Below, piece by piece: positions 1 through 53,019 of a DNA stretch of 53,019 nucleotides. Source of the stretch: Chitinophagaceae bacterium. Lineage in GTDB: Bacteria > Bacteroidota > Bacteroidia > Chitinophagales > UBA10324. A model generated the notes under the pieces. It searched no databases, was not told the origin of the DNA, and was given only the letters and a program-made list of their open reading frames with translations. Numbering within the stretch: position 1 is the stretch's first letter; each line of letters begins with the position of its first letter. The position numbers and the translations under genes are program-made. The DNA lies in assembly GCA_947474435.1 (NCBI GenBank), contig CANJII010000025.1, positions 1 through 53,019 on the forward strand, in the 5' to 3' direction.

Positions 1-507
1 AAAATAGAATCGTGTTCCAAGCCGGTGATTGCTGCGGTTAATGGATTTGCATTGGGCGGTGGTTGCGAACTGGCAATGAGTTGCCACATGCGGCTAGCAA
101 GTGAGAATGCAAAATTCGGTCAGCCCGAAGTTACGCTTGGAGTGATTCCCGGATATGGCGGCACACAACGATTGCTTCGTTATGTAGGAATGGCAAAGGG
201 AATTGAGTTGCTGCTTACTGCCGACATGATTAATGCAGAAGAAGCCTTGCGTTTAGGTTTAGTGAATCATGTAACAACATTGGAAGAACTCATTCCGAAG
301 TGCAAACAGATTCTGCAAAAGATTATGAGTAAATCTCCGTTGGTGGTTGACCAGATTATTGCCTGCGCAAATTCATACTACAATAAAAATGAAGATGGAT
401 TTGAATTAGAGATTGACGAATTCGGAAATTGTTTCGACACCGATGATTTTAAAGAAGGAACGAATGCTTTTTTAGAAAAACGGAAAGCGAATTTTACAGG
501 GAAATAG
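1..507 (+). CDS. Enoyl-CoA hydratase/isomerase (crotonase family), 3' part only
   Basis: The reading frame is open from the first base of the window, so the gene begins upstream and only the last 168 codons are present. The crotonase fold is clear: the oxyanion-hole stretch GGGCELAMS contains the first catalytic Glu, and GQPEVTLGVIPGYGGTQRL contains the second. Both are retained, so hydration of a trans-2-enoyl-CoA is the likely reaction, in fatty-acid or amino-acid degradation. The C-terminal helices (FLEKRKANF near the end) are typical of family members that bind acyl-CoA. The exact substrate cannot be told from this part. Its stop codon overlaps a perfect inverted repeat, and a terminator follows. 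Confidence 0.9.
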   Translation, partial: KIESCSKPVIAAVNGFALGGGCELAMSCHMRLASENAKFGQPEVTLGVIPGYGGTQRLLRYVGMAKGIELLLTADMINAEEALRLGLVNHVTTLEELIPKCKQILQKIMSKSPLVVDQIIACANSYYNKNEDGFELEIDEFGNCFDTDDFKEGTNAFLEKRKANFTGK

Positions 508-537
508 ATTTGACAACTTTTTTAAAGTTGTCAAATC
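507..537. repeat. Perfect 14-bp inverted repeat at the end of the hydratase gene
   Basis: Bases 507-520 and 524-537 are exact reverse complements separated by three T. The first base is the last base of the stop codon. It could be an RNA 3'-end stabiliser or part of a double terminator with the hairpin 12 bases downstream. Confidence 0.7.
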
Positions 538-548
538 TTAAATCTTGG

Positions 549-576
549 AAAGGCAATCAGCGATGATTGCCTTTTT
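549..576 (+). terminator. Rho-independent terminator after the enoyl-CoA hydratase gene
   Basis: An 11-base stem (549-559 with 564-574) with a GCGA loop is followed by a T run. It separates the hydratase gene from fumC. Confidence 0.8.
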
Positions 577-647
577 ATTTCCAAAATACATTTGTCATAA
601 AAAATCTCAAGTGCTCCTTGTTATTTTCGCGCACACATTTTTAACTC

Positions 648-2051
648 ATGCAATTCAGAACTGAAAAAGATACCATGGGAACCGTGCAGGTCCCTGCTGA
701 TAAATATTACGGCGCACAAACACAGCGCTCCATTGATAATTTTAAAATTGCGCAGGACATTAACCGCATGCCGAAAGAAATTATCCGTGCATTTGCTTAC
801 CTGAAAAAAGCGGCGGCGCTCACCAATCTTGATTGTGGTGTATTGGCAAAAGACAAAGCGGAATTGATTGGAAAAGTTTGCGATGAAATTCTGGAAGGAA
901 AATTAGATGCTGAATTTCCATTGGTGGTTTGGCAAACCGGAAGCGGAACACAAAGCAACATGAATGTAAATGAAGTGATTGCTTATCGCGGTCATGTGCT
1001 GCAGGCCGGAAGTCTGATGGACGAAAAAAAATTCCTGCATCCGAATGATGATGTAAATAAATCGCAATCGAGCAACGATACTTTCCCGACTGCCATGCAC
1101 ATTGCTGCATATAAAATTTTACTGGAAGTAACACTACCCGGAATTCAGAAGCTGCGCGACACATTACACAGCAAATCAAAAGAGTTTATGAAAGTGGTGA
1201 AGATTGGTCGCACACACTTGATGGATGCTACACCACTCACACTCGGTCAGGAAATAAGCGGATATGTTTCACAACTCGACCACGGAATGCGCGCCATAAA
1301 AAATACACTCGCTCATTTATCTGAACTCGCACTTGGTGGAACAGCAGTCGGCACCGGCATTAATACTCCTGATGGTTACGATGTAAAAGTGGCGAAACAC
1401 ATTGCAACACTCACCGGACTTCCATTCATCACTGCTGAAAATAAATTTGAATCACTCGCATCGCATGATGGAATTGTGGAAGCGCACGGCGCTTTGAAAA
1501 CTGTTGCAGTGAGCATGATGAAAATTGCAAATGATATTCGATTGCTTGCATCCGGACCACGAAGCGGCATCGGCGAATTATTTATTCCGGATAACGAACC
1601 CGGCTCATCTATTATGCCCGGAAAAGTAAATCCCACTCAATGCGAAGCCATGACAATGGTGGCAGCGCAGGTGATGGGAAATGATGTAGCAATAAATATT
1701 GGTGGCAGCAACGGACACTTCGAACTCAATGTTTTCAAGCCGGTGATGATTTATAATTTTCTTCACTCAGCAAGATTGATTGGCGATGTGTGTGTGTCGT
1801 TCAATGACAAGTGCGCTGTGGGATTAAGACCAATTGAAGAAAATATTCGAGCGCATGTAAATAATTCGCTGATGCTGGTGACTGCACTCAATACAAAAAT
1901 CGGTTACTACAAAGCTGCGGAGATTGCACAGACTGCACACAAAAACGGAAGCACACTGAAAGAAACTGCAATCAAACTCGGTTACTTAACAGCCGAACAA
2001 TTTGATGAATGGGTGAAGCCGGAAGAGATGTGCGGGAAATTGCTAGAGTAA
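648..2051 (+). CDS. fumC: Fumarate hydratase class II
   Basis: Interconverts fumarate and L-malate in the TCA cycle in the cytoplasm. The protein is 467 aa, the usual length of class II (iron-independent) fumarases. The N-terminal region reads [23 protein letters not shown]. The family signature [10 protein letters not shown] lies at residues 319-328, with the catalytic serine in this mobile loop, and [16 protein letters not shown] supplies the active-site His. The substrate-site motif [13 protein letters not shown] is also intact. The ATG start at 648 follows a short AT-rich leader, and a terminator upstream isolates the gene as its own transcript. It converges with the frameshifted gene downstream, 15 bases away. 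Confusion with aspartase or argininosuccinate lyase is unlikely given the close match to FumC. Confidence 0.96.
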
Positions 2052-2066
2052 TATTGAAATTCAATT

Positions 2067-4161
2067 TTACTGCTTCACAACCTTTTGAATAGTACTGCCT
2101 TTATCAGTTATAACATGCACGAAGTATAGACCGGCGGGGAGTGATTTCAAATTTAAGATTATAGATTTCTGGTTGCTGACCGCAGTATAAACTACCTGGC
2201 CCATTGTGTTTGTGAGTACGATGCTGCCATTGGTAATGGGAGTGTTGAATTGGATGGTTAGGGTGTTGATGGTGGGGTTGGGATAGAGAGTAAAATCAGA
2301 TACACCAATTTCATTAATGTTCACATTTGTTACATTGTAGCAAAAAGAAGTATCGCTGCAGCCGTTTTGATAAACTATTACAGCATAATTACCATTTAAA
2401 TTTGCAATGTAAGTTGGGTTATTTGTTAACGGGGCAACCGGGGCAAAACCATTATCGCAATCAACCCATAAATAGTTGGCTGAGTTTGCATTTGCAGTTA
2501 ATATGGCACCTGATTGTGTAACAGATGTAATTACAGATTCGACATTAAGATTAATTGTAAGAACACTATCGCAACCTGATACATTAAATAAAGTATCATG
2601 AAAAATCCCGGATGTTGACCAGGTATAATTTCCGCTTGGAGAAACATAGGAGTTACAGGTTGAAACAGAAAACGAACTACCCGATAGGTTACAATAATTA
2701 TTTAGTTTTTGAATGAATATGTCATACTCATTAAAACTGCCTGTAGAAGAGAGATTGAAATTACTAGTCCCGGGATCAAAATCAACAGTGCCACTAAAGC
2801 ACCCAATTGTATAGATATTATTATAGCCGTCAATTATTACTTTATATGAATTAACAAATTCATAAAGCAATCCATTTACTTCATTCAATTGTTTCACCCA
2901 AACAAAAGCCCCATTAGAATTTAGTTTTAATATGAAGCCATCTCGGGATTGACCTGTTGGTGATAAATTAAAAACTCCGGTACCCGGATTAAAGTCAGTA
3001 GTTTGATCCAAATTACCTGTTAAATAAGTGCTGCCTGCTAAATCACAAGCGATTGATTGGAAGCCTGCCCAGTTACTGCCTGTTCCGGCAATGCTCTTAG
3101 CCCAAACATAGTTGCCATTTCTATCCAGTTTTGAAATATAATTATCAGAAATTGCACCTCCATTCATATTCACAGTAGAACTTGGCGAAGGATCAAAATC
3201 AACCATGTTAGAAAATGATCCAAGGGTGTAAACATTTCCATCACCATCCAATCCAATCCCTGTTCCGTAAGAGGAGCTAAGATTTGTATAACTCCCAAAA
3301 TTTTTTGGCCCACACAAGATGACTAGATGAATCGAATTTAGCTACAAAAGCATCTGTACCCATAGAATTATCTAAAATACAGGTGCCAGTATCCGGATCA
3401 AAATCAACATTATCATAGAAATTACCAGTGAGATAAATGTTAGCCGAATCATCAATTGTTATTGATTTACTCTCTTGCGTACCGTTTCCACCAATTTGTT
3501 TTGCCCAAACAAAACTTCCTGAACTATCTAATTTAGACAAATACATATCAGCACCAGATAATGAATAGAACAGATTAGAAGAAATACCAGGATTTAAATC
3601 TACTATGTTGTCGAAATTACCGGAAGTATAAATATTGTTTTCTCCATCTGTACAAATAACCATACTAGCAGCGTTACCACTATAACCAAATTGTTTTGCC
3701 CACAAAAAATTACCGGCATAATCAAGTTTTAAAATAAAAGCATCTTCTGCTCCCATAGCAGTCATATTAAAAGTTCCGGCTCCTGGATTGAAATCTATTG
3801 TTCCGTAAAATGCTCCGGTTACTAAAACATTTCCACTTTTATCAACTGTTACACTATTGCCATAAAAATCCATTGATTTTGCCCAGACCACACTTCCCGA
3901 TGAAGAGAATTTGCAGACAAAACCATATGTACCTCCCATAGTAGTGAGGTTGTAAACTCCGGTATCTGGGTCAAAATCAACCGTGCCAGCAAATGTTCCA
4001 ATAGCATAAATATTTCCTGAATCATCGCTTGCAATAAATCGGCCTATATCACTATCAGTACTACCAAATCCGTTTGCCCAATTGAATACAGCATTCTGTG
4101 CAAGCAGTGTATTTGTGCATGAGCAAATTATAACTGTTACTATAAAAAAAATCTTCTTCAT
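2067..4161 (-). pseudogene. T9SS-sorted SBBP-repeat beta-propeller protein, interrupted by one frameshift
   Basis: Two overlapping minus-strand frames together encode one secreted protein of about 700 aa. The N-terminal part starts at the ATG at 4161 (MKKIFFIVTVIICSC then a signal cleavage region ending LLAQ). It then has repeated blocks of the type DFDPDTGVYNLT ... WAKS, typical of SBBP/beta-propeller repeats, about six to seven copies in all. The first frame stops near 3277 and the second is open from about 3317. Deleting one A from a run of six A (minus strand) near 3300 joins them as ...HLVWAK-NFGSYTN..., restoring the repeat pattern. The C-terminus is a T9SS type A sorting domain (LYPNPTINTLTIQF ... 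GLYFVHVITDKGST ... KVVKQ). It may be a real frameshift or a homopolymer sequencing error. A longer start at 4188 is possible but would disrupt the signal peptide. Confidence 0.85.
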
Positions 4162-4252
4162 TTTTTCTTCTACATCAAACCTAAACATTTTAAAATAGAA
4201 AGCAGGTAAGACAATTATTAAAACTAATTGTATTTAAACCGAGAACAATTTT

Positions 4253-5731
4253 TCAATTATTTTTCTTCACCGCCAAAAAATAAACCGGCGCACCAAGTGC
4301 TACTATCAGCAAACCACTACCTGTATTAAAAGTTTTGGTGTAAAGAAGTATAATGCAAATGCTGAGTGCAAGTATGATGTAAAGAATGGGCATCAATGGA
4401 TAGCCAATAACTTTATAAGGGCGCTCGGTGTTTGGTTCGCTTCGGCGCAAAATAAAAATGCCACCAATGGTTACAATGTAAAACAGTAAAGAAGCAAAAG
4501 TTGTATAGTCGAGCAGGTCGCCATATGTGCCGCTTAGGCAAAGCACACTCGCCCATACTGCCTGCATCCACATGGCATAAGCAGGCACACCATTGTTGTT
4601 CAGTTGTTCAGCTTGTTTAAAAAATAAACCATCCTTTGCCATAGCATAATACACACGACCACCGGCCAGAATAATTCCATTGTTGCATCCAAAAGTTGAA
4701 ACCATTATTAGCGCCGCCATAATATATACAGCCACATTACCAAAAATCAATGAAGCAGCAGCAGTACCAACTCTATCGGTTCCGGCTCCGGCAAACTGAA
4801 TTCCCTGGCCAATAATATCTGTGGCATGAGCAGTTCCTTTCAATGGAAGAAGTGATAAATAAGAAACATTGGCGAGCAGATATAAAACAGTAACAATGCC
4901 TGTTCCCATTATTAAACTTCGTGGAATATTTTTTTGAGGCTCGCGAACTTCTCCTGCAATAAATGTGATATTATTCCACGCATCACTTGAAAACAACGAG
5001 CCGATAATGGCGGTACCAAGTGCGAGCATTAATGCAATTCCTGAAATGTGTTCCACTATCCAGTTACCACCGGCATCTTTATAAGTTGTTTGCGCATTCC
5101 ACATATCACTGAAATTGCTGAACAAGGTTTCGTGTTGCAATCCAATCACTATTCCTAAAATAATTAAAAGTGCCAGCGCCAACAGTTTTGCTGAAGTAAA
5201 AATGGTTTGAATCATTTTTCCATTTTGTATTCCTCGTGAATTTATATAAGTGAGAAACACGATCAATGCTATGGCAAACAACTGACTGGCTGCAATTTTT
5301 ACCGGACCAATCACAAACACAATATTATCAGGACTGAGCGCCGGAAAAAATACTGCGCTGTATTTTGCAAATGCAACTGCCACAGCCGCTATCACTCCGG
5401 TTTGTATCACCGTGAAAACTGTCCACCCGTAAAGGAATGAAATAAATTTTCCCCATGCTCTTTCAATATACACAAACTGACCACCGGCTTTGGGCATCAT
5501 ACCGGCAAGTTCACCATAACATAAAGCCGCCATCATTGTAATAGCCCCACTCAATATCCATAAAAACAAAAGCCAACCTGCAGAACCAACTACACGACTC
5601 ATATCGGCACTTACAATAAAAATACCCGAGCCAATCATGGAGCCAGCCACCATCATGGTTGCATCATACAACCCAAGCGAACGCTTCATTTCCTGTTTGT
5701 TTTCATTTACTGTTGAATCCAATTGTTCCAT
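4253..5731 (-). CDS. APC-family amino acid permease
   Basis: A 492-aa integral membrane protein of the amino acid-polyamine-organocation superfamily, probably a proton-coupled amino-acid importer in the inner membrane. The first membrane segment contains the substrate-binding glycine stretch GSMIGSGIFIVSADM, a hallmark of the family. About twelve hydrophobic segments follow, including ALCYGELAGMMPKAGGQFVY and the central GNVAVYIMAALIMVSTFGCNN. The length fits the LAT/SteT-type subgroup of 430-500 aa. The ATG at 5731 is chosen because the hydrophilic N-tail of about 20 residues is normal for these proteins. Its 3' end lies 92 bases from the start of the frameshifted propeller gene, and it is divergent from the polysaccharide locus. 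Substrate cannot be assigned from sequence. Confidence 0.9.
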   Translation of the reverse strand: MEQLDSTVNENKQEMKRSLGLYDATMMVAGSMIGSGIFIVSADMSRVVGSAGWLLFLWILSGAITMMAALCYGELAGMMPKAGGQFVYIERAWGKFISFLYGWTVFTVIQTGVIAAVAVAFAKYSAVFFPALSPDNIVFVIGPVKIAASQLFAIALIVFLTYINSRGIQNGKMIQTIFTSAKLLALALLIILGIVIGLQHETLFSNFSDMWNAQTTYKDAGGNWIVEHISGIALMLALGTAIIGSLFSSDAWNNITFIAGEVREPQKNIPRSLIMGTGIVTVLYLLANVSYLSLLPLKGTAHATDIIGQGIQFAGAGTDRVGTAAASLIFGNVAVYIMAALIMVSTFGCNNGIILAGGRVYYAMAKDGLFFKQAEQLNNNGVPAYAMWMQAVWASVLCLSGTYGDLLDYTTFASLLFYIVTIGGIFILRRSEPNTERPYKVIGYPLMPILYIILALSICIILLYTKTFNTGSGLLIVALGAPVYFLAVKKNN

Positions 5732-5888
5732 TCACAATTATTTTTTTGAAATGTACTGATTGCACTTTTGCGGATGAAAGAAAATTTTTAACAGTATTAT
5801 TCAGCAATCAACAAACAATTTCACATCCTGAATGAACAGTACAGTTTGTTTATGTTTGCTGCCGAAAAACGAGCTGAAGAATAAAGCA

Positions 5889-7046
5889 ATGAATAAAAGT
5901 AAAAAGCCACGAATTGCCATTTTCGGAACGCGTGGATATCCAGCCGTCTATGGAGGATATGAAACCTGGCTAAAAGAACTTTGTAATCATTTGAGTGATA
6001 AATATGAATTCCATGTGTATTGTCAACGCGCATTTTTTGATTCAAAACCTCGTGTAGTCAATAATGTTTACCTTCATTATATCCCTTGCATTAACACAAA
6101 AAAATTAAGTCAGATAACACATAGCGCATTAAGTACTTTACATAGTTTATTCTGCAATTATGATTTATATTTTTTTGTAAATGTTTCAAATGGTCCGTTT
6201 GGCGCTTTATTAAAATTATTTAGAAAACGAACGGCTATTAATACAGATGGAATAGAATGGGAGCGCCCCAAATGGAAAGGCTTTGGAGGAAAATATTTTA
6301 AATGGGGTGCCACATTATCATCAAAATATTTTGATGTGTTGGTGTCAGATTCAATTGGTATTCAGAACTATTATGAGCAAAATTTTAAAACAGATTCAGT
6401 TATGATTGCCTATGGGGCTTATTTAAAAGAAAGTACTAAACCCGAAATGATTCAGCAATTTAAAATTAATGTAAATGATTATTATCTTGTTGTGGGAAGA
6501 ATGATTCCTGATAATAATATTGAAGAAATAATAAAAGGATACCTGCTTAGTAAAACACAAAAAAAATTGGTGATTGTTGGTGATGTGATATATAAAGATG
6601 CTTTTGCCGACAGGATAAAATCGATGGCAAATGAAAATGTAATTTTTACAGGATACCTGAAAGATCAGGAATTATTAACAGAGTTATTTTCAAATAGTTA
6701 TTGCTATATACATGGTCATGCATTTGGAGGTACCAATCCCGCATTATTAAAAGCGCTGGCTTACGGATGTTGTATTTTAGCTCACGATAATATTTACAAT
6801 CGGGAAGTTTTATTGAATGAAAAGCATGGGTATTATTTCAAATCAGAACCTGAATCAATTGCTGAATTAATAAATTTTATTGATGTTCGATCAGAAGAAG
6901 TTTTAACAAAAAAAAAGATGAGCAGATCAAGAATTACTGATAATTATACCTGGAAAAAAATCTGCGATCAATACGATGAATTATTTTCAAAAATGATTTC
7001 TCAAAAAAAATGGAAATTGAATGCAACCACTACAATTAATAAATAA
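5889..7046 (+). CDS. Glycosyltransferase with DUF1972 N-terminus (rhamnosyltransferase-like)
   Basis: First gene of the polysaccharide locus. The N-terminus IAIFGTRGYPAVYGGYETW is characteristic of the DUF1972 domain found in GT4-type sugar transferases such as streptococcal rhamnosyltransferases of the Cps2T/WchF kind. The C-terminal half has the nucleotide-sugar binding half of a GT-B fold (YLVVGRMIPDNNIEEIIKGY, then GTNPALLKALAYGCCILAHD). It probably adds a sugar, perhaps a deoxyhexose, to the lipid-linked repeat unit at the cytoplasmic face of the membrane. The start is taken at the ATG at 5889, where the conserved domain begins; an upstream ATG at 5832 would add 19 residues that look unrelated. 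The exact donor and acceptor are unknown. Confidence 0.85.
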   Translation: MNKSKKPRIAIFGTRGYPAVYGGYETWLKELCNHLSDKYEFHVYCQRAFFDSKPRVVNNVYLHYIPCINTKKLSQITHSALSTLHSLFCNYDLYFFVNVSNGPFGALLKLFRKRTAINTDGIEWERPKWKGFGGKYFKWGATLSSKYFDVLVSDSIGIQNYYEQNFKTDSVMIAYGAYLKESTKPEMIQQFKINVNDYYLVVGRMIPDNNIEEIIKGYLLSKTQKKLVIVGDVIYKDAFADRIKSMANENVIFTGYLKDQELLTELFSNSYCYIHGHAFGGTNPALLKALAYGCCILAHDNIYNREVLLNEKHGYYFKSEPESIAELINFIDVRSEEVLTKKKMSRSRITDNYTWKKICDQYDELFSKMISQKKWKLNATTTINK

Positions 7047-7110
7047 AAATTTTCAACCAATCATCAGCCCATTCATTATAAATTTTAACCGGAGTTTAAA
7101 TAGGATATAA

Positions 7111-8511
7111 ATGTTTAATCAAAAATTTCTTGTTTACAGAGTTGTTACATTAGTGGGAGATTTATTGATTCTTAACTTCGCATTTATTAGTGCGCTGTAT
7201 TTTTCAAGAGATTTTAATAATATAAATGAAAATGTAATTGCTTTAAAAATTTCATTATGGGTAACTTTAAGCTGGCTCTATATCGGTTATTCATTTAAAC
7301 TTTATAATTCCAATAGAATTGAAAGATTTGACCAATCATTCAATCACTTGTTTCGCACAATTTTTATTCATATTCCGGTTGTTTTTACATTGGTATTGCT
7401 GATAAAAAATTATGAGCTGACAAAAGATATTATTTTGCAGGCCTACCTGTTATTTATTCCATTCGATTTATTATGGCGATTGCTTCTATTATATAGATTA
7501 AAAAACATCAGAATAGCAACTGACCATTACCGAACGGCCATTATTTTAGGCTCCGGAAAAATGGCAAAACAGATTAACTCAATACTTCAAACGCATAAAG
7601 GGTATGGTTATAAAGTTCAAGGAATTTTTGATGACACAACCTTAACCGGTAATGTTTCTGATCTTAAAATTACAGGCGATTTAATGGCTGCTCAAACATT
7701 CTGTTTAAATCAAAAGATTGAAGATATTTTTTGTACACTGCCATTAACTGATACTGAAAAAATCACTGACATGATTTCGTTTGCCGAAAAACATTTAATC
7801 AGGTATAAAATTGTTCCTGATTTTTCTGCGCTTCACAACAAGCCATTTGCCATTGATTACTATGGATTTGTTCCCGTAATTTCTCCGGTGCCCGAGCCCT
7901 TAGATAATTTTATTAATAATTCAGCAAAACGACTTTTTGATATTTTATTCAGCTTACTGGTAATTGTTTTTTTATTGTCATGGCTCATTCCTATTGTAGG
8001 TATTTTATTATTATTGGAATCAAAAGGTTCTGTTTTTTATCGGCAAAACCGGTCTGGTTTAAATTATAAAACTTTTAAAATTATTAAATTCAGAACCATG
8101 AATGTGATGGAAACGGATGAGCAATTTGTTCAAGCTAAAAAAAATGATCCTCGAATCACACCTCTTGGAAAAATTTTAAGAAAATATAACATTGATGAAT
8201 TACCACAATTTATTAATGTATTTACCGGTGATATGAGTATTGTTGGGCCAAGGCCACATGCCGTTAAAATGAATGAACAATACAGAACCATCGTTTCAAA
8301 ATACATGATCAGGCATTTGGTAAAGCCCGGTGTTACCGGTTTGGCACAGGCAAAAGGATTCAGAGGCGAAACAGAAAATCATGAGCAAATGGAAAAAAGA
8401 ATTGTGGCCGATGTTTTTTATATTGAAAACTGGAGTTTTCTGATGGATATAAAAATAATAATAATGACAGTAATGAACATGATTAAAGGGAAGAAAAGCG
8501 GCAATTTATAA
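7111..8511 (+). CDS. Polyprenyl glycosylphosphotransferase (WcaJ/WbaP type), full length
   Basis: A 466-aa membrane enzyme that transfers a sugar-1-phosphate, commonly glucose- or galactose-1-phosphate, to undecaprenyl phosphate and so starts a repeat unit. About four hydrophobic segments occupy residues 1-130. They are followed by a soluble Rossmann-like (CoA-binding-like) domain beginning near YRTAIILGSGKMAKQI, then a fifth segment at KRLFDILFSLLVIVFLLSW. The catalytic bacterial sugar transferase domain comes last, with KFRTMNVME, the DPRITPLGKILRKYNIDELP stretch and SIVGPRPHA, ending VKPGVTGLAQAKGFRGETE. All key motifs are intact. An AGGA just upstream of the ATG at 7111 is one of the few good ribosome-binding sites here. 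A second, short initiating transferase lies at 21630 in the same locus. Confidence 0.92.
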   Translation: MFNQKFLVYRVVTLVGDLLILNFAFISALYFSRDFNNINENVIALKISLWVTLSWLYIGYSFKLYNSNRIERFDQSFNHLFRTIFIHIPVVFTLVLLIKNYELTKDIILQAYLLFIPFDLLWRLLLLYRLKNIRIATDHYRTAIILGSGKMAKQINSILQTHKGYGYKVQGIFDDTTLTGNVSDLKITGDLMAAQTFCLNQKIEDIFCTLPLTDTEKITDMISFAEKHLIRYKIVPDFSALHNKPFAIDYYGFVPVISPVPEPLDNFINNSAKRLFDILFSLLVIVFLLSWLIPIVGILLLLESKGSVFYRQNRSGLNYKTFKIIKFRTMNVMETDEQFVQAKKNDPRITPLGKILRKYNIDELPQFINVFTGDMSIVGPRPHAVKMNEQYRTIVSKYMIRHLVKPGVTGLAQAKGFRGETENHEQMEKRIVADVFYIENWSFLMDIKIIIMTVMNMIKGKKSGNL

Positions 8512-8551
8512 ATCGCATAAATCACAATTAATAAAATTTGAAATTTTAAAA

Positions 8552-10195
8552 TTGAAAAATCGAATTGCCTTTATTGTTGTTGTGAATTTATTTTCTTTCC
8601 TGAATAAAATAAATGCCCAACAATTATCTCTTCCGTTAGAAAAGCAACTGCTCAATCAATACGAACAGGTGTTGAACAAAAAAAATATTTTGTTTCATAC
8701 TTCATTCAAACCATATATTCAATCAAAACTGCCGGTCGAAATTAATTCCGACTCTGTTTGTTGTGAACCAATAAACAGGAAGGCCGCTAAAAATTTATTT
8801 TCCAGATTTTATCAATCAGTCGTTCATAATAATTTTATCAATATTCGTGACAAGGATTTTCAGCTTGCAATTAATCCATTTATTGATTTCGAAACCGGTA
8901 AAGATTTTAATTGGGGCCGAACCATTTATACCAATTCAAGGGGCATTACCATTGCAGGTGATATTGGTAATAAATTTTCATTCGAAACTTATTTTTCCGA
9001 AAATCAATCACTGTTTCCATTATACATTACAAAGTTTGTAAAGGACTCCAATGTAGTTCCGGGAATGGGAAGAGCTATCCGGTTTAAAAACGATCAAAGC
9101 TTTGATTATGCAACCGGCACCGGATACATATCATTTACACCAACCGAACATTTTAATTTTCAATTGGGGCACAATAAAGTTTTTATTGGTGATGGATACC
9201 GTTCCTTATTGTTATCTGACAATGCAGTACCGTTTCCCATGTTGAAAATAACCACTACAGCCGGTAAATTTCAGTATGTCAATTTATGGGCACAAATGTC
9301 AGATACAAGAGCCGGAACTGTTTTAGGGCAGGGCTTCCGTAGAAAATACCTGGCAGCACATCACCTGAGTTTATTAATTGGAAAAAGCATAGAGATTGGA
9401 TTTTTTGAAGCCATTGTTTGGCAAGCTCAGGATTCAGGTTCTTACAGGGGTTTTGATTTCAATTATCTTAATCCGATTATTTATTATCATGCAGCTCAAT
9501 GGAGTTTAGGATCGCCTGATAATTCATTAATTGGTACAAACCTCAAATGGAAGATTTCAAATAGTCTGTCTTTTTATACTCAATTTCTTTTAGATGATTT
9601 TGATTTTGCAAAGTCAAAAGGCAACAAAGGATTTTACCGTAACAAATATGCTTACCAACTTGGGTTGAAATATTTTGATGCATTTAATTTAAAAGGCTTT
9701 TTTATTCAGGCTGAGTACAACGAAGTATGGCCGTATACTTATAATCATAAAATTCCAGTCATGAATTATGCGCATTTCAATCAACCGCTCGCTCACCCGT
9801 TAGGCGCAAATTTCAGAGAAGCACTTTTGTTATTACAATACAATCATAAACGCTGGTTTGGTGGTGTGGAAATAATGTATGTGTTAGCCGGAATTGATTC
9901 GGCAACTGGAAATGTTGGGCAAAATATTTACCTCTCAGATTATGATATGCCAAACAGCTTTGATTTAAACGGAAAATTTATTGGCACTTATGGCAATTAT
10001 GTGGGGCAGGGAATTGCTGCAACTACTTTGTATTCACAATTGAAAATGAGTTACCTGATAAACCGGCACAATAATCTGGTGTCTGAAATTTCTTATACTT
10101 ATCGAAACCAAACCATTGCCGGAAAAGGCAACGCTACTAATTTAATTACTTTTGGTTTTAAGACTTCATTGTTTAACCACTATTATGATTTTTAA
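8552..10195 (+). CDS. RemB/Wzi-like outer-membrane beta-barrel protein
   Basis: A 547-aa protein with an N-terminal signal peptide (IAFIVVVNLFSFLNKINAQ). It then has many short alternating aromatic strands such as FSFETYFSENQSLFP, FNFQLGHNKVFIGDGYRSL and LKYFDAFNLKGFFIQAEYNE, ending in an aromatic residue (YDF), as expected of an outer-membrane barrel. The core FNFQLGHNKVFIGDGYRSLLL resembles the capsule-assembly Wzi family, which includes the Flavobacterium gliding-motility protein RemB. In this locus it probably helps anchor or organise the exported polysaccharide on the cell surface. No in-frame ATG precedes the signal peptide, so the TTG at 8552 is taken as the start. Family assignment is by eye and moderately sure; the role is inference. 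Confidence 0.75.
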   Translation: MKNRIAFIVVVNLFSFLNKINAQQLSLPLEKQLLNQYEQVLNKKNILFHTSFKPYIQSKLPVEINSDSVCCEPINRKAAKNLFSRFYQSVVHNNFINIRDKDFQLAINPFIDFETGKDFNWGRTIYTNSRGITIAGDIGNKFSFETYFSENQSLFPLYITKFVKDSNVVPGMGRAIRFKNDQSFDYATGTGYISFTPTEHFNFQLGHNKVFIGDGYRSLLLSDNAVPFPMLKITTTAGKFQYVNLWAQMSDTRAGTVLGQGFRRKYLAAHHLSLLIGKSIEIGFFEAIVWQAQDSGSYRGFDFNYLNPIIYYHAAQWSLGSPDNSLIGTNLKWKISNSLSFYTQFLLDDFDFAKSKGNKGFYRNKYAYQLGLKYFDAFNLKGFFIQAEYNEVWPYTYNHKIPVMNYAHFNQPLAHPLGANFREALLLLQYNHKRWFGGVEIMYVLAGIDSATGNVGQNIYLSDYDMPNSFDLNGKFIGTYGNYVGQGIAATTLYSQLKMSYLINRHNNLVSEISYTYRNQTIAGKGNATNLITFGFKTSLFNHYYDF

Positions 10196-10213
10196 AAAAT
10201 TTCAAAAACACAA

Positions 10214-11233
10214 ATGAGTAAAATTCGATTTGCGGTTATAGGATTCGGACACATTGGAAAGCGTCACGCTGAAATGATCAGAAGAAGAACTGATACTGAA
10301 TTGGTGGCTGTTGTTGATACAAATATTGAATTGAAAGAATTGGTTGAAATGGAATACGCAACTTTATTTTTTAATTCCATAGAAGAAATGTTCAGGTCAA
10401 ATATTGAAATTGATGTAGTAAATATTTGCACACCAAACGGGTTGCATGCATCACAATCGCTCTTAGCATTAGATAATAAATGTCATGTGGTTTGCGAAAA
10501 ACCAATGGGATTAACAAAAGCAGATTGCGAACAGGTGATTTATAAATCGTTGCAGGTATCGCGTCAGGTTTTTTGTGTGATGCAGAATCGATACAGTCCG
10601 CCATCGGCATGGTTAAAATCATTGATTGATGAAAACCGTTTCGGCAATGTGTTTATGGTGCAGGTGAATTGTTATTGGAACCGTGATGATCGCTATTATA
10701 AAAAAGGAGGATGGAAAGGTTTGTATGATTTGGATGGCGGGCCACTCTTCACGCAGTTCAGTCACTTCATTGATATTATGTATTGGTTGTTTGGCGATAT
10801 AAAAGATATCAATGCGCGGTTCGAAAATTTCAATCACACAAAAAATACCGAGTTCGTTGATGATTCGGGAATTGTAAATTTTCATTTCAGCAATGGCGGA
10901 ATCGGTTGCATCAACTACACCACTTCTGTATGGGATAAAAATTTAGAAAGCAGCATAACCATAATAGGCGAAAACGGAAGTGTGAAAGTTGGTGGTCAAT
11001 ACATGGATAAAGTGGAATACTGTCACATTAAAGATTATGTAATGCCTGAATTGGCGCCAAGCAATCCGCCAAATGATTATGGCGCATATAAAGGCAGCGC
11101 CGCCAATCACCACTATGTGATAGACAATGTGGTGGAAACTTTACAGGGAAAATCAACCATCACCACCAATGCATTGGAGGGACTAAAAGTGGTTGATATC
11201 ATTGAAAGAATATATCAGCAAGTGAAGCGTTGA
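10214..11233 (+). CDS. Gfo/Idh/MocA-family sugar dehydrogenase
   Basis: A 339-aa NAD(P)-dependent oxidoreductase. The N-terminal Rossmann fold has IRFAVIGFGHIGKRHAEMI (GxGxxG-type dinucleotide binding). EKPMGLTKADCEQ carries the conserved EKP lysine of the family. The sequence around VMQNRYSPPSAWLKSLID and GGPLFTQFSHFIDIMYWLFGD, with its His, resembles the WlbA/WbpB group that oxidises C3 of UDP-GlcNAc uronic acids on the way to 2,3-diamino sugars. Such a function would pair with the DegT aminotransferase at 20411, but the pairing is inference. The gene starts 18 bases after the barrel gene and ends 10 bases before the first flippase gene, consistent with one operon. Confidence 0.82.
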   Translation: MSKIRFAVIGFGHIGKRHAEMIRRRTDTELVAVVDTNIELKELVEMEYATLFFNSIEEMFRSNIEIDVVNICTPNGLHASQSLLALDNKCHVVCEKPMGLTKADCEQVIYKSLQVSRQVFCVMQNRYSPPSAWLKSLIDENRFGNVFMVQVNCYWNRDDRYYKKGGWKGLYDLDGGPLFTQFSHFIDIMYWLFGDIKDINARFENFNHTKNTEFVDDSGIVNFHFSNGGIGCINYTTSVWDKNLESSITIIGENGSVKVGGQYMDKVEYCHIKDYVMPELAPSNPPNDYGAYKGSAANHHYVIDNVVETLQGKSTITTNALEGLKVVDIIERIYQQVKR

Positions 11234-11243
11234 GACTTTCAGC

Positions 11244-12521
11244 ATGTTGAAAAAAATAATTCCCAAAACAGAGTTCAGTAAAAATGTAGCAAATGTTGTT
11301 GGCGGCACAATGCTCGCGCAACTTATCACCATTGGATTATCTCCCATCATCAGCCGGTTATTTTCTCCGGCAGATTTTGGACTGTATTCCATCTTCTTAA
11401 ATCTTGCGATCACTGCTTCTATCGCTTCCACATTCCGATACGAATTGGCAGTAATGCTTCCTCAAAAAGAAGAGGAGGCAATCAATGTTGTTTCACTTTC
11501 GTTGTTCATCAGTTTCTTTTTCAGCATTATCATCTTTCTTATTTTTCAATTGGGAGGGAAATCACTTTTACAACTCATACACTGCGAAGAAATTGCTTCA
11601 TACATTCCGTTGCTTGCCGTTTATGTTTTCTTTTTCAGTGTGATGCAAACACTCAATTACTGGCTGTCGCGCATGAAAATGTTTCGTCGGTTGAGTGCTG
11701 GAAAAGTGATTCAATCATCTGTTACCGCGCTCGGAAGCATTTTAATTTTTTACATCGGATTTAAAACCGGCGGATTAATTCTTGCATTTGTACTCGGGCA
11801 AGTAAGTATCGGAATTATTTATTTATTCTTTTTCCGTAAAGATTGGCTGCGTTTAAAATATACCGTGAGCCGGAAAGTGATGAAAGAAATGTTCAGAAAG
11901 TACATACATTTTCTATCATTCAATACTCCGCTTGCCTTTCTGGGTGTGGTTCAGGATTTAATTGTTGCCGGTTTAATAAAATATTATTTCGGCAATGCCG
12001 CAGCAGGATTTTATTTTATGTCTTGCCGCATTTTAAAACTACCGGCAGGAATAATCGGTGCAGCAACTTATCAGGTCTTTTATCAGCGCATCAACGAATT
12101 ATTTCCTGATGCAAAAGCGGTGCAACATCAGGTGAGTAAAGTTTACAAACAGTTGCTTTTATTATCCATTCCGATTTTCGGAGTTATTTTAATTGGCGGA
12201 CCATTTCTGTTTTCACTTACTTTCGGAAAGGAGTGGAATGAAGCAGGCGTATATTCGCAAATATTGATACCTACCTTATTGCTTGCATTTGTGCTTGCAC
12301 CGGTTTCAGCCGTTACAGTTGTAACCCGAATGCAACACTATGCTATTTACATTGGCGTTGCAGATATCATTCTTCGCACAGCGAGTTTGTTAATCGGCGG
12401 CTACTATCAAAGCATTTACATTGCGCTCATGTGTTTGAGTGGTTCCACTTCGTTACTATTGCTTTATGTTATGTACTGGTACTATCATTTGCCGATGAGT
12501 AAAAAAGTAAAATCATATTGA
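11244..12521 (+). CDS. Wzx-type oligosaccharide flippase, first of a tandem pair
   Basis: A 425-aa polytopic membrane protein of the polysaccharide biosynthesis/MOP flippase family. The N-terminal pattern NVANVVGGTMLAQLITIGLS ... SRLFSPADFGLYSIF is typical of Wzx proteins. The cytoplasmic RYELAVMLPQKEEEA motif between early helices is diagnostic for this subfamily. About twelve hydrophobic segments are visible. It would move the lipid-linked repeat unit from the inner to the outer leaflet of the cytoplasmic membrane. Its stop lies just before the ATG of a second, related flippase gene. The two align over their whole length, so they look like ancient duplicates. Confidence 0.88.
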   Translation: MLKKIIPKTEFSKNVANVVGGTMLAQLITIGLSPIISRLFSPADFGLYSIFLNLAITASIASTFRYELAVMLPQKEEEAINVVSLSLFISFFFSIIIFLIFQLGGKSLLQLIHCEEIASYIPLLAVYVFFFSVMQTLNYWLSRMKMFRRLSAGKVIQSSVTALGSILIFYIGFKTGGLILAFVLGQVSIGIIYLFFFRKDWLRLKYTVSRKVMKEMFRKYIHFLSFNTPLAFLGVVQDLIVAGLIKYYFGNAAAGFYFMSCRILKLPAGIIGAATYQVFYQRINELFPDAKAVQHQVSKVYKQLLLLSIPIFGVILIGGPFLFSLTFGKEWNEAGVYSQILIPTLLLAFVLAPVSAVTVVTRMQHYAIYIGVADIILRTASLLIGGYYQSIYIALMCLSGSTSLLLLYVMYWYYHLPMSKKVKSY

Positions 12522-12526
12522 ATGGT

Positions 12527-13804
12527 ATGAAGAAGAATCTGATTCCGGACAATGAGTTTTTACGAAATTTTTTTACGCTCATGACCGGCAATGTTATTGC
12601 GCAACTCATTCCGGTTCTTGCTTCTCCTTTTCTGACCCGCATTTTTGAACCTTCTGAATTCGGATTGCTTGGTTTGTTCATGGTTATTACCAATTCTTTT
12701 TCTGTAATCGGAAGTGCGCGATACGAAATGGCCATCATGATTCCTGACAAAGAAGAAGAAGCAAAAAATGTATTTGCGCTTTCGCTTTTCATCAGCATTG
12801 TAACCGGAATTATTTTCGGAACGCTCACTGTTTTTTTTCATGATATAATAATTGATAAATTACAGCAGCCTGATTTTTCATCTCTGCTTTACCTCGCACC
12901 GGTTGTTATTTTATTTATCAGCATTTATCAGGCGCTAAATTTCTGGCTCATCCGCAAAAAAGAATTCAGAAAAAACGCGCTCAATAAAATCGGACAAACT
13001 TTTTCATCAACAGCCGGAAGCATTGTGCTTGGTTTAATGGGTGTTCCGTACGGAATTGTGATTGGTTATGCACTTGGCTGGGTTGCCATCAATATTGTCG
13101 GTTGGATTCAACTGAATTCTACAGGATTTAAAAAAGCAGGAATTACTCGAAGCGGAATGCGAAAAATGTTTTCGGTTCACAGCGATTTTCTTACCTACAA
13201 TACATTACCGGCATTAATGAATGCAGTTAGTTCAAGTTTGCCTTTATTTTTCATTACTGTTTTTTACACCTCCGCCATTGCCGGACATTTCACATTGGCA
13301 AGGCAGGTATTAATTGTTCCGGTTTCATTTATTTCCTATTCCGTATCGCAGGTATTATTTCAACGGGCTACCGAAAAAATTCAGAAAAAAATATCCATCA
13401 GAAAAGAATTCAATAATTTATTTATGTTGCTTGCAGTGGTTGCAACCCTTGTTTTTATAGTGGTTGCTTTAACAGGTCCGTGGTTATTCAGTCTGGTATT
13501 CGGCAGCCAGTGGGAAACCGCAGGCGAGTTTGCGCGCATACTTGCATTGAGTTGTTCGTTGCAGTTTCTGGTTTCATCGTTCAGCATTTTGTTGCCGGCA
13601 CTGGGTCGTGTAAAAACAATTTCCGCGTGGCAGGCGGGTTACTTTTTTGCCATTTGTGCACTCTGGTTTTTCGGCCAAAATGAAATTCAATTCTTTTTAT
13701 ATGCAAATCTCGCTATTGATGTTTTGCTCTATTCTGTTTACTTTGTTCTTATTCTTGCCGCATTAAACCGATATGAAAAATCTGTTAGACAAAACGCTGT
13801 ATAA
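12527..13804 (+). CDS. Wzx-type oligosaccharide flippase, second of a tandem pair
   Basis: A 425-aa membrane protein with the same architecture as its upstream neighbour: TGNVIAQLIPVLASPFLTRI, then FEPSEFGLLGLF, then RYEMAIMIPDKEEEAKNVF, then about ten further hydrophobic segments. The start is taken at the ATG at 12527, five bases after the stop of the previous gene; a TTG nine bases earlier overlaps that stop. Its 3' end overlaps the polymerase gene by 32 bases. Having two flippases may mean two substrates, or one repeat unit and one other lipid-linked sugar. That fits the presence of two initiating transferases in the locus, but no direct evidence links each pair. Confidence 0.88.
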   Translation: MKKNLIPDNEFLRNFFTLMTGNVIAQLIPVLASPFLTRIFEPSEFGLLGLFMVITNSFSVIGSARYEMAIMIPDKEEEAKNVFALSLFISIVTGIIFGTLTVFFHDIIIDKLQQPDFSSLLYLAPVVILFISIYQALNFWLIRKKEFRKNALNKIGQTFSSTAGSIVLGLMGVPYGIVIGYALGWVAINIVGWIQLNSTGFKKAGITRSGMRKMFSVHSDFLTYNTLPALMNAVSSSLPLFFITVFYTSAIAGHFTLARQVLIVPVSFISYSVSQVLFQRATEKIQKKISIRKEFNNLFMLLAVVATLVFIVVALTGPWLFSLVFGSQWETAGEFARILALSCSLQFLVSSFSILLPALGRVKTISAWQAGYFFAICALWFFGQNEIQFFLYANLAIDVLLYSVYFVLILAALNRYEKSVRQNAV

Positions 13805-15032
13805 GTGGATTGATTTATTCTGTAACCACCGCCATAATTTGTTATTGGTTTATTGCGTGGTCATGTTATTCCTCATGATTGGATTGGTTTCTGACAGCGG
13901 TGCGCAGTACCTTCCATACCTGCTTGTTTATACCGCAGTTTTTTTGATTACTTATTTTTTAAACGAAAAATTCTTAAAGCAATCGCTTTCATTACAAAAA
14001 ATTATTTCTGGTTTTATTTCAAAAGTAGAAATCAATAAAGTGGAAATTTTTTCAATGAGTTTGTTTGTCGTCACCGTTTTTTTTATGACGGCACATTTCA
14101 TTTATCTTGGCGGTGTGCCCACCATTCGTGCGTGGTTCAGTCACGATTCGTTTGAAATTTACAGCATCCGAAAATCAGTAACCGCCGATTCCAATGCGCT
14201 AATGAATTATTTAAGCAGTTTTACATTGAGGGCTATTCTTCCTTTTCTGGTTTTGTATTTCTATCAGAAATCCAACTGGAAAATTTTCATTTTCGTGTTT
14301 TTAATTTCTTTATTTTATTGTATGGCATTCGTTGCAAAAAGTTATCTCGTAACTGCATTAATTCCATTATTGATTTTTTCTTTTCTGAAAAAAAAATATT
14401 TTCATGTTGTTGCATTTGCCGTATTGATTTTCGGCGGATTGAATTTGCTGGTTTTTATTTCTAATCCCGCATTGCGTGGTGGCGATGTTTATCAGGCAAC
14501 AGTACAAGGCATTATTGAACCATCATCTAATGAATTGGGTAAAAGTGTTACAGGGCTGGCCGACCGTACTTTTTTTCTCCCCGGTATTATAGTATCGGAG
14601 TGGTTTAAGGTTATACCCAGCGAAAAACCTTTTTTGAAAGGTAGCGGCTATCACATTATTTCTGATTTGAAAGGAACCGAATTCAGAGATTATTCTGCCG
14701 AATTATATCCGGTAATTTTTCCTGACTATGCTAAAAGAGGATACGCCGGAAGTGTAAATGTGGCGAGCTTCATGTATGATTATGCAAACTTTGGCTGGAT
14801 TGGAATTATTTATTCAGCAATAATTCTTGCATTGATTTTTGTTTTTGTCAATTTAATATTTGATGAAAATAATTTTATCAAACTCTGCATTAATCTTTTT
14901 TATGTTTTGGTGCTGAGTTCATCTTCGTTTCTGACACTTGCCTTTTCAGGTGGATGGGGATTAATGATTTTGCTTTTTCTTTTTTTCAGAAAAGATTTTT
15001 TTCAGGAAATTAAAACTTCATCAATTGCATAG
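13773..15032 (+). CDS. Wzy-like O-antigen/oligosaccharide polymerase
   Basis: A 419-aa protein with about ten to twelve hydrophobic segments and no other recognised domain. It has a large external loop near residues 230-320 (PALRGGDVYQATVQG ... TFFLPGIIVSEWFKVIPS ... YAKRGYAGSVNVASFMYDY). This arrangement, the position directly after the flippases and the 32-base overlap with the upstream gene point to the Wzy polymerase that joins repeat units in the periplasm. The loop pattern resembles the oligosaccharide repeat unit polymerase family. Wzy proteins are poorly conserved, so the assignment leans on topology and neighbours. Confidence 0.8.
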   Translation: MKNLLDKTLYKWIDLFCNHRHNLLLVYCVVMLFLMIGLVSDSGAQYLPYLLVYTAVFLITYFLNEKFLKQSLSLQKIISGFISKVEINKVEIFSMSLFVVTVFFMTAHFIYLGGVPTIRAWFSHDSFEIYSIRKSVTADSNALMNYLSSFTLRAILPFLVLYFYQKSNWKIFIFVFLISLFYCMAFVAKSYLVTALIPLLIFSFLKKKYFHVVAFAVLIFGGLNLLVFISNPALRGGDVYQATVQGIIEPSSNELGKSVTGLADRTFFLPGIIVSEWFKVIPSEKPFLKGSGYHIISDLKGTEFRDYSAELYPVIFPDYAKRGYAGSVNVASFMYDYANFGWIGIIYSAIILALIFVFVNLIFDENNFIKLCINLFYVLVLSSSSFLTLAFSGGWGLMILLFLFFRKDFFQEIKTSSIA

Positions 15033-15050
15033 TTAAAAATCAATAGCTGA

Positions 15051-16172
15051 ATGTTTTCTGAAAAAAAAAATAGTTTAAAAATTTGCCACATCACTTCGGT
15101 TCATCCTCCGCTTGATGTTAGAATTTTTCATAAAGAATGTTCATCGTTGCAGGCAAACGGGTATGAAGTTTACCTGCTTCATTCCATGGAATTAAATACT
15201 ATTGAGAATGGAGTTCATATTAAGGGATTGAATTTTAAAAATCTAAATCGCTATCAAAGATTTAAAAAAGTGGTGGATGATTTGGCGGTGGAAGCATTAA
15301 AGTTAAAGGCAGATGTTTACCACCTGCACGACCCGGAGTTACTGCGAATTTCATTGCAATTAAAACTAAACGGGGCAAAAGTGATTTATGATGCGCATGA
15401 AGATTTGCCTCGGGACATTCTGAGTAAAAAATGGATTCCATTCATCATTCGAAAACCGGTTTCAATTATTGCTGAGAGAATGGAAAATTATTATGCGAAA
15501 CGAATTGACGGGGTTATCTCTGCTACTGCTCACATTGCCAATCGTTATTTGAAAATTAATTCCAATACTGTTGATGTAAATAATTATCCTCTTTTGAATG
15601 AATTGAATTCCATTCAAACATTAAAAGGGAACAATGAAATTTGTTATGTTGGTGGTATCAGTAGAACAAGAGGAATTTATGAATTGATAGATGCAATAGA
15701 TAATTTAGATGTAACACTTCACCTTGCCGGAACTTTTGACGATGAGCAAACACAGAAAGAAATCATGGAAAAGCCCGGATGGAAAAAAGTAATCTATCAT
15801 GGTTTTGTCGGCAGAAAAGAAGTCTGGGATATTCTTGCAAGAAGCAGCATTGGAATAGTTACACTTTATCCGTTACTGAATTACCTTGATGCGCTTCCTA
15901 TAAAAATGTTTGAATATATGTATGCAGGAATTCCGGTCATTGCTTCTGACTTTCCGGTATGGAGTAAAATTTTGGAAGAAAACAATTGCGGCATTACTGT
16001 GGATCCGAAAAATCCAAAGGAAATTGCAGATGGAATTTCAAATTTGTTAATTAATAATACTCGAATGAAAGAAATGGGAATAAACGGAAAATCAGCCGTT
16101 GAAAAAAAATATAACTGGAGCTTTGAAGAAAATAAACTCATCAACTTCTATCACAAAATTCTGAACAAATAA
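15051..16172 (+). CDS. GT4-type glycosyltransferase
   Basis: A 373-aa GT-B fold glycosyltransferase. The N-terminal domain opens with LKICHITSVHPPLDVRIFHK, and the acceptor-side motif DVYHLHDPELL follows. The C-terminal donor-binding domain has ICYVGGISRTRGIYELIDAI and the Glu-containing PIKMFEYMYAGIPVIASDFP, the usual E-x7-E-like region of the family. It probably adds one sugar to the lipid-linked repeat unit in the cytoplasm. It begins 18 bases after the polymerase gene and ends 3 bases before the asparagine synthase-like gene, so co-transcription is very likely. The donor sugar is unknown. Confidence 0.87.
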   Translation: MFSEKKNSLKICHITSVHPPLDVRIFHKECSSLQANGYEVYLLHSMELNTIENGVHIKGLNFKNLNRYQRFKKVVDDLAVEALKLKADVYHLHDPELLRISLQLKLNGAKVIYDAHEDLPRDILSKKWIPFIIRKPVSIIAERMENYYAKRIDGVISATAHIANRYLKINSNTVDVNNYPLLNELNSIQTLKGNNEICYVGGISRTRGIYELIDAIDNLDVTLHLAGTFDDEQTQKEIMEKPGWKKVIYHGFVGRKEVWDILARSSIGIVTLYPLLNYLDALPIKMFEYMYAGIPVIASDFPVWSKILEENNCGITVDPKNPKEIADGISNLLINNTRMKEMGINGKSAVEKKYNWSFEENKLINFYHKILNK

Positions 16173-16175
16173 TTT

Positions 16176-18014
16176 ATGTGTGGAATTTTTGCAGCGTTCA
16201 GTTCCGAAAAAAAATTTAATACTGCTGATTATAAAAAGTTTTCAGCTGCAACCGAATTGGTCAGTTACCGCGGGCCCGATGCACAAGGATTGCTGGCAAT
16301 GGATTCAGCCACTTCGATAATTGATACCAACCAATTCAATATTTTTCTTGGCCACCGTCGCTTAGCGATTATTGATTTAAGTGTCGATGGAAATCAACCC
16401 ATGCAGCGCGATGATTGCCTGATAGTTTTTAATGGCGAGATTTTTAATTATGTGGAGTTGCGCGATGAATTAAAAAAACTCGGACATCAATTTTCAACCG
16501 GAAGCGATACTGAAGTTATTCTACGCACTTATCAGCAGTATGGAACGAATGGCTTCTCCAACTTCAATGGCATGTGGGCTTTTTTGTTGGTTGATTTGAA
16601 AAAACAAATGGTCATTTGTTCGCGCGATAGATTTTCAATCAAACCACTTTATTATTTCAATCAAAATGGTTGCTGGTATTTTGGGAGCGAAATCAAGCAG
16701 TTGCTTCCTTTTATCACTGAAAAAAAATTACAGAAACAATTGGCCTATCAGTTTTTACAGCAGCAATTACTTGAACACACCAACGAAACATTTTTTGAAG
16801 GAATAAAAAAGGTGGCTGCAAAACATTCACTCATCATTGATTTAAAAACCGGAAATTTTAAGGAAGAAAAATATTGGGATTATGAATTGAATTCATCTGT
16901 AACAAGTGAACCGGATGCAATTGAAAATTTTCATTCGCTGTTTGTTGACAGTGTGAAACTCCGCTTGCGTAGTGATGTAACCGTTGGTTCCTTATTAAGC
17001 GGTGGCTTGGATTCATCAGCAATCACCGTTCTGGTCGATTCATTTCAACCCGGAAAGTTTGAATCATTTTCAGTAGTGAATGACAACAAAAAATTCAGTG
17101 AAGAAAATTTTGTTGACCAATTGGTCGCGCACAACCACATCCGTAATTCAAAGCTTCGGTTTCAATCATCACAAATTCCTGAACACATTGATAAAGTTTT
17201 ATTTCATCAGGATGAACCATTCGGGTCGTTCAGCATTGTGGCGCAGTACCTCATGTTTCAGCAAATAAAAAATGAACAGGACATCAAAGTAATTTTATGC
17301 GGTCAGGGTGGCGATGAAATAATGATGGGCTACCTGAAATATTTTTTCTTCAACCTGCAGAATTATAAACGCAATGGCAGATGGGATTTGATTGCAAAGG
17401 AAGTTGTTTCTTCTATTGTCAATCGCACCGTTCTCATGCAACTGGAGTGGAATCAAATGAAAAGATACCTGCCGGGTTTTGCCGGAAAGAAAAATGATTT
17501 TATTCTGCTCAATGGTAAAACAGAAAATGTATGGCAATTCAATTCCATTGTGGAGCGACAGCAAAAAGACATTGATTTATACAGCGTGCCGGTGCTCACT
17601 CATTATGAAGACCGAAATTCCATGGCGGCTTCCATTGAATCGCGGCTGCCTTTTCTCGATCACCGGTTGGTGAATTTTTTATTGAGCATTCCGCTCAATA
17701 TGAAAATGAAAAACGGATGGACAAAATATATTCTCCGTAAAGCAATGAATGAATTGCCGGAATCGATTCGCTGGCGCAGAGATAAAAAAGGTTTTATCAC
17801 ACCCGAAGAAATCTGGCTGAAGAATCAATTATCAGAAATGGTAAAAAATGAATTCAATCATTCGCTGCTTCACGAACAGGAAATAATTGACAAAGAAAAA
17901 TTTCTGAAATATTATCACGATTTTCTGAATGGAAAATCAAGCACTGACTATTCGTTAATTTTCCGCACTTTCATTTTCGAAAAATGGATGAAACAACATT
18001 TCAATACTAAATAG
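16176..18014 (+). CDS. asnB: Asparagine synthase-like glutamine amidotransferase
   Basis: A 612-aa two-domain enzyme. The start MCGIFAAF places the class II glutaminase nucleophile Cys at position 2. YRGPDAQG, GHRRLAIIDLS and FNGEIFNY complete the glutaminase site. The synthase domain has the ATP pyrophosphatase P-loop SLLSGGLDSSAI and the later CGQGGDEIMMGY. In bulk metabolism it would convert aspartate to asparagine. Inside a polysaccharide locus such genes often amidate a uronic acid of the repeat unit, as proposed for P. aeruginosa WbpS. Location between glycosyltransferases favours that role, but the sequence alone does not separate the two. It begins 3 bases after the preceding gene. 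Confidence 0.9.
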   Translation: MCGIFAAFSSEKKFNTADYKKFSAATELVSYRGPDAQGLLAMDSATSIIDTNQFNIFLGHRRLAIIDLSVDGNQPMQRDDCLIVFNGEIFNYVELRDELKKLGHQFSTGSDTEVILRTYQQYGTNGFSNFNGMWAFLLVDLKKQMVICSRDRFSIKPLYYFNQNGCWYFGSEIKQLLPFITEKKLQKQLAYQFLQQQLLEHTNETFFEGIKKVAAKHSLIIDLKTGNFKEEKYWDYELNSSVTSEPDAIENFHSLFVDSVKLRLRSDVTVGSLLSGGLDSSAITVLVDSFQPGKFESFSVVNDNKKFSEENFVDQLVAHNHIRNSKLRFQSSQIPEHIDKVLFHQDEPFGSFSIVAQYLMFQQIKNEQDIKVILCGQGGDEIMMGYLKYFFFNLQNYKRNGRWDLIAKEVVSSIVNRTVLMQLEWNQMKRYLPGFAGKKNDFILLNGKTENVWQFNSIVERQQKDIDLYSVPVLTHYEDRNSMAASIESRLPFLDHRLVNFLLSIPLNMKMKNGWTKYILRKAMNELPESIRWRRDKKGFITPEEIWLKNQLSEMVKNEFNHSLLHEQEIIDKEKFLKYYHDFLNGKSSTDYSLIFRTFIFEKWMKQHFNTK

Positions 18015-18053
18015 TGTCACATTTTGAAAGTATAAGAAATTAGAATAAATGAG

Positions 18054-19073
18054 ATGAATTTCCCCCTGATTTCAATAGTGATTCCGTGCAGAAATGAAAA
18101 GGACTATATCATTCCTTGTATTCAATCTGTAATGCACAATAATTATCCCCATGAAAAAATGGAAGTAATTGTTTGCGATGGAATGAGTGACGATGGAACA
18201 TTAGAATTGCTGAAAAATTTTGCTGAAAAAAAACCGCAGTTGAAAATATTGGCAAATGAAAAGAGAACTACTCCTTATGCACTCAACCTTGGAATAAAGA
18301 ATTCGACCGGTGATGTGGTTATTATTCTCGGTGCACATGCCGAAATGCACGGAAATTACATGAACACATGCATATCCGTTTTAAATGAAAAACCTGAAGT
18401 ATGGTGTTGTGGCGGAGTTTTACAAAACGAAGCAAAGGATGAAACCGGAGAAATTATTTCATTCGCAATGACATCACCATTCGGGGTGGGAAGTGCGCAT
18501 TTCAGAACCGGAGCCAGGGAAGGGTATGTTGATACAGTAGCTTTCGGAGCATACCGCAAAGAAGTTTTTTCATTGATCGGTTTATTCGATGAAGAGCTGA
18601 CCCGAAATCAGGATGATGAATTCAATTATCGGTTGACAAAAGCCGGAAAAAAAATCTGGCTCGCTACAGATACTTCTATAAAATATTTTGTACGGGGTAA
18701 TTGGAAAAAATTATGGTCGCAGTATTTTCAATATGGTTATTGGAAAGTTTTTGTCAACCGAAAACATAAAATGGTGACCACCTTTCGGCAGTTGATTCCG
18801 TTTTTCTTTGTGCTGTTCCTAATTGCCGGAATTATTTTAAGTTGTATTTCTGTTGTGCTTCTTGAAATTTTTCTTCCTATTCTTTTTATTTATGTAATCG
18901 GTGCTTTTGTATTTGCAGCACGATTAGAAAACACATTGAGCAAAATTTTCAAAATAGTTTTTGCATTTTTTATTCTTCATCTGTCGTATGGCTTTGGCTA
19001 TTTGAAGGGAGTGGTTGATTTTTTTCTTCTCAGGAAAAAATCCGCATCAGCACACCAGACATTATCAAGATAG
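18054..19073 (+). CDS. GT2 glycosyltransferase with C-terminal membrane segments (ExoA-like)
   Basis: A 339-aa family 2 glycosyltransferase. The GT-A domain begins ISIVIPCRNEKDYIIPCIQS, has the metal-binding-side CDGMSDDGT and the later DEELTRNQDDEFNYRL, with its acidic DD pair. Three hydrophobic segments after about residue 240 anchor it in the cytoplasmic membrane. The overall layout resembles ExoA of succinoglycan synthesis. It likely extends the lipid-linked repeat unit. Its last 9 bases overlap the 3' end of the convergent ligase-like gene. Confidence 0.86.
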   Translation: MNFPLISIVIPCRNEKDYIIPCIQSVMHNNYPHEKMEVIVCDGMSDDGTLELLKNFAEKKPQLKILANEKRTTPYALNLGIKNSTGDVVIILGAHAEMHGNYMNTCISVLNEKPEVWCCGGVLQNEAKDETGEIISFAMTSPFGVGSAHFRTGAREGYVDTVAFGAYRKEVFSLIGLFDEELTRNQDDEFNYRLTKAGKKIWLATDTSIKYFVRGNWKKLWSQYFQYGYWKVFVNRKHKMVTTFRQLIPFFFVLFLIAGIILSCISVVLLEIFLPILFIYVIGAFVFAARLENTLSKIFKIVFAFFILHLSYGFGYLKGVVDFFLLRKKSASAHQTLSR

Positions 19074-20303
19074 ATTTTCTTTTGTTTTAGGAAGCAGCAA
19101 AAAGAAATAGGAATAAAAAAAACTGGTGAACACCACTCCATTCTGCACTTCAAAAACATCTTCAACTCCACAATTCAGAATGATCAAAAGCATAAACAAA
19201 AATCCAGACCAGTATTTTTGTCTGTACGATTTCATAAGCGGAAAAAATAATAAAAAGAGCAATACAGAAATTCCAATAATGCCATGTTTGGCAAATGAAT
19301 TCAGGTATTGATTATGCGGAATAACTTTTTCTTTCAGGCAGGCGGTTTTACTTTCGATAAAATAATATCGTCTTAAATCAGGCCACACATCTCCCGTTCC
19401 AACTCCAAACAGCCAATTATTCTTAATTAATTCAGCAGAGGTTTTTAATGCTGTAATTCTGAGTGCAGTAGACTCTTCGTTGGTATTCAGATTTTCTTTT
19501 GTTGTTAATGCCTGAATGGAGTTTTCAATTCTGATTCCGATTTCAGCTTTATAAATGAGCCAGCTTAACAACAGAGGAATTATGAGTACTGTAATCCGAA
19601 ACAGATTATTCTTCACTTTAATTAAGCCATAGCAAATAGAAATCAAAACAATTAAACCAAGAGCTATCAATCCGATTTTTGAAGAAAGTAAAATCAGAAA
19701 TAAAATAAACCACCCGACAAGAATTGACTTTTGAAGCACTCTTCCTTCAGAAAATGTTTTTTCAATTCCGATAATATCAAACATCAGCACCATGATGCAG
19801 ACAGAAATATGAATTGACATAAATCCGGGATGGTAAAAATTTTGAGTCAGTTTACTGTAAAAAAGCATTTCCCAATCACCTGTTGTTTCATATCGGTAAA
19901 TTCCCCTTGTAATTGTTACGATTGAAATGGCAAGGCATCCGGCTATTAACGCTATCAGAATATTTCTTCCTTTAATTTTTAGTATTTCATTTTCAAATGT
20001 CAGAAACAACAAAGGCAACACAAGCATGGAAGCATTGCAGTTAATAAGATAAAAAGCCCGGTTAAAATCTGAGGTGTTAAACAGCCAGACAAACTGAATC
20101 AGAAAAAGAAATGTGAAGGAGAGAAATAAGGGAGTAGTAAAAGCAGTTTTTACTTTTGAAAAAATATTTCCTTTCAATAGCCAAAGCGCTGAAAGTAAAA
20201 TGATAATGAATGTTCCGTAAATATTCCCGAACGGAAATGAGAATGCAAATGCCAGCAACAGATAATAAGTAATCTTTAAATTCAATTCTTTTGAAAGAAG
20301 CAT
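19065..20303 (-). CDS. O-antigen ligase-like (Wzy_C/WaaL superfamily) membrane protein
   Basis: A polytopic protein of about 412 aa with ten or more hydrophobic segments. Its large periplasmic loop contains NWLFGVGTGDVW ... VIPHNQYLNSFAKHGIIG. The GVGTGD and HNQYL elements are the recognised O-antigen ligase signatures, with the His thought to be catalytic. It would transfer the finished polysaccharide from undecaprenyl diphosphate to a lipid or protein acceptor, or polymerise it. It is the only gene of the locus on the minus strand and overlaps its convergent neighbour by 9 bases, so it has its own promoter upstream of 20345. The ATG at 20303 is preferred; a GTG at 20345 would add 14 residues. 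Confidence 0.82.
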   Translation of the reverse strand: MLLSKELNLKITYYLLLAFAFSFPFGNIYGTFIIILLSALWLLKGNIFSKVKTAFTTPLFLSFTFLFLIQFVWLFNTSDFNRAFYLINCNASMLVLPLLFLTFENEILKIKGRNILIALIAGCLAISIVTITRGIYRYETTGDWEMLFYSKLTQNFYHPGFMSIHISVCIMVLMFDIIGIEKTFSEGRVLQKSILVGWFILFLILLSSKIGLIALGLIVLISICYGLIKVKNNLFRITVLIIPLLLSWLIYKAEIGIRIENSIQALTTKENLNTNEESTALRITALKTSAELIKNNWLFGVGTGDVWPDLRRYYFIESKTACLKEKVIPHNQYLNSFAKHGIIGISVLLFLLFFPLMKSYRQKYWSGFLFMLLIILNCGVEDVFEVQNGVVFTSFFYSYFFLLLPKTKENLS

Positions 20304-20410
20304 TTGCCTGATTGCTGTCAAAAGTAAATTCTTCTGTTCGAGCACATTGAAAATTTATTAACTAAATTTTATTTCAGCATTTTTGCCGGGCTAAAATTTC
20401 AGAAGCTATA

Positions 20411-21625
20411 ATGATGATTCCATTTTCACCACCACGAATTGACCAGAAAATTATTGACGAAGTGGTTGCAGCCCTGCAATCAGGTTGGATTACCACCGGG
20501 CCACGCACCAAAAAATTTGAAAAACAAATTGCGGAATATGCAGGTGTTCAAAAAGTGCTGTGCCTGAATTCGGCAACTGCCGGTTTAGAAATTATGCTTC
20601 GTTGGTTCGGAGTGAAGGAAGGTGATGAAGTTATTCTTCCGGCATATACTTATTCCGCCACTGCCAATGTTGTAATTCATTGCGGAGCAAAACCTGTTTT
20701 GGTTGATGTGAATGCAAATGATTTTAATATTTCATTGCAGCGAATTGCCGATGCAATTACTCTGCGCACCAAAGTGATAATGCCGGTTGACATTGGCGGT
20801 TTGCCTTGCGATTATGATTCAATCATGAACCTTGCAAAAGGAAGCGCAATTATTTTCAAAGCTGAAAATGAGATTCAAAAAAAGCTTGGGCGGATTTTAG
20901 TATTGTGTGATACCGCGCATTCTATTGGTGGAATGTACAATGGAAAAAAAGTTGGAGGAGATGCAGATGTGAGTGTATTTTCATTTCACGCGGTGAAAAA
21001 TTTAACTACTGCGGAAGGTGGTGCAGTGTGTTTGAATTTAACTGCTCCATTCAGTAATGAAGAAATTTATCAGGCGCTTTGCATTAAATCATTGCACGGT
21101 CAGAATAAAGATGCGCTGGCTAAAATGCAGAAGGGGAGTTGGGAATATGATGTGGTGGAAGCCGGATACAAGTGGAACATGCCTGATATACTTGCTGCAA
21201 TTGGTTTGGTTGAACTGGAGCGATACGATTCAGAAACTTTACCACGGCGCAAAGAAATTTTTGAGCGATACATAAATAATTTTACGAAAAAAGAATGGGC
21301 GCAACTACCGGTTTTCAAAACTGAAAATTCTGAAAGTTCTTATCACCTGTTTTTACTTCGGGTGAAAAATATTTCGGAACAACTACGGAATAAAATTATT
21401 CAAGAGATAAGTGATAAGGATGTTTCGGTCAATGTGCATTTTAAACCATTGCCATTGCTGAGTTTTTATAAATCACTTGGTTATAAAATGGAAGATTATC
21501 CGATTGCGTATGATAATTACGCAAGAGAAATTTCGTTACCTGTTTATTTTGATTTAACAAATGAGCAGGTTGATTTTGTATCGCAAACTGTTATCGAATC
21601 TATTGAAAAGGTTTTAGCAGAATAG
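20411..21625 (+). CDS. DegT/DnrJ/EryC1/StrS-family sugar aminotransferase
   Basis: A 404-aa PLP enzyme of the nucleotide-sugar aminotransferase family. SGWITTGPRTKKFEKQIAEY at the N-terminus and the PLP-phosphate site CLNSATAGLEIML are typical. The Schiff-base lysine is K196 in SFHAVKNLTTAEGG. It converts a keto sugar nucleotide to an amino sugar. The likely substrate is the 4-keto product of the WbpM/PglF-type dehydratase encoded at 22333 (as in the PglF-PglE pathway) or the 3-keto product of the dehydrogenase at 10214 (as in WbpB-WbpE). Sequence alone does not decide. It restarts the plus-strand run after the inverted ligase gene and ends 4 bases before the short initiating transferase. Confidence 0.9.
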   Translation: MMIPFSPPRIDQKIIDEVVAALQSGWITTGPRTKKFEKQIAEYAGVQKVLCLNSATAGLEIMLRWFGVKEGDEVILPAYTYSATANVVIHCGAKPVLVDVNANDFNISLQRIADAITLRTKVIMPVDIGGLPCDYDSIMNLAKGSAIIFKAENEIQKKLGRILVLCDTAHSIGGMYNGKKVGGDADVSVFSFHAVKNLTTAEGGAVCLNLTAPFSNEEIYQALCIKSLHGQNKDALAKMQKGSWEYDVVEAGYKWNMPDILAAIGLVELERYDSETLPRRKEIFERYINNFTKKEWAQLPVFKTENSESSYHLFLLRVKNISEQLRNKIIQEISDKDVSVNVHFKPLPLLSFYKSLGYKMEDYPIAYDNYAREISLPVYFDLTNEQVDFVSQTVIESIEKVLAE

Positions 21626-21629
21626 TAAA

Positions 21630-22223
21630 ATGCTGAAAAGAATTTTTGATTTTACTATATCCCTCATTGCCTTAATTATCCTCTCCCCATTTTTATTGGT
21701 GATTGCGTTGTTTGTAATTTTTGATTCGAAAGGCGGTGCATTTTATATTCAATCAAGAGTTGGAAAAAATTTTAAACCATTCGGCATTATAAAATTCAGA
21801 ACTATGAAACCCGATTCTGATAAAATGGGTTTGCTTACAGTTGGAGGCAACGATTCGCGCATAACAAAAATCGGATACTACCTGCGTAAGTATAAAATAG
21901 ATGAGTTGCCCCAATTAATAAATGTATTATTGGGTGAAATGAGTTTCGTAGGCCCTCGTCCTGAGGTAAAAAAGTATGTTGATTTATATGCCGATGAACA
22001 AAAAAAAGTATTGAATGTTCGACCAGGTATTACTGATATTGCTTCCATCAATTATTCAAATGAAAATGAACTGCTCACAAAATATTCAGATGCAGAAACA
22101 GCATATATTGAAATTGTAATGCCTGCTAAATTGAAATTGAATCTTGAATACATTCGTCATCAGAATTTTATTTCTGATATAAAAATTATTATACAGACAA
22201 TTGTTAAACTATTCATCCGATAA
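21630..22223 (+). CDS. Short sugar-phosphate transferase (PglC-like)
   Basis: A 197-aa monotopic phosphoglycosyl transferase: one N-terminal re-entrant hydrophobic segment (KRIFDFTISLIALIILSP) and the catalytic domain with KFRTMKPDSDKMG, the YYLRKYKIDELPQLINVLLG stretch and SFVGPRPEV. It lacks the extra membrane and Rossmann domains of the full-length enzyme at 7111. Members of this size, such as Campylobacter PglC, transfer a diacetamido-bacillosamine phosphate or similar amino-sugar phosphate to undecaprenyl phosphate. Position between the aminotransferase and the dehydratase supports that substrate class. No gene for the matching acetyltransferase (PglD-like) is visible in the window. Confidence 0.9.
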   Translation: MLKRIFDFTISLIALIILSPFLLVIALFVIFDSKGGAFYIQSRVGKNFKPFGIIKFRTMKPDSDKMGLLTVGGNDSRITKIGYYLRKYKIDELPQLINVLLGEMSFVGPRPEVKKYVDLYADEQKKVLNVRPGITDIASINYSNENELLTKYSDAETAYIEIVMPAKLKLNLEYIRHQNFISDIKIIIQTIVKLFIR

Positions 22224-22332
22224 AAAATCAATCTGTCATTTCATTTAAGATTAAATTCGCACGGCTTAAATTTTCTGCTTAATAAAAATTGAAACTGAAA
22301 ATAGTTAAGTACCCGAATCAAATAAATTATTC

Positions 22333-24246
22333 ATGTTAAAAAAAATCAACCTTAAAGCTTTATGGACCCATTGGGCGGTAATGGCGGTTGATTGTTTAAT
22401 CATTATAATTTCGCTCATACTCGCATATCAGTTGCGATTCAATTTTAATGTTCCGCTATCAGAACAACCATTAATTTTCAGAGCTGTTATTTCACTATTT
22501 ACAGTACGGTTTATTTGTTTTCTCCTATTCCGCACTTATGCAGGAATGATTCAGTACACGAGTTCAGAAGATGCACAACGGATTTTTTTATCCATCTCAC
22601 TTGGAACGGCTACACTTGGAATTTTCAATTTTGTTGTCATACAATTTCAGGAAAATTATCTGGTTCCGTTTTCCATTCTGTTGATTGATTATTTTATTTC
22701 TATGTTTCTATTGGCTGCATATCGCATAGCAGTGAAAACTATTTATGAAGAAGTAGTGAAATCGAAAAAACCAAAAGTCGCGGTTATTATTTATGGAGCA
22801 GATAATAATGGAATTATCACTAAGCGTACATTGGAACAGGATCGGAAAAAAAATTATGATGTTGTTGCTTTCATTGATAATAATCCTTCCATGCAAACAA
22901 AAAATTTGGAAGGAGTGAAAGTGCTGAATATTGATCGCGACCTGGATAAATTGCTCGCAACCGGTGAAGCTGATATGTTAATTATCAGTGACACAACTGT
23001 CCGGCAGACTATAAAAAACAAGGTGATTGATGCCTGTTTGAAATATGATGTGAAAGTGCTTTCAGTTCCGCAGGCTTCAAAATGGATCAATGGTGAGTTA
23101 AGTGTAAATCAGATTCGGCAGGTGCGCATTGAAGATTTACTGGAGCGTGAACCAATTAAATTAGATAAAGAAATTATTGAAGCGCAAACTCGAGGAAAAA
23201 GAATTTTAGTAACCGGTGCCGCCGGGTCTATTGGTCAGGAAATTGTGAGGCAGTTAGCACAATACAATCCGGCATTATTAATTTGTTTTGATCAGGCCGA
23301 AAGTCCGCTGCACGAATTGGATCTGGAACTGCAACATGATTTTCCAAAATTGAAATTTGAAATTGTATTGGGCGATATACGGGTAGAAGAAAGACTGGAT
23401 AAAGTTTTTCGGTTACTGAAACCGGAACTGGTTTATCACGCAGCAGCATACAAGCATGTTCCGTTGATGGAAAATAATCCATCGGAATCAGTTCTAACAA
23501 ATGTGCTCGGAACAAAAAACTGCGCTGACCTTGCTGTGAAATCTGGAGTGGAAGTTTTTGTACTTGTTAGTACCGACAAAGCGGTGAACCCCACCAATGT
23601 AATGGGGGCATCAAAGCGAATTGCTGAAATTTATGTGCAATCATTAAACAGAAAATTATTTTCTGAACATGGAGAAAAAGCAACTCACTTTATTACCACA
23701 CGATTTGGAAATGTGTTGGGCTCTAATGGTTCGGTGATTCCTCGTTTTCGTCAGCAAATAGAAGCAGGAGGGCCAATCACAGTTACAGATGCAGAGATTA
23801 CAAGATTCTTCATGACCATTCCTGAAGCTTGTCAGTTGGTGTTGGAAGCAGGTGCTATGGGAAAGGGCGGCGAGATTTTTATTTTCGATATGGGTGAACC
23901 GGTGAAAATTATTGACCTCGCAAAGAAGATGATTCAACTAAGCGGCTTGCAATTGGATAAAGACATCAAGATTGAAATTTCAGGATTGCGCCCCGGAGAA
24001 AAATTATACGAAGAACTTTTAGCAAATGCTGAGAACACGATTCCAACTCATCACCCGAAAATACTAATTGCAAAAGTGCGTGAGTATGAATTTGATGAGG
24101 CATGTAAAGAAGTGGAAATACTTATTTCACTTTTCGATAAACAAAATAACAATGCCATCGTGAGTAAGATGAAACAAATTGTACCTGAATACATCAGCAA
24201 CAATTCGGTTTATGAAGAGTTGGATTTGAAATTGGAGGAGAAATAA
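22333..24246 (+). CDS. WbpM/PglF-type nucleoside-diphosphate-sugar 4,6-dehydratase
   Basis: A 637-aa membrane-anchored dehydratase. Four hydrophobic segments fill residues 1-130. A first Rossmann-like domain follows (PKVAVIIYGADNNGIITKR), then the catalytic SDR domain with the NAD-binding GAAGSIG at 295-301. The SDR Tyr is replaced: M424-G-A-S-K428 in NVMGASKRIAE gives the Ser-Met-Lys arrangement known for WbpM, PglF and relatives, and DKAVNPTNVMG precedes it. It would convert UDP-GlcNAc to its 4-keto-6-deoxy form, the first step to UDP-bacillosamine-type or N-acetylfucosamine sugars. It ends exactly where the convergent hypothetical gene ends, closing the locus. Confidence 0.92.
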   Translation: MLKKINLKALWTHWAVMAVDCLIIIISLILAYQLRFNFNVPLSEQPLIFRAVISLFTVRFICFLLFRTYAGMIQYTSSEDAQRIFLSISLGTATLGIFNFVVIQFQENYLVPFSILLIDYFISMFLLAAYRIAVKTIYEEVVKSKKPKVAVIIYGADNNGIITKRTLEQDRKKNYDVVAFIDNNPSMQTKNLEGVKVLNIDRDLDKLLATGEADMLIISDTTVRQTIKNKVIDACLKYDVKVLSVPQASKWINGELSVNQIRQVRIEDLLEREPIKLDKEIIEAQTRGKRILVTGAAGSIGQEIVRQLAQYNPALLICFDQAESPLHELDLELQHDFPKLKFEIVLGDIRVEERLDKVFRLLKPELVYHAAAYKHVPLMENNPSESVLTNVLGTKNCADLAVKSGVEVFVLVSTDKAVNPTNVMGASKRIAEIYVQSLNRKLFSEHGEKATHFITTRFGNVLGSNGSVIPRFRQQIEAGGPITVTDAEITRFFMTIPEACQLVLEAGAMGKGGEIFIFDMGEPVKIIDLAKKMIQLSGLQLDKDIKIEISGLRPGEKLYEELLANAENTIPTHHPKILIAKVREYEFDEACKEVEILISLFDKQNNNAIVSKMKQIVPEYISNNSVYEELDLKLEEK

Positions 24247-24828
24247 TTATTCCCCCGGCGCCAACCGCTTCAATAAAATTCCTTCAATCAAATCGGGTAA
24301 ATATTGAGGCTTCACGGTTCGCCAATTGATTTCTGAAAACTTTTCACCCATGTACATATAATGTTCGAGATGCACAGTGCGCATTTCGTCGTAGACATGC
24401 TTACGGAAATTCACTGCGGCAATCCAACCGCCTTCATCTGAAATTTCTTCGTACCACTCTTCGTAATAGCAATCGTCAGAGGCGTGAAAGTTCAATACAT
24501 TTTCGCCAATGAGCATGAAGCGGTTGATCTTTTGTTCGATCATTAAGTCAATCACTTCCCGTTTCAAAATCATTATATCATTATGTATGGCATCATTCCA
24601 TTCACCCATTAATTCAATTACTGCAAAATGATTTGCATAATCAACAAAAAGAATTTTTACAAACAAGGTTGATGAACCAATATCATCCCACTGCGGATGT
24701 ATGTAGTAATTGTAAATGGTATTCGTGAATTCAAACTCACTGTATGTGCGCTTATAAAACGGCGACAACTCATCTTCATCAGCCGAGTAAATATCTTTCC
24801 AATTGTAGTATGGTTCTATGTTGTGCAC
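24247..24828 (-). CDS. Conserved-looking hypothetical protein, 193 aa
   Basis: No family was recognised. The protein is soluble, acidic and rich in Tyr, Trp and Glu (for example CYYEEWYEEISDEGGW and YKRTYSEFEFTNTIYNYYIH), with no signal peptide or membrane segment. Length and composition are those of a real protein. The only plausible start is the GTG at 24828 (AAGG a few bases upstream). The stop abuts the stop of the dehydratase gene with no gap. Upstream lies an AT-rich dispersed repeat, then murQ on the same strand, so the two could share a transcript. Confidence 0.7.
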   Translation of the reverse strand: MHNIEPYYNWKDIYSADEDELSPFYKRTYSEFEFTNTIYNYYIHPQWDDIGSSTLFVKILFVDYANHFAVIELMGEWNDAIHNDIMILKREVIDLMIEQKINRFMLIGENVLNFHASDDCYYEEWYEEISDEGGWIAAVNFRKHVYDEMRTVHLEHYMYMGEKFSEINWRTVKPQYLPDLIEGILLKRLAPGE

Positions 24829-24870
24829 CTTGTAAAAGTTTCCTGTTAGTTTGTTTCGGGTTGTAGTTCA

Positions 24871-24907
24871 TTATCAAATTATCAAATCACCAAATTATCA
24901 AATTATT
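24871..24907. repeat. AT-rich repeat of the ATCAAAT type
   Basis: Short direct iterations of TTATCAAAT/CACCAAATT lie between murQ and the 193-aa gene. Variants of the same sequence (TTTTCAAATCACCAAAT) occur at 43267-43299 and 45187-45215, so it is a dispersed element rather than a local accident. Confidence 0.6.
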
Positions 24908-25715
24908 TCTTCCTCCGGTGTGCATCCATTACCTTTCGAACACTACCATATTCCAATAAAATTCCTCTTGCTCTTTTTAAATCCCATGCGAATTGTCGGC
25001 TCAGCATTTTTGCTCCGCGTTCAATCAATTTCTCATTGGTGAGTTGCATGTCCACCATTTTATTGTCTAATACTTTTCCCAACTGAATCATTACCGAAGT
25101 TGAAATCATGTTCAGCACTAATTTTTGTGCGGTGCCTGCTTTCATTCTTGTACTTCCGGTTACGAACTCCGGACCTACCACTGCTTCAATTGGAAAATCT
25201 GCAATGGATGCTAATGATGAACCTGCATTGCAGGTAATACCACCGGTTCCGATTCCTTCCTGCTTGCATTTTTCAATTGCACCAATCACATAAGGTGTAG
25301 AGCCAGATGCAGTAATACCGATAACAGTATCAAGTGCATTGATATTGTGTTGTTGTAAATCTTTCCATCCTTGTTGCAAATTATCTTCGGCAAACTCCTG
25401 CGCTTTTCTGATTGCTGCATCTCCTCCTGCAATTATCCCATTCACAATTCCCTGTTCTACTCCAAATGTTGGCGGGCATTCTGATGCATCTACAATTCCC
25501 AATCGTCCGCTTGTGCCGCTGCCTATATAAAACAATCTTCCGCCTTCCTTCATTTTCGGAATTATGTGATTGACTAATGCTTCTATCTGCGGAATTATTT
25601 TTTCAATGGCATCAGCAACTTTTTTGTCTTCACCATTCATATTTGTAAGTAAATCGTGAACACTCATTTGTTCCAAATGATTATACCGGCTGTTTTCTTC
25701 TGTTGTTTTTTGCAT
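24903..25715 (-). CDS. murQ: N-acetylmuramic acid 6-phosphate etherase
   Basis: Cleaves the lactyl ether of MurNAc-6-phosphate to give GlcNAc-6-phosphate and D-lactate during cell-wall recycling in the cytoplasm. The SIS-domain sugar-phosphate motif IGSGTSGRLGIVDASECPPT is intact and includes the catalytic glutamate, and the family stretch PEFVTGSTRMKAGTAQKLVL is present. The protein is 270 aa, slightly shorter than the ~300 aa of E. coli MurQ but normal for Bacteroidota. The ATG at 25715 is preferred over a TTG three codons earlier. It is divergent from the S41 protease gene with about 109 bases between. No MurNAc kinase or PTS gene is seen next to it. Confidence 0.94.
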   Translation of the reverse strand: MQKTTEENSRYNHLEQMSVHDLLTNMNGEDKKVADAIEKIIPQIEALVNHIIPKMKEGGRLFYIGSGTSGRLGIVDASECPPTFGVEQGIVNGIIAGGDAAIRKAQEFAEDNLQQGWKDLQQHNINALDTVIGITASGSTPYVIGAIEKCKQEGIGTGGITCNAGSSLASIADFPIEAVVGPEFVTGSTRMKAGTAQKLVLNMISTSVMIQLGKVLDNKMVDMQLTNEKLIERGAKMLSRQFAWDLKRARGILLEYGSVRKVMDAHRRKK

Positions 25716-25824
25716 TGCTGGCAAAAGTAATTACTTCAACAGTGCAGAAATAATATTCGCCTTAAAAGAAAAAATTATTTCCCCTGATGTAGATGCTGAT
25801 GAAAACCTTGTTTCTTTGCTCCCA

Positions 25825-27357
25825 ATGAAAGGAAATATTAAAATATGGATGCCGGTGATGATGGCGGTTGTATTGGTCATGGGAATTCAAATGGGAATGC
25901 TGCTTTCCGGAGGCGATAAAATTTCGTTCGGTGCAAATGGAAAACCAAGTACAATGGATGAAGTGCTTTCTTATATCACAGCAAAGTATGTTGATACCGT
26001 AAATCTTGCATCTGTAAAGCAAAAAGGTATTGAAGCATTGTTGCTGCAACTCGACCCGCATTCTGTTTTCATTCCTTACCAACGATTGCAGGAGGTGAAT
26101 CAGCAAATGCATGGAAGTTTTGAAGGAGTGGGAATAGAATTTTTTCCGGTGTTCGATACGGCTACGGTTGTGAATGTGATACAGGGTGGTCCATCATCAC
26201 AAGCCGGAATTAAAAAAGGAGATAAGATTGTGACAGTAAACGATGTGAATGTGGCGGGAAAGAATTATGCTGATGATTCAATAAAAGGAAAACTGAAAGG
26301 CACGGGCGGAACAAAAGTAAAAGTTGGTGTGAAGCGTAGAGGCACATCAGAAATTAAATACTTCACCATTATCAGAGGGAAAATTCCACTGTCGAGCGTT
26401 ACAGCATCATATATGATTGATGCAGAAATCGGATACATTAAAATGGAACGGTTCAGCGAAACCACTGAAGACGAAATGCACAGCGCATTGAACCGATTGA
26501 AAGAATCGGGAATGAAAAAACTGATTCTCGATTTGCGTGGCAATGGCGGCGGTGTGCTGGACATTGCCGTTGACATTGCCGATGAATTTCTTTCTGAAAA
26601 AAAATTAGTGGTTTACACGGTTGGTCGTGTGTATCCGAAAAAGGAATACTACACCGGCAAAACAGGTTTGTTTGAAACGGGTGAAATGTGCTTGCTCATT
26701 GATGATGAGAGTGCATCGGCCAGCGAAATTCTTGCGGGAGCTTTGCAGGATTACGACCGGGCTACAATAGTTGGCCGCCGTTCGTTTGGCAAGGGACTGG
26801 TGCAGGAGCAATACACATTGAGCGACAGCAGCGGATTGCGCCTCACCATTGCACGCTACTTCACTCCTTCAGGGCGCAGCATTCAGAAATCGTATAAAGA
26901 CGGAACCGAAAATTATTATCATGACTTGCTCAATCGCTATGGCAACGGCGAGCTTACCAATAAAGACAGCATTAAACTAACCGACACTACAAAGTATTAT
27001 ACCGAATCAGGTAAAGTGGTGTATGGTGGCGGTGGCATAGTACCCGATGTATTCGTGTCGGTTGATACGACACTGTTCGGCGCAAATATTCCCGGATTGA
27101 GTCAAACCTTAATTCAGCAGGCTGCTTATCAGTTTGCCATAAATTATTCGCGCGTGTTTACTGCAATCGATATTAAACATATTGAGCCTGTATTGAAAAT
27201 AAATTTCAGCGAGTTGAATCCGGTTCAGAAAAAACAATTGCTATACCAACTTGAAAGTTTATCGGCGCGTATGCTGAAAGATGAGAATGAATATTTCCGT
27301 TTTCTGAATAATTCTGATAATGATGTGTTGAAGGCGGTGGAGATGTTGAAGAATTAG
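25825..27357 (+). CDS. S41-family C-terminal processing (tail-specific) protease
   Basis: A 510-aa periplasmic serine protease. An N-terminal hydrophobic anchor (IWMPVMMAVVLVMGIQMGML) is followed by the family's N-terminal helical region. Next comes a PDZ domain (VNVIQGGPSSQAGIKKGDKI) that recognises substrate C-termini, and then the catalytic domain. The Ser-Lys dyad is S298 in SASASE and K323 in SFGKGLVQEQ, at the same spacing as in E. coli Prc. It degrades or trims envelope proteins. The ATG at 25825 is used; a TTG three codons upstream is less likely. The gene appears to be alone, divergent from murQ. Confidence 0.93.
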   Translation: MKGNIKIWMPVMMAVVLVMGIQMGMLLSGGDKISFGANGKPSTMDEVLSYITAKYVDTVNLASVKQKGIEALLLQLDPHSVFIPYQRLQEVNQQMHGSFEGVGIEFFPVFDTATVVNVIQGGPSSQAGIKKGDKIVTVNDVNVAGKNYADDSIKGKLKGTGGTKVKVGVKRRGTSEIKYFTIIRGKIPLSSVTASYMIDAEIGYIKMERFSETTEDEMHSALNRLKESGMKKLILDLRGNGGGVLDIAVDIADEFLSEKKLVVYTVGRVYPKKEYYTGKTGLFETGEMCLLIDDESASASEILAGALQDYDRATIVGRRSFGKGLVQEQYTLSDSSGLRLTIARYFTPSGRSIQKSYKDGTENYYHDLLNRYGNGELTNKDSIKLTDTTKYYTESGKVVYGGGGIVPDVFVSVDTTLFGANIPGLSQTLIQQAAYQFAINYSRVFTAIDIKHIEPVLKINFSELNPVQKKQLLYQLESLSARMLKDENEYFRFLNNSDNDVLKAVEMLKN

Positions 27358-27486
27358 TATTGTTGATCAGGCGACCAACATCGGCTTAGCCGTGTTCCAC
27401 CAAACCCGCAAAGACAAAGAGTTTATGGGAAAGAAATAATTTTTCATAGTAACTGATTACTTTTATAAAATAGAAAATTGTTAAGA

Positions 27487-28383
27487 ATGAATGAATCTTT
27501 CAAAAAAAAATTAAATGCTTATATTATATTGTCAACAGGATACCTTGCAATGCATTCTGAAAAAAGTGATGCGCAGATTATTTATACAGATGTAAATCCT
27601 GATGCAGATATTTATAATGATTTAGGGTGGGCTTGGAATCTGGATTTAAATAACGATGGTATAACAGATTTTAACTTTTCATATTGGGACTACCGTACAT
27701 CATATAACGGAATGTCAACTGATTCGAGTAGCAATAGTCGCATTAACAGATTAAATAGCAATGAGGTGGTATCTGAAATTACAGGAGTTTTTCCAGCTCA
27801 ATTGGAAACAGGAGATACTATTAATGGAAATAAAACATTTAATCAAGGAGGAGCCATTCATGGGCATTGGATGTTCAATCATGCATATGGAGGATCTTAC
27901 GGTTCAGGTTCCGGAGATCATTCTACATACGGAGTTTGGAGTTTGGGGGTTCATTTTATTGGGTTGAAATTAAATGTTGGAGGGTTTAATTATTTTGGTT
28001 GGGCGAGAATTTCTCGAAGGGAAGGATATGGAATTGGGAACGGGTTTGTTGTGTATGATTACGCATATAATTCTCAGCCTAATTTACCAGTATTAGCCGG
28101 AGATTGGGATGTAGCATATCTACCTCTTCATAAGGACACTATTTTATTATTTATTGATCAGAAGCAACTTCATTTATTTGACAAAAAGAATCAATACCTT
28201 TCAGGAGATATAAATATTTATGATGTTCTAAGTAGAAAAATTATAACAAAAAAGATTGATAATTCTGAAGAAATAATATCTCTCGAAAATTTTATTCCTG
28301 GTTTATATATCGCTGAATTAAGAAAGAAGGTTGCCATTACTAATGAGGATAAAGTAATTGTCTTAAAATTTATAATTAAGTAA
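27487..28383 (+). CDS. Secreted protein of unknown function with T9SS-type C-terminal tail
   Basis: A 298-aa protein. The N-terminus is a likely signal peptide (LNAYIILSTGYLAMHSEKSDAQ). A calcium-loop-like stretch DLNNDGITDFNF follows, then a Gly/Tyr-rich region (HAYGGSYGSGSGDHSTYGVW) and FGWARISRR, reminiscent of secreted proteins whose main domain is a beta sandwich. The last about 65 residues (INIYDVLSRKIITKK ... PGLYIAELRKK ... VIVLKFIIK) resemble a T9SS type A sorting domain, so it is probably exported through the T9SS to the cell surface. The ATG at 27487 is preferred over an upstream TTG. A strong terminator follows at 28425. Confidence 0.75.
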   Translation: MNESFKKKLNAYIILSTGYLAMHSEKSDAQIIYTDVNPDADIYNDLGWAWNLDLNNDGITDFNFSYWDYRTSYNGMSTDSSSNSRINRLNSNEVVSEITGVFPAQLETGDTINGNKTFNQGGAIHGHWMFNHAYGGSYGSGSGDHSTYGVWSLGVHFIGLKLNVGGFNYFGWARISRREGYGIGNGFVVYDYAYNSQPNLPVLAGDWDVAYLPLHKDTILLFIDQKQLHLFDKKNQYLSGDINIYDVLSRKIITKKIDNSEEIISLENFIPGLYIAELRKKVAITNEDKVIVLKFIIK

Positions 28384-28424
28384 ATAGGTTTTTCTATTTA
28401 ACGATTTCAATGATAGAGTATAAT

Positions 28425-28463
28425 AAAAAAAACCCCTCAGGAATACCTGAGGGGTTTTTTTTT
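28425..28463. terminator. Strong bidirectional terminator
   Basis: Eight A, then a 9-bp GC-rich stem (28433-28441 with 28446-28454), a 4-base loop, then nine T. It works on both strands and sits between convergent genes. Confidence 0.93.
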
Positions 28464-28521
28464 AAGTTGATCAACTTTTTATCAGTCCAACCGGATCCAT
28501 TAAGCCGGACTAACTCTCAAC

Positions 28522-28701
28522 TTATTTTACTGTTGTGTCAACTTTTGCAGTGTCAACAGGAACAACATTAACTGAATCTACAGCTTCTGTTTCAGGGGTT
28601 ACTGCAGTAGAATCTGATCCTTCAGTTCCTTCTGTAGATGAGTTGCATGCAGCGAGGGATACTACAGCCACAGCAGCCAGGATGGTGAAAATTTTTTTCA
28701 T
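28522..28701 (-). CDS. Small acidic lipoprotein
   Basis: A 59-aa protein starting at the ATG at 28701: MKKIFTILAAVAVVSLAAC is a lipoprotein signal peptide with a clear lipobox (LAAC, lipidated Cys19). The mature part is a short Thr/Asp/Glu/Val-rich tail (SDSTAVTPETEAVDSV and VDTAKVDTT) without a folded domain. Such small Thr-rich lipoproteins are common in Bacteroidota and their role is unknown. It is convergent with the T9SS-tail gene and lies just downstream of der on the same strand. Confidence 0.8.
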   Translation of the reverse strand: MKKIFTILAAVAVVSLAACNSSTEGTEGSDSTAVTPETEAVDSVNVVPVDTAKVDTTVK

Positions 28702-28765
28702 TGTGGGTTTAAATTTTTTAATGAGCGCAAAAATAACCACGATTACATAACCTACAAGTAATCAA

Positions 28766-30070
28766 TTACTTTTTTCGGAAATATATCTGAATTGGAGTGC
28801 CATGAAAGTCGAAGTTTTTGCGCAGTTGGTTTTCGAGAAAATTTCGATACGGTTCTTTTATTTCAGCAGGGTGATTGCAGAAAAAAGCAAATGCCGGAAA
28901 GTAAGTTGGCAGTTGAGTTACATATTTTATCTGTACATAATTGCCACGATAGGATGGAGGTGGTGTTTCGGAAATGGCCTTGCTCATTACTTCGTTTAAC
29001 ACCGAGGTAGAAATTTTTCGTTTTCGGTTTTCGTGTACTTTAATGGCTTCTTCTATCACTTTAAAAATCCGTTGCTTTTCAACTACTGAAGTGAAAACAA
29101 TGGGCACATCCTTAAACGGTGCAATGCGATGATGAATACTTTCTTCCATCACTTTAGTGGTCTTTGTGTTTTTTTCAATCAGATCCCACTTATTCACCAC
29201 CAACACAATTCCTTTTTTCTTTTTAACTGCCATACTGAAAATATTCAGATCTTGTTGCTCAATACCTGTTGTGGCATCTATCATCAGCACAATAATATCA
29301 GCTTCGTCCATTGCCTTTATGGCGCGAATCACAGAGTAGAATTCAAGGAACTCATGCACCTTTGCTTTCTTACGAATTCCTGCAGTATCAACTAAATAAA
29401 ATTCTTTGTGAAAAAGATTGTAGTAAGTATGAATGGAATCGCGGGTAGTTCCGGCAATGTCGGTTACAATGTTTCTGTCCTGACCAAGCATGGCATTTAC
29501 CATCGAACTTTTTCCAACATTCGGCTGACCAACAATTGCGAAACGCGGAATATCTGTTTTTAAAACTTCAGCAGTATCATCAATGTTCAGTACTACTTCA
29601 TCCAATAATTCGCCTGTGCCGCTGCCACTGATAGAGGCAATGAAAAATACATCTTCGAAACCAAGACTGTAAAATTCATTGGCATCTAAAAGCCTTGCAT
29701 TGTTGTCAACTTTATTTACTGCCACCAGCACTTTTTTATTGGTTCGGCGAAGCATATCGGCAATATCAATTTCCAAATCGGTAATGCCACAAGTCACATC
29801 CACTAAAAAAATAATTACAGTGGCTTCGTCAATGGCAATTTCAACCTGCTTACGAATTTCCGATTCAAAAATATCATCAGAATGTGTAACGAATCCACCC
29901 GTGTCAATAATGTTAAATGTTTTTCCATTCCACTCGCCAATACCATAAAGGCGGTCGCGCGTTACGCCACTGAAATCATCAACGATTGCCATGCGCTCAC
30001 CCACCAATCGATTGTATAATGTTGATTTTCCTACATTCGGTCGCCCGACTATTGCTACTGTATTATTCAT
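28766..30070 (-). CDS. der: Ribosome-assembly GTPase Der (EngA)
   Basis: A 434-aa protein with two consecutive GTPase domains and a C-terminal KH-like domain, as in all Der proteins. The first P-loop is GRPNVGKSTLYNRL and the second GQPNVGKSSMVNAML. The G3 motifs DTGGF and DTAGIRKK and the G4 motifs NKVD and NKWD are intact. It assists maturation of the 50S subunit in the cytoplasm. The start ATG at 30070 overlaps the stop of era by four bases, indicating translational coupling. Confidence 0.97.
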   Translation of the reverse strand: MNNTVAIVGRPNVGKSTLYNRLVGERMAIVDDFSGVTRDRLYGIGEWNGKTFNIIDTGGFVTHSDDIFESEIRKQVEIAIDEATVIIFLVDVTCGITDLEIDIADMLRRTNKKVLVAVNKVDNNARLLDANEFYSLGFEDVFFIASISGSGTGELLDEVVLNIDDTAEVLKTDIPRFAIVGQPNVGKSSMVNAMLGQDRNIVTDIAGTTRDSIHTYYNLFHKEFYLVDTAGIRKKAKVHEFLEFYSVIRAIKAMDEADIIVLMIDATTGIEQQDLNIFSMAVKKKKGIVLVVNKWDLIEKNTKTTKVMEESIHHRIAPFKDVPIVFTSVVEKQRIFKVIEEAIKVHENRKRKISTSVLNEVMSKAISETPPPSYRGNYVQIKYVTQLPTYFPAFAFFCNHPAEIKEPYRNFLENQLRKNFDFHGTPIQIYFRKK

Positions 30071-30951
30071 TTATATCCAAGTTGCTTTAACACTAATTTA
30101 TCGTTTCTCCAGTTGTCTTTTACTTTAACTGTGAGTTCCAAAAATATTTTTTTTCCGAGAAATTTTTCACACTCTTCCCGTGCTGAGATGCCGAGTTTCT
30201 TTATGGCGCTTCCACCCTTACCAAGCAAAATTGCTTTCTGACTTTCGCGCTCCACAAATATGCTGGAGTATATTCGAATGATGTCTTCCGCTTCTTTAAA
30301 ATCTGTTACAATCACTTCACTTGAATAGGGGATTTCTTCACGGAACTGTTCAAATATTTTTTCACGAACGATTTCTGAAACTATAAACCGTTGCGATTTA
30401 TCAGTGAGTTCGTCTTCGGTATAATAGGGCGGATGTTCAGGAAGCAGTTCAACAATTCGCTCCTTCAGTTTGTCAATATTTATTTCTTTCAATGCTGAAA
30501 CAGCAATTAGTTCATCAATACCAAAAAATACTTTCCATTTATTAATTGCTTCTGTTAATTCTTCTTCTGTTTTGAAGTAGTCAACTTTATTCAGGATGAA
30601 AAGTTTTGGTTTCTTCACTCCTTGTAAAAGTTCAGCATGATTGGTCCATTCCGTTTCTTTTTCAAAAACACTAACAACAGGAATAACTAAGTCTGCATCA
30701 GATAAAGCACTGTTAATTTCTTCCACCATTGATTTATGCAATTCATACTTCGGCAACAATAAACCCGGCGTATCGGAAAAAACAATCTGATAATTATTTT
30801 CAGTTACAATTCCTTTAATGTGATGTCGAGTGGTTTGAACTTTAGGAGAAACAATAGAAATTTTCTCACCCAGAAATGCATTCATCAAAGTTGATTTTCC
30901 TGCATTAGGGTTACCCATTATCATTACAAAACCGGCTCGAAATTTTTTCAT
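30067..30951 (-). CDS. era: GTPase Era, 16S rRNA-binding
   Basis: A 294-aa GTPase needed for 30S subunit maturation. The P-loop GNPNAGKSTLMNAF, switch region SPKVQTTRHHIKG, G3 DTPGL and G4 NKVD are intact. The C-terminal KH domain is recognisable by the EVIVTDFKE ... GKGGSAIKKLG stretch, which binds the 3' end of 16S rRNA. The ATG at 30951 is preferred to a TTG at 30960. era is the first gene of an era-der pair; the segment upstream of it also contains the duplicated tRNA leader. Confidence 0.97.
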   Translation of the reverse strand: MKKFRAGFVMIMGNPNAGKSTLMNAFLGEKISIVSPKVQTTRHHIKGIVTENNYQIVFSDTPGLLLPKYELHKSMVEEINSALSDADLVIPVVSVFEKETEWTNHAELLQGVKKPKLFILNKVDYFKTEEELTEAINKWKVFFGIDELIAVSALKEINIDKLKERIVELLPEHPPYYTEDELTDKSQRFIVSEIVREKIFEQFREEIPYSSEVIVTDFKEAEDIIRIYSSIFVERESQKAILLGKGGSAIKKLGISAREECEKFLGKKIFLELTVKVKDNWRNDKLVLKQLGYK

Positions 30952-30980
30952 GAGGTGCAAAAGTCAGTTATTTTTACCGC

Positions 30981-31122
30981 ATAATTTTTATTTGCGCAGA
31001 TTGCCGTTACATTTGCACCCCGCATCAAAGGAAAAATTGATGTTAGTCCAACAAAAATAATTTCCGAAAGGAATTAAAGATACATCGCGGAGTGGAGCAG
31101 TTGGTAGCTCGTTGGGCTCATA
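30981..31122 (+). repeat. Upstream copy of a 142-bp duplication carrying the 5' half of an initiator tRNA
   Basis: This segment matches 31468-31608 with roughly ten substitutions and one single-base gap. It includes a TACATTTG box (31008-31015) and the first 37 bases of the tRNA, in which the two copies are identical. Similarity ends abruptly inside the anticodon loop. Confidence 0.85.
31008..31015 (+). promoter_or_regulatory. Putative -7 element (TAnnTTTG type), upstream tRNA copy
   Basis: TACATTTG matches the Bacteroidota -7 consensus exactly and is duplicated in front of the intact tRNA. A TTTG lies 13 bases upstream, closer than the usual spacing, so the -33 element is uncertain. Confidence 0.4.
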
Positions 31123-31155
31123 TCCGCCAACGGCGGACGAAGGTTCGAATCCTTA
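31086..31155 (+). pseudogene. Broken initiator tRNA (tRNA-fMet) remnant
   Basis: The first 37 bases (acceptor 5' strand, D arm, 5' side of the anticodon arm and CAT) equal the intact tRNA at 31572. After that the sequence changes: the 3' side of the anticodon stem no longer pairs. A perfect TCCGCC-AAC-GGCGGA hairpin (31123-31137) fills the variable region, a weakened T-arm follows (AAGG-TTCGAAT-CCTT), and the 3' acceptor strand is replaced by AAAATTT. It cannot fold into a working tRNA. The end coordinate is approximate. Confidence 0.8.
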
Positions 31156-31185
31156 AAATTTATAAATTGTTATTTTTATGACCTA

Positions 31186-31449
31186 ATGTTTTGGGTTTAC
31201 ATTTTATATTCTCCATCCTCAAAAAAATCTTATACGGGTTTTACTTCAAATCTTGAAGCACGATTATTATCACATAATGAACTAGGAATTAAAGGTTATA
31301 CTGTAAAATTTCGTCCTTGGATTTTATTATTGAAGGAAGAATATTTTATTAAGTCTGAAGCTATGTATCGAGAAAAGTATTTTAAAAGCGGAATTGGAAG
31401 GAATGAAATAAAAATATTGATAGAAGAATTTAAAAGTAAATTCAAATAA
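31186..31449 (+). CDS. Small GIY-YIG nuclease-family protein
   Basis: An 87-aa protein with the GIY-YIG fold: FWVYILYSPSSKKSYTGFTS at the N-terminus (VYI ... YTG in place of GIY ... YIG), the conserved Arg in LEARLLSHN, and the Glu of EAMYREKYFKS. Small proteins of this type are common in Bacteroidota and often lie just behind tRNA genes. Here it lies between the two copies of the tRNA duplication. The reading frame stays open upstream of the ATG at 31186 as far as base 31108, inside the tRNA remnant, giving FESLKF where the T-arm is translated. A nuclease role in creating the duplication is possible but unproven. No convincing ribosome-binding site is seen. Confidence 0.85.
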   Translation: MFWVYILYSPSSKKSYTGFTSNLEARLLSHNELGIKGYTVKFRPWILLLKEEYFIKSEAMYREKYFKSGIGRNEIKILIEEFKSKFK

Positions 31450-31467
31450 TAAACAAGTTTCAATAGG

Positions 31468-31644
<177 letters not shown>

Positions 31645-31652
31645 CTAAGTTG

Positions 31653-31677
31653 AAAGCCACATTTTTTGTGGCTTTTT
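31653..31677 (+). terminator. Rho-independent terminator after tRNA-fMet
   Basis: A 9-bp stem AAAGCCACA/TGTGGCTTT with a five-T loop and a trailing T run directly follows the tRNA. Confidence 0.88.
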
Positions 31678-31717
31678 CTTTTTAATATTGAAACCGGAAA
31701 TAATCCAAAAAATTTTC

Positions 31718-32470
31718 ATGAAAAAATTAATAGCTTTCTTATTCCTGATTTGTGGGACAGCAAATTTATTCGCTCAAAAAAATGTAAAATCAGAACCGCT
31801 TTTTACAAATCCAACTGGTGATATTTCTTTTTTTGTAAAGACATATAATCAGGCGATGAATTACAATGATTTGGTTGTTGCCACTCAAAGTGTATATGAA
31901 ATAATAAGTACCGACAGCTTAAACAGTGCATGGAAAGATACACTGGCCCGATTGTTTTTAATGCGTGGTGCTTATGATCAGGCAGTTTTTGTTGGAAAAG
32001 AGTTGTTGACTAAAACACCTGATGACATCAGGTTAACAGAAATGGTAGCCATTGCATTACAGTCAGCCGGAGATGCAAAACAATCATTGGAATATTATGA
32101 AAAGTTGTATCCTAAAACTCAGAACCTGTATCATCTCTATCAGATAATTGTATTGCAATATTCATTGGCAAGATTGGGAGAATGTTCTGCAAATATTGAT
32201 TTGTTGCTTAAAAATCCCGATGCTGAAAAAGGAACAATAGATGTGAATGTCGGTCAGGGATATACACAGAAAGTACCTTACAAAGCAGCAGCTTTAAATA
32301 TTAAAGGAGTGATTGCAAAACAATTGAATGAGTATGCAGCTGCTGAAAATTTATTCAACGAAGCATTGAAAGTGATGCCTGATTTTGTTTTACCGAAAGG
32401 GAATCTGGAAGATTTAAAAAAGGAACAGAATAAAGTTCCCGAACAAAATACGAATCAACCGAAAAAATAA
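31718..32470 (+). CDS. Exported TPR-like protein
   Basis: A 250-aa protein with a signal peptide (MKKLIAFLFLICGTANLFAQ). It is followed by helical pairs that resemble tetratricopeptide repeats (DTLARLFLMRGAYDQAVFVG, VAIALQSAGDAKQSLEYYEK, LNEYAAAENLFNEALKVMPD). It probably acts in the periplasm as a protein-protein interaction scaffold; no enzymatic domain is present. The ATG at 31718 is chosen because it begins the signal peptide; a TTG at 31688 is less likely. The C-terminal tail (EQNKVPEQNTNQPKK) is disordered. Confidence 0.8.
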   Translation: MKKLIAFLFLICGTANLFAQKNVKSEPLFTNPTGDISFFVKTYNQAMNYNDLVVATQSVYEIISTDSLNSAWKDTLARLFLMRGAYDQAVFVGKELLTKTPDDIRLTEMVAIALQSAGDAKQSLEYYEKLYPKTQNLYHLYQIIVLQYSLARLGECSANIDLLLKNPDAEKGTIDVNVGQGYTQKVPYKAAALNIKGVIAKQLNEYAAAENLFNEALKVMPDFVLPKGNLEDLKKEQNKVPEQNTNQPKK

Positions 32471-32481
32471 TTTCTGTTTTA

Positions 32482-32850
32482 TCATATATGCATTTCTGCG
32501 TGCATTAACTCAACAACTATTTTTTGAATTTTATTACCAAAAGAGAGTATGCATTGTAATTCTTCAGTTTCGTCGTGTATTGAAACCGGAATGGTCGTCA
32601 TAAAATATCCTTTGTTAACTTCAAGTGAAACAAGGGGTAATGCGTTTTTTTCTCCTGAGCGGGTGATAATTAACTTTCCTTCAAACGGAATTACGGCATT
32701 TATAATAATTTCAGAATCTCCGGTAAGTTCGGCTTTAACTGTTAATTGATCGATATGACTCAATTTATGATTTGGTGATAACAAAATATCATCGCTGAAA
32801 TCAAAATTAGATTTCATTTTGTACTGACCATTTATAAACCTGGTTTTCAT
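32482..32850 (-). CDS. Hypothetical protein, 122 aa
   Basis: No family was recognised. The sequence is mainly beta-strand-like with alternating hydrophobic residues (GDSEIIINAVIPFEGKLII, GYFMTTIPVSI, ILSFGNKIQKIVVELMHAEM), without signal peptide or membrane segment. It lies downstream of the ftsX-DUF3098 pair on the same strand and is convergent with the TPR gene, 11 bases apart. The ATG at 32850 may be replaced by the one 11 codons inside. Confidence 0.6.
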   Translation of the reverse strand: MKTRFINGQYKMKSNFDFSDDILLSPNHKLSHIDQLTVKAELTGDSEIIINAVIPFEGKLIITRSGEKNALPLVSLEVNKGYFMTTIPVSIHDETEELQCILSFGNKIQKIVVELMHAEMHI

Positions 32851-32917
32851 TTTTTAAATTATCAGCCCGTGAAAATATATAAAATAATCTCAATTGGGTA
32901 ACAATACGGATAAAATC

Positions 32918-33181
32918 TTACTCCTTGGGTTTCTTTAAAATTCCAACCATTACAATTACATAACCAATCATAACAACTATCGGAGCCAGTGTAATTCTTC
33001 TGAAACTATAAATTTCATCGTACTTAAACTCATTTGGTTTTTGTGACCCACCTGACATAAGTAAGTAACCGATAATTAAAACAACTACTCCGGTTATAAT
33101 GATTAAATAATTTTCTTTTTTAAAAAGAAATTCAACTTTTTCGTAAGTCGTTTTTTTTGAGGTGTCTTTAATGGTTGCCAT
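32918..33181 (-). CDS. DUF3098 small membrane protein
   Basis: An 87-aa protein with two hydrophobic segments (YLIIITGVVVLIIGYLLMSG and TLAPIVVMIGYVIVMVGIL) separated by the short GGSQKPNEFKYDEIYSFRR loop typical of DUF3098. In Bacteroidota this gene regularly follows ftsX, as here (78 bases downstream). Its function is unknown; a link to cell division or envelope assembly is inferred from the neighbour only. The usual next gene (uppP) is absent. Confidence 0.85.
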   Translation of the reverse strand: MATIKDTSKKTTYEKVEFLFKKENYLIIITGVVVLIIGYLLMSGGSQKPNEFKYDEIYSFRRITLAPIVVMIGYVIVMVGILKKPKE

Positions 33182-33259
33182 ATTTATTTTTTCGCGATGA
33201 CGAAAGTAATTTATAATCCGAATTCGGTAAAAGATTTTTTATTGCATTAAATCGTCAAT

Positions 33260-34132
33260 TTAATAAAGTTCATCGAGGTGCATCCGCAGATACTTATTTA
33301 CAACCATAAAACTGCTTGCTATCGTGAAGAGTATTCCAAGAGAAATGATTCCCGCAAAAAGTAAAATAGTGAGATTGAAATCCTGTAGTGCTTTTAAGTC
33401 GGGCAAAATATTCAACATCACATTTAGTAAAGTTATCAGAAGTGCAACAGCAATAATCCCGCTTAAAAATCCATTCAACAAGCCTTTCAGTAAAAATGGT
33501 TTCCTGATAAAGGAATTTGTTGCGCCGACTAACTGCATGCTTCGCAAAAGAAATCGTTGTGAATACATCGCTAATCGAATGGTAGAATCAATTAAAGTAA
33601 ATGCAACAAACCCAAGTAATAAACTCAAAATAATAATGATGATACTGAGCGTTTTGAAATTCTTATTAGAAAGTTCAACCAATTTACTTTCATAATAAAA
33701 TTCCTGAACAGCCGGATTAGTCTGTAATTTATTTTGAATGGACATCACACTATCGGGCTGAGTATAGTTCGCATTCATCTTTATGTCGATGGAAGAAAAC
33801 AATGGATTTCCTTCCAGCATATCTCTGTAGTCGTCACCGAATTCTTCAATGTAAATATCCTGTGCCTGTGCTTTTGAAATGTAATCGGCGCTTTTCACAA
33901 ATGAATGCGTGCTGAGTTCAGTCAATAATTTTTTTGCGGCATCATCAGTCACATTATCCTTTAATATCAGCGTGAACGAAATGTTTTCCTTCAGGTAATC
34001 CGACATTTTACTTCCATGTAATAAAATCAGAAATAATATTCCTGCTACAAACAAAACCAATGCTGTGCTGATGATGCTATATATATGTGAAGGTTTAAAT
34101 CGTCGTCGTGATTTGTTTTTACTGGTTGCCAT
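33260..34132 (-). CDS. ftsX: Cell-division ABC transporter permease-like protein FtsX
   Basis: A 290-aa membrane protein. One N-terminal membrane segment (IYSIISTALVLFVAGILFLI) is followed by an extracytoplasmic domain (residues about 50-165) and three further segments, the FtsX layout. The stretch NISFTLILKDNVTDDAAKKL and the cytoplasmic LRSMQLVGATNSFIRKPFLL are typical. With FtsE it forms a complex that controls cell-wall hydrolases at the division site; ftsE is not adjacent. It is divergent from leuS, with 136 bases between the two starts. Confidence 0.93.
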   Translation of the reverse strand: MATSKNKSRRRFKPSHIYSIISTALVLFVAGILFLILLHGSKMSDYLKENISFTLILKDNVTDDAAKKLLTELSTHSFVKSADYISKAQAQDIYIEEFGDDYRDMLEGNPLFSSIDIKMNANYTQPDSVMSIQNKLQTNPAVQEFYYESKLVELSNKNFKTLSIIIIILSLLLGFVAFTLIDSTIRLAMYSQRFLLRSMQLVGATNSFIRKPFLLKGLLNGFLSGIIAVALLITLLNVMLNILPDLKALQDFNLTILLFAGIISLGILFTIASSFMVVNKYLRMHLDELY

Positions 34133-34250
34133 GCGCCGAAATTAGAACGCATTCATTCAGACTTTATAATTGAATTGCGCAATTAATTAACACCTGAATC
34201 TTTATTTGAAAGTTGTATTGCCAATGAGTTTTCACCTCCGATTGCTTTAT

Positions 34251-34258
34251 TAGATTTG
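34251..34258 (+). promoter_or_regulatory. Putative leuS promoter -7 element
   Basis: TAGATTTG matches TAnnTTTG and ends 10 bases before the leuS ATG, implying a very short or absent leader. No TTG was found at the usual 17-23-base distance, so only half of the signature is present. Confidence 0.4.
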
Positions 34259-34268
34259 CGCCCCTGAT

Positions 34269-37200
34269 ATGGAATACAAGTTTAGCGAGATAGAAGAGCA
34301 GATAAAAAAATTCTGGAGCGATAAAAATATTTATCGGGTTGGTGATGCTGAGAGCGGAAAGCCCAAGTATTATGTGCTCGATATGTTTCCGTATCCGAGC
34401 GGCGCGGGTCTACATGTTGGGCATCCGCTTGGATACATTGCAAGCGATATTTATTCGCGCTACATGCGCATGAAGGGTTTCAATGTGTTACACCCGATGG
34501 GTTATGATTCGTTCGGATTGCCTGCTGAACAATATGCGATTCAAACCGGACAACATCCTGCAATCACCACCGAACAAAACATTAAACGGTTTCGTGAGCA
34601 GTATGATAAGATGGGATTTTGTTTCGACTGGAGCCGTGAAGTAAAAACCAGCGACCCCGAATTTTATAAATGGACACAGTGGATTTTCATTCAGTTGTTC
34701 AACTCATGGTATAACAACACAACGGATAAAGCAGAAAATATTTCTTCGCTCGAAAAAATTTTCGGAGCAGAAGGAAATGCAAATGTGAAAGCTGCTCACG
34801 GGGAAATCCCTCTCCTTAGTAGAGGGCAGGGTGAGGCTTTTTCTGCGGATGAATGGAAGAATTTTAGCGAGAGTGAGCAACAGGAAATTCTGATGCAGTA
34901 TAGGTTGGCTTTTCTTTCTGAGGCGTATGTGAACTGGTGTCCTGCATTGGGAACTGTTCTGGCGAATGATGAAGTAAAAGACGGAGTGAGCGAGCGCGGC
35001 GGCTATCCGGTTGAACGAAAATTAATGAAGCAATGGATGTTGCGCATCACGGCTTATGCTGAAAGATTGCTGCGTGGTTTGAATGATTTGCAGTGGAGTG
35101 AATCCATTAAAGAAGCACAACGAAACTGGATTGGAAGAAGTGAAGGAGCATCCGCAAAATTTCAGATTGCAGATTCTAAATTACAGATTGAAGTTTTCAC
35201 CACTCGCCCCGACACAATTTTCGGTGTAACATTTTTAACATTGGCGCCTGAGCATGAACTGATAAATAAAATCACTCCCGACTCGCATAAAAAAGAAGTG
35301 GAAGAATATGTGCTCTACGCTAAGAACAGAAGTGAGCGCGAGCGCATGACCGAAGTGAAAAAAATCACCGGAGTATTTACGGGCACTCATGCCATTCATC
35401 CGTTCACCGGAAAACAAATTCCGGTTTGGATTGGCGAATATGTTTTGGCGGGATACGGAACCGGCGCGGTGATGGGAGTTCCGGGTCACGACAGCCGCGA
35501 TTATGGTTTTGCAAAACATTTCAATCTCGAAATCATTGAAGTGGTTAGCCCCATCCCTAACCCTTCCCCTGAGGGGAAGGGAACAGGCGCGACCAACTCT
35601 ATCCCCTTAGGGGAGAGCCGGAGTGGGGCTGAAGCTTTTGAAGGCGAAGGAAAAAATATCAACTCTGCTTTTCTCGACGGATTGAAAACTGTGGAGGCAA
35701 AAAAGAAAGTAATTGATGAGATTGAGAAAAATAAAATCGGTGAGCGTAAAATAAATTTCAAACAACGCGATGCGGTGTTTGGTCGCCAGCGTTACTGGGG
35801 CGAACCCATTCCGGTTTATTATGATGAGCAAAATATTCCGAGGGTGGTGGATGAAAATGATTTGCCCATTCGCTTGCCCGAAGTAGATAAATATCTGCCG
35901 ACAGAAACCGGCGAGCCGCCTCTTGCGAATGCAAAAAACTGGAAGTACAAAAACAAATTTGAGTTTGAGAAAACCACCATGCCCGGTTGGGCTGGCAGCA
36001 GTTGGTACTTGTTTCGTTACATGGACCCCCACAACAAAAATGCATTTGCCGGAAAAGACAAACTCGATTACTGGAAGCAGGTTGACTTTTACATCGGTGG
36101 CAACGAACACGCCACGGGGCACTTAATGTATTTCCGTTTCTGGACAAAATTTTTGAAAGACCTTGGCTTGGTTGATATTGAAGAACCCGCAAAGAGATTG
36201 GTGAATCAAGGGATGATAACTGGAAGTTCAAGATTTGTATATAGAATTGTCATTAAGAATAAAAATAGTTCAGATAATGTTCCATATAAATTTCCAATTT
36301 TTGTTTCATGGAATTACTATGAAAGATTTGTAAATAGAAAAGATTTAAGCAAAGAAGAATTACGAGAAATTATTCTAAAAAATTCAGGATGGGATATTCA
36401 ATCTCCCAATAACAATTATGAAGTTTCAATTCTTCCTTTTCATGTTGATGTAAGTATTGTGGATGGAGTTGTTTTAGATATTGAAAAATTCAGGAAATCA
36501 AATTCTGAATTTGAAAAAGCAATTATTGTATCGGAAGGAATTGAAACAGAAAAATATATCTGTGGTGTTGAGATAGAAAAGATGAGTAAAAGCAAATTCA
36601 ACACTGTCAATCCTGATGACATTATTGAAAAATATGGCGCCGACTGTTTCCGCATGTATGAAATGTTTCTCGGTCCGGTTGAAATGAGCAAGCCGTGGGA
36701 CACAAAAGGAATTGATGGAGTGAGCCGCTTCCTGCGCAAACTCTGGAAATTATTTTACAGCGATGATGGAAAATGGTTAGTGACAAATGAAGCCGCCACC
36801 AATGATGAATTAAAAATTCTGCACAAGACCATTAAGAAAGTAGAAGACGATATTGAAAAACTTTCTTACAACACTTCAGTCAGTGCATTCATGATTTGCG
36901 TAAACGAACTCACCGATTTAAAATGTCACAAAGCAGAAGTGCTGAAAGATTTGTTGCTCATACTTTCTCCGTTCGCTCCGTTCACCACTGAGTTTCTCTG
37001 GCAGAAATTGGCGGAGGACAAAAGCTCCCCCTTAGGGGGAGTTGAGGGGGCTATTGTTACAACTGAATTCCCGAAAGTGAGAGAAGAATTGCTGGTTGAA
37101 AATTCTTTTGAATATCCAATCGCCATCAATGGAAAAACAAAAACAAAAATCACTTTTGCACTCGATAAAGAAATTTCAACAATTGAAAAAGAAGTTCTTG

Positions 37201-37289
37201 ATATGGAAATTCTGAAAAAATATTTTGAAGGAAGAGCACCGAAGAAAATAATTGTAGTGAAAGGGAAAATGATAAATGTGGTTGTTTGA
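34269..37289 (+). CDS. leuS: Leucyl-tRNA synthetase with three in-frame palindromic insertions
   Basis: Charges tRNA-Leu with leucine. The class I signatures are intact: HVGH at residues 49-52 (PSGAGLHVGHPLGY) and KMSKS at 771-775. The editing domain (TRPDTIFGVTFLTLAPEHEL, GTGAVMGVPGHDSRDYGFAK) and the anticodon-binding region are present. A Bacteroidota-type insertion precedes KMSKS; here it is long and AT-rich (about 36220-36560). At 1006 aa the protein is longer than the usual 920-950 aa of Bacteroidota. Part of the excess comes from three GC-rich palindromes at residues 176-189, 427-454 and 919-928, translated as HGEIPLLSRGQGEA, SPIPNPSPEGKGTG (with more following) and SSPLGGVEGA. All keep the frame. 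The ATG at 34269 follows a TAnnTTTG box. Confidence 0.96.
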   Translation: MEYKFSEIEEQIKKFWSDKNIYRVGDAESGKPKYYVLDMFPYPSGAGLHVGHPLGYIASDIYSRYMRMKGFNVLHPMGYDSFGLPAEQYAIQTGQHPAITTEQNIKRFREQYDKMGFCFDWSREVKTSDPEFYKWTQWIFIQLFNSWYNNTTDKAENISSLEKIFGAEGNANVKAAHGEIPLLSRGQGEAFSADEWKNFSESEQQEILMQYRLAFLSEAYVNWCPALGTVLANDEVKDGVSERGGYPVERKLMKQWMLRITAYAERLLRGLNDLQWSESIKEAQRNWIGRSEGASAKFQIADSKLQIEVFTTRPDTIFGVTFLTLAPEHELINKITPDSHKKEVEEYVLYAKNRSERERMTEVKKITGVFTGTHAIHPFTGKQIPVWIGEYVLAGYGTGAVMGVPGHDSRDYGFAKHFNLEIIEVVSPIPNPSPEGKGTGATNSIPLGESRSGAEAFEGEGKNINSAFLDGLKTVEAKKKVIDEIEKNKIGERKINFKQRDAVFGRQRYWGEPIPVYYDEQNIPRVVDENDLPIRLPEVDKYLPTETGEPPLANAKNWKYKNKFEFEKTTMPGWAGSSWYLFRYMDPHNKNAFAGKDKLDYWKQVDFYIGGNEHATGHLMYFRFWTKFLKDLGLVDIEEPAKRLVNQGMITGSSRFVYRIVIKNKNSSDNVPYKFPIFVSWNYYERFVNRKDLSKEELREIILKNSGWDIQSPNNNYEVSILPFHVDVSIVDGVVLDIEKFRKSNSEFEKAIIVSEGIETEKYICGVEIEKMSKSKFNTVNPDDIIEKYGADCFRMYEMFLGPVEMSKPWDTKGIDGVSRFLRKLWKLFYSDDGKWLVTNEAATNDELKILHKTIKKVEDDIEKLSYNTSVSAFMICVNELTDLKCHKAEVLKDLLLILSPFAPFTTEFLWQKLAEDKSSPLGGVEGAIVTTEFPKVREELLVENSFEYPIAINGKTKTKITFALDKEISTIEKEVLDMEILKKYFEGRAPKKIIVVKGKMINVVV
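34795..34835. repeat. Palindromic element 1 inside leuS
   Basis: CCCTCT (34808-34813) and AGAGGG (34821-34826) pair around CCTTAGT. An outer CTCAC (34795-34799) pairs with GTGAG (34831-34835). It encodes about 14 residues of LeuRS between the conserved KAA and ADEW segments. Confidence 0.8.
35547..35630. repeat. Composite palindromic element 2 inside leuS
   Basis: An 84-bp unit: outer arms AGCCCCA (35547-35553) and TGGGGCT (35624-35630) enclose a perfect 9-bp hairpin (35561-35569 with 35573-35581) and a second one around TCCCCTTAGGGGA. It adds 28 codons in a loop of the editing domain. Confidence 0.85.
37023..37052. repeat. Palindromic element 3 inside leuS
   Basis: CTCCCCC (37025-37031), TTA, GGGGGAG (37035-37041), then AGGGGGCT: the same kind of GC-rich unit, in the C-terminal region of the synthetase, encoding about 10 residues. 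Confidence 0.8.
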
Positions 37290-37291
37290 AA

Positions 37292-37336
37292 AAGTAAATA
37301 CAAGTAAACAGCGAGTAAGCAACAAGTAAATACAAG
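37292..37336. repeat. Left repeat flanking the four-helix-bundle gene
   Basis: Two direct copies of AAGTAAATACAAG (from 37292 and near 37324). The same motif appears inverted on the far side of the gene (37714-37746). Confidence 0.65.
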
Positions 37337-37343
37337 AAAGTAA

Positions 37344-37703
37344 ATGCACAGTTTTAAAGACTTGATTGTTTGGCAGAAGAGCAGAGCTTTTGTAAAAGAT
37401 ATTTATTTGACTTCATCAAAATTTCCTTCAGAAGAAAAATTCGGAATTATTTCTCAAATCAGACGAGCAGTTATTGCAAGCTCTGCAAATATTTCTGAAG
37501 GTGCAGGCAAAAACAGCGATGCAGATTTTTGTCGCTTCCTTGATACTGCATTAGGTTCTTCAAACGAAGTAGAGAATTTAATTTTTCTTTGTTACGACCT
37601 TAAGTTTATCAATGAATCAAAACAAAAAGAATTGTTAGAAAAAGTTTCAGAAATTCAGAGAATGCTTGGAGCACTCATTCTTAAAATCAGAAAAACAAAA
37701 TGA
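37344..37703 (+). CDS. Four-helix-bundle protein (S23/23S rRNA intervening-sequence family)
   Basis: A 119-aa all-helical protein. The start MHSFKDLIVWQKSRAFVKDI, the central FGIISQIRRAVIASSANISE and the SSNEVENLIFLCYDL segment are hallmarks of the family first seen in ORFs within 23S rRNA intervening sequences and related to the Avd proteins of diversity-generating retroelements. The function of solitary members is unknown. It lies between leuS and purM, bracketed by copies of an AGTAAATACAAGT motif in opposite orientation. That and its frequent stray occurrence suggest a small mobile unit. No reverse transcriptase or template repeat is seen near it. Confidence 0.88.
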   Translation: MHSFKDLIVWQKSRAFVKDIYLTSSKFPSEEKFGIISQIRRAVIASSANISEGAGKNSDADFCRFLDTALGSSNEVENLIFLCYDLKFINESKQKELLEKVSEIQRMLGALILKIRKTK

Positions 37704-37713
37704 AATTAAAAAT

Positions 37714-37746
37714 CTTGTATTTACACGAAGCTTACTTGTATTTACT
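37714..37746. repeat. Right repeat flanking the four-helix-bundle gene
   Basis: Two copies of CTTGTATTTAC (37714-37724 and 37735-37745), the reverse complement of the left-side motif. Confidence 0.65.
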
Positions 37747-37760
37747 CGAAACTTACTAAA

Positions 37761-38924
37761 ATGGAAGAGTTAAAATATAGTCAGCGCGGTGTAAGTGCGA
37801 ACAAAGAAGATGTTCATGCTGCAATAAAAAATCTCGACAAGGGATTATTTCCGAATGCGTTTTGTAAAATTTATGAAGATGCATTAAGTGGTGATGAAAA
37901 TTATTGCAACATCATTCATGCCGATGGAAGCGGAACAAAATCATCTCTTGCTTATTTATATTGGAAAGAAACCGGAGACCTTTCTGTATGGAAAGGAATT
38001 GCGCAAGACAGCATCGTGATGAACCTTGATGATTTATTGTGCGTGGGTGCAACCGGCCCGTTTATTTTTTCTTCAGTCATCAACCGCAACAAGAATTTAA
38101 TTCCGGGCGAAGTGTTACAGCAAATCATTGAAGGCAATCACGAGTTCTTCATAAAGATGAAGCAGCATGGAGTGGACATTGTTTACATGGGAGGCGAAAC
38201 TGCAGACATGGGTGATGTTATCCGCACCGTGAGTGTTGACTCCACCATTGCTTGCCGCATGAAGCGCAGTGATGTGATTGAAATTAATTTGCAAGCAGGT
38301 GATGTGATTGTTGGTTTGTCTTCAAGCGGAAAAGCAAACTACGAAGATGAATTCAACAGCGGCATCGGCAGCAACGGACTCACGGCTGCGCGTCACGATG
38401 TATTGAATAAAACTTATGCTGATGAATATCCCGAGAGTTTCGATACAGACCTTCCGCGCAAAATAGTTTTCACCGGAAGCAGGAAACTCATTGATGAAGT
38501 TGATGGTGCAGAAATGAATGCAGGAAAATTATTGCTCTCACCAACAAGAACTTTTGCTCCCGTAATTCTTGAAATGCTGAAGAGTCACCGAAAAAATATT
38601 CACGGTATCATTCACAACAGCGGTGGCGGATTGCGCAAGGTGATGCACTTCAATAAATCTGTTCATGTCATTAAGGATAATTTATTTCCGCTTCCGGCAG
38701 TTTTCAAATTGATTCAGCAGGAATCAAAAACAGATTGGAAAGAAATGTACCAGGTGTTCAACATGGGGCAGCGAATGGAAATTTATAGCAACGCAGAATC
38801 AGCAAATGAAATCATCCGCATCTCACAATCATTCGGCATCGAAGCACAAATTATTGGCCGATGCGAAGCAAGCTCTCAACCTAAACTCACCATTGAATCT
38901 GAGTTTGGAAAGTTTGAGTATTGA
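37761..38924 (+). CDS. purM: Phosphoribosylformylglycinamidine cyclo-ligase (AIR synthetase)
   Basis: Closes the imidazole ring in purine synthesis, turning FGAM into AIR with ATP. The PurM-type start YSQRGVSANKEDVHAAIKNL and the ATP/FGAM site ADGSGTKSSLAYLYWKETGD are present, as are MNLDDLLCVGATGPFIFSS and VYMGGETADMGDVIRTVSVD. The 387-aa length is the longer form found in Bacteroidota (E. coli about 345). It starts 15 bases after the right repeat of the four-helix-bundle unit, so that unit appears to sit between leuS and purM. It converges with rnc. Confidence 0.94.
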   Translation: MEELKYSQRGVSANKEDVHAAIKNLDKGLFPNAFCKIYEDALSGDENYCNIIHADGSGTKSSLAYLYWKETGDLSVWKGIAQDSIVMNLDDLLCVGATGPFIFSSVINRNKNLIPGEVLQQIIEGNHEFFIKMKQHGVDIVYMGGETADMGDVIRTVSVDSTIACRMKRSDVIEINLQAGDVIVGLSSSGKANYEDEFNSGIGSNGLTAARHDVLNKTYADEYPESFDTDLPRKIVFTGSRKLIDEVDGAEMNAGKLLLSPTRTFAPVILEMLKSHRKNIHGIIHNSGGGLRKVMHFNKSVHVIKDNLFPLPAVFKLIQQESKTDWKEMYQVFNMGQRMEIYSNAESANEIIRISQSFGIEAQIIGRCEASSQPKLTIESEFGKFEY

Positions 38925-38964
38925 GAAAACATTTTTTGAGTTTGTTATTCAATGTATTACTCAA

Positions 38965-39693
38965 TTATCCTTTTTCCTTAATTCCCAATTTAGCAAACCC
39001 TTCCTTCGCAGCTTTCTTTTCTGCGTTTTTTTTGCTGGTGTCTTGTCCAATGCCTGATTCGTTGCCATCAACCATCAAAGCGATTTTATACAAGCTGTGT
39101 CGCATGGTTCGCTTTTCTTCCAGCACCACGAAATCAATTTTCACATCATTCTTCTGACCCCATTCTAAAATTTTACTCTTGTAATTGAACTCCGAAGTTT
39201 CGAGGTCTTCAATATCCATGTGCTGTGCTACTAATTTGCGCATGATAAATTGTTTGGCTCCGTTGTATCCGTGGTCGAGGTAAACTGCACCTATCAACGC
39301 TTCGAGCGCATTACCCGAAATAGATTTCCGGCTGAGAAAAGAATCGCTCTTGTTGTATTGCAGCATTTCTTCTATTCCCATTTTATAAGCAATGTTGTTC
39401 AGGTTATTCCGGCTCACCATTTTGCTGCGCAGGTCGGTGAGGTATCCTTCATCACGAAAAGGAAATTTCAAAAACAAATAATCTGCAACCACTAAACTTA
39501 GAACCGCATCACCTAAATATTCCAACCGCTCATTACTCATATTGGATTCTGATGCAAGCGAACTGTGCAGAAACGCCAGATGATACAATTGCGAGTTAAT
39601 TGGATAAAACCCGGTGAGGTGATGTACCTTATTTGAAAATTTTTTATTCAGGGAAAATAATCCCGCAATGATTTGTCGCGCAAGCTGACGCAA
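38965..39693 (-). CDS. rnc: Ribonuclease III
   Basis: Cleaves double-stranded RNA, including rRNA precursors. The endonuclease domain contains the family signature NERLEYLGDAVLSLVVADYL with the catalytic acidic residues, a later ALEALIGAVYLDHGYNGAKQ (Glu), and a C-terminal dsRNA-binding domain (KSKILEWGQKNDVKIDFVV ... KKNAEKKAAKEG). The 242 aa are the usual length. No suitable ATG precedes the domain, so the TTG at 39693, 3 bases after the fabF stop, is taken as the start. It is the last gene of acpP-fabF-rnc. Confidence 0.94.
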   Translation of the reverse strand: MRQLARQIIAGLFSLNKKFSNKVHHLTGFYPINSQLYHLAFLHSSLASESNMSNERLEYLGDAVLSLVVADYLFLKFPFRDEGYLTDLRSKMVSRNNLNNIAYKMGIEEMLQYNKSDSFLSRKSISGNALEALIGAVYLDHGYNGAKQFIMRKLVAQHMDIEDLETSEFNYKSKILEWGQKNDVKIDFVVLEEKRTMRHSLYKIALMVDGNESGIGQDTSKKNAEKKAAKEGFAKLGIKEKG

Positions 39694-39696
39694 AAT

Positions 39697-40950
39697 TTAT
39701 TCAGAATATTTTTTGAATATCACTGAAGCATTGTGACCACCAAAACCAAAAGTATTGTTGAGTGCATAATTCACATTGCGCTTCTTCGCCACATTCGGAG
39801 TAAGGTCTAATCTTGAATCAATAGCAGGATCGAGATTAAACAGATTAATAGTTGGAGGAATAATTCCATCCTTAATAGCCATAATGCAGGCGATACTTTC
39901 AAATGCACCTGCCGCGCCCAATCCATGTCCGGTCATTGACTTGGTGGAGCTGATACTTGTTTTATAAATGTGCTCACCCAACATCTTTGCAACTGCTTTC
40001 AATTCAATCGGGTCGCCCATCGGGGTAGATGTTCCATGCACATTCACATAGTCAATCATTTCAGGTCGAATGCCCGCATCTTCAAAAGCATTCTCCATTG
40101 AATACTGCGCACCCAAACCTTCAGGATGCGGAGCAGTAATGTGATACGCATCGCCACTCATTCCGCCACCTGCAACTTCAGCATAAATTTTTGCACCACG
40201 CGCTTTTGCATGTTCCAGTTCTTCCAGAATCAAAGCACCACCACCTTCACCAATCACAAAACCATCGCGGTCTTTATCGAATGGACGAGAGGCAGTAAGC
40301 GGGTCATCATTTCTTTCACTCAATGCTTTCGCAGAAGAAAAACCACCCAATGCAGGAATGGTAACAGGAGCTTCACTTCCACCTGAAATAATTACATCAG
40401 CTTTGTTCAACCGAATTAGATTGAATGCATCAATAATATTATTGGTGGCAGTTGCACACGCAGAACACACTGCATAATTAGGTCCGTTAAAACCATAGCG
40501 AATGGAAATGTGTCCTGCCGCAATATCCAGAATCATTTTCGGAACTAAGAAAGGATTGAAGCGCGGAGTTTCTCCTGTCTTGTAATAACTTTCTAATTCT
40601 GTTGTGATTTCCTGAATACCACCAATGCCCGAACCCCATATCACACCGGCTTTGCGGCGATTAATTTTTTCTGAATCAATTCCTGAATCAAGAAACGCTT
40701 CGTGAGCAGCAGCAATGGCATACTGCGTAAAACGATCGAGACGACGGGCTTCTTTTTTGTCCATCGTTAACGAGGCATCGAAATTTTTCACCTCGCACGC
40801 AAAGCGGGTTTTAAATTTCGATGCATCGAAATAAGTGATAGGTCCGGCGCCACTTACACCCTTCAGCATGTTATCCCATGTCTCCGACACAGAATTGCCA
40901 AGGGGAGTAATTGCACCAAGCCCAGTAACTACAACTCGTTTTAACTCCAT
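39697..40950 (-). CDS. fabF: 3-oxoacyl-[acyl-carrier-protein] synthase II
   Basis: Condenses malonyl-ACP with an acyl-ACP in fatty-acid elongation. The 417-aa thiolase-fold protein has the nucleophile Cys in AVCSACATATNNI and the two catalytic His in VNVHGTSTPMGDPIE and SMTGHGLGAAGAFE. The N-terminal VVVTGLGAITPLG is typical of KAS II. It starts 15 bases after acpP, its substrate carrier, and ends 3 bases before rnc, a conserved Bacteroidota arrangement. Confidence 0.97.
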   Translation of the reverse strand: MELKRVVVTGLGAITPLGNSVSETWDNMLKGVSGAGPITYFDASKFKTRFACEVKNFDASLTMDKKEARRLDRFTQYAIAAAHEAFLDSGIDSEKINRRKAGVIWGSGIGGIQEITTELESYYKTGETPRFNPFLVPKMILDIAAGHISIRYGFNGPNYAVCSACATATNNIIDAFNLIRLNKADVIISGGSEAPVTIPALGGFSSAKALSERNDDPLTASRPFDKDRDGFVIGEGGGALILEELEHAKARGAKIYAEVAGGGMSGDAYHITAPHPEGLGAQYSMENAFEDAGIRPEMIDYVNVHGTSTPMGDPIELKAVAKMLGEHIYKTSISSTKSMTGHGLGAAGAFESIACIMAIKDGIIPPTINLFNLDPAIDSRLDLTPNVAKKRNVNYALNNTFGFGGHNASVIFKKYSE

Positions 40951-40965
40951 TAAAATGTAAGTAAA

Positions 40966-41205
40966 TTATTTAGCTACATTTTGCTCCACATAAGAGATCG
41001 CCTGACCTACTGAAGTAATAGTTTCAGCTTGTTCGTCGGGAATAGAAATGTTAAATTCTTTTTCAAATTCCATAATGAGTTCAACAGTATCAAGTGAATC
41101 GGCACCGAGGTCGTTGGTAAAAGTTGCCTCGTTGGTTACTTCACTTTCATCAACGCCTAATTTGTCGATGATGATCTTTTTTACTCTTGCAGCAATGTCT
41201 GACAT
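40966..41205 (-). CDS. acpP: Acyl carrier protein
   Basis: A 79-aa acidic four-helix protein that carries acyl chains on phosphopantetheine. The attachment Ser is in [18 protein letters not shown]. It is the first gene of acpP-fabF-rnc. A promoter of the TTTG-N20-TTTATTTG type lies 38-69 bases upstream. Confidence 0.97.
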
Positions 41206-41242
41206 AATTGAATTTTAATTTTAGTTTTTTTAATTGAGGGTG

Positions 41243-41274
41243 CAAATAAAAGCAACTGCCGTCTCATTTTCAAA
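41243..41274 (-). promoter_or_regulatory. Putative acpP-fabF-rnc promoter
   Basis: On the minus strand TTTG (41271-41274) is followed after 20 bases by TTTATTTG (41243-41250), one mismatch from TAnnTTTG, with correct spacing. Confidence 0.5.
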
Positions 41275-41353
41275 CGCAATACACTTACACACATTTCAGT
41301 TGATTTCGCTCAGGCAAATCGCTTTTTTTTGCCCACATCTTTGAGCCGCCAGT

Positions 41354-41791
41354 ATGAAAGCGCGCAAAGCAAAACACAAAGAGATTTTACAATTCGAATT
41401 TGATTTCGATATCAAACTGTTTGCTATTTCCACCACGCTGCGCGACTATCATTTGAGTTACCAGATTCAGAAAGCATTTTTTTTAAAGCTGAAACGGGAA
41501 GAAGATATTGAAGTGAATATTCACAAGAAAAATTTAATGGCGCAGTTCAGCCGCTTCTCGTGCAAGGATGAAGTGATGCAATGGGAATACAATCTGCTCT
41601 CGAATAAATACCACGGAAATTTATTTCTGCCCGAATTGAAATTTGCTGATTTCCTTTTCATGATTAAAGGTGAATGTTGCGGCGAAGAAGTGAATATACT
41701 CAAACAACTGAAAGGAATAACCGATGTGCAGGCAGTGAAACTGGTAGATGTAACAGTTTTGAAATCAAGAGACAATTTAATTTTCGATTAA
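41354..41791 (+). CDS. IPExxxVDY family protein
   Basis: A 145-aa protein with the family's signature in the variant form [15 protein letters not shown] (Pro-Glu-x3-Ala-Asp-Phe). The family is restricted to Bacteroidota and its genes are normally found next to acpP-fabF-rnc, as here (divergent). Function is unknown. The mixed alpha/beta sequence has no signal peptide or membrane segment. It ends just before the pterin dehydratase gene, with which it is probably co-transcribed. Confidence 0.85.
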
Positions 41792-41792
41792 T

Positions 41793-42023
41793 ATGTGGGA
41801 AGAAAAAGAAAATGCACTGCACCGGACTTTTCAGTTCAAAGATTTTTCAGAAGCATTTGCCTTCATGACAAGGGTTGCGCTCATTGCCGAAAAAATGGAC
41901 CACCACCCCGAGTGGGCAAATGTTTATAATAAAGTGGTGATGAAACTCAGCACTCATTCAATGGGTGATACAGTAACCGAGAAAGACAGAAAGCTGGCTG
42001 CGGCGATTGATAAGCTGGTTTGA
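41793..42023 (+). CDS. 4a-hydroxytetrahydrobiopterin dehydratase (PCD/DCoH family)
   Basis: A 76-aa single-domain protein. The core motif [20 protein letters not shown], with the conserved His-His pair and Trp, is diagnostic, and [20 protein letters not shown] completes the domain. It regenerates the pterin cofactor of aromatic amino-acid hydroxylases. It is shorter than many homologues (about 95-110 aa) because it begins directly at the fold. It starts one base after the stop of the IPExxxVDY gene. Confidence 0.92.
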
Positions 42024-42073
42024 TATTTTTAAGAAGATCCACTTCTATTATAAATTTAAAATTTTAAAAAGTA

Positions 42074-42144
42074 TTACTCCACCATCTTCTTCATCACCAA
42101 CCCATCTGCAGTTTTGAGGCGGATGAAATAAACTCCTTTGCTGA
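42074..42144 (-). pseudogene. T9SS sorting-domain fragment A (short)
   Basis: Minus-strand translation ends GVYFIRLKTADGLVMKKMVE before TAA, the last 22 or so residues of a T9SS type A sorting domain. It has no start codon and no upstream coding body. Confidence 0.85.
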
Positions 42145-42156
42145 AAAAATATTTTA

Positions 42157-42182
42157 ACCGCAGAGACGCAAAGTCGCAGAGA
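42157..42182. repeat. CGCAGAGACGCAAAG repeat, copy 1
   Basis: 26 bases identical to 45000-45025. Sequences of this kind are widely dispersed in Bacteroidota genomes. Confidence 0.7.
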
Positions 42183-42190
42183 AAAATTTT

Positions 42191-42392
42191 ACTCCTTCGT
42201 TTATCAAACGCTCTCTCTTGCTAAAGAGAGAGTGGATGCGTGACAACGCTGAATGTTAGATGTGGGAGAGAGAGTTGTTCTTTACTCCACCACCACCTTC
42301 TTCATCACCAACCCATCTGCGGTTTTGAGGCGGATGAAATAAATTCCTTTGCTGAGTGTGGTGAGGTGCAGGGTTTGTGTTGGGGTGTTACA
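42191..42392. repeat. 202-bp direct repeat, copy 1
   Basis: Equal in length to 44211-44412 and differing at about six positions. It starts with a palindrome (CTCTCTCTT/AAAGAGAGAG) of about 30 bp and ends inside sorting-domain fragment B. Confidence 0.88.
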
Positions 42393-42494
42393 CCGGACCG
42401 AATAAACTTTTTCGCCTAATAAATTAATGACTTCTATTTGTTGAATTGTTATTGATGTGGTGATGGTGAAATTTCCATCGGGTGCTTTTTGTTT
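42282..42494 (-). pseudogene. T9SS sorting-domain fragment B (intact domain, no start)
   Basis: An open minus-strand frame of 70 codons between two stop codons encodes PDGNFTITTS ... QIEVINLLGEKVYSV ... TLSKGIYFIRLKTADG ... KKVVVE. It is a full T9SS type A tail beginning just after the position where PNP normally stands, without ATG or cargo. Confidence 0.85.
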
Positions 42495-42604
42495 TTAACT
42501 ATTTTGCATGAACAGTTTCGGATTGGTGAGGACACAAATTGAATTTAAAAAACTATGCTGATAATTACTTTATAAAAAATTAGCTTTACAAAAAATATTT
42601 TTCA

Positions 42605-42838
42605 ATGACCACATTTTCTCTTAAGAAAAACATTCAACAAGTAGTTGATTCAATAGAGGATAAAGATTTTCTTCAGGCGGTTCTCACCATTGTTTCTGAT
42701 AAGAGAAAGGAACAGGATTATAAATTAACACCTGAGCAATTATCTATTCTGGATGAGCGCGAAAAAAAACATCTCGCCGGGAAAAGCAAATCATATAAAC
42801 TGAGTGAGTTGAAGAAAGCCCTTTCTGCGAGAGGATGA
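42605..42838 (+). CDS. Antitoxin of a RelE/ParE-type pair
   Basis: A 77-aa, highly charged, mostly helical protein (QQVVDSIEDKDFLQAVLTIV, then PEQLSILDEREKKHLAGKSK) resembling addiction-module antitoxins of the short RelB-like type. The C-terminal DEREKKHLAGKSKSYKLSEL is the likely toxin-wrapping part. It overlaps the downstream toxin gene by four bases (ATGA), the usual coupling of such pairs. Regulation is probably by the antitoxin binding its own promoter in the AT-rich 110 bases upstream. Confidence 0.82.
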   Translation: MTTFSLKKNIQQVVDSIEDKDFLQAVLTIVSDKRKEQDYKLTPEQLSILDEREKKHLAGKSKSYKLSELKKALSARG

Positions 42839-43137
42839 AATCAAACCGGGTCTTCTTATTAAAGGAAGAATTTATTGCCGAACTTGCTGAAGCACTAAGC
42901 TGGTACAAAGAAAAAGGCGAACAAGTTGAACGCGATTTGTACAACGATGCGCACACCGTTTTGAAGCACATTGAATTGCATCCCGAAAGTTTTTCGGTGA
43001 TACAGAAAAATTATCGGCAGGCGGTGCTCCATCAGTTTCCTTATGTAATTGTTTATAAAATTTACCGGACTGAAATTTCGGTGTATGCCTTATTTCATAC
43101 CGCACGAAACCCAAAAAGGAAAATCAGAAAAAAGTAA
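42835..43137 (+). CDS. RelE/ParE-family toxin
   Basis: A 100-aa basic protein with the ParE/RelE fold: EEFIAELAEALSWYKEKGEQ (helical hairpin), ELHPESFSVIQKNYRQAVLH, then the strand FPYVIVYKIYRTEISVYALF and the C-terminal HTARNPKRKIRKK. Toxins of this family inhibit either mRNA translation or DNA gyrase; which applies is not decidable here. All expected segments are present, so it seems functional. Confidence 0.88.
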   Translation: MKSNRVFLLKEEFIAELAEALSWYKEKGEQVERDLYNDAHTVLKHIELHPESFSVIQKNYRQAVLHQFPYVIVYKIYRTEISVYALFHTARNPKRKIRKK

Positions 43138-43178
43138 TTCAGTATTGTCTTGTGTTTTTAAGTTGATTGTTCTTTGAA

Positions 43179-43299
43179 TACATTTTTACTAAGAGTTATA
43201 GGAGTAATACAAAAGGAGTTGCAAGACTTTCATTGAATAAATTTTTAATAGCGAATGAATTCATCTTCAAATTTTCAAATCACCAAATTTTCAAATCAG
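43179..43299. repeat. Spacer module (AAGAGTTATAGGAGTAA ... TTTTCAAATCACC), copy 1
   Basis: It shares ACTAAGAGTTATAGGAGTAA, ATTGAATAAATTTTT and TTCAAATTTTCAAATCACCA in the same order with 45031-45215. That copy has an extra insertion of about 60 bases in the middle. Both copies run straight into a sorting-domain fragment. Confidence 0.75.
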
Positions 43300-43302
43300 C
43301 TT

Positions 43303-43440
43303 TTACTCCACCACCACCTTCTTCATCACCAACCCATCTGCAGTTTTAAGGCGGATGAAATAAACTCCCTTGCTGAGTGTGGTGAGGTGCAGGTTTGTGT
43401 TGGGGTGTTACACCTGAACGAATAAACTTTTTCGTCTGAT
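43303..43440 (-). pseudogene. T9SS sorting-domain fragment C (frameshifted)
   Basis: Same sequence as fragment B, but one G is missing (CAGG instead of CAGGG near 43392), which breaks the frame. Similarity stops at 43440. Confidence 0.8.
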
Positions 43441-43461
43441 AAAAATACTTTATTGCTAAAA

Positions 43462-43630
43462 ATTATAAAGCAGTTCTCTGCGGTTTTCTGTCAGTCAGAA
43501 TATTTTTCCTACGAGAAATTTTTGCTTTTTTCTTTTTCAGAAATGCGCTGAATTCTTTTTTCTCTGAATCAGTCCACGGACGATTGACAAAAACAACATC
43601 GTGGTCATCTAATTTTTTAATGTTTGCCAT
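43462..43630 (-). pseudogene. Small charged protein, apparently frameshifted at its 5' end
   Basis: The ATG at 43630 gives MANN and then a stop. Removing one T near 43619 would give MANNKKLDDHDVVFVNRP followed by WTDSEKKEFSAFLKKKKAK and a basic C-terminus of about 55 aa in all. The downstream frame is otherwise open to a TAA at 43462. The ATG overlaps the TGA of the acetyltransferase gene by one base, so it would be coupled to it. It may be the partner (antitoxin-like) of that gene, and the lesion may be real or a sequencing error. Confidence 0.55.
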
Positions 43631-44160
43631 CACAGGAATTTTTGAAAATATTGGTTTACTAAAGTACGCGATTCTTCTGTATCAATAAACATTCTGTTTG
43701 CAGAAATATGCTTTGCGCCAAGTGTTTGTTTATAATGTTCTATCAATTTTGTTTTTGCTTCGAAGGCAACTACGCCGAAATAATTTTTCTCGAAAGATTT
43801 TTTACAGGCAAATGCGATGAGATTGCCTGCAACACCGTGATACAATTTTTTTCTTCCCTTGTTAAAAGCGGCACTCTCAATCAGGTGCATGAAGATATGG
43901 TCGCCTTCATCGTTGATACTTATTAGACCGTGAATGATGAGTGGATTTGAGATGGTAATTAACTTGTAAACTTCTTTCGATTGATTTTTTATTTCTGCCT
44001 GCCAGTTAAAATCCCATTCACTTTTCTTATAACTACTTCCTGTAATTGATTTCAGAAGTAAACAATCTGTTTGAAATACCTCACCTGAAATAACATTTTC
44101 AATCGAGTTAGTCAGCTTATCAATTTCAATATCAAAGTGTAAAGCGGTTTTTCTTTTCAT
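43630..44160 (-). CDS. GNAT-like acetyltransferase
   Basis: A 176-aa protein starting at the ATG at 44160 (MKRKTALHFDIEIDKLTNSI). The core FMHLIESAAFNKGRKKLYHG is followed by VAGNLIAFACKKSFEKNYFG and AFEAKTKLIEHYKQTLGAKH. This fits the acetyl-CoA-binding helix and later strands of the GNAT fold, though the classical Q/RxxGxG/A loop is degenerate (KLYHGVAGN). Similar proteins in Bacteroidota stand beside a small charged protein, as here. Given the position between two toxin-antitoxin pairs it could be a GNAT-type toxin, but this is inference. An upstream ATG at 44217 is less likely. Confidence 0.65.
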   Translation of the reverse strand: MKRKTALHFDIEIDKLTNSIENVISGEVFQTDCLLLKSITGSSYKKSEWDFNWQAEIKNQSKEVYKLITISNPLIIHGLISINDEGDHIFMHLIESAAFNKGRKKLYHGVAGNLIAFACKKSFEKNYFGVVAFEAKTKLIEHYKQTLGAKHISANRMFIDTEESRTLVNQYFQKFL

Positions 44161-44210
44161 AATTCTAATCAGACAAAGAAAAAAAATATTTTCTATAACT
44201 GTTAAAGAAT

Positions 44211-44412
44211 ACTCCATCGTTTATCAAACGCTCTCTCTTGCTAAAGAGAGAGTGGATGCGTGACAACGCTGAATGTTAGATGTGGGAGAGAGAGTTGTTC
44301 TTTACTCCACCACCACCTTCTTCATCACCAACCCATCAGCAGTTTTGAGGCGGATGAAATAAACTCCCTTGCTGAGTGTGGTGAGGTTCAGGGTTTGTGT
44401 TGGGGTGTTACA
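44211..44412. repeat. 202-bp direct repeat, copy 2
   Basis: About 97% identical to 42191-42392 and exactly the same length, lying 2,020 bases downstream. It carries the same palindrome and the 3' part of a sorting-domain fragment. Confidence 0.88.
44302..44412 (-). pseudogene. T9SS sorting-domain fragment D (truncated)
   Basis: Minus-strand translation ends GVYFIRLKTADGLVMKKVVV plus E before TAA. The sequence is cut at 44412, where the toxin gene region begins. A 9-bp inverted repeat (44413-44421 and 44440-44448) marks the junction. Confidence 0.82.
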
Positions 44413-44424
44413 GTGCTGAAAGAA

Positions 44425-44760
44425 TCAGTGCTTAAAAGATTTCAGCACAATTTCATCCAATTGTTTTTCTGAAAGATTGGTAATATCACTCTTCGAAAAA
44501 ATATAAATCAGGGTGAGTTTATTGTCTTTTAACTGCAGGTAAGTGATGAGCCGGTAACCACCGCTTTTACCACGCAAAGCATCCGAATTTTTTATCCGTG
44601 CTTTATACAAATTATTTCCGAGCGGAATGCCGAGGTCGTTTAATTCGTGAATGGTGCCAATGAATTTGTCAATATCCTTTTCAATGTGGCGATATCTTTT
44701 TCTGAGTTCTTTAATCAGCTTTCTGAAAAAATCAGTTTGCTCAATTTTCAGTTCATTCAT
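44425..44760 (-). CDS. RelE/ParE-family toxin (second pair)
   Basis: A 111-aa toxin of the subgroup with LGNNLYKARIKNSDALRGKS and GGYRLITYLQLKDNKLTLIY as its core, followed by FSKSDITNLSEKQLDEIVL. The GKSGGxR motif and the terminal helix are typical of this mRNA-interferase type. It is translated from the ATG at 44760, overlapping the antitoxin gene by 8 bases. Its 3' end runs into a hairpin and then fragment D, so its terminator may come from the repeat. Confidence 0.87.
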   Translation of the reverse strand: MNELKIEQTDFFRKLIKELRKRYRHIEKDIDKFIGTIHELNDLGIPLGNNLYKARIKNSDALRGKSGGYRLITYLQLKDNKLTLIYIFSKSDITNLSEKQLDEIVLKSFKH

Positions 44761-44956
44761 TCTTCAACCGGATGGTTTTATTTTTCCACTTGGTTGTTTT
44801 TCCGGCTTTCAAATCGGCGAACGATTGTTTCAATCCCATTTGAAAAACAGATGCTGCCGATGCTTCATCCATTTTTATATAATCAATCTGACGGAGAAAC
44901 TCAATCAGTGTTTTTCCTTTTTTGGTGGAAGGAATTTTAAGAATAAATTCTGTCAT
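44753..44956 (-). CDS. Antitoxin of the second pair
   Basis: A 67-aa protein (MTEFILKIPSTKKGKTLIEF ... QSFADLKAGKTTKWKNKTIR) of the short antitoxin type that often precedes RelE-like toxins in Bacteroidota. Its first strand is probably a DNA-binding or dimerisation element. It comes first on the minus strand and overlaps the toxin start. Confidence 0.78.
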   Translation of the reverse strand: MTEFILKIPSTKKGKTLIEFLRQIDYIKMDEASAASVFQMGLKQSFADLKAGKTTKWKNKTIRLKNE

Positions 44957-44999
44957 GAATCAAAGGTAGTGGATTTTGTTTTTCAAAAAAATACACTTT

Positions 45000-45025
45000 A
45001 CCGCAGAGACGCAAAGTCGCAGAGA
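45000..45025. repeat. CGCAGAGACGCAAAG repeat, copy 2
   Basis: Identical over 26 bases to 42157-42182. Confidence 0.7.
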
Positions 45026-45030
45026 ATACA

Positions 45031-45215
45031 AATACATTTAACTAAGAGTTATAGGAGTAAATACAAAGGAGTTATAAGAGTTGAAATATTTTTTATTGAA
45101 TAAATTTTTTAATAGCTACTGTATTTATTCATCTATTTCATTTCTTTAAAAATTGTATTCATGATTGCTTCGCAATTCATCTTCAAATTTTCAAATCACC
45201 AAATCTTCAAATCAG
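45031..45215. repeat. Spacer module, copy 2
   Basis: Second copy of the module at 43179-43299, with an extra stretch of about 60 bases in the middle. It ends in TTTTCAAATCACCAAAT immediately before fragment E. Confidence 0.75.
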
Positions 45216-45218
45216 TTG

Positions 45219-45431
45219 TTACTCCATCACCACCTTCTTCATCACCAACACATCTTCAGTTTTGAGGCGGATGAAATAAACTCCCTTGCTGTATGTGGTG
45301 AGGTTCAGGGTTAGTGTTGGGGTGTTACACCAGAGCGTATAAACTTTTTCGCCTAATAAATTAATGACTTCTATTTGTTGAATTGTTATTGATGTGGTGA
45401 TGGTGAAATTTCCATCGGTTGCTTTTTATAT
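45219..45431 (-). pseudogene. T9SS sorting-domain fragment E (intact domain, no start)
   Basis: Open minus-strand frame encoding TDGNFTITTS ... IEVINLLGEKVYTL ... TTYSKGVYFIRLKTED ... KKVVME, preceded in frame by a TAA two codons before the domain. It matches fragment B end to end, with several substitutions. Confidence 0.85.
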
Positions 45432-45446
45432 TTTATTATTTTGTGA

Positions 45447-45653
45447 GCGATAAAACGCAGGGTTCTGATTACAGTAACCCTGCTGAGACAAAAAACTGTT
45501 TACACTAATAAAGATGGTGTGTATGAATTGAAGGGATTGAAACCTGTTACACATAATATTACTGTTACAACTGTTGATGGTAAGCAGGTGATTGTGCAAG
45601 CGACTGCTGTTACTCTTACTACTGTTACGGTTGACCCGATTGATATTCCTTAA
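45447..45653 (+). pseudogene. Startless protein-coding remnant
   Basis: A plus-strand frame of 68 codons without ATG, ending NKDGVYELKGLKPVTHNITV and then VTLTTVTVDPIDIP before TAA. It looks like the C-terminus of a secreted beta-sandwich protein. A 45-bp terminator/spacer follows. It is probably the tail of a lost gene. Confidence 0.5.
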
Positions 45654-45692
45654 CAGTTGGAAAGTTTTGAAAGTTAGAAAGTATTAAAGTTG

Positions 45693-45725
45693 AAAGCCCT
45701 GAAGATTTTCTTCGGGGCCTTTTTG
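45693..45725 (+). terminator. Rho-independent terminator
   Basis: Stem GCCCTGAAGA/TCTTCGGGGC with a two-base loop, then five T. It follows the remnant at 45447-45653, suggesting that remnant was once the end of a real gene. Confidence 0.8.
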
Positions 45726-45733
45726 TTTGGAAG

Positions 45734-45862
45734 AAAAGTTAAGTTTGTGAGCGCGAGAAAACCTGCTGGTGAAAACACACAGGCAGGGGCGGGAGGGGAG
45801 AAACACCAACAAACTAAAAAAAGTTAAGTTTGTGAGCGCGAGAAAACCTGCTGGTGAAAACA
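45734..45862. repeat. Pair of 44-bp direct repeats
   Basis: 45734-45777 and 45819-45862 are essentially identical (core GTTTGTGAGCGCGAGAAAAC), separated by 41 bases that are G-rich at first. Only two units, so not a CRISPR array. Confidence 0.8.
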
Positions 45863-45898
45863 AAATTGCAGTTGAATATTATTAGGTTTGATGATGAT

Positions 45899-45915
45899 GC
45901 CGGTTGCAAACCGGC
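45899..45915. terminator. Possible weak terminator hairpin
   Basis: GCCGGTT-GCA-AACCGGC is followed by a short T-rich run. It could also be a dispersed hairpin. Confidence 0.4.
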
Positions 45916-46011
45916 TTTCTTAATACAGCTCGATTGCAAAGCAGAACCTCCTGACACATCGAGCGCAGCGGATTCTGATTATAGTAAACATGCTTGAACG
46001 AAATATTGATT

Positions 46012-46713
46012 TTATAATTTTAACTTTATATGAAGATGATCATCATGACCAGCATAAGATTTAACTCCAGGAATCGATTTATCATTAAATAAAACTGTAA
46101 GTACCTGAGATTGTGATAAAATAATTTCTGCTAATTTTTTTGTTCGTTCATGATCATAATCTTTATCATTAATCTTTGTAGGTGAATAACTATTTTTATT
46201 TTTTGAAATTGGCCGAATATCTACATGACACCCTATTCGGTGTGAATGATGTTCATACATTTTTTTCCCATCTTCAAAACTAATATCACCAATTTGGATA
46301 AGAATTAATGGTGTCGCATGAATTGAATGCTGCCATCGAAGGAACTGCTCTGCTATAGATTTAATAGTAAATATCGTATTTGCTGTTCCATATAATCCAG
46401 CAGCTTTATCATAAGTCTTAAAATTATTTGAAGATGTACCAAGAAATTCAAATGGCTTCAGATATCTAAAGGTTGGACCTGATGGACTTATAATGCCGTC
46501 TATTGGAATAATTTGTCTTTGTGATTGCTGATCATTAATAAATTTCTGAATCGCTTTTATTGCTTCTATTGTTTTATTTCCACAAACACCATCTTCTTTT
46601 AATTTTAATATTGCTCCGCCCCATTTTTTTTTATTAATATGATTTTGTATAGTTAAAACATCTGCATAAATATTATGACTTTTATTACCTATTGTTGAAT
46701 TAATGCTAACCAT
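46012..46713 (-). CDS. Peptidoglycan-binding domain plus MepA-like (M74/LAS) metallopeptidase
   Basis: A 233-aa protein. Residues 15-65 form a peptidoglycan-binding repeat (VLTIQNHINKKKWGGAILKL, DGVCGNKTIEAIKAIQKFIN). The C-terminal half has the zinc site of LAS peptidases: H158 and D165 in HSHRIGCHVDIRP (H-x6-D) and H223, H226, H228 in GHDDHLH, the same pattern as E. coli MepA, which cuts D-Ala-mDAP cross-links. Unlike MepA it has no signal peptide. Export by a contractile injection system, or release by lysis, is possible but unproven. It lies directly behind the repeat island, alone, with its own well-formed promoter. Confidence 0.85.
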   Translation of the reverse strand: MVSINSTIGNKSHNIYADVLTIQNHINKKKWGGAILKLKEDGVCGNKTIEAIKAIQKFINDQQSQRQIIPIDGIISPSGPTFRYLKPFEFLGTSSNNFKTYDKAAGLYGTANTIFTIKSIAEQFLRWQHSIHATPLILIQIGDISFEDGKKMYEHHSHRIGCHVDIRPISKNKNSYSPTKINDKDYDHERTKKLAEIILSQSQVLTVLFNDKSIPGVKSYAGHDDHLHIKLKL

Positions 46714-46961
46714 AATATTTTAATTTTTTTGTTTGACAAATATATAGAATGATTCGATTTGCTTAACAAATTTTGTTTCAGCAGGGTTACACAAATTGAA
46801 CCCAGCTCGGAATGTTTCCGTGCTGCTTCATAACTTAACTAAAACGCTATAACGCAAAATCTACTGCCGCAAGGCAGATGCAGAAAAGACAAGCCCGCGT
46901 TTTGACAAACCCACAAAGACAAACCAGCCCCGTCTGTATTCTTTTCCCAAAACAAAAAAAA
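46714..46961. other. Short intergenic region with a promoter and repeat fragments
   Basis: No gene is visible. It holds the promoter of the MepA-like gene (46737-46770), a CTGCC-GCAA-GGCAG hairpin (46864-46877) and an ACAAACCCACAAAGACAAAC stretch like one at 27400-27420. Confidence 0.7.
46737..46770 (-). promoter_or_regulatory. Promoter of the MepA-like peptidase gene
   Basis: On the minus strand TTTG (46767-46770), a 22-base spacer and TATATTTG (46737-46744), a perfect TAnnTTTG, lie 24 bases before the ATG. It is the best promoter match in the window. Confidence 0.6.
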
Positions 46962-49298
46962 TCACTCCGCCTTATTCAATATCCGCAGCTTCGCGTACTT
47001 GAGTAATATTTTTTTTGTGCCTGCTTCGCTGAATTCGATGGTGGCGATGCGCTCGAATTCGCTGCCTTCGAGTTTCAGAATTTTTCCGATGCCGAAGCGC
47101 TGGTGCTCTACTTCCATGGCTTCTTTTATTTCGCGGAAATCGTCGGGCTTGAAATCAACAGCGGGTTTGTAAGCAAATGGCGGCGGAGTAAATTTTGGTG
47201 CAGCGGGTTTTTGTGCAGCAGCGGAAGCGGACGATTTTTTATTGGAATAATAACCGGGCTTGCTGTAAGTGTCTTCGCCGAGAAAATTGGGGTGCGAAAA
47301 ATTTTTTTGCGGCGCTGAATAAATATTATCAATGCTCTTGGGGTCAATTTCGTCAATGAAGCGGCTGGGGTCGCAGTAAGTGAGGGAGCCATAACGGTAG
47401 CGCGTGTTGGCATAGGAGAGCGTGAGCTTTTGTTTGGCGCGCGTGATGGCGACATAGAAGAGGCGGCGCTCTTCTTCGAGGTCTTCGCGGCTGTTGAGCG
47501 ACATGGCACCGGGGAAAAGATTTTCTTCCAAGCCCACCACATACACACACTGAAACTCCAACCCCTTGGCGGAGTGAATGGTCATCATGCGCACACGGTC
47601 GTGGTCGTTGGTGTCTTTGTCGGCATCGGTGAGCAGCGAAATGTTTTGCAGGTAGGCGGCGAGCGATTTATCTTTTGTGAGTTCATCTTTTATTTCGCCG
47701 TCGGCTGTGATGTCGGGCGCTTCGCTGTCGGTAAATTCTTTAATGCCATTGAGCAACTCCTGCAGGTTTTCGTAGCGGCTGAGTCCTTCAACTGTTTTGT
47801 CGTCGTAGAGTTCTTTGAGTATGCCGCTGTTTTTTGCCACGAGTGCTGCGGCATCATAGGCATTGAGAATGGTTAACTGGTTCGCCCAGTTTTTTACCAT
47901 GTACATAAAACTTTCGATGTTGCTGTTGCTGCGGTTGCCGGGCATTTCGGTGGCGGCATTGAGCAACACATCCCACAGGCGCATTGATTTTTCTTTGGCA
48001 ATGACCATTGCTTTGTCAATTGAAGTTTGCCCGATGCCGCGCGCGGGGTAATTGATAACGCGCTTGAGGGCTTCTTCGTCGTGATGATTGACGCAGAGCC
48101 GGAGGTAGCCGACAAGGTCTTTGATTTCTTTGCGCTGATAAAAACTTAATCCGCCATAAATGACATACGGAATATTGAGGCGGCGCATGGCTTCTTCAAA
48201 CGCACGGCTCTGTGCATTTGTGCGATAGAGAATGGCGAACTCGTTGTGATGGCGCTGGTGGCGCATCTTCTCTTCGAAAATGCTGTCGGCAACGAGCTTG
48301 CCTTCGTCGTTGTCGCTGAGCGCGCGAATGAGTTTTATTTTTTCGCCTTCGAGATTTTCGGTCCAGATTTCTTTATTAATCTGTAGCTTGTTATTGCCGA
48401 TTACTTTGTTGGCGGCTTTAACAATGTGTTGTGTGCTGCGGTAATTCTGTTCGAGTTTGAATGTTTGCACTTCGGGATAATCGCGCTCGAAGTTTAAAAT
48501 GTTGGCGATGGTTGCGCCGCGGAAAGAGTAAATGCTTTGCGCATCATCACCCACCACGCAAATATTCTGATGCACATCGCCGAGTTTTTTTACAATGCTG
48601 TATTGCGCGTAGTTGGTATCCTGAAACTCATCAATCAAAATGTATTTGAATCGTTGCTGGTATTTGTAAAGTATGTCGGGAAAATTTTCGAGCATGTGGT
48701 GCATCTTGAAAAGCAGATCGTCGAAATCCATTGCACCGGCTTGCTGCATTCGTCGCTGGTAGATTTCGTAAATCTCGCCAATGCGCGGGCGACCGGAAGA
48801 ACTGTCGTCGCCCTGAATATTAAAATCCTGCTGGTATTCAGCGGGACCGACCAGACTGTTTTTTGAAGATGAGATTCGGTTGTGAACCACATTGGGTTTG
48901 TAGAGCGAATCGTTCAAGCCGAGTTCCTTGATAATGGCTTTGAGCAGACTGCGCGAATCATCGGTATCGTAAATGCTGAAGTTGGTCGGATAGCCAATGC
49001 GGTCGGCATGGTAGCGAAGCACGCGCGCAAACACCGAGTGAAAAGTGCCCATGTACAGATTGCGGGCTTCGATGTTTGTTAACTTCTCAATCCGGTCGCG
49101 CATTTCGGCCGATGCTTTGTTGGTGAAGGTGAGCGCGAGAATATTAAACGGGTCAACTCCCTGCTGTAACAGGTATGCAATACGGAAAGTAAGCACGCGC
49201 GTTTTTCCTGAACCGGGGCCGGCAATAATCATAACAGGTCCGTCTGTTGCCTCCACAGCTTGGCGCTGCATTCCGTTCAGTTCATCCAAAAAATTCAT
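46962..49298 (-). CDS. UvrD/PcrA-type DNA helicase
   Basis: A 778-aa superfamily 1A helicase that unwinds DNA in repair and at stalled forks. The Walker A motif is IIAGPGSGKTRVL, the Walker B/DEAD-like motif is DEFQDTNYAQ, and QNYRSTQHIVKAANKVI, MTIHSAKGLEFQCVYVVG and FYVAITRAKQKLTLSYA are the remaining helicase motifs. The C-terminal tail (EVEHQRFGIGKILKLEGSEF ... ATIEFSEAGTKKILLKYAKL) is the Tudor-like region typical of PcrA/UvrD. The gene is rich in GC (frequent GCG/CGC codons) compared with its neighbours. It is unaccompanied, and start ATG 49298 is clear. Confidence 0.94.
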   Translation of the reverse strand: MNFLDELNGMQRQAVEATDGPVMIIAGPGSGKTRVLTFRIAYLLQQGVDPFNILALTFTNKASAEMRDRIEKLTNIEARNLYMGTFHSVFARVLRYHADRIGYPTNFSIYDTDDSRSLLKAIIKELGLNDSLYKPNVVHNRISSSKNSLVGPAEYQQDFNIQGDDSSSGRPRIGEIYEIYQRRMQQAGAMDFDDLLFKMHHMLENFPDILYKYQQRFKYILIDEFQDTNYAQYSIVKKLGDVHQNICVVGDDAQSIYSFRGATIANILNFERDYPEVQTFKLEQNYRSTQHIVKAANKVIGNNKLQINKEIWTENLEGEKIKLIRALSDNDEGKLVADSIFEEKMRHQRHHNEFAILYRTNAQSRAFEEAMRRLNIPYVIYGGLSFYQRKEIKDLVGYLRLCVNHHDEEALKRVINYPARGIGQTSIDKAMVIAKEKSMRLWDVLLNAATEMPGNRSNSNIESFMYMVKNWANQLTILNAYDAAALVAKNSGILKELYDDKTVEGLSRYENLQELLNGIKEFTDSEAPDITADGEIKDELTKDKSLAAYLQNISLLTDADKDTNDHDRVRMMTIHSAKGLEFQCVYVVGLEENLFPGAMSLNSREDLEEERRLFYVAITRAKQKLTLSYANTRYRYGSLTYCDPSRFIDEIDPKSIDNIYSAPQKNFSHPNFLGEDTYSKPGYYSNKKSSASAAAQKPAAPKFTPPPFAYKPAVDFKPDDFREIKEAMEVEHQRFGIGKILKLEGSEFERIATIEFSEAGTKKILLKYAKLRILNKAE

Positions 49299-49375
49299 GC
49301 AACAAATAAAGTGATTGGTTATTTGTTAATTGTTAAAAGTGGCGAGTTGTTGAGAAATATTTATTTGGAATATTC

Positions 49376-49475
49376 ACCACGGAGACACGGAGAACACGAA
49401 GTTGCACGGAGAATTTCTTTGCTGAAAAATATATTCAACCTCTGTGTTTCTCTGTGTTCTCCGTGTCTCTGTAGT
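49376..49475. repeat. Inverted repeat of the CGGAGACACGGAGAACAC type
   Basis: The left arm includes GAGACACGGAGAACAC (49382-49397) and the right arm its exact reverse complement (49454-49469), with weaker similarity beyond. They enclose about 55 bases without a gene. It looks like a non-autonomous element or a remnant of one. Confidence 0.65.
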
Positions 49476-49519
49476 TTTTTTGTAGAGAATTTTTTCGCAG
49501 ATTGCAGCAATAATTTTTT

Positions 49520-49774
49520 ATGAGTAAAAATTCAAAGACATCAACAATGGAATTTTTGTGGACACCTGGATTTGTGTTTGCATCAGTGATTTTATTTTAT
49601 CGGTTGAATAACTCACTTGATATTCTGGATGCACAAACTGTTGGGGGTGGAATAGTGATTGGATTGGTTGGTGCTGTTATCGGAATTTTATTGAAACGAA
49701 TTTCAACCGAGTTGCCTTTCATTCAACGACTCGCAGTTTTGATTGCGATTGTTGTTGTTGCATTTTTTATCTAG
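49520..49774 (+). CDS. Small membrane protein of unknown function
   Basis: An 84-aa protein with three hydrophobic segments: residues 10-26 (FLWTPGFVFASVILFYRL), 42-60 (GGGIVIGLVGAVIGILLKR) and 68-84 (LPFIQRLAVLIAIVVVAFFI). The start is hydrophilic and Ser/Thr-rich. No family was recognised. It stands alone, convergent with the glycosyltransferase downstream, and begins just after the inverted repeat. Confidence 0.65.
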   Translation: MSKNSKTSTMEFLWTPGFVFASVILFYRLNNSLDILDAQTVGGGIVIGLVGAVIGILLKRISTELPFIQRLAVLIAIVVVAFFI

Positions 49775-49792
49775 TAGAAAATTAAAGAAGAA

Positions 49793-50869
49793 TCAGATTC
49801 CGATTTTCTGCTGTTCTTTTTCTGATAAAATGTTTTTCAGATGAGCGATAACATCCCATGTTAAATCTTCTTTTGTTGGAGTATAATTTTCAAGAGAAGA
49901 ATCTTCTTTATCCAATCGCGCAACAGGTTTTCCGTTTTCGTATATATAACTGAATCGTTCATTGCCTGTGTCAATTGCTTTTTGAATTTGTTCGGGATAA
50001 GGACCATATAATTTCATATCAAGCGGTTCAGAATAAAGCAGAACAAATTTTTTATGAAACCGATATTTAGCCGACTCATGATTATTGGTTCCAAACATTT
50101 TTAATTCCCATTTTTCCCGGAAGGTTTCAAAGTCATCGGTGCAATTTTTTTCATTTACACTTTGCCGCCAGTTTACAAAAGCATTTCGACGCAGTAACCT
50201 GTCAATGGTTTTTAATTGATTCAGATGAAAAACGATTGGTTCCGGAATTTTTATTACATCATAGAAGAATGGCATTTTTAAAAAGAAAAACCGTCCTGCT
50301 TCCTGGTATTGAAAATTTTTAATCCGCTTCACTAAAAAGGGTTCGCCCTGATCCACCACATCAAACAATTTTGATACATGATGAAAATCGCCGCTGAGAT
50401 TTATGCGCTCTAAACGGATGGCTGTAGGCCACTTGATTTTCATAATCTTTTCCTTCAGCAACATTGAATTATATTTTCCCGTTCGCTGCCTGAAAACCAT
50501 ATCGGCATCCCACCGCAAATGCCAGTTGTATTTAGAATGTTGCAATCCGATGTTGGTGCATTCGCTCAATAATTTTCCGGGAGCCTCAATCAAATCCACC
50601 AGAATCTCTGCTTCATATTTTTTTTGAAACGATTTTATTTTCACCACGCTATCGTCGGATGAACCATTGTCAACGCAAATAATCTGATCAGCAAAACCAA
50701 CTAAACTTTCCAATACAATTGGAAGATTGTAAGACTCATTTCGCGCAACAACCACTGCCGAAACTCCTTCCTTCCATTCATTGTATTCATACTTCTTCTT
50801 CGAAATAAAATAATTGAGTGAAGCGAATGGCTTTACAATTTTTTTCAGGAAAGTTTTTGTCGAACTCAA
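49793..50869 (-). CDS. GT2-family glycosyltransferase
   Basis: A 358-aa protein with an N-terminal GT-A domain: VSAVVVARNESYNLPIVLES, then DQIICVDNGSSDDSVVKIKS, then WHLRWDADMVF (the DxD metal site). It resembles KdtX/WaaE-type core sugar transferases, but the acceptor is unknown. No membrane segment is seen. No ATG lies near the beginning; the TTG at 50869 is taken as the start. It follows gldC on the same strand, with an 18-base gap. Confidence 0.85.
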   Translation of the reverse strand: MSSTKTFLKKIVKPFASLNYFISKKKYEYNEWKEGVSAVVVARNESYNLPIVLESLVGFADQIICVDNGSSDDSVVKIKSFQKKYEAEILVDLIEAPGKLLSECTNIGLQHSKYNWHLRWDADMVFRQRTGKYNSMLLKEKIMKIKWPTAIRLERINLSGDFHHVSKLFDVVDQGEPFLVKRIKNFQYQEAGRFFFLKMPFFYDVIKIPEPIVFHLNQLKTIDRLLRRNAFVNWRQSVNEKNCTDDFETFREKWELKMFGTNNHESAKYRFHKKFVLLYSEPLDMKLYGPYPEQIQKAIDTGNERFSYIYENGKPVARLDKEDSSLENYTPTKEDLTWDVIAHLKNILSEKEQQKIGI

Positions 50870-50887
50870 TGATGGGGATTGAAATTT

Positions 50888-51253
50888 TTATAATGCAGTT
50901 TTCTTTTCCTTCGCTTTTATTTTTTCGAAAAAAGACTTAGCAAACTCCTTCATATCTGCTGCTGATTCTTTATTCATAGTTGCGCGCTCGAAAGTATCGC
51001 TCATGGTCATGAGTGTTTGAAAGAAAAATAAATTCATTTCTTCCACTGTCATTTCCTTGGTCCATAATTCAATGCTTAAACCGTTTGATGCTTTATGATC
51101 CCACATGGAAAGCATGATGGCTCTGCATTCTTTCCATCCATCTAGGCTGGAGTCTGTTGCATCCCATTCAATTTTTTCGGGTATCAGTTTTTCATCCAAT
51201 GAAACTGCAACATTGATGGTTGATTTTCTTTCCGGTTTATTTTCTGTCATCAT
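50888..51253 (-). CDS. gldC: Gliding-motility protein GldC
   Basis: A 121-aa protein closely resembling GldC of Flavobacterium: VSLDEKLIPEKIEWDATDSS, AIMLSMWDHKASNGLSIELW, TKEMTVEEMNLFFFQTLMTM and TFERATMNKESAADMKEFAK. GldC is a cytoplasmic protein that helps T9SS-linked gliding, although it is also kept in many non-gliding Bacteroidota. Two consecutive ATGs give either a 121- or 120-aa product. Together with the sorting domains in this window it supports a functional T9SS. Confidence 0.9.
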   Translation of the reverse strand: MMTENKPERKSTINVAVSLDEKLIPEKIEWDATDSSLDGWKECRAIMLSMWDHKASNGLSIELWTKEMTVEEMNLFFFQTLMTMSDTFERATMNKESAADMKEFAKSFFEKIKAKEKKTAL

Positions 51254-51576
51254 TATTTTCTTAAGCGCGCAAAACTAATATTCAAGTTACAAGTTGAATC
51301 ACTCAAATGTTTTTAGTTTTCATTGAGCGATTTTATTTTCTGAATTTTCAGAAATTCTGAAATCTGCGAATTCTCATTGACAATTCACCAGGGACATTTC
51401 ACTTTTAATAGTTCTTCTTAAAAAAAAATTTGAAAGTTGAAAGCGCTGTGCAAAAATATTTTCTAAAAAAAATTTTCCACACACATTGAATTCATAAGCG
51501 CCCCAATTTCAATGCAGTTGAGCGATGTGAAATAGAATTTGAACAATGCAAAGTGTATAAAGGTTAATCAACACTC
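51254..51576. other. Intergenic region between gldC and nrdB, no gene seen
   Basis: About 320 AT-rich bases without a coding frame, tRNA or clear hairpin. The two flanking genes diverge, so it should hold the gldC promoter and any regulator sites of nrdB; no NrdR box was recognised. Confidence 0.65.
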
Positions 51577-51608
51577 TTGTTTTATTGAATTGATAAAAGT
51601 TATACTTG
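51577..51608 (+). promoter_or_regulatory. Putative nrdB-nrdA promoter
   Basis: TTG (51577-51579), 21 bases, then TATACTTG (51601-51608, one mismatch from TAnnTTTG). It leaves a leader of about 170 bases before nrdB. Confidence 0.45.
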
Positions 51609-51626
51609 TAATCACGGGTTGAGAAA

Positions 51627-51683
51627 ATGGCTACGGAGAAAAAGGAAAAACTCTTCCCGAATCCTAAATACAATTTGAGGTAA
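51627..51683 (+). CDS. Possible 18-codon leader peptide before nrdB
   Basis: ATG to TAA encodes [18 protein letters not shown] in the leader between the putative promoter and nrdB. It could be a leader peptide, a by-product of an untranslated leader, or the start of a longer protein fused by a frameshift. Nothing else supports its translation. Confidence 0.3.
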
Positions 51684-51783
51684 TTTTTTCAGGATGTTTT
51701 TTTTCGAAAGAAAAGAGACAAAAGGAATCGTCGCCTCTAACCGAAACGAAAACAGTGGTTTTAACCATTCAAAAATATTTAAA

Positions 51784-52761
51784 ATGAAACAGGATTTAAG
51801 CAACGAAGTACTACTAAGGGAGAACAAGGACCGATTTGTTTTACTGCCTATTAAGTATAACGATATGTGGCAGATGTATAAGAAACACGAAGCAAGTTTC
51901 TGGACTGCTGAAGAAATTGATTTGTCGTCTGACACTAAGGATTGGGACTCGCTCAATAAAAATGAAAAACATTTCATTTCGCATGTGCTTGCGTTTTTCG
52001 CAGCGAGCGATGGAATCGTGAATGAAAATCTCGCGACCAATTTCATGAACGAAGTTCAGATTCCGGAAGCAAGATGTTTTTATGGTTTCCAGATTATGAT
52101 GGAAAACATTCACTCCGAAACTTATGCATTACTGATTGATACTTATATAAAGAATGCAGAAGAAAAAGACAGACTGCTTCATGCAATTGAAACAGTTGAT
52201 TGCGTAAAGAAAAAAGCAGAGTGGGCTTTACGCTGGATTACCGGCGGTTCGTTCACTGAAAGATTAGTTGCATTCGCAGCGGTGGAAGGAATATTCTTCA
52301 GTGGAAGTTTCTGTTCAATCTATTGGTTGAAAAAACGCGGACTGATGCCCGGTTTAAGTTTCAGCAACGAATTAATCAGTCGCGACGAAGGATTGCATTG
52401 TGAGTTTGCGTGCTTATTATATAAGCACATTGAAAATAAATTGCCGAAGGAAGCAGTGTATGAAATCATCAGCGATGCAGTGAAGATTGAAAAGGAATTT
52501 ATTACTGACGCGTTACCTGTCAGCTTGATTGGAATGAATGCGAAGTTGATGGCACAATACATTGAATATGTTGCTGACCATTGGCTGCATCAACTTGGTT
52601 ATCCGAAATTGTACAATGCAGTTAATCCTTTCGACTTCATGGAATTAATTTCATTACAGGGAAAAACAAATTTCTTCGAGAAGCGTGTAGGCGATTATCA
52701 AAAGAGTGGCGTGATGAGCAAGAAGGAAGAAAATGTTTTCACAACAGAAGCAGATTTTTAA
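51784..52761 (+). CDS. nrdB: Ribonucleoside-diphosphate reductase small (beta) subunit
   Basis: A 325-aa class I R2 protein that holds the diiron-tyrosyl radical used to make deoxyribonucleotides. Motifs in order: [38 protein letters not shown] (first acidic ligand region), [39 protein letters not shown] (Glu, His, then the radical-Tyr position) and [15 protein letters not shown] (Glu-His ligands). The ATG at 51784 is chosen because the conserved region begins there; an ATG at 51694 would add 30 residues unlike the family. nrdA follows on the same strand. Confidence 0.95.
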
Positions 52762-52871
52762 ATACCAGTAATTCAGTAGGCAGTTTACAGTATGCAGTTT
52801 TGTTGCTACTAATAAACTAATAAACGAATCAACTTTATAAATAACCTCTCCCAAAACACCACCCCAATCTT

Positions 52872-53019
52872 ATGTATGTAATTAAAAGAGACGGAAAACA
52901 AGAACAGGTAAAGTTCGACAAAATCACAGCGCGCATTGACAAGCTTTGCTATGGTCTTGACACAAAACATGTGGAGCCGATTGAAGTGGCGAAGAAAGTC
53001 ATCAACGGAATTTACGATG
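52872..53019 (+). CDS. nrdA: Ribonucleoside-diphosphate reductase large (alpha) subunit, 5' end
   Basis: The first 49 codons ([20 protein letters not shown] ... VKVINGIYD-like end: [10 protein letters not shown]) form the start of the ATP-cone domain that senses dATP and ATP. The gene continues beyond the window. It begins 110 bases after nrdB, its partner subunit. Confidence 0.92.

Follow-up and report, generated by a model that had tools for sequence, protein, structure and literature searches.

The leucyl-tRNA synthetase gene (leuS) of a Chitinophagaceae bacterium carries three GC-rich palindromic inserts, E1 to E3. We interpret these, with a probability of about 0.74, as short, nuclease-less derivatives of a mobile element in which a Vsr-type nuclease gene is bounded by palindromes and which inserts in frame into host genes without splicing. 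The simplest account of the anatomy, as compared across genomes, would be a single element type in three states: a nuclease-bearing form, a two-ended form without the open reading frame (ORF) (E2), and a single unit (E1 and E3). It is the finding of the nuclease-bearing form that shifts the reading from another Rickettsia palindromic element (RPE) to the short form of a nuclease element. The window referred to below is the whole 53,019-nucleotide (nt) stretch of DNA that was analyzed.

leuS occupies positions 34269 to 37289 on the forward strand and is open throughout, encoding a 1,006-amino-acid (aa) protein with a Pfam editing domain (PF13603) and class I synthetase domains. The original prediction placed three inverted repeats at 34795 to 34835, 35547 to 35630, and 37023 to 37052, and they were located at those coordinates. 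They had been described as far richer in GC than the gene, and this is the case (0.59, 0.64, and 0.67 for E1, E2, and E3, respectively, versus 0.41 for leuS). E1 is a single palindromic unit at 34808 to 34838 (forward strand), about 31 nt that replace about 7 nt of host sequence. E2, at 35547 to 35630 (forward strand), is a composite of two inverted units within outer arms and substitutes 84 nt for 21 nt of host sequence; its left unit (35547 to 35586, forward strand) is comprised of the arm AGCCCCATCCCTAACC and then a hairpin, and its right unit (35593 to 35632, reverse strand) is inverted. E3 is a single unit at 37025 to 37051 (forward strand), a clean 27-nt in-frame insertion with no loss of host sequence. 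The motif CCCCTNAGGGG occurs three times in the window, always in leuS (twice in E2 and once in E3), and at least three occurrences were seen in 0 of 100 dinucleotide shuffles.

Folded as single-stranded DNA, E2 was more stable than its shuffles (z = -2.74), and its fold agrees with the predicted composite of two hairpins in outer arms. E1 and E3 folded no better than shuffles (z = -0.36 and -1.19, respectively). The case for these two elements therefore depends on comparison with relatives and on the other copies rather than on folding energy. An inverted-repeat search of the window did not have the leuS hairpins among its output. When LeuRS was aligned with that of T. thermophilus, E1 fell within an unaligned stretch (residues 146 to 211) and E2 and E3 fell at gaps, which only suggests that these are permissive places; the surface-loop positions named in the original prediction are therefore putative. 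The AlphaFold model of the whole protein (seven sequences) was of low confidence, with a mean pLDDT of 50.8.

leuS was compared, as protein and as DNA, with that of five same-genus genomes. In this alignment with close relatives, for which the original prediction had called, the residue blocks were missing: E1 was absent in 5/5 congeners (with lengths measured between anchors in 3/5), E3 was absent in 5/5 (anchors found in 3/5), and E2 was absent in 4/5 (anchors found in 5/5), the remaining genome, G004, having a diverged copy at the same place. The net gain relative to the same-genus genes was 24 nt for E1, 63 nt for E2, and 27 nt for E3, all multiples of three; it is below the block lengths of 41, 84, and 30 nt because E1 and E2 replaced host sequence. 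The reading frame is kept, as predicted, and the sizes had been overestimated: 8, 21, and 9 codons were gained rather than about 14, 28, and 10. No target-site duplication was visible at E3, and E1 and E2 replace host bases. Judged from these alignments, E1 to E3 are real in-frame insertions.

Two further observations came from the same comparison. Residues ~665 to 725 of LeuRS (window, ~36260 to 36440) had no match in three congeners, in which the matches end at 664/665 and restart at 725 to 762 and the rest is 78 to 94% identical, as if recombination had replaced the stretch. Contig C138 of G005 has a second partial LeuRS frame of 793 aa and lower identity, which is possibly contamination.

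The palindromic units are dispersed through the 3.5-Mb genome. The CCCCTNAGGGG core was present at 11 places, versus 0 for a reversed control pattern, and R1, a model of the units described below, gave 31 matches at an E value of ≤0.1, the left unit of E2 among them. Seven of the 30 unit loci that were read have an open frame that extends for 50 or more codons to each side of the element (L195, L196, L197, leuS, L213, L214, and L224), and the intragenic hosts, named by reading the sequence rather than by family search, include DnaE-, PyrD-, TsaE-, SufD-, and BtuF-like genes. In the gene resembling pyrD (dihydroorotate dehydrogenase), about 33 nt have given way to the element without loss of the frame, and the element is missing from all five congeners. 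A frequent form of the unit in this genome is AGCCTCACCCCTAACCCCTCTCC-TAA-GGAGAGGGG. Counts of the pattern CCCCTN{1,4}AGGGG exceeded the reversed control in this and the same-genus genomes, and in several other relatives they were uninformative, the control being equally high.

These copies, several of them within other ORFs, bear out the expectation of nucleotide matches elsewhere in the genome, coding sequence included. Together with the empty congener sites, they uphold the view of E1 to E3 as mobile, in-frame, RPE-like palindromes. Conservation of the blocks as LeuRS residues and a lack of other copies in the genome had been named as what would speak against that view, and neither was found. 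The reading of the blocks as normal conserved LeuRS residues or as chance GC-rich sequence draws on the folding of E1 and E3, no better than that of shuffles; it is refuted by the empty sites, the genome-wide copies, and the specific match to R1, and we give it next to no credence.

Other repeats are present in the window. A different repeat, with the hairpin CTCTCTCTT-GCTA-AAGAGAGAG, occurs in near-identical copies at ~42190 to 42279 and ~44210 to 44299. The three elements had been thought to resemble the unit of the CTCTCTCTT/AAAGAGAGAG repeat island (42211 to 42232 and 44231 to 44252), and this likeness was not supported, as R1 had no match there at an E value of ≤1. A repeat with GTTAAGTTTGTGAGCGCG(A/G)GAAAACC is found twice in the window (45731 to 45871) and three times around a Y1_Tnp gene of this genome (locus L053, positions 978 to 1003, 1358 to 1383, and 2162 to 2187); it may be the genome's own RAYT-linked repeat.

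The LeuRS alignment also revealed that three genomes of the same family (G009, G011, and G012) have in-frame, nuclease-like inserts of 164 to 199 aa, which correspond to Pfam DUF559. Such inserts in the leuS genes of relatives are in frame, are ~150 to 370 aa long, and have palindromes of this kind at their edges. With this genome counted in both sets, 17 of 40 genomes had DUF559, as did 102 of the 198 that were sampled from the class. Among the best 150 matches listed for the 198-genome set, a selection biased by its best-first order, 58 belong to open frames that span 350 aa or more. The named loci are the best 80 of 551 from a contig search. A local profile re-found 138 of 140 DUF559 loci, with 47 of the 138 in ORFs of at least 300 aa; some of these ORFs (e.g., L079) may be natural fusions and were left out of the host count. 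According to NCBIfam or Pfam, DUF559 lies inside LeuRS, MetH, AcsA (acetate-CoA ligase/acetyl-CoA synthetase), CinA, ValRS, IleRS, RecJ, PriA, PaaZ, and HsdR; it is N-terminal in guanylate kinase and IspF and C-terminal in HemE and in a PurL/PurQ-like ORF. The 20 LeuRS proteins with DUF559 have it at two sites, 14 at approximately residue 303 of our LeuRS (including that of G187) and 6 at approximately residue 560 (including those of G075 and G115).

The edges of 27 inserts in LeuRS, MetH, AcsA, and CinA were inspected. The order was mostly host frame, palindromic units, DUF559, inverted unit, and host again; in L177, L182, L167, L170, and L172, the left part examined was too short to show palindromes. 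The edge units code for peptides, for example, LTPNPSPEERG and LPLGEDLGG. The 32 embedded inserts searched with a hairpin-unit filter have 64 sides, and a unit was detected on 34 of these, with the arms outward in 16/18 cases on the left and 11/16 on the right. At their left ends, E2 and the DUF559 element found in acsA of L191 are identical at 32 of 35 positions (score of 26, versus a maximum of 14 for 100 shuffled queries), and the right end of the latter has a weaker local match to the right unit of E2 (14 versus 12); this pair was chosen after the 27 inserts had been viewed, so the link between E2 and the nuclease-bearing form rests on the model tests instead. The ends are common to E1 to E3 and the enzyme-bearing copies, as in a MITE-like relationship. 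At the sequence level, then, the full form resides in frame in leuS and in other core genes of relatives, with palindromic edges and with its putative catalytic residues kept.

Further configurations were observed among these loci. The LeuRS of G187 (L255) has the longest insert at site 303, with 396 aa between the compared residues, and contains repeats of a palindrome-coded peptide (e.g., PSPRGEGSGERF), as if units had been amplified in place. DUF559 genes of a Rickettsiaceae MAG (L107) and a Coxiella sp. MAG (L094) lie between strong inverted matches (scores of 45 and 29, respectively), a lead on RPE-type movement, as palindromic repeats have been described in those groups. Our genome has three DUF559 genes, of which only that at L060 sits among such palindromes, with weak profile scores: a tandem array of related palindromes (1840 to 2321) adjoins this gene, the genome's best DUF559 match, and it is possible that L060 is the partner copy of E1 to E3 within the genome. 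Related palindromes lie on contigs C35 and C57 (L218, L219, L221, and L223), and the array on C57 resembles that of L060.

DUF559 is a Pfam label still of unknown function. When its profile was compared with the PDB, it matched 3hrl (E = 2.6e-37) and the homing endonuclease I-Bth0305I (3r3p; E = 2.5e-6). The predicted structure (mean pLDDT, 86.1) aligned with 3hrl over 93 residues (Z = 15.5; rmsd, 1.3), with 3r3p over 94 (Z = 11.7; rmsd, 2.7), and with Vsr (1cw0) over 99 (Z = 10.0; rmsd, 2.2); a Foldseek search also was run. This relation in sequence and predicted fold to I-Bth0305I, and in predicted fold to Vsr, identifies DUF559 as an EDxHD/Vsr-type domain. A DUF559 gene had been assigned in passing to the EDxHD homing family in the available text of PMC9403480. 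Five putative catalytic residues are retained by all 46 copies whose ORFs reach 300 aa or more (45/46 for the first residue, with one gap), and among the 88 other copies, 81 to 87 retain them; these conserved residues suggest a putative DNA cleavage activity. The dN/dS ratios of three embedded DUF559 pairs were 0.16, 0.15, and 0.10 by a simple method in which saturation is possible.

A homing-type nuclease in frame within conserved genes, related to a mobile-intron protein, raises the question of whether the nuclease-bearing inserts are spliced inteins or introns. No Rfam intron was found at the gathering score in L139, L132, L182, or L191. No intein (Hint) domain was found by Pfam at an E value of ≤0.01 in L139, L132, L191, or L112, in which the only matches were to host domains, to DUF559, and to the related MTES_1575 model. 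Intron and intein are rejected for these inserts, the short forms are too small for either, and we regard splicing as very improbable.

Eighteen genomes, chosen around DUF559 carriers, were compared for LeuRS inserts. DUF559 was present in LeuRS at site 303 in 1/6 members of one genus (g52) and 3/5 members of one family (f24) and at site 560 in 1/3 and 3/4 members of two other genera (g72 and g68, respectively). G119 has DUF559 at site 560 and, at site 303, a two-palindrome element without DUF559 whose build is like that of E2; G230 has a single palindrome without the nuclease at site 560. The short forms of these two genomes indicate that all three forms (full, double, and single) are found at the same positions in LeuRS. 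Comparison of the genes thus places short forms at the leuS sites of full elements in other genomes, with units dispersed and full elements present or absent between congeners. In a 129-row tree of DUF559 (short alignment, many unresolved forks), LeuRS-303 needs 7 changes (shuffled-label mean, 12.5; clustered) and LeuRS-560 needs 4 (no clustering), and the idea of one nuclease lineage per LeuRS site was not supported. Most of the embedded copies belong to a single group of 42 (SH-aLRT, 96), and the mixture of host genes within it is what movement of elements between genes would be expected to yield.

To build model R1, we used 29 of 34 units beside DUF559 inserts, with our genome and the genomes known to be of its family excluded (named loci lack a family code). 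Run on both strands of the whole 53-kb window at an E value of ≤1, it gave six matches, all to leuS elements: the left unit of E2 (E = 3.9e-5, the top match in the window), E3 (37021 to 37056, reverse strand; E = 0.0034), the right unit of E2 (E = 0.0068), E1 (34806 to 34841, reverse strand; E = 0.016), and two that repeat these palindromes on the opposite strand. A profile of R1's alignment was applied to 91 stand-alone DUF559 loci outside that alignment, and 62 of its 72 matches were within 400 bp of the domain (density ratio of 28). At least one nearby match was found at 28 of these loci, on both sides at 12, and 63 loci were without one. Twenty-six leuS control loci gave four matches, three at the E2 copy of G004 and one in L037. 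In a separate analysis, the sequences flanking DUF559 on its two sides were compared with each other in inverted orientation, and the best match was above the 99% cross-locus level at 26/80 loci, versus 0/67 for shifted flanks; the other 54 of the 80 were without a strong inverted pair.

DUF559 and the units also occur together across genomes. Of the 198 genomes, 68 have both DUF559 and R1 units, 34 have DUF559 only, 21 have units only, and 75 have neither, which corresponds to an odds ratio of 7.1 (P = 2e-10) without phylogenetic correction, for a model partly trained on some of these genomes and with at most 33 units scored per genome. Seven of the 60 genomes with at least 3 units had no DUF559 detected. 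DUF559 is present in 33/35 genomes with at least 10 units and in 23/25 with at least 20, and the two genomes without it in the former set are 87% and 78% complete. These data bear on an explanation in which the units are ordinary REPs moved by RAYT (Y1_Tnp) and DUF559 is unrelated. Our genome does have three Y1_Tnp matches, Y1_Tnp is present in 143 of the 198 genomes, and it is found in 33/35 genomes with at least 10 units and in 25/25 with at least 20. However, the unit profile had 0 matches at the three RAYT loci of our genome (L052 to L054), and the Y1_Tnp gene of L052 is adjoined, by eye, by other hairpins (e.g., GTCCC..GGGAC). Scored as at least one unit, the association with DUF559 was significant in both Y1-positive and Y1-negative genomes (odds ratios of 5.6 and 8.0, respectively), whereas that with Y1 was not significant within the DUF559 strata (1.9, P = 0.25; 2.8, P = 0.08). 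The units border DUF559 itself, and we consider movement by RAYT unlikely.

A second alternative accepts the anatomy of the best explanation and differs from it only in the mobilizer: the palindromes would spread by an unknown route, as has been said of CGTC REPs, and DUF559 would travel with them as a passenger, for which they serve as landing sites or ends. Most unit copies in our genome are without DUF559 nearby, many DUF559 genes are without nearby units, and the available text of PMC3733652 describes intragenic REPs as well as REPs that have no dedicated transposase. Against this, the ORF and the palindromes form one insert with palindromic edges across many unrelated genes, the catalytic-type residues are intact and dN/dS is low, and short forms occupy the LeuRS sites of full elements. 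A passenger role appears doubtful, if less so than movement by RAYT, and on balance we expect that it is DUF559 that drives movement of the element.

The derivation of E1 to E3 from a nuclease-bearing element could proceed as follows. The full form would be a Vsr-type (EDxHD/DUF559) endonuclease ORF between two inverted, GC-rich palindromic units. The nuclease would cut or nick target DNA, and repair that copies an element, or that is primed by the end units, would paste in a full or a short form, sometimes replacing host bases (as at E1, E2, and the pyrD-like gene) and sometimes none (as at E3). No target motif or target-site duplication was identified. In essential genes, the survivors would be in-frame insertions at permissive places only, and the insert would be translated within the host enzyme without splicing. 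Short forms might arise by loss of the ORF or by the nuclease acting in trans. The palindromes probably serve as element ends recognized by the nuclease or by the repair machinery, and their open reading frames would make in-frame residence survivable. We lean towards regarding these elements as a separate, widespread class in bacteria, in which a Vsr-type nuclease ORF between inverted palindromes spreads among core enzyme genes as an unspliced in-frame domain and sheds nuclease-less palindromes.

Because the dispersed in-frame palindromes have ends, host genes, and even insertion sites in common with the nuclease-bearing full form, the mobilizing enzyme becomes directly testable. LeuRS, ValRS, and IleRS, all essential enzymes, contain a foreign nuclease domain that retains its putative active site; no splicing element was detected in those tested, and they amount to a natural domain-insertion experiment. 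For DUF559, the link to the element suggests a role. In the open-licence literature, of which coverage was partial, we found no report of DUF559 as a palindrome partner or as an in-frame insert of core enzymes; the accessible portions of papers that mention DUF559 show no link to palindromes, and the term is absent from the main texts, as available, of PMC12306157 and PMC12350094.

In-frame palindromes are not new in kind, because RPEs and intragenic REPs already have been described. According to the portions available of PMC10969869 and PMC3733652, RPEs are small palindromes in frame in unrelated protein genes, and intragenic REPs include cases in tRNA synthetases; the former source, a 2024 review, calls RPE-like protein change in other prokaryotes "conceivable." E1 to E3 resemble RPEs, by description and not by RPE sequence, in being palindromic inserts that keep the frame of the ORF and are absent from relatives (in leuS and the pyrD-like gene). 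They differ in that RPEs are described in Rickettsia, whereas these elements are in Bacteroidota and have a full form with a nuclease ORF.

CGTC REPs, as presented in the accessible text of the 2013 survey (PMC3733652), are short palindromes of several phyla, including Bacteroidetes; some are intragenic, they "apparently lack a dedicated transposase," and they include two RPE families of Rickettsia. Our units share the short palindromes, the intragenic copies, and the occurrence in Bacteroidetes. They differ in that AGCCTCACCCCTAACCCCTCTCC-TAA-GGAGAGGGG is without the AT stem start and CCA tail described there: by eye, with the tag at the end also considered, the stems are C/T-rich from the start and have no CCA tail. 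CGTC is present in a few copies in our genome (L002 and L003), ~5 nt from the stem. If our reading is correct, it offers a candidate answer to the question of which enzyme moves REP-like repeats that lack a transposase.

The enzyme is like I-Bth0305I and Vsr in nuclease fold and like I-Bth0305I in sequence. I-Bth0305I is deposited as a mobile-intron protein, whereas our searches detected no self-splicing element and the insert apparently remains part of the host protein. Inteins likewise pair a homing-type nuclease with in-frame insertion in conserved proteins, and the four DUF559-bearing proteins tested differ from them in having no intein domain. Like these elements, REPs and REPINs with their RAYT (the REPtron) have a palindromic unit that occurs in inverted pairs and in dispersed copies, and they too have a full form that includes an enzyme gene. 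The GTAG REP tag at the hairpin end was not seen in the units examined by eye (no statistic), and the three RAYT loci of our genome are without such units. Several copies here are intragenic, and the enzyme is a Vsr-type nuclease rather than an HUH tyrosine transposase; if our reading is correct, the element would be a counterpart of the RAYT/REP system with another enzyme.
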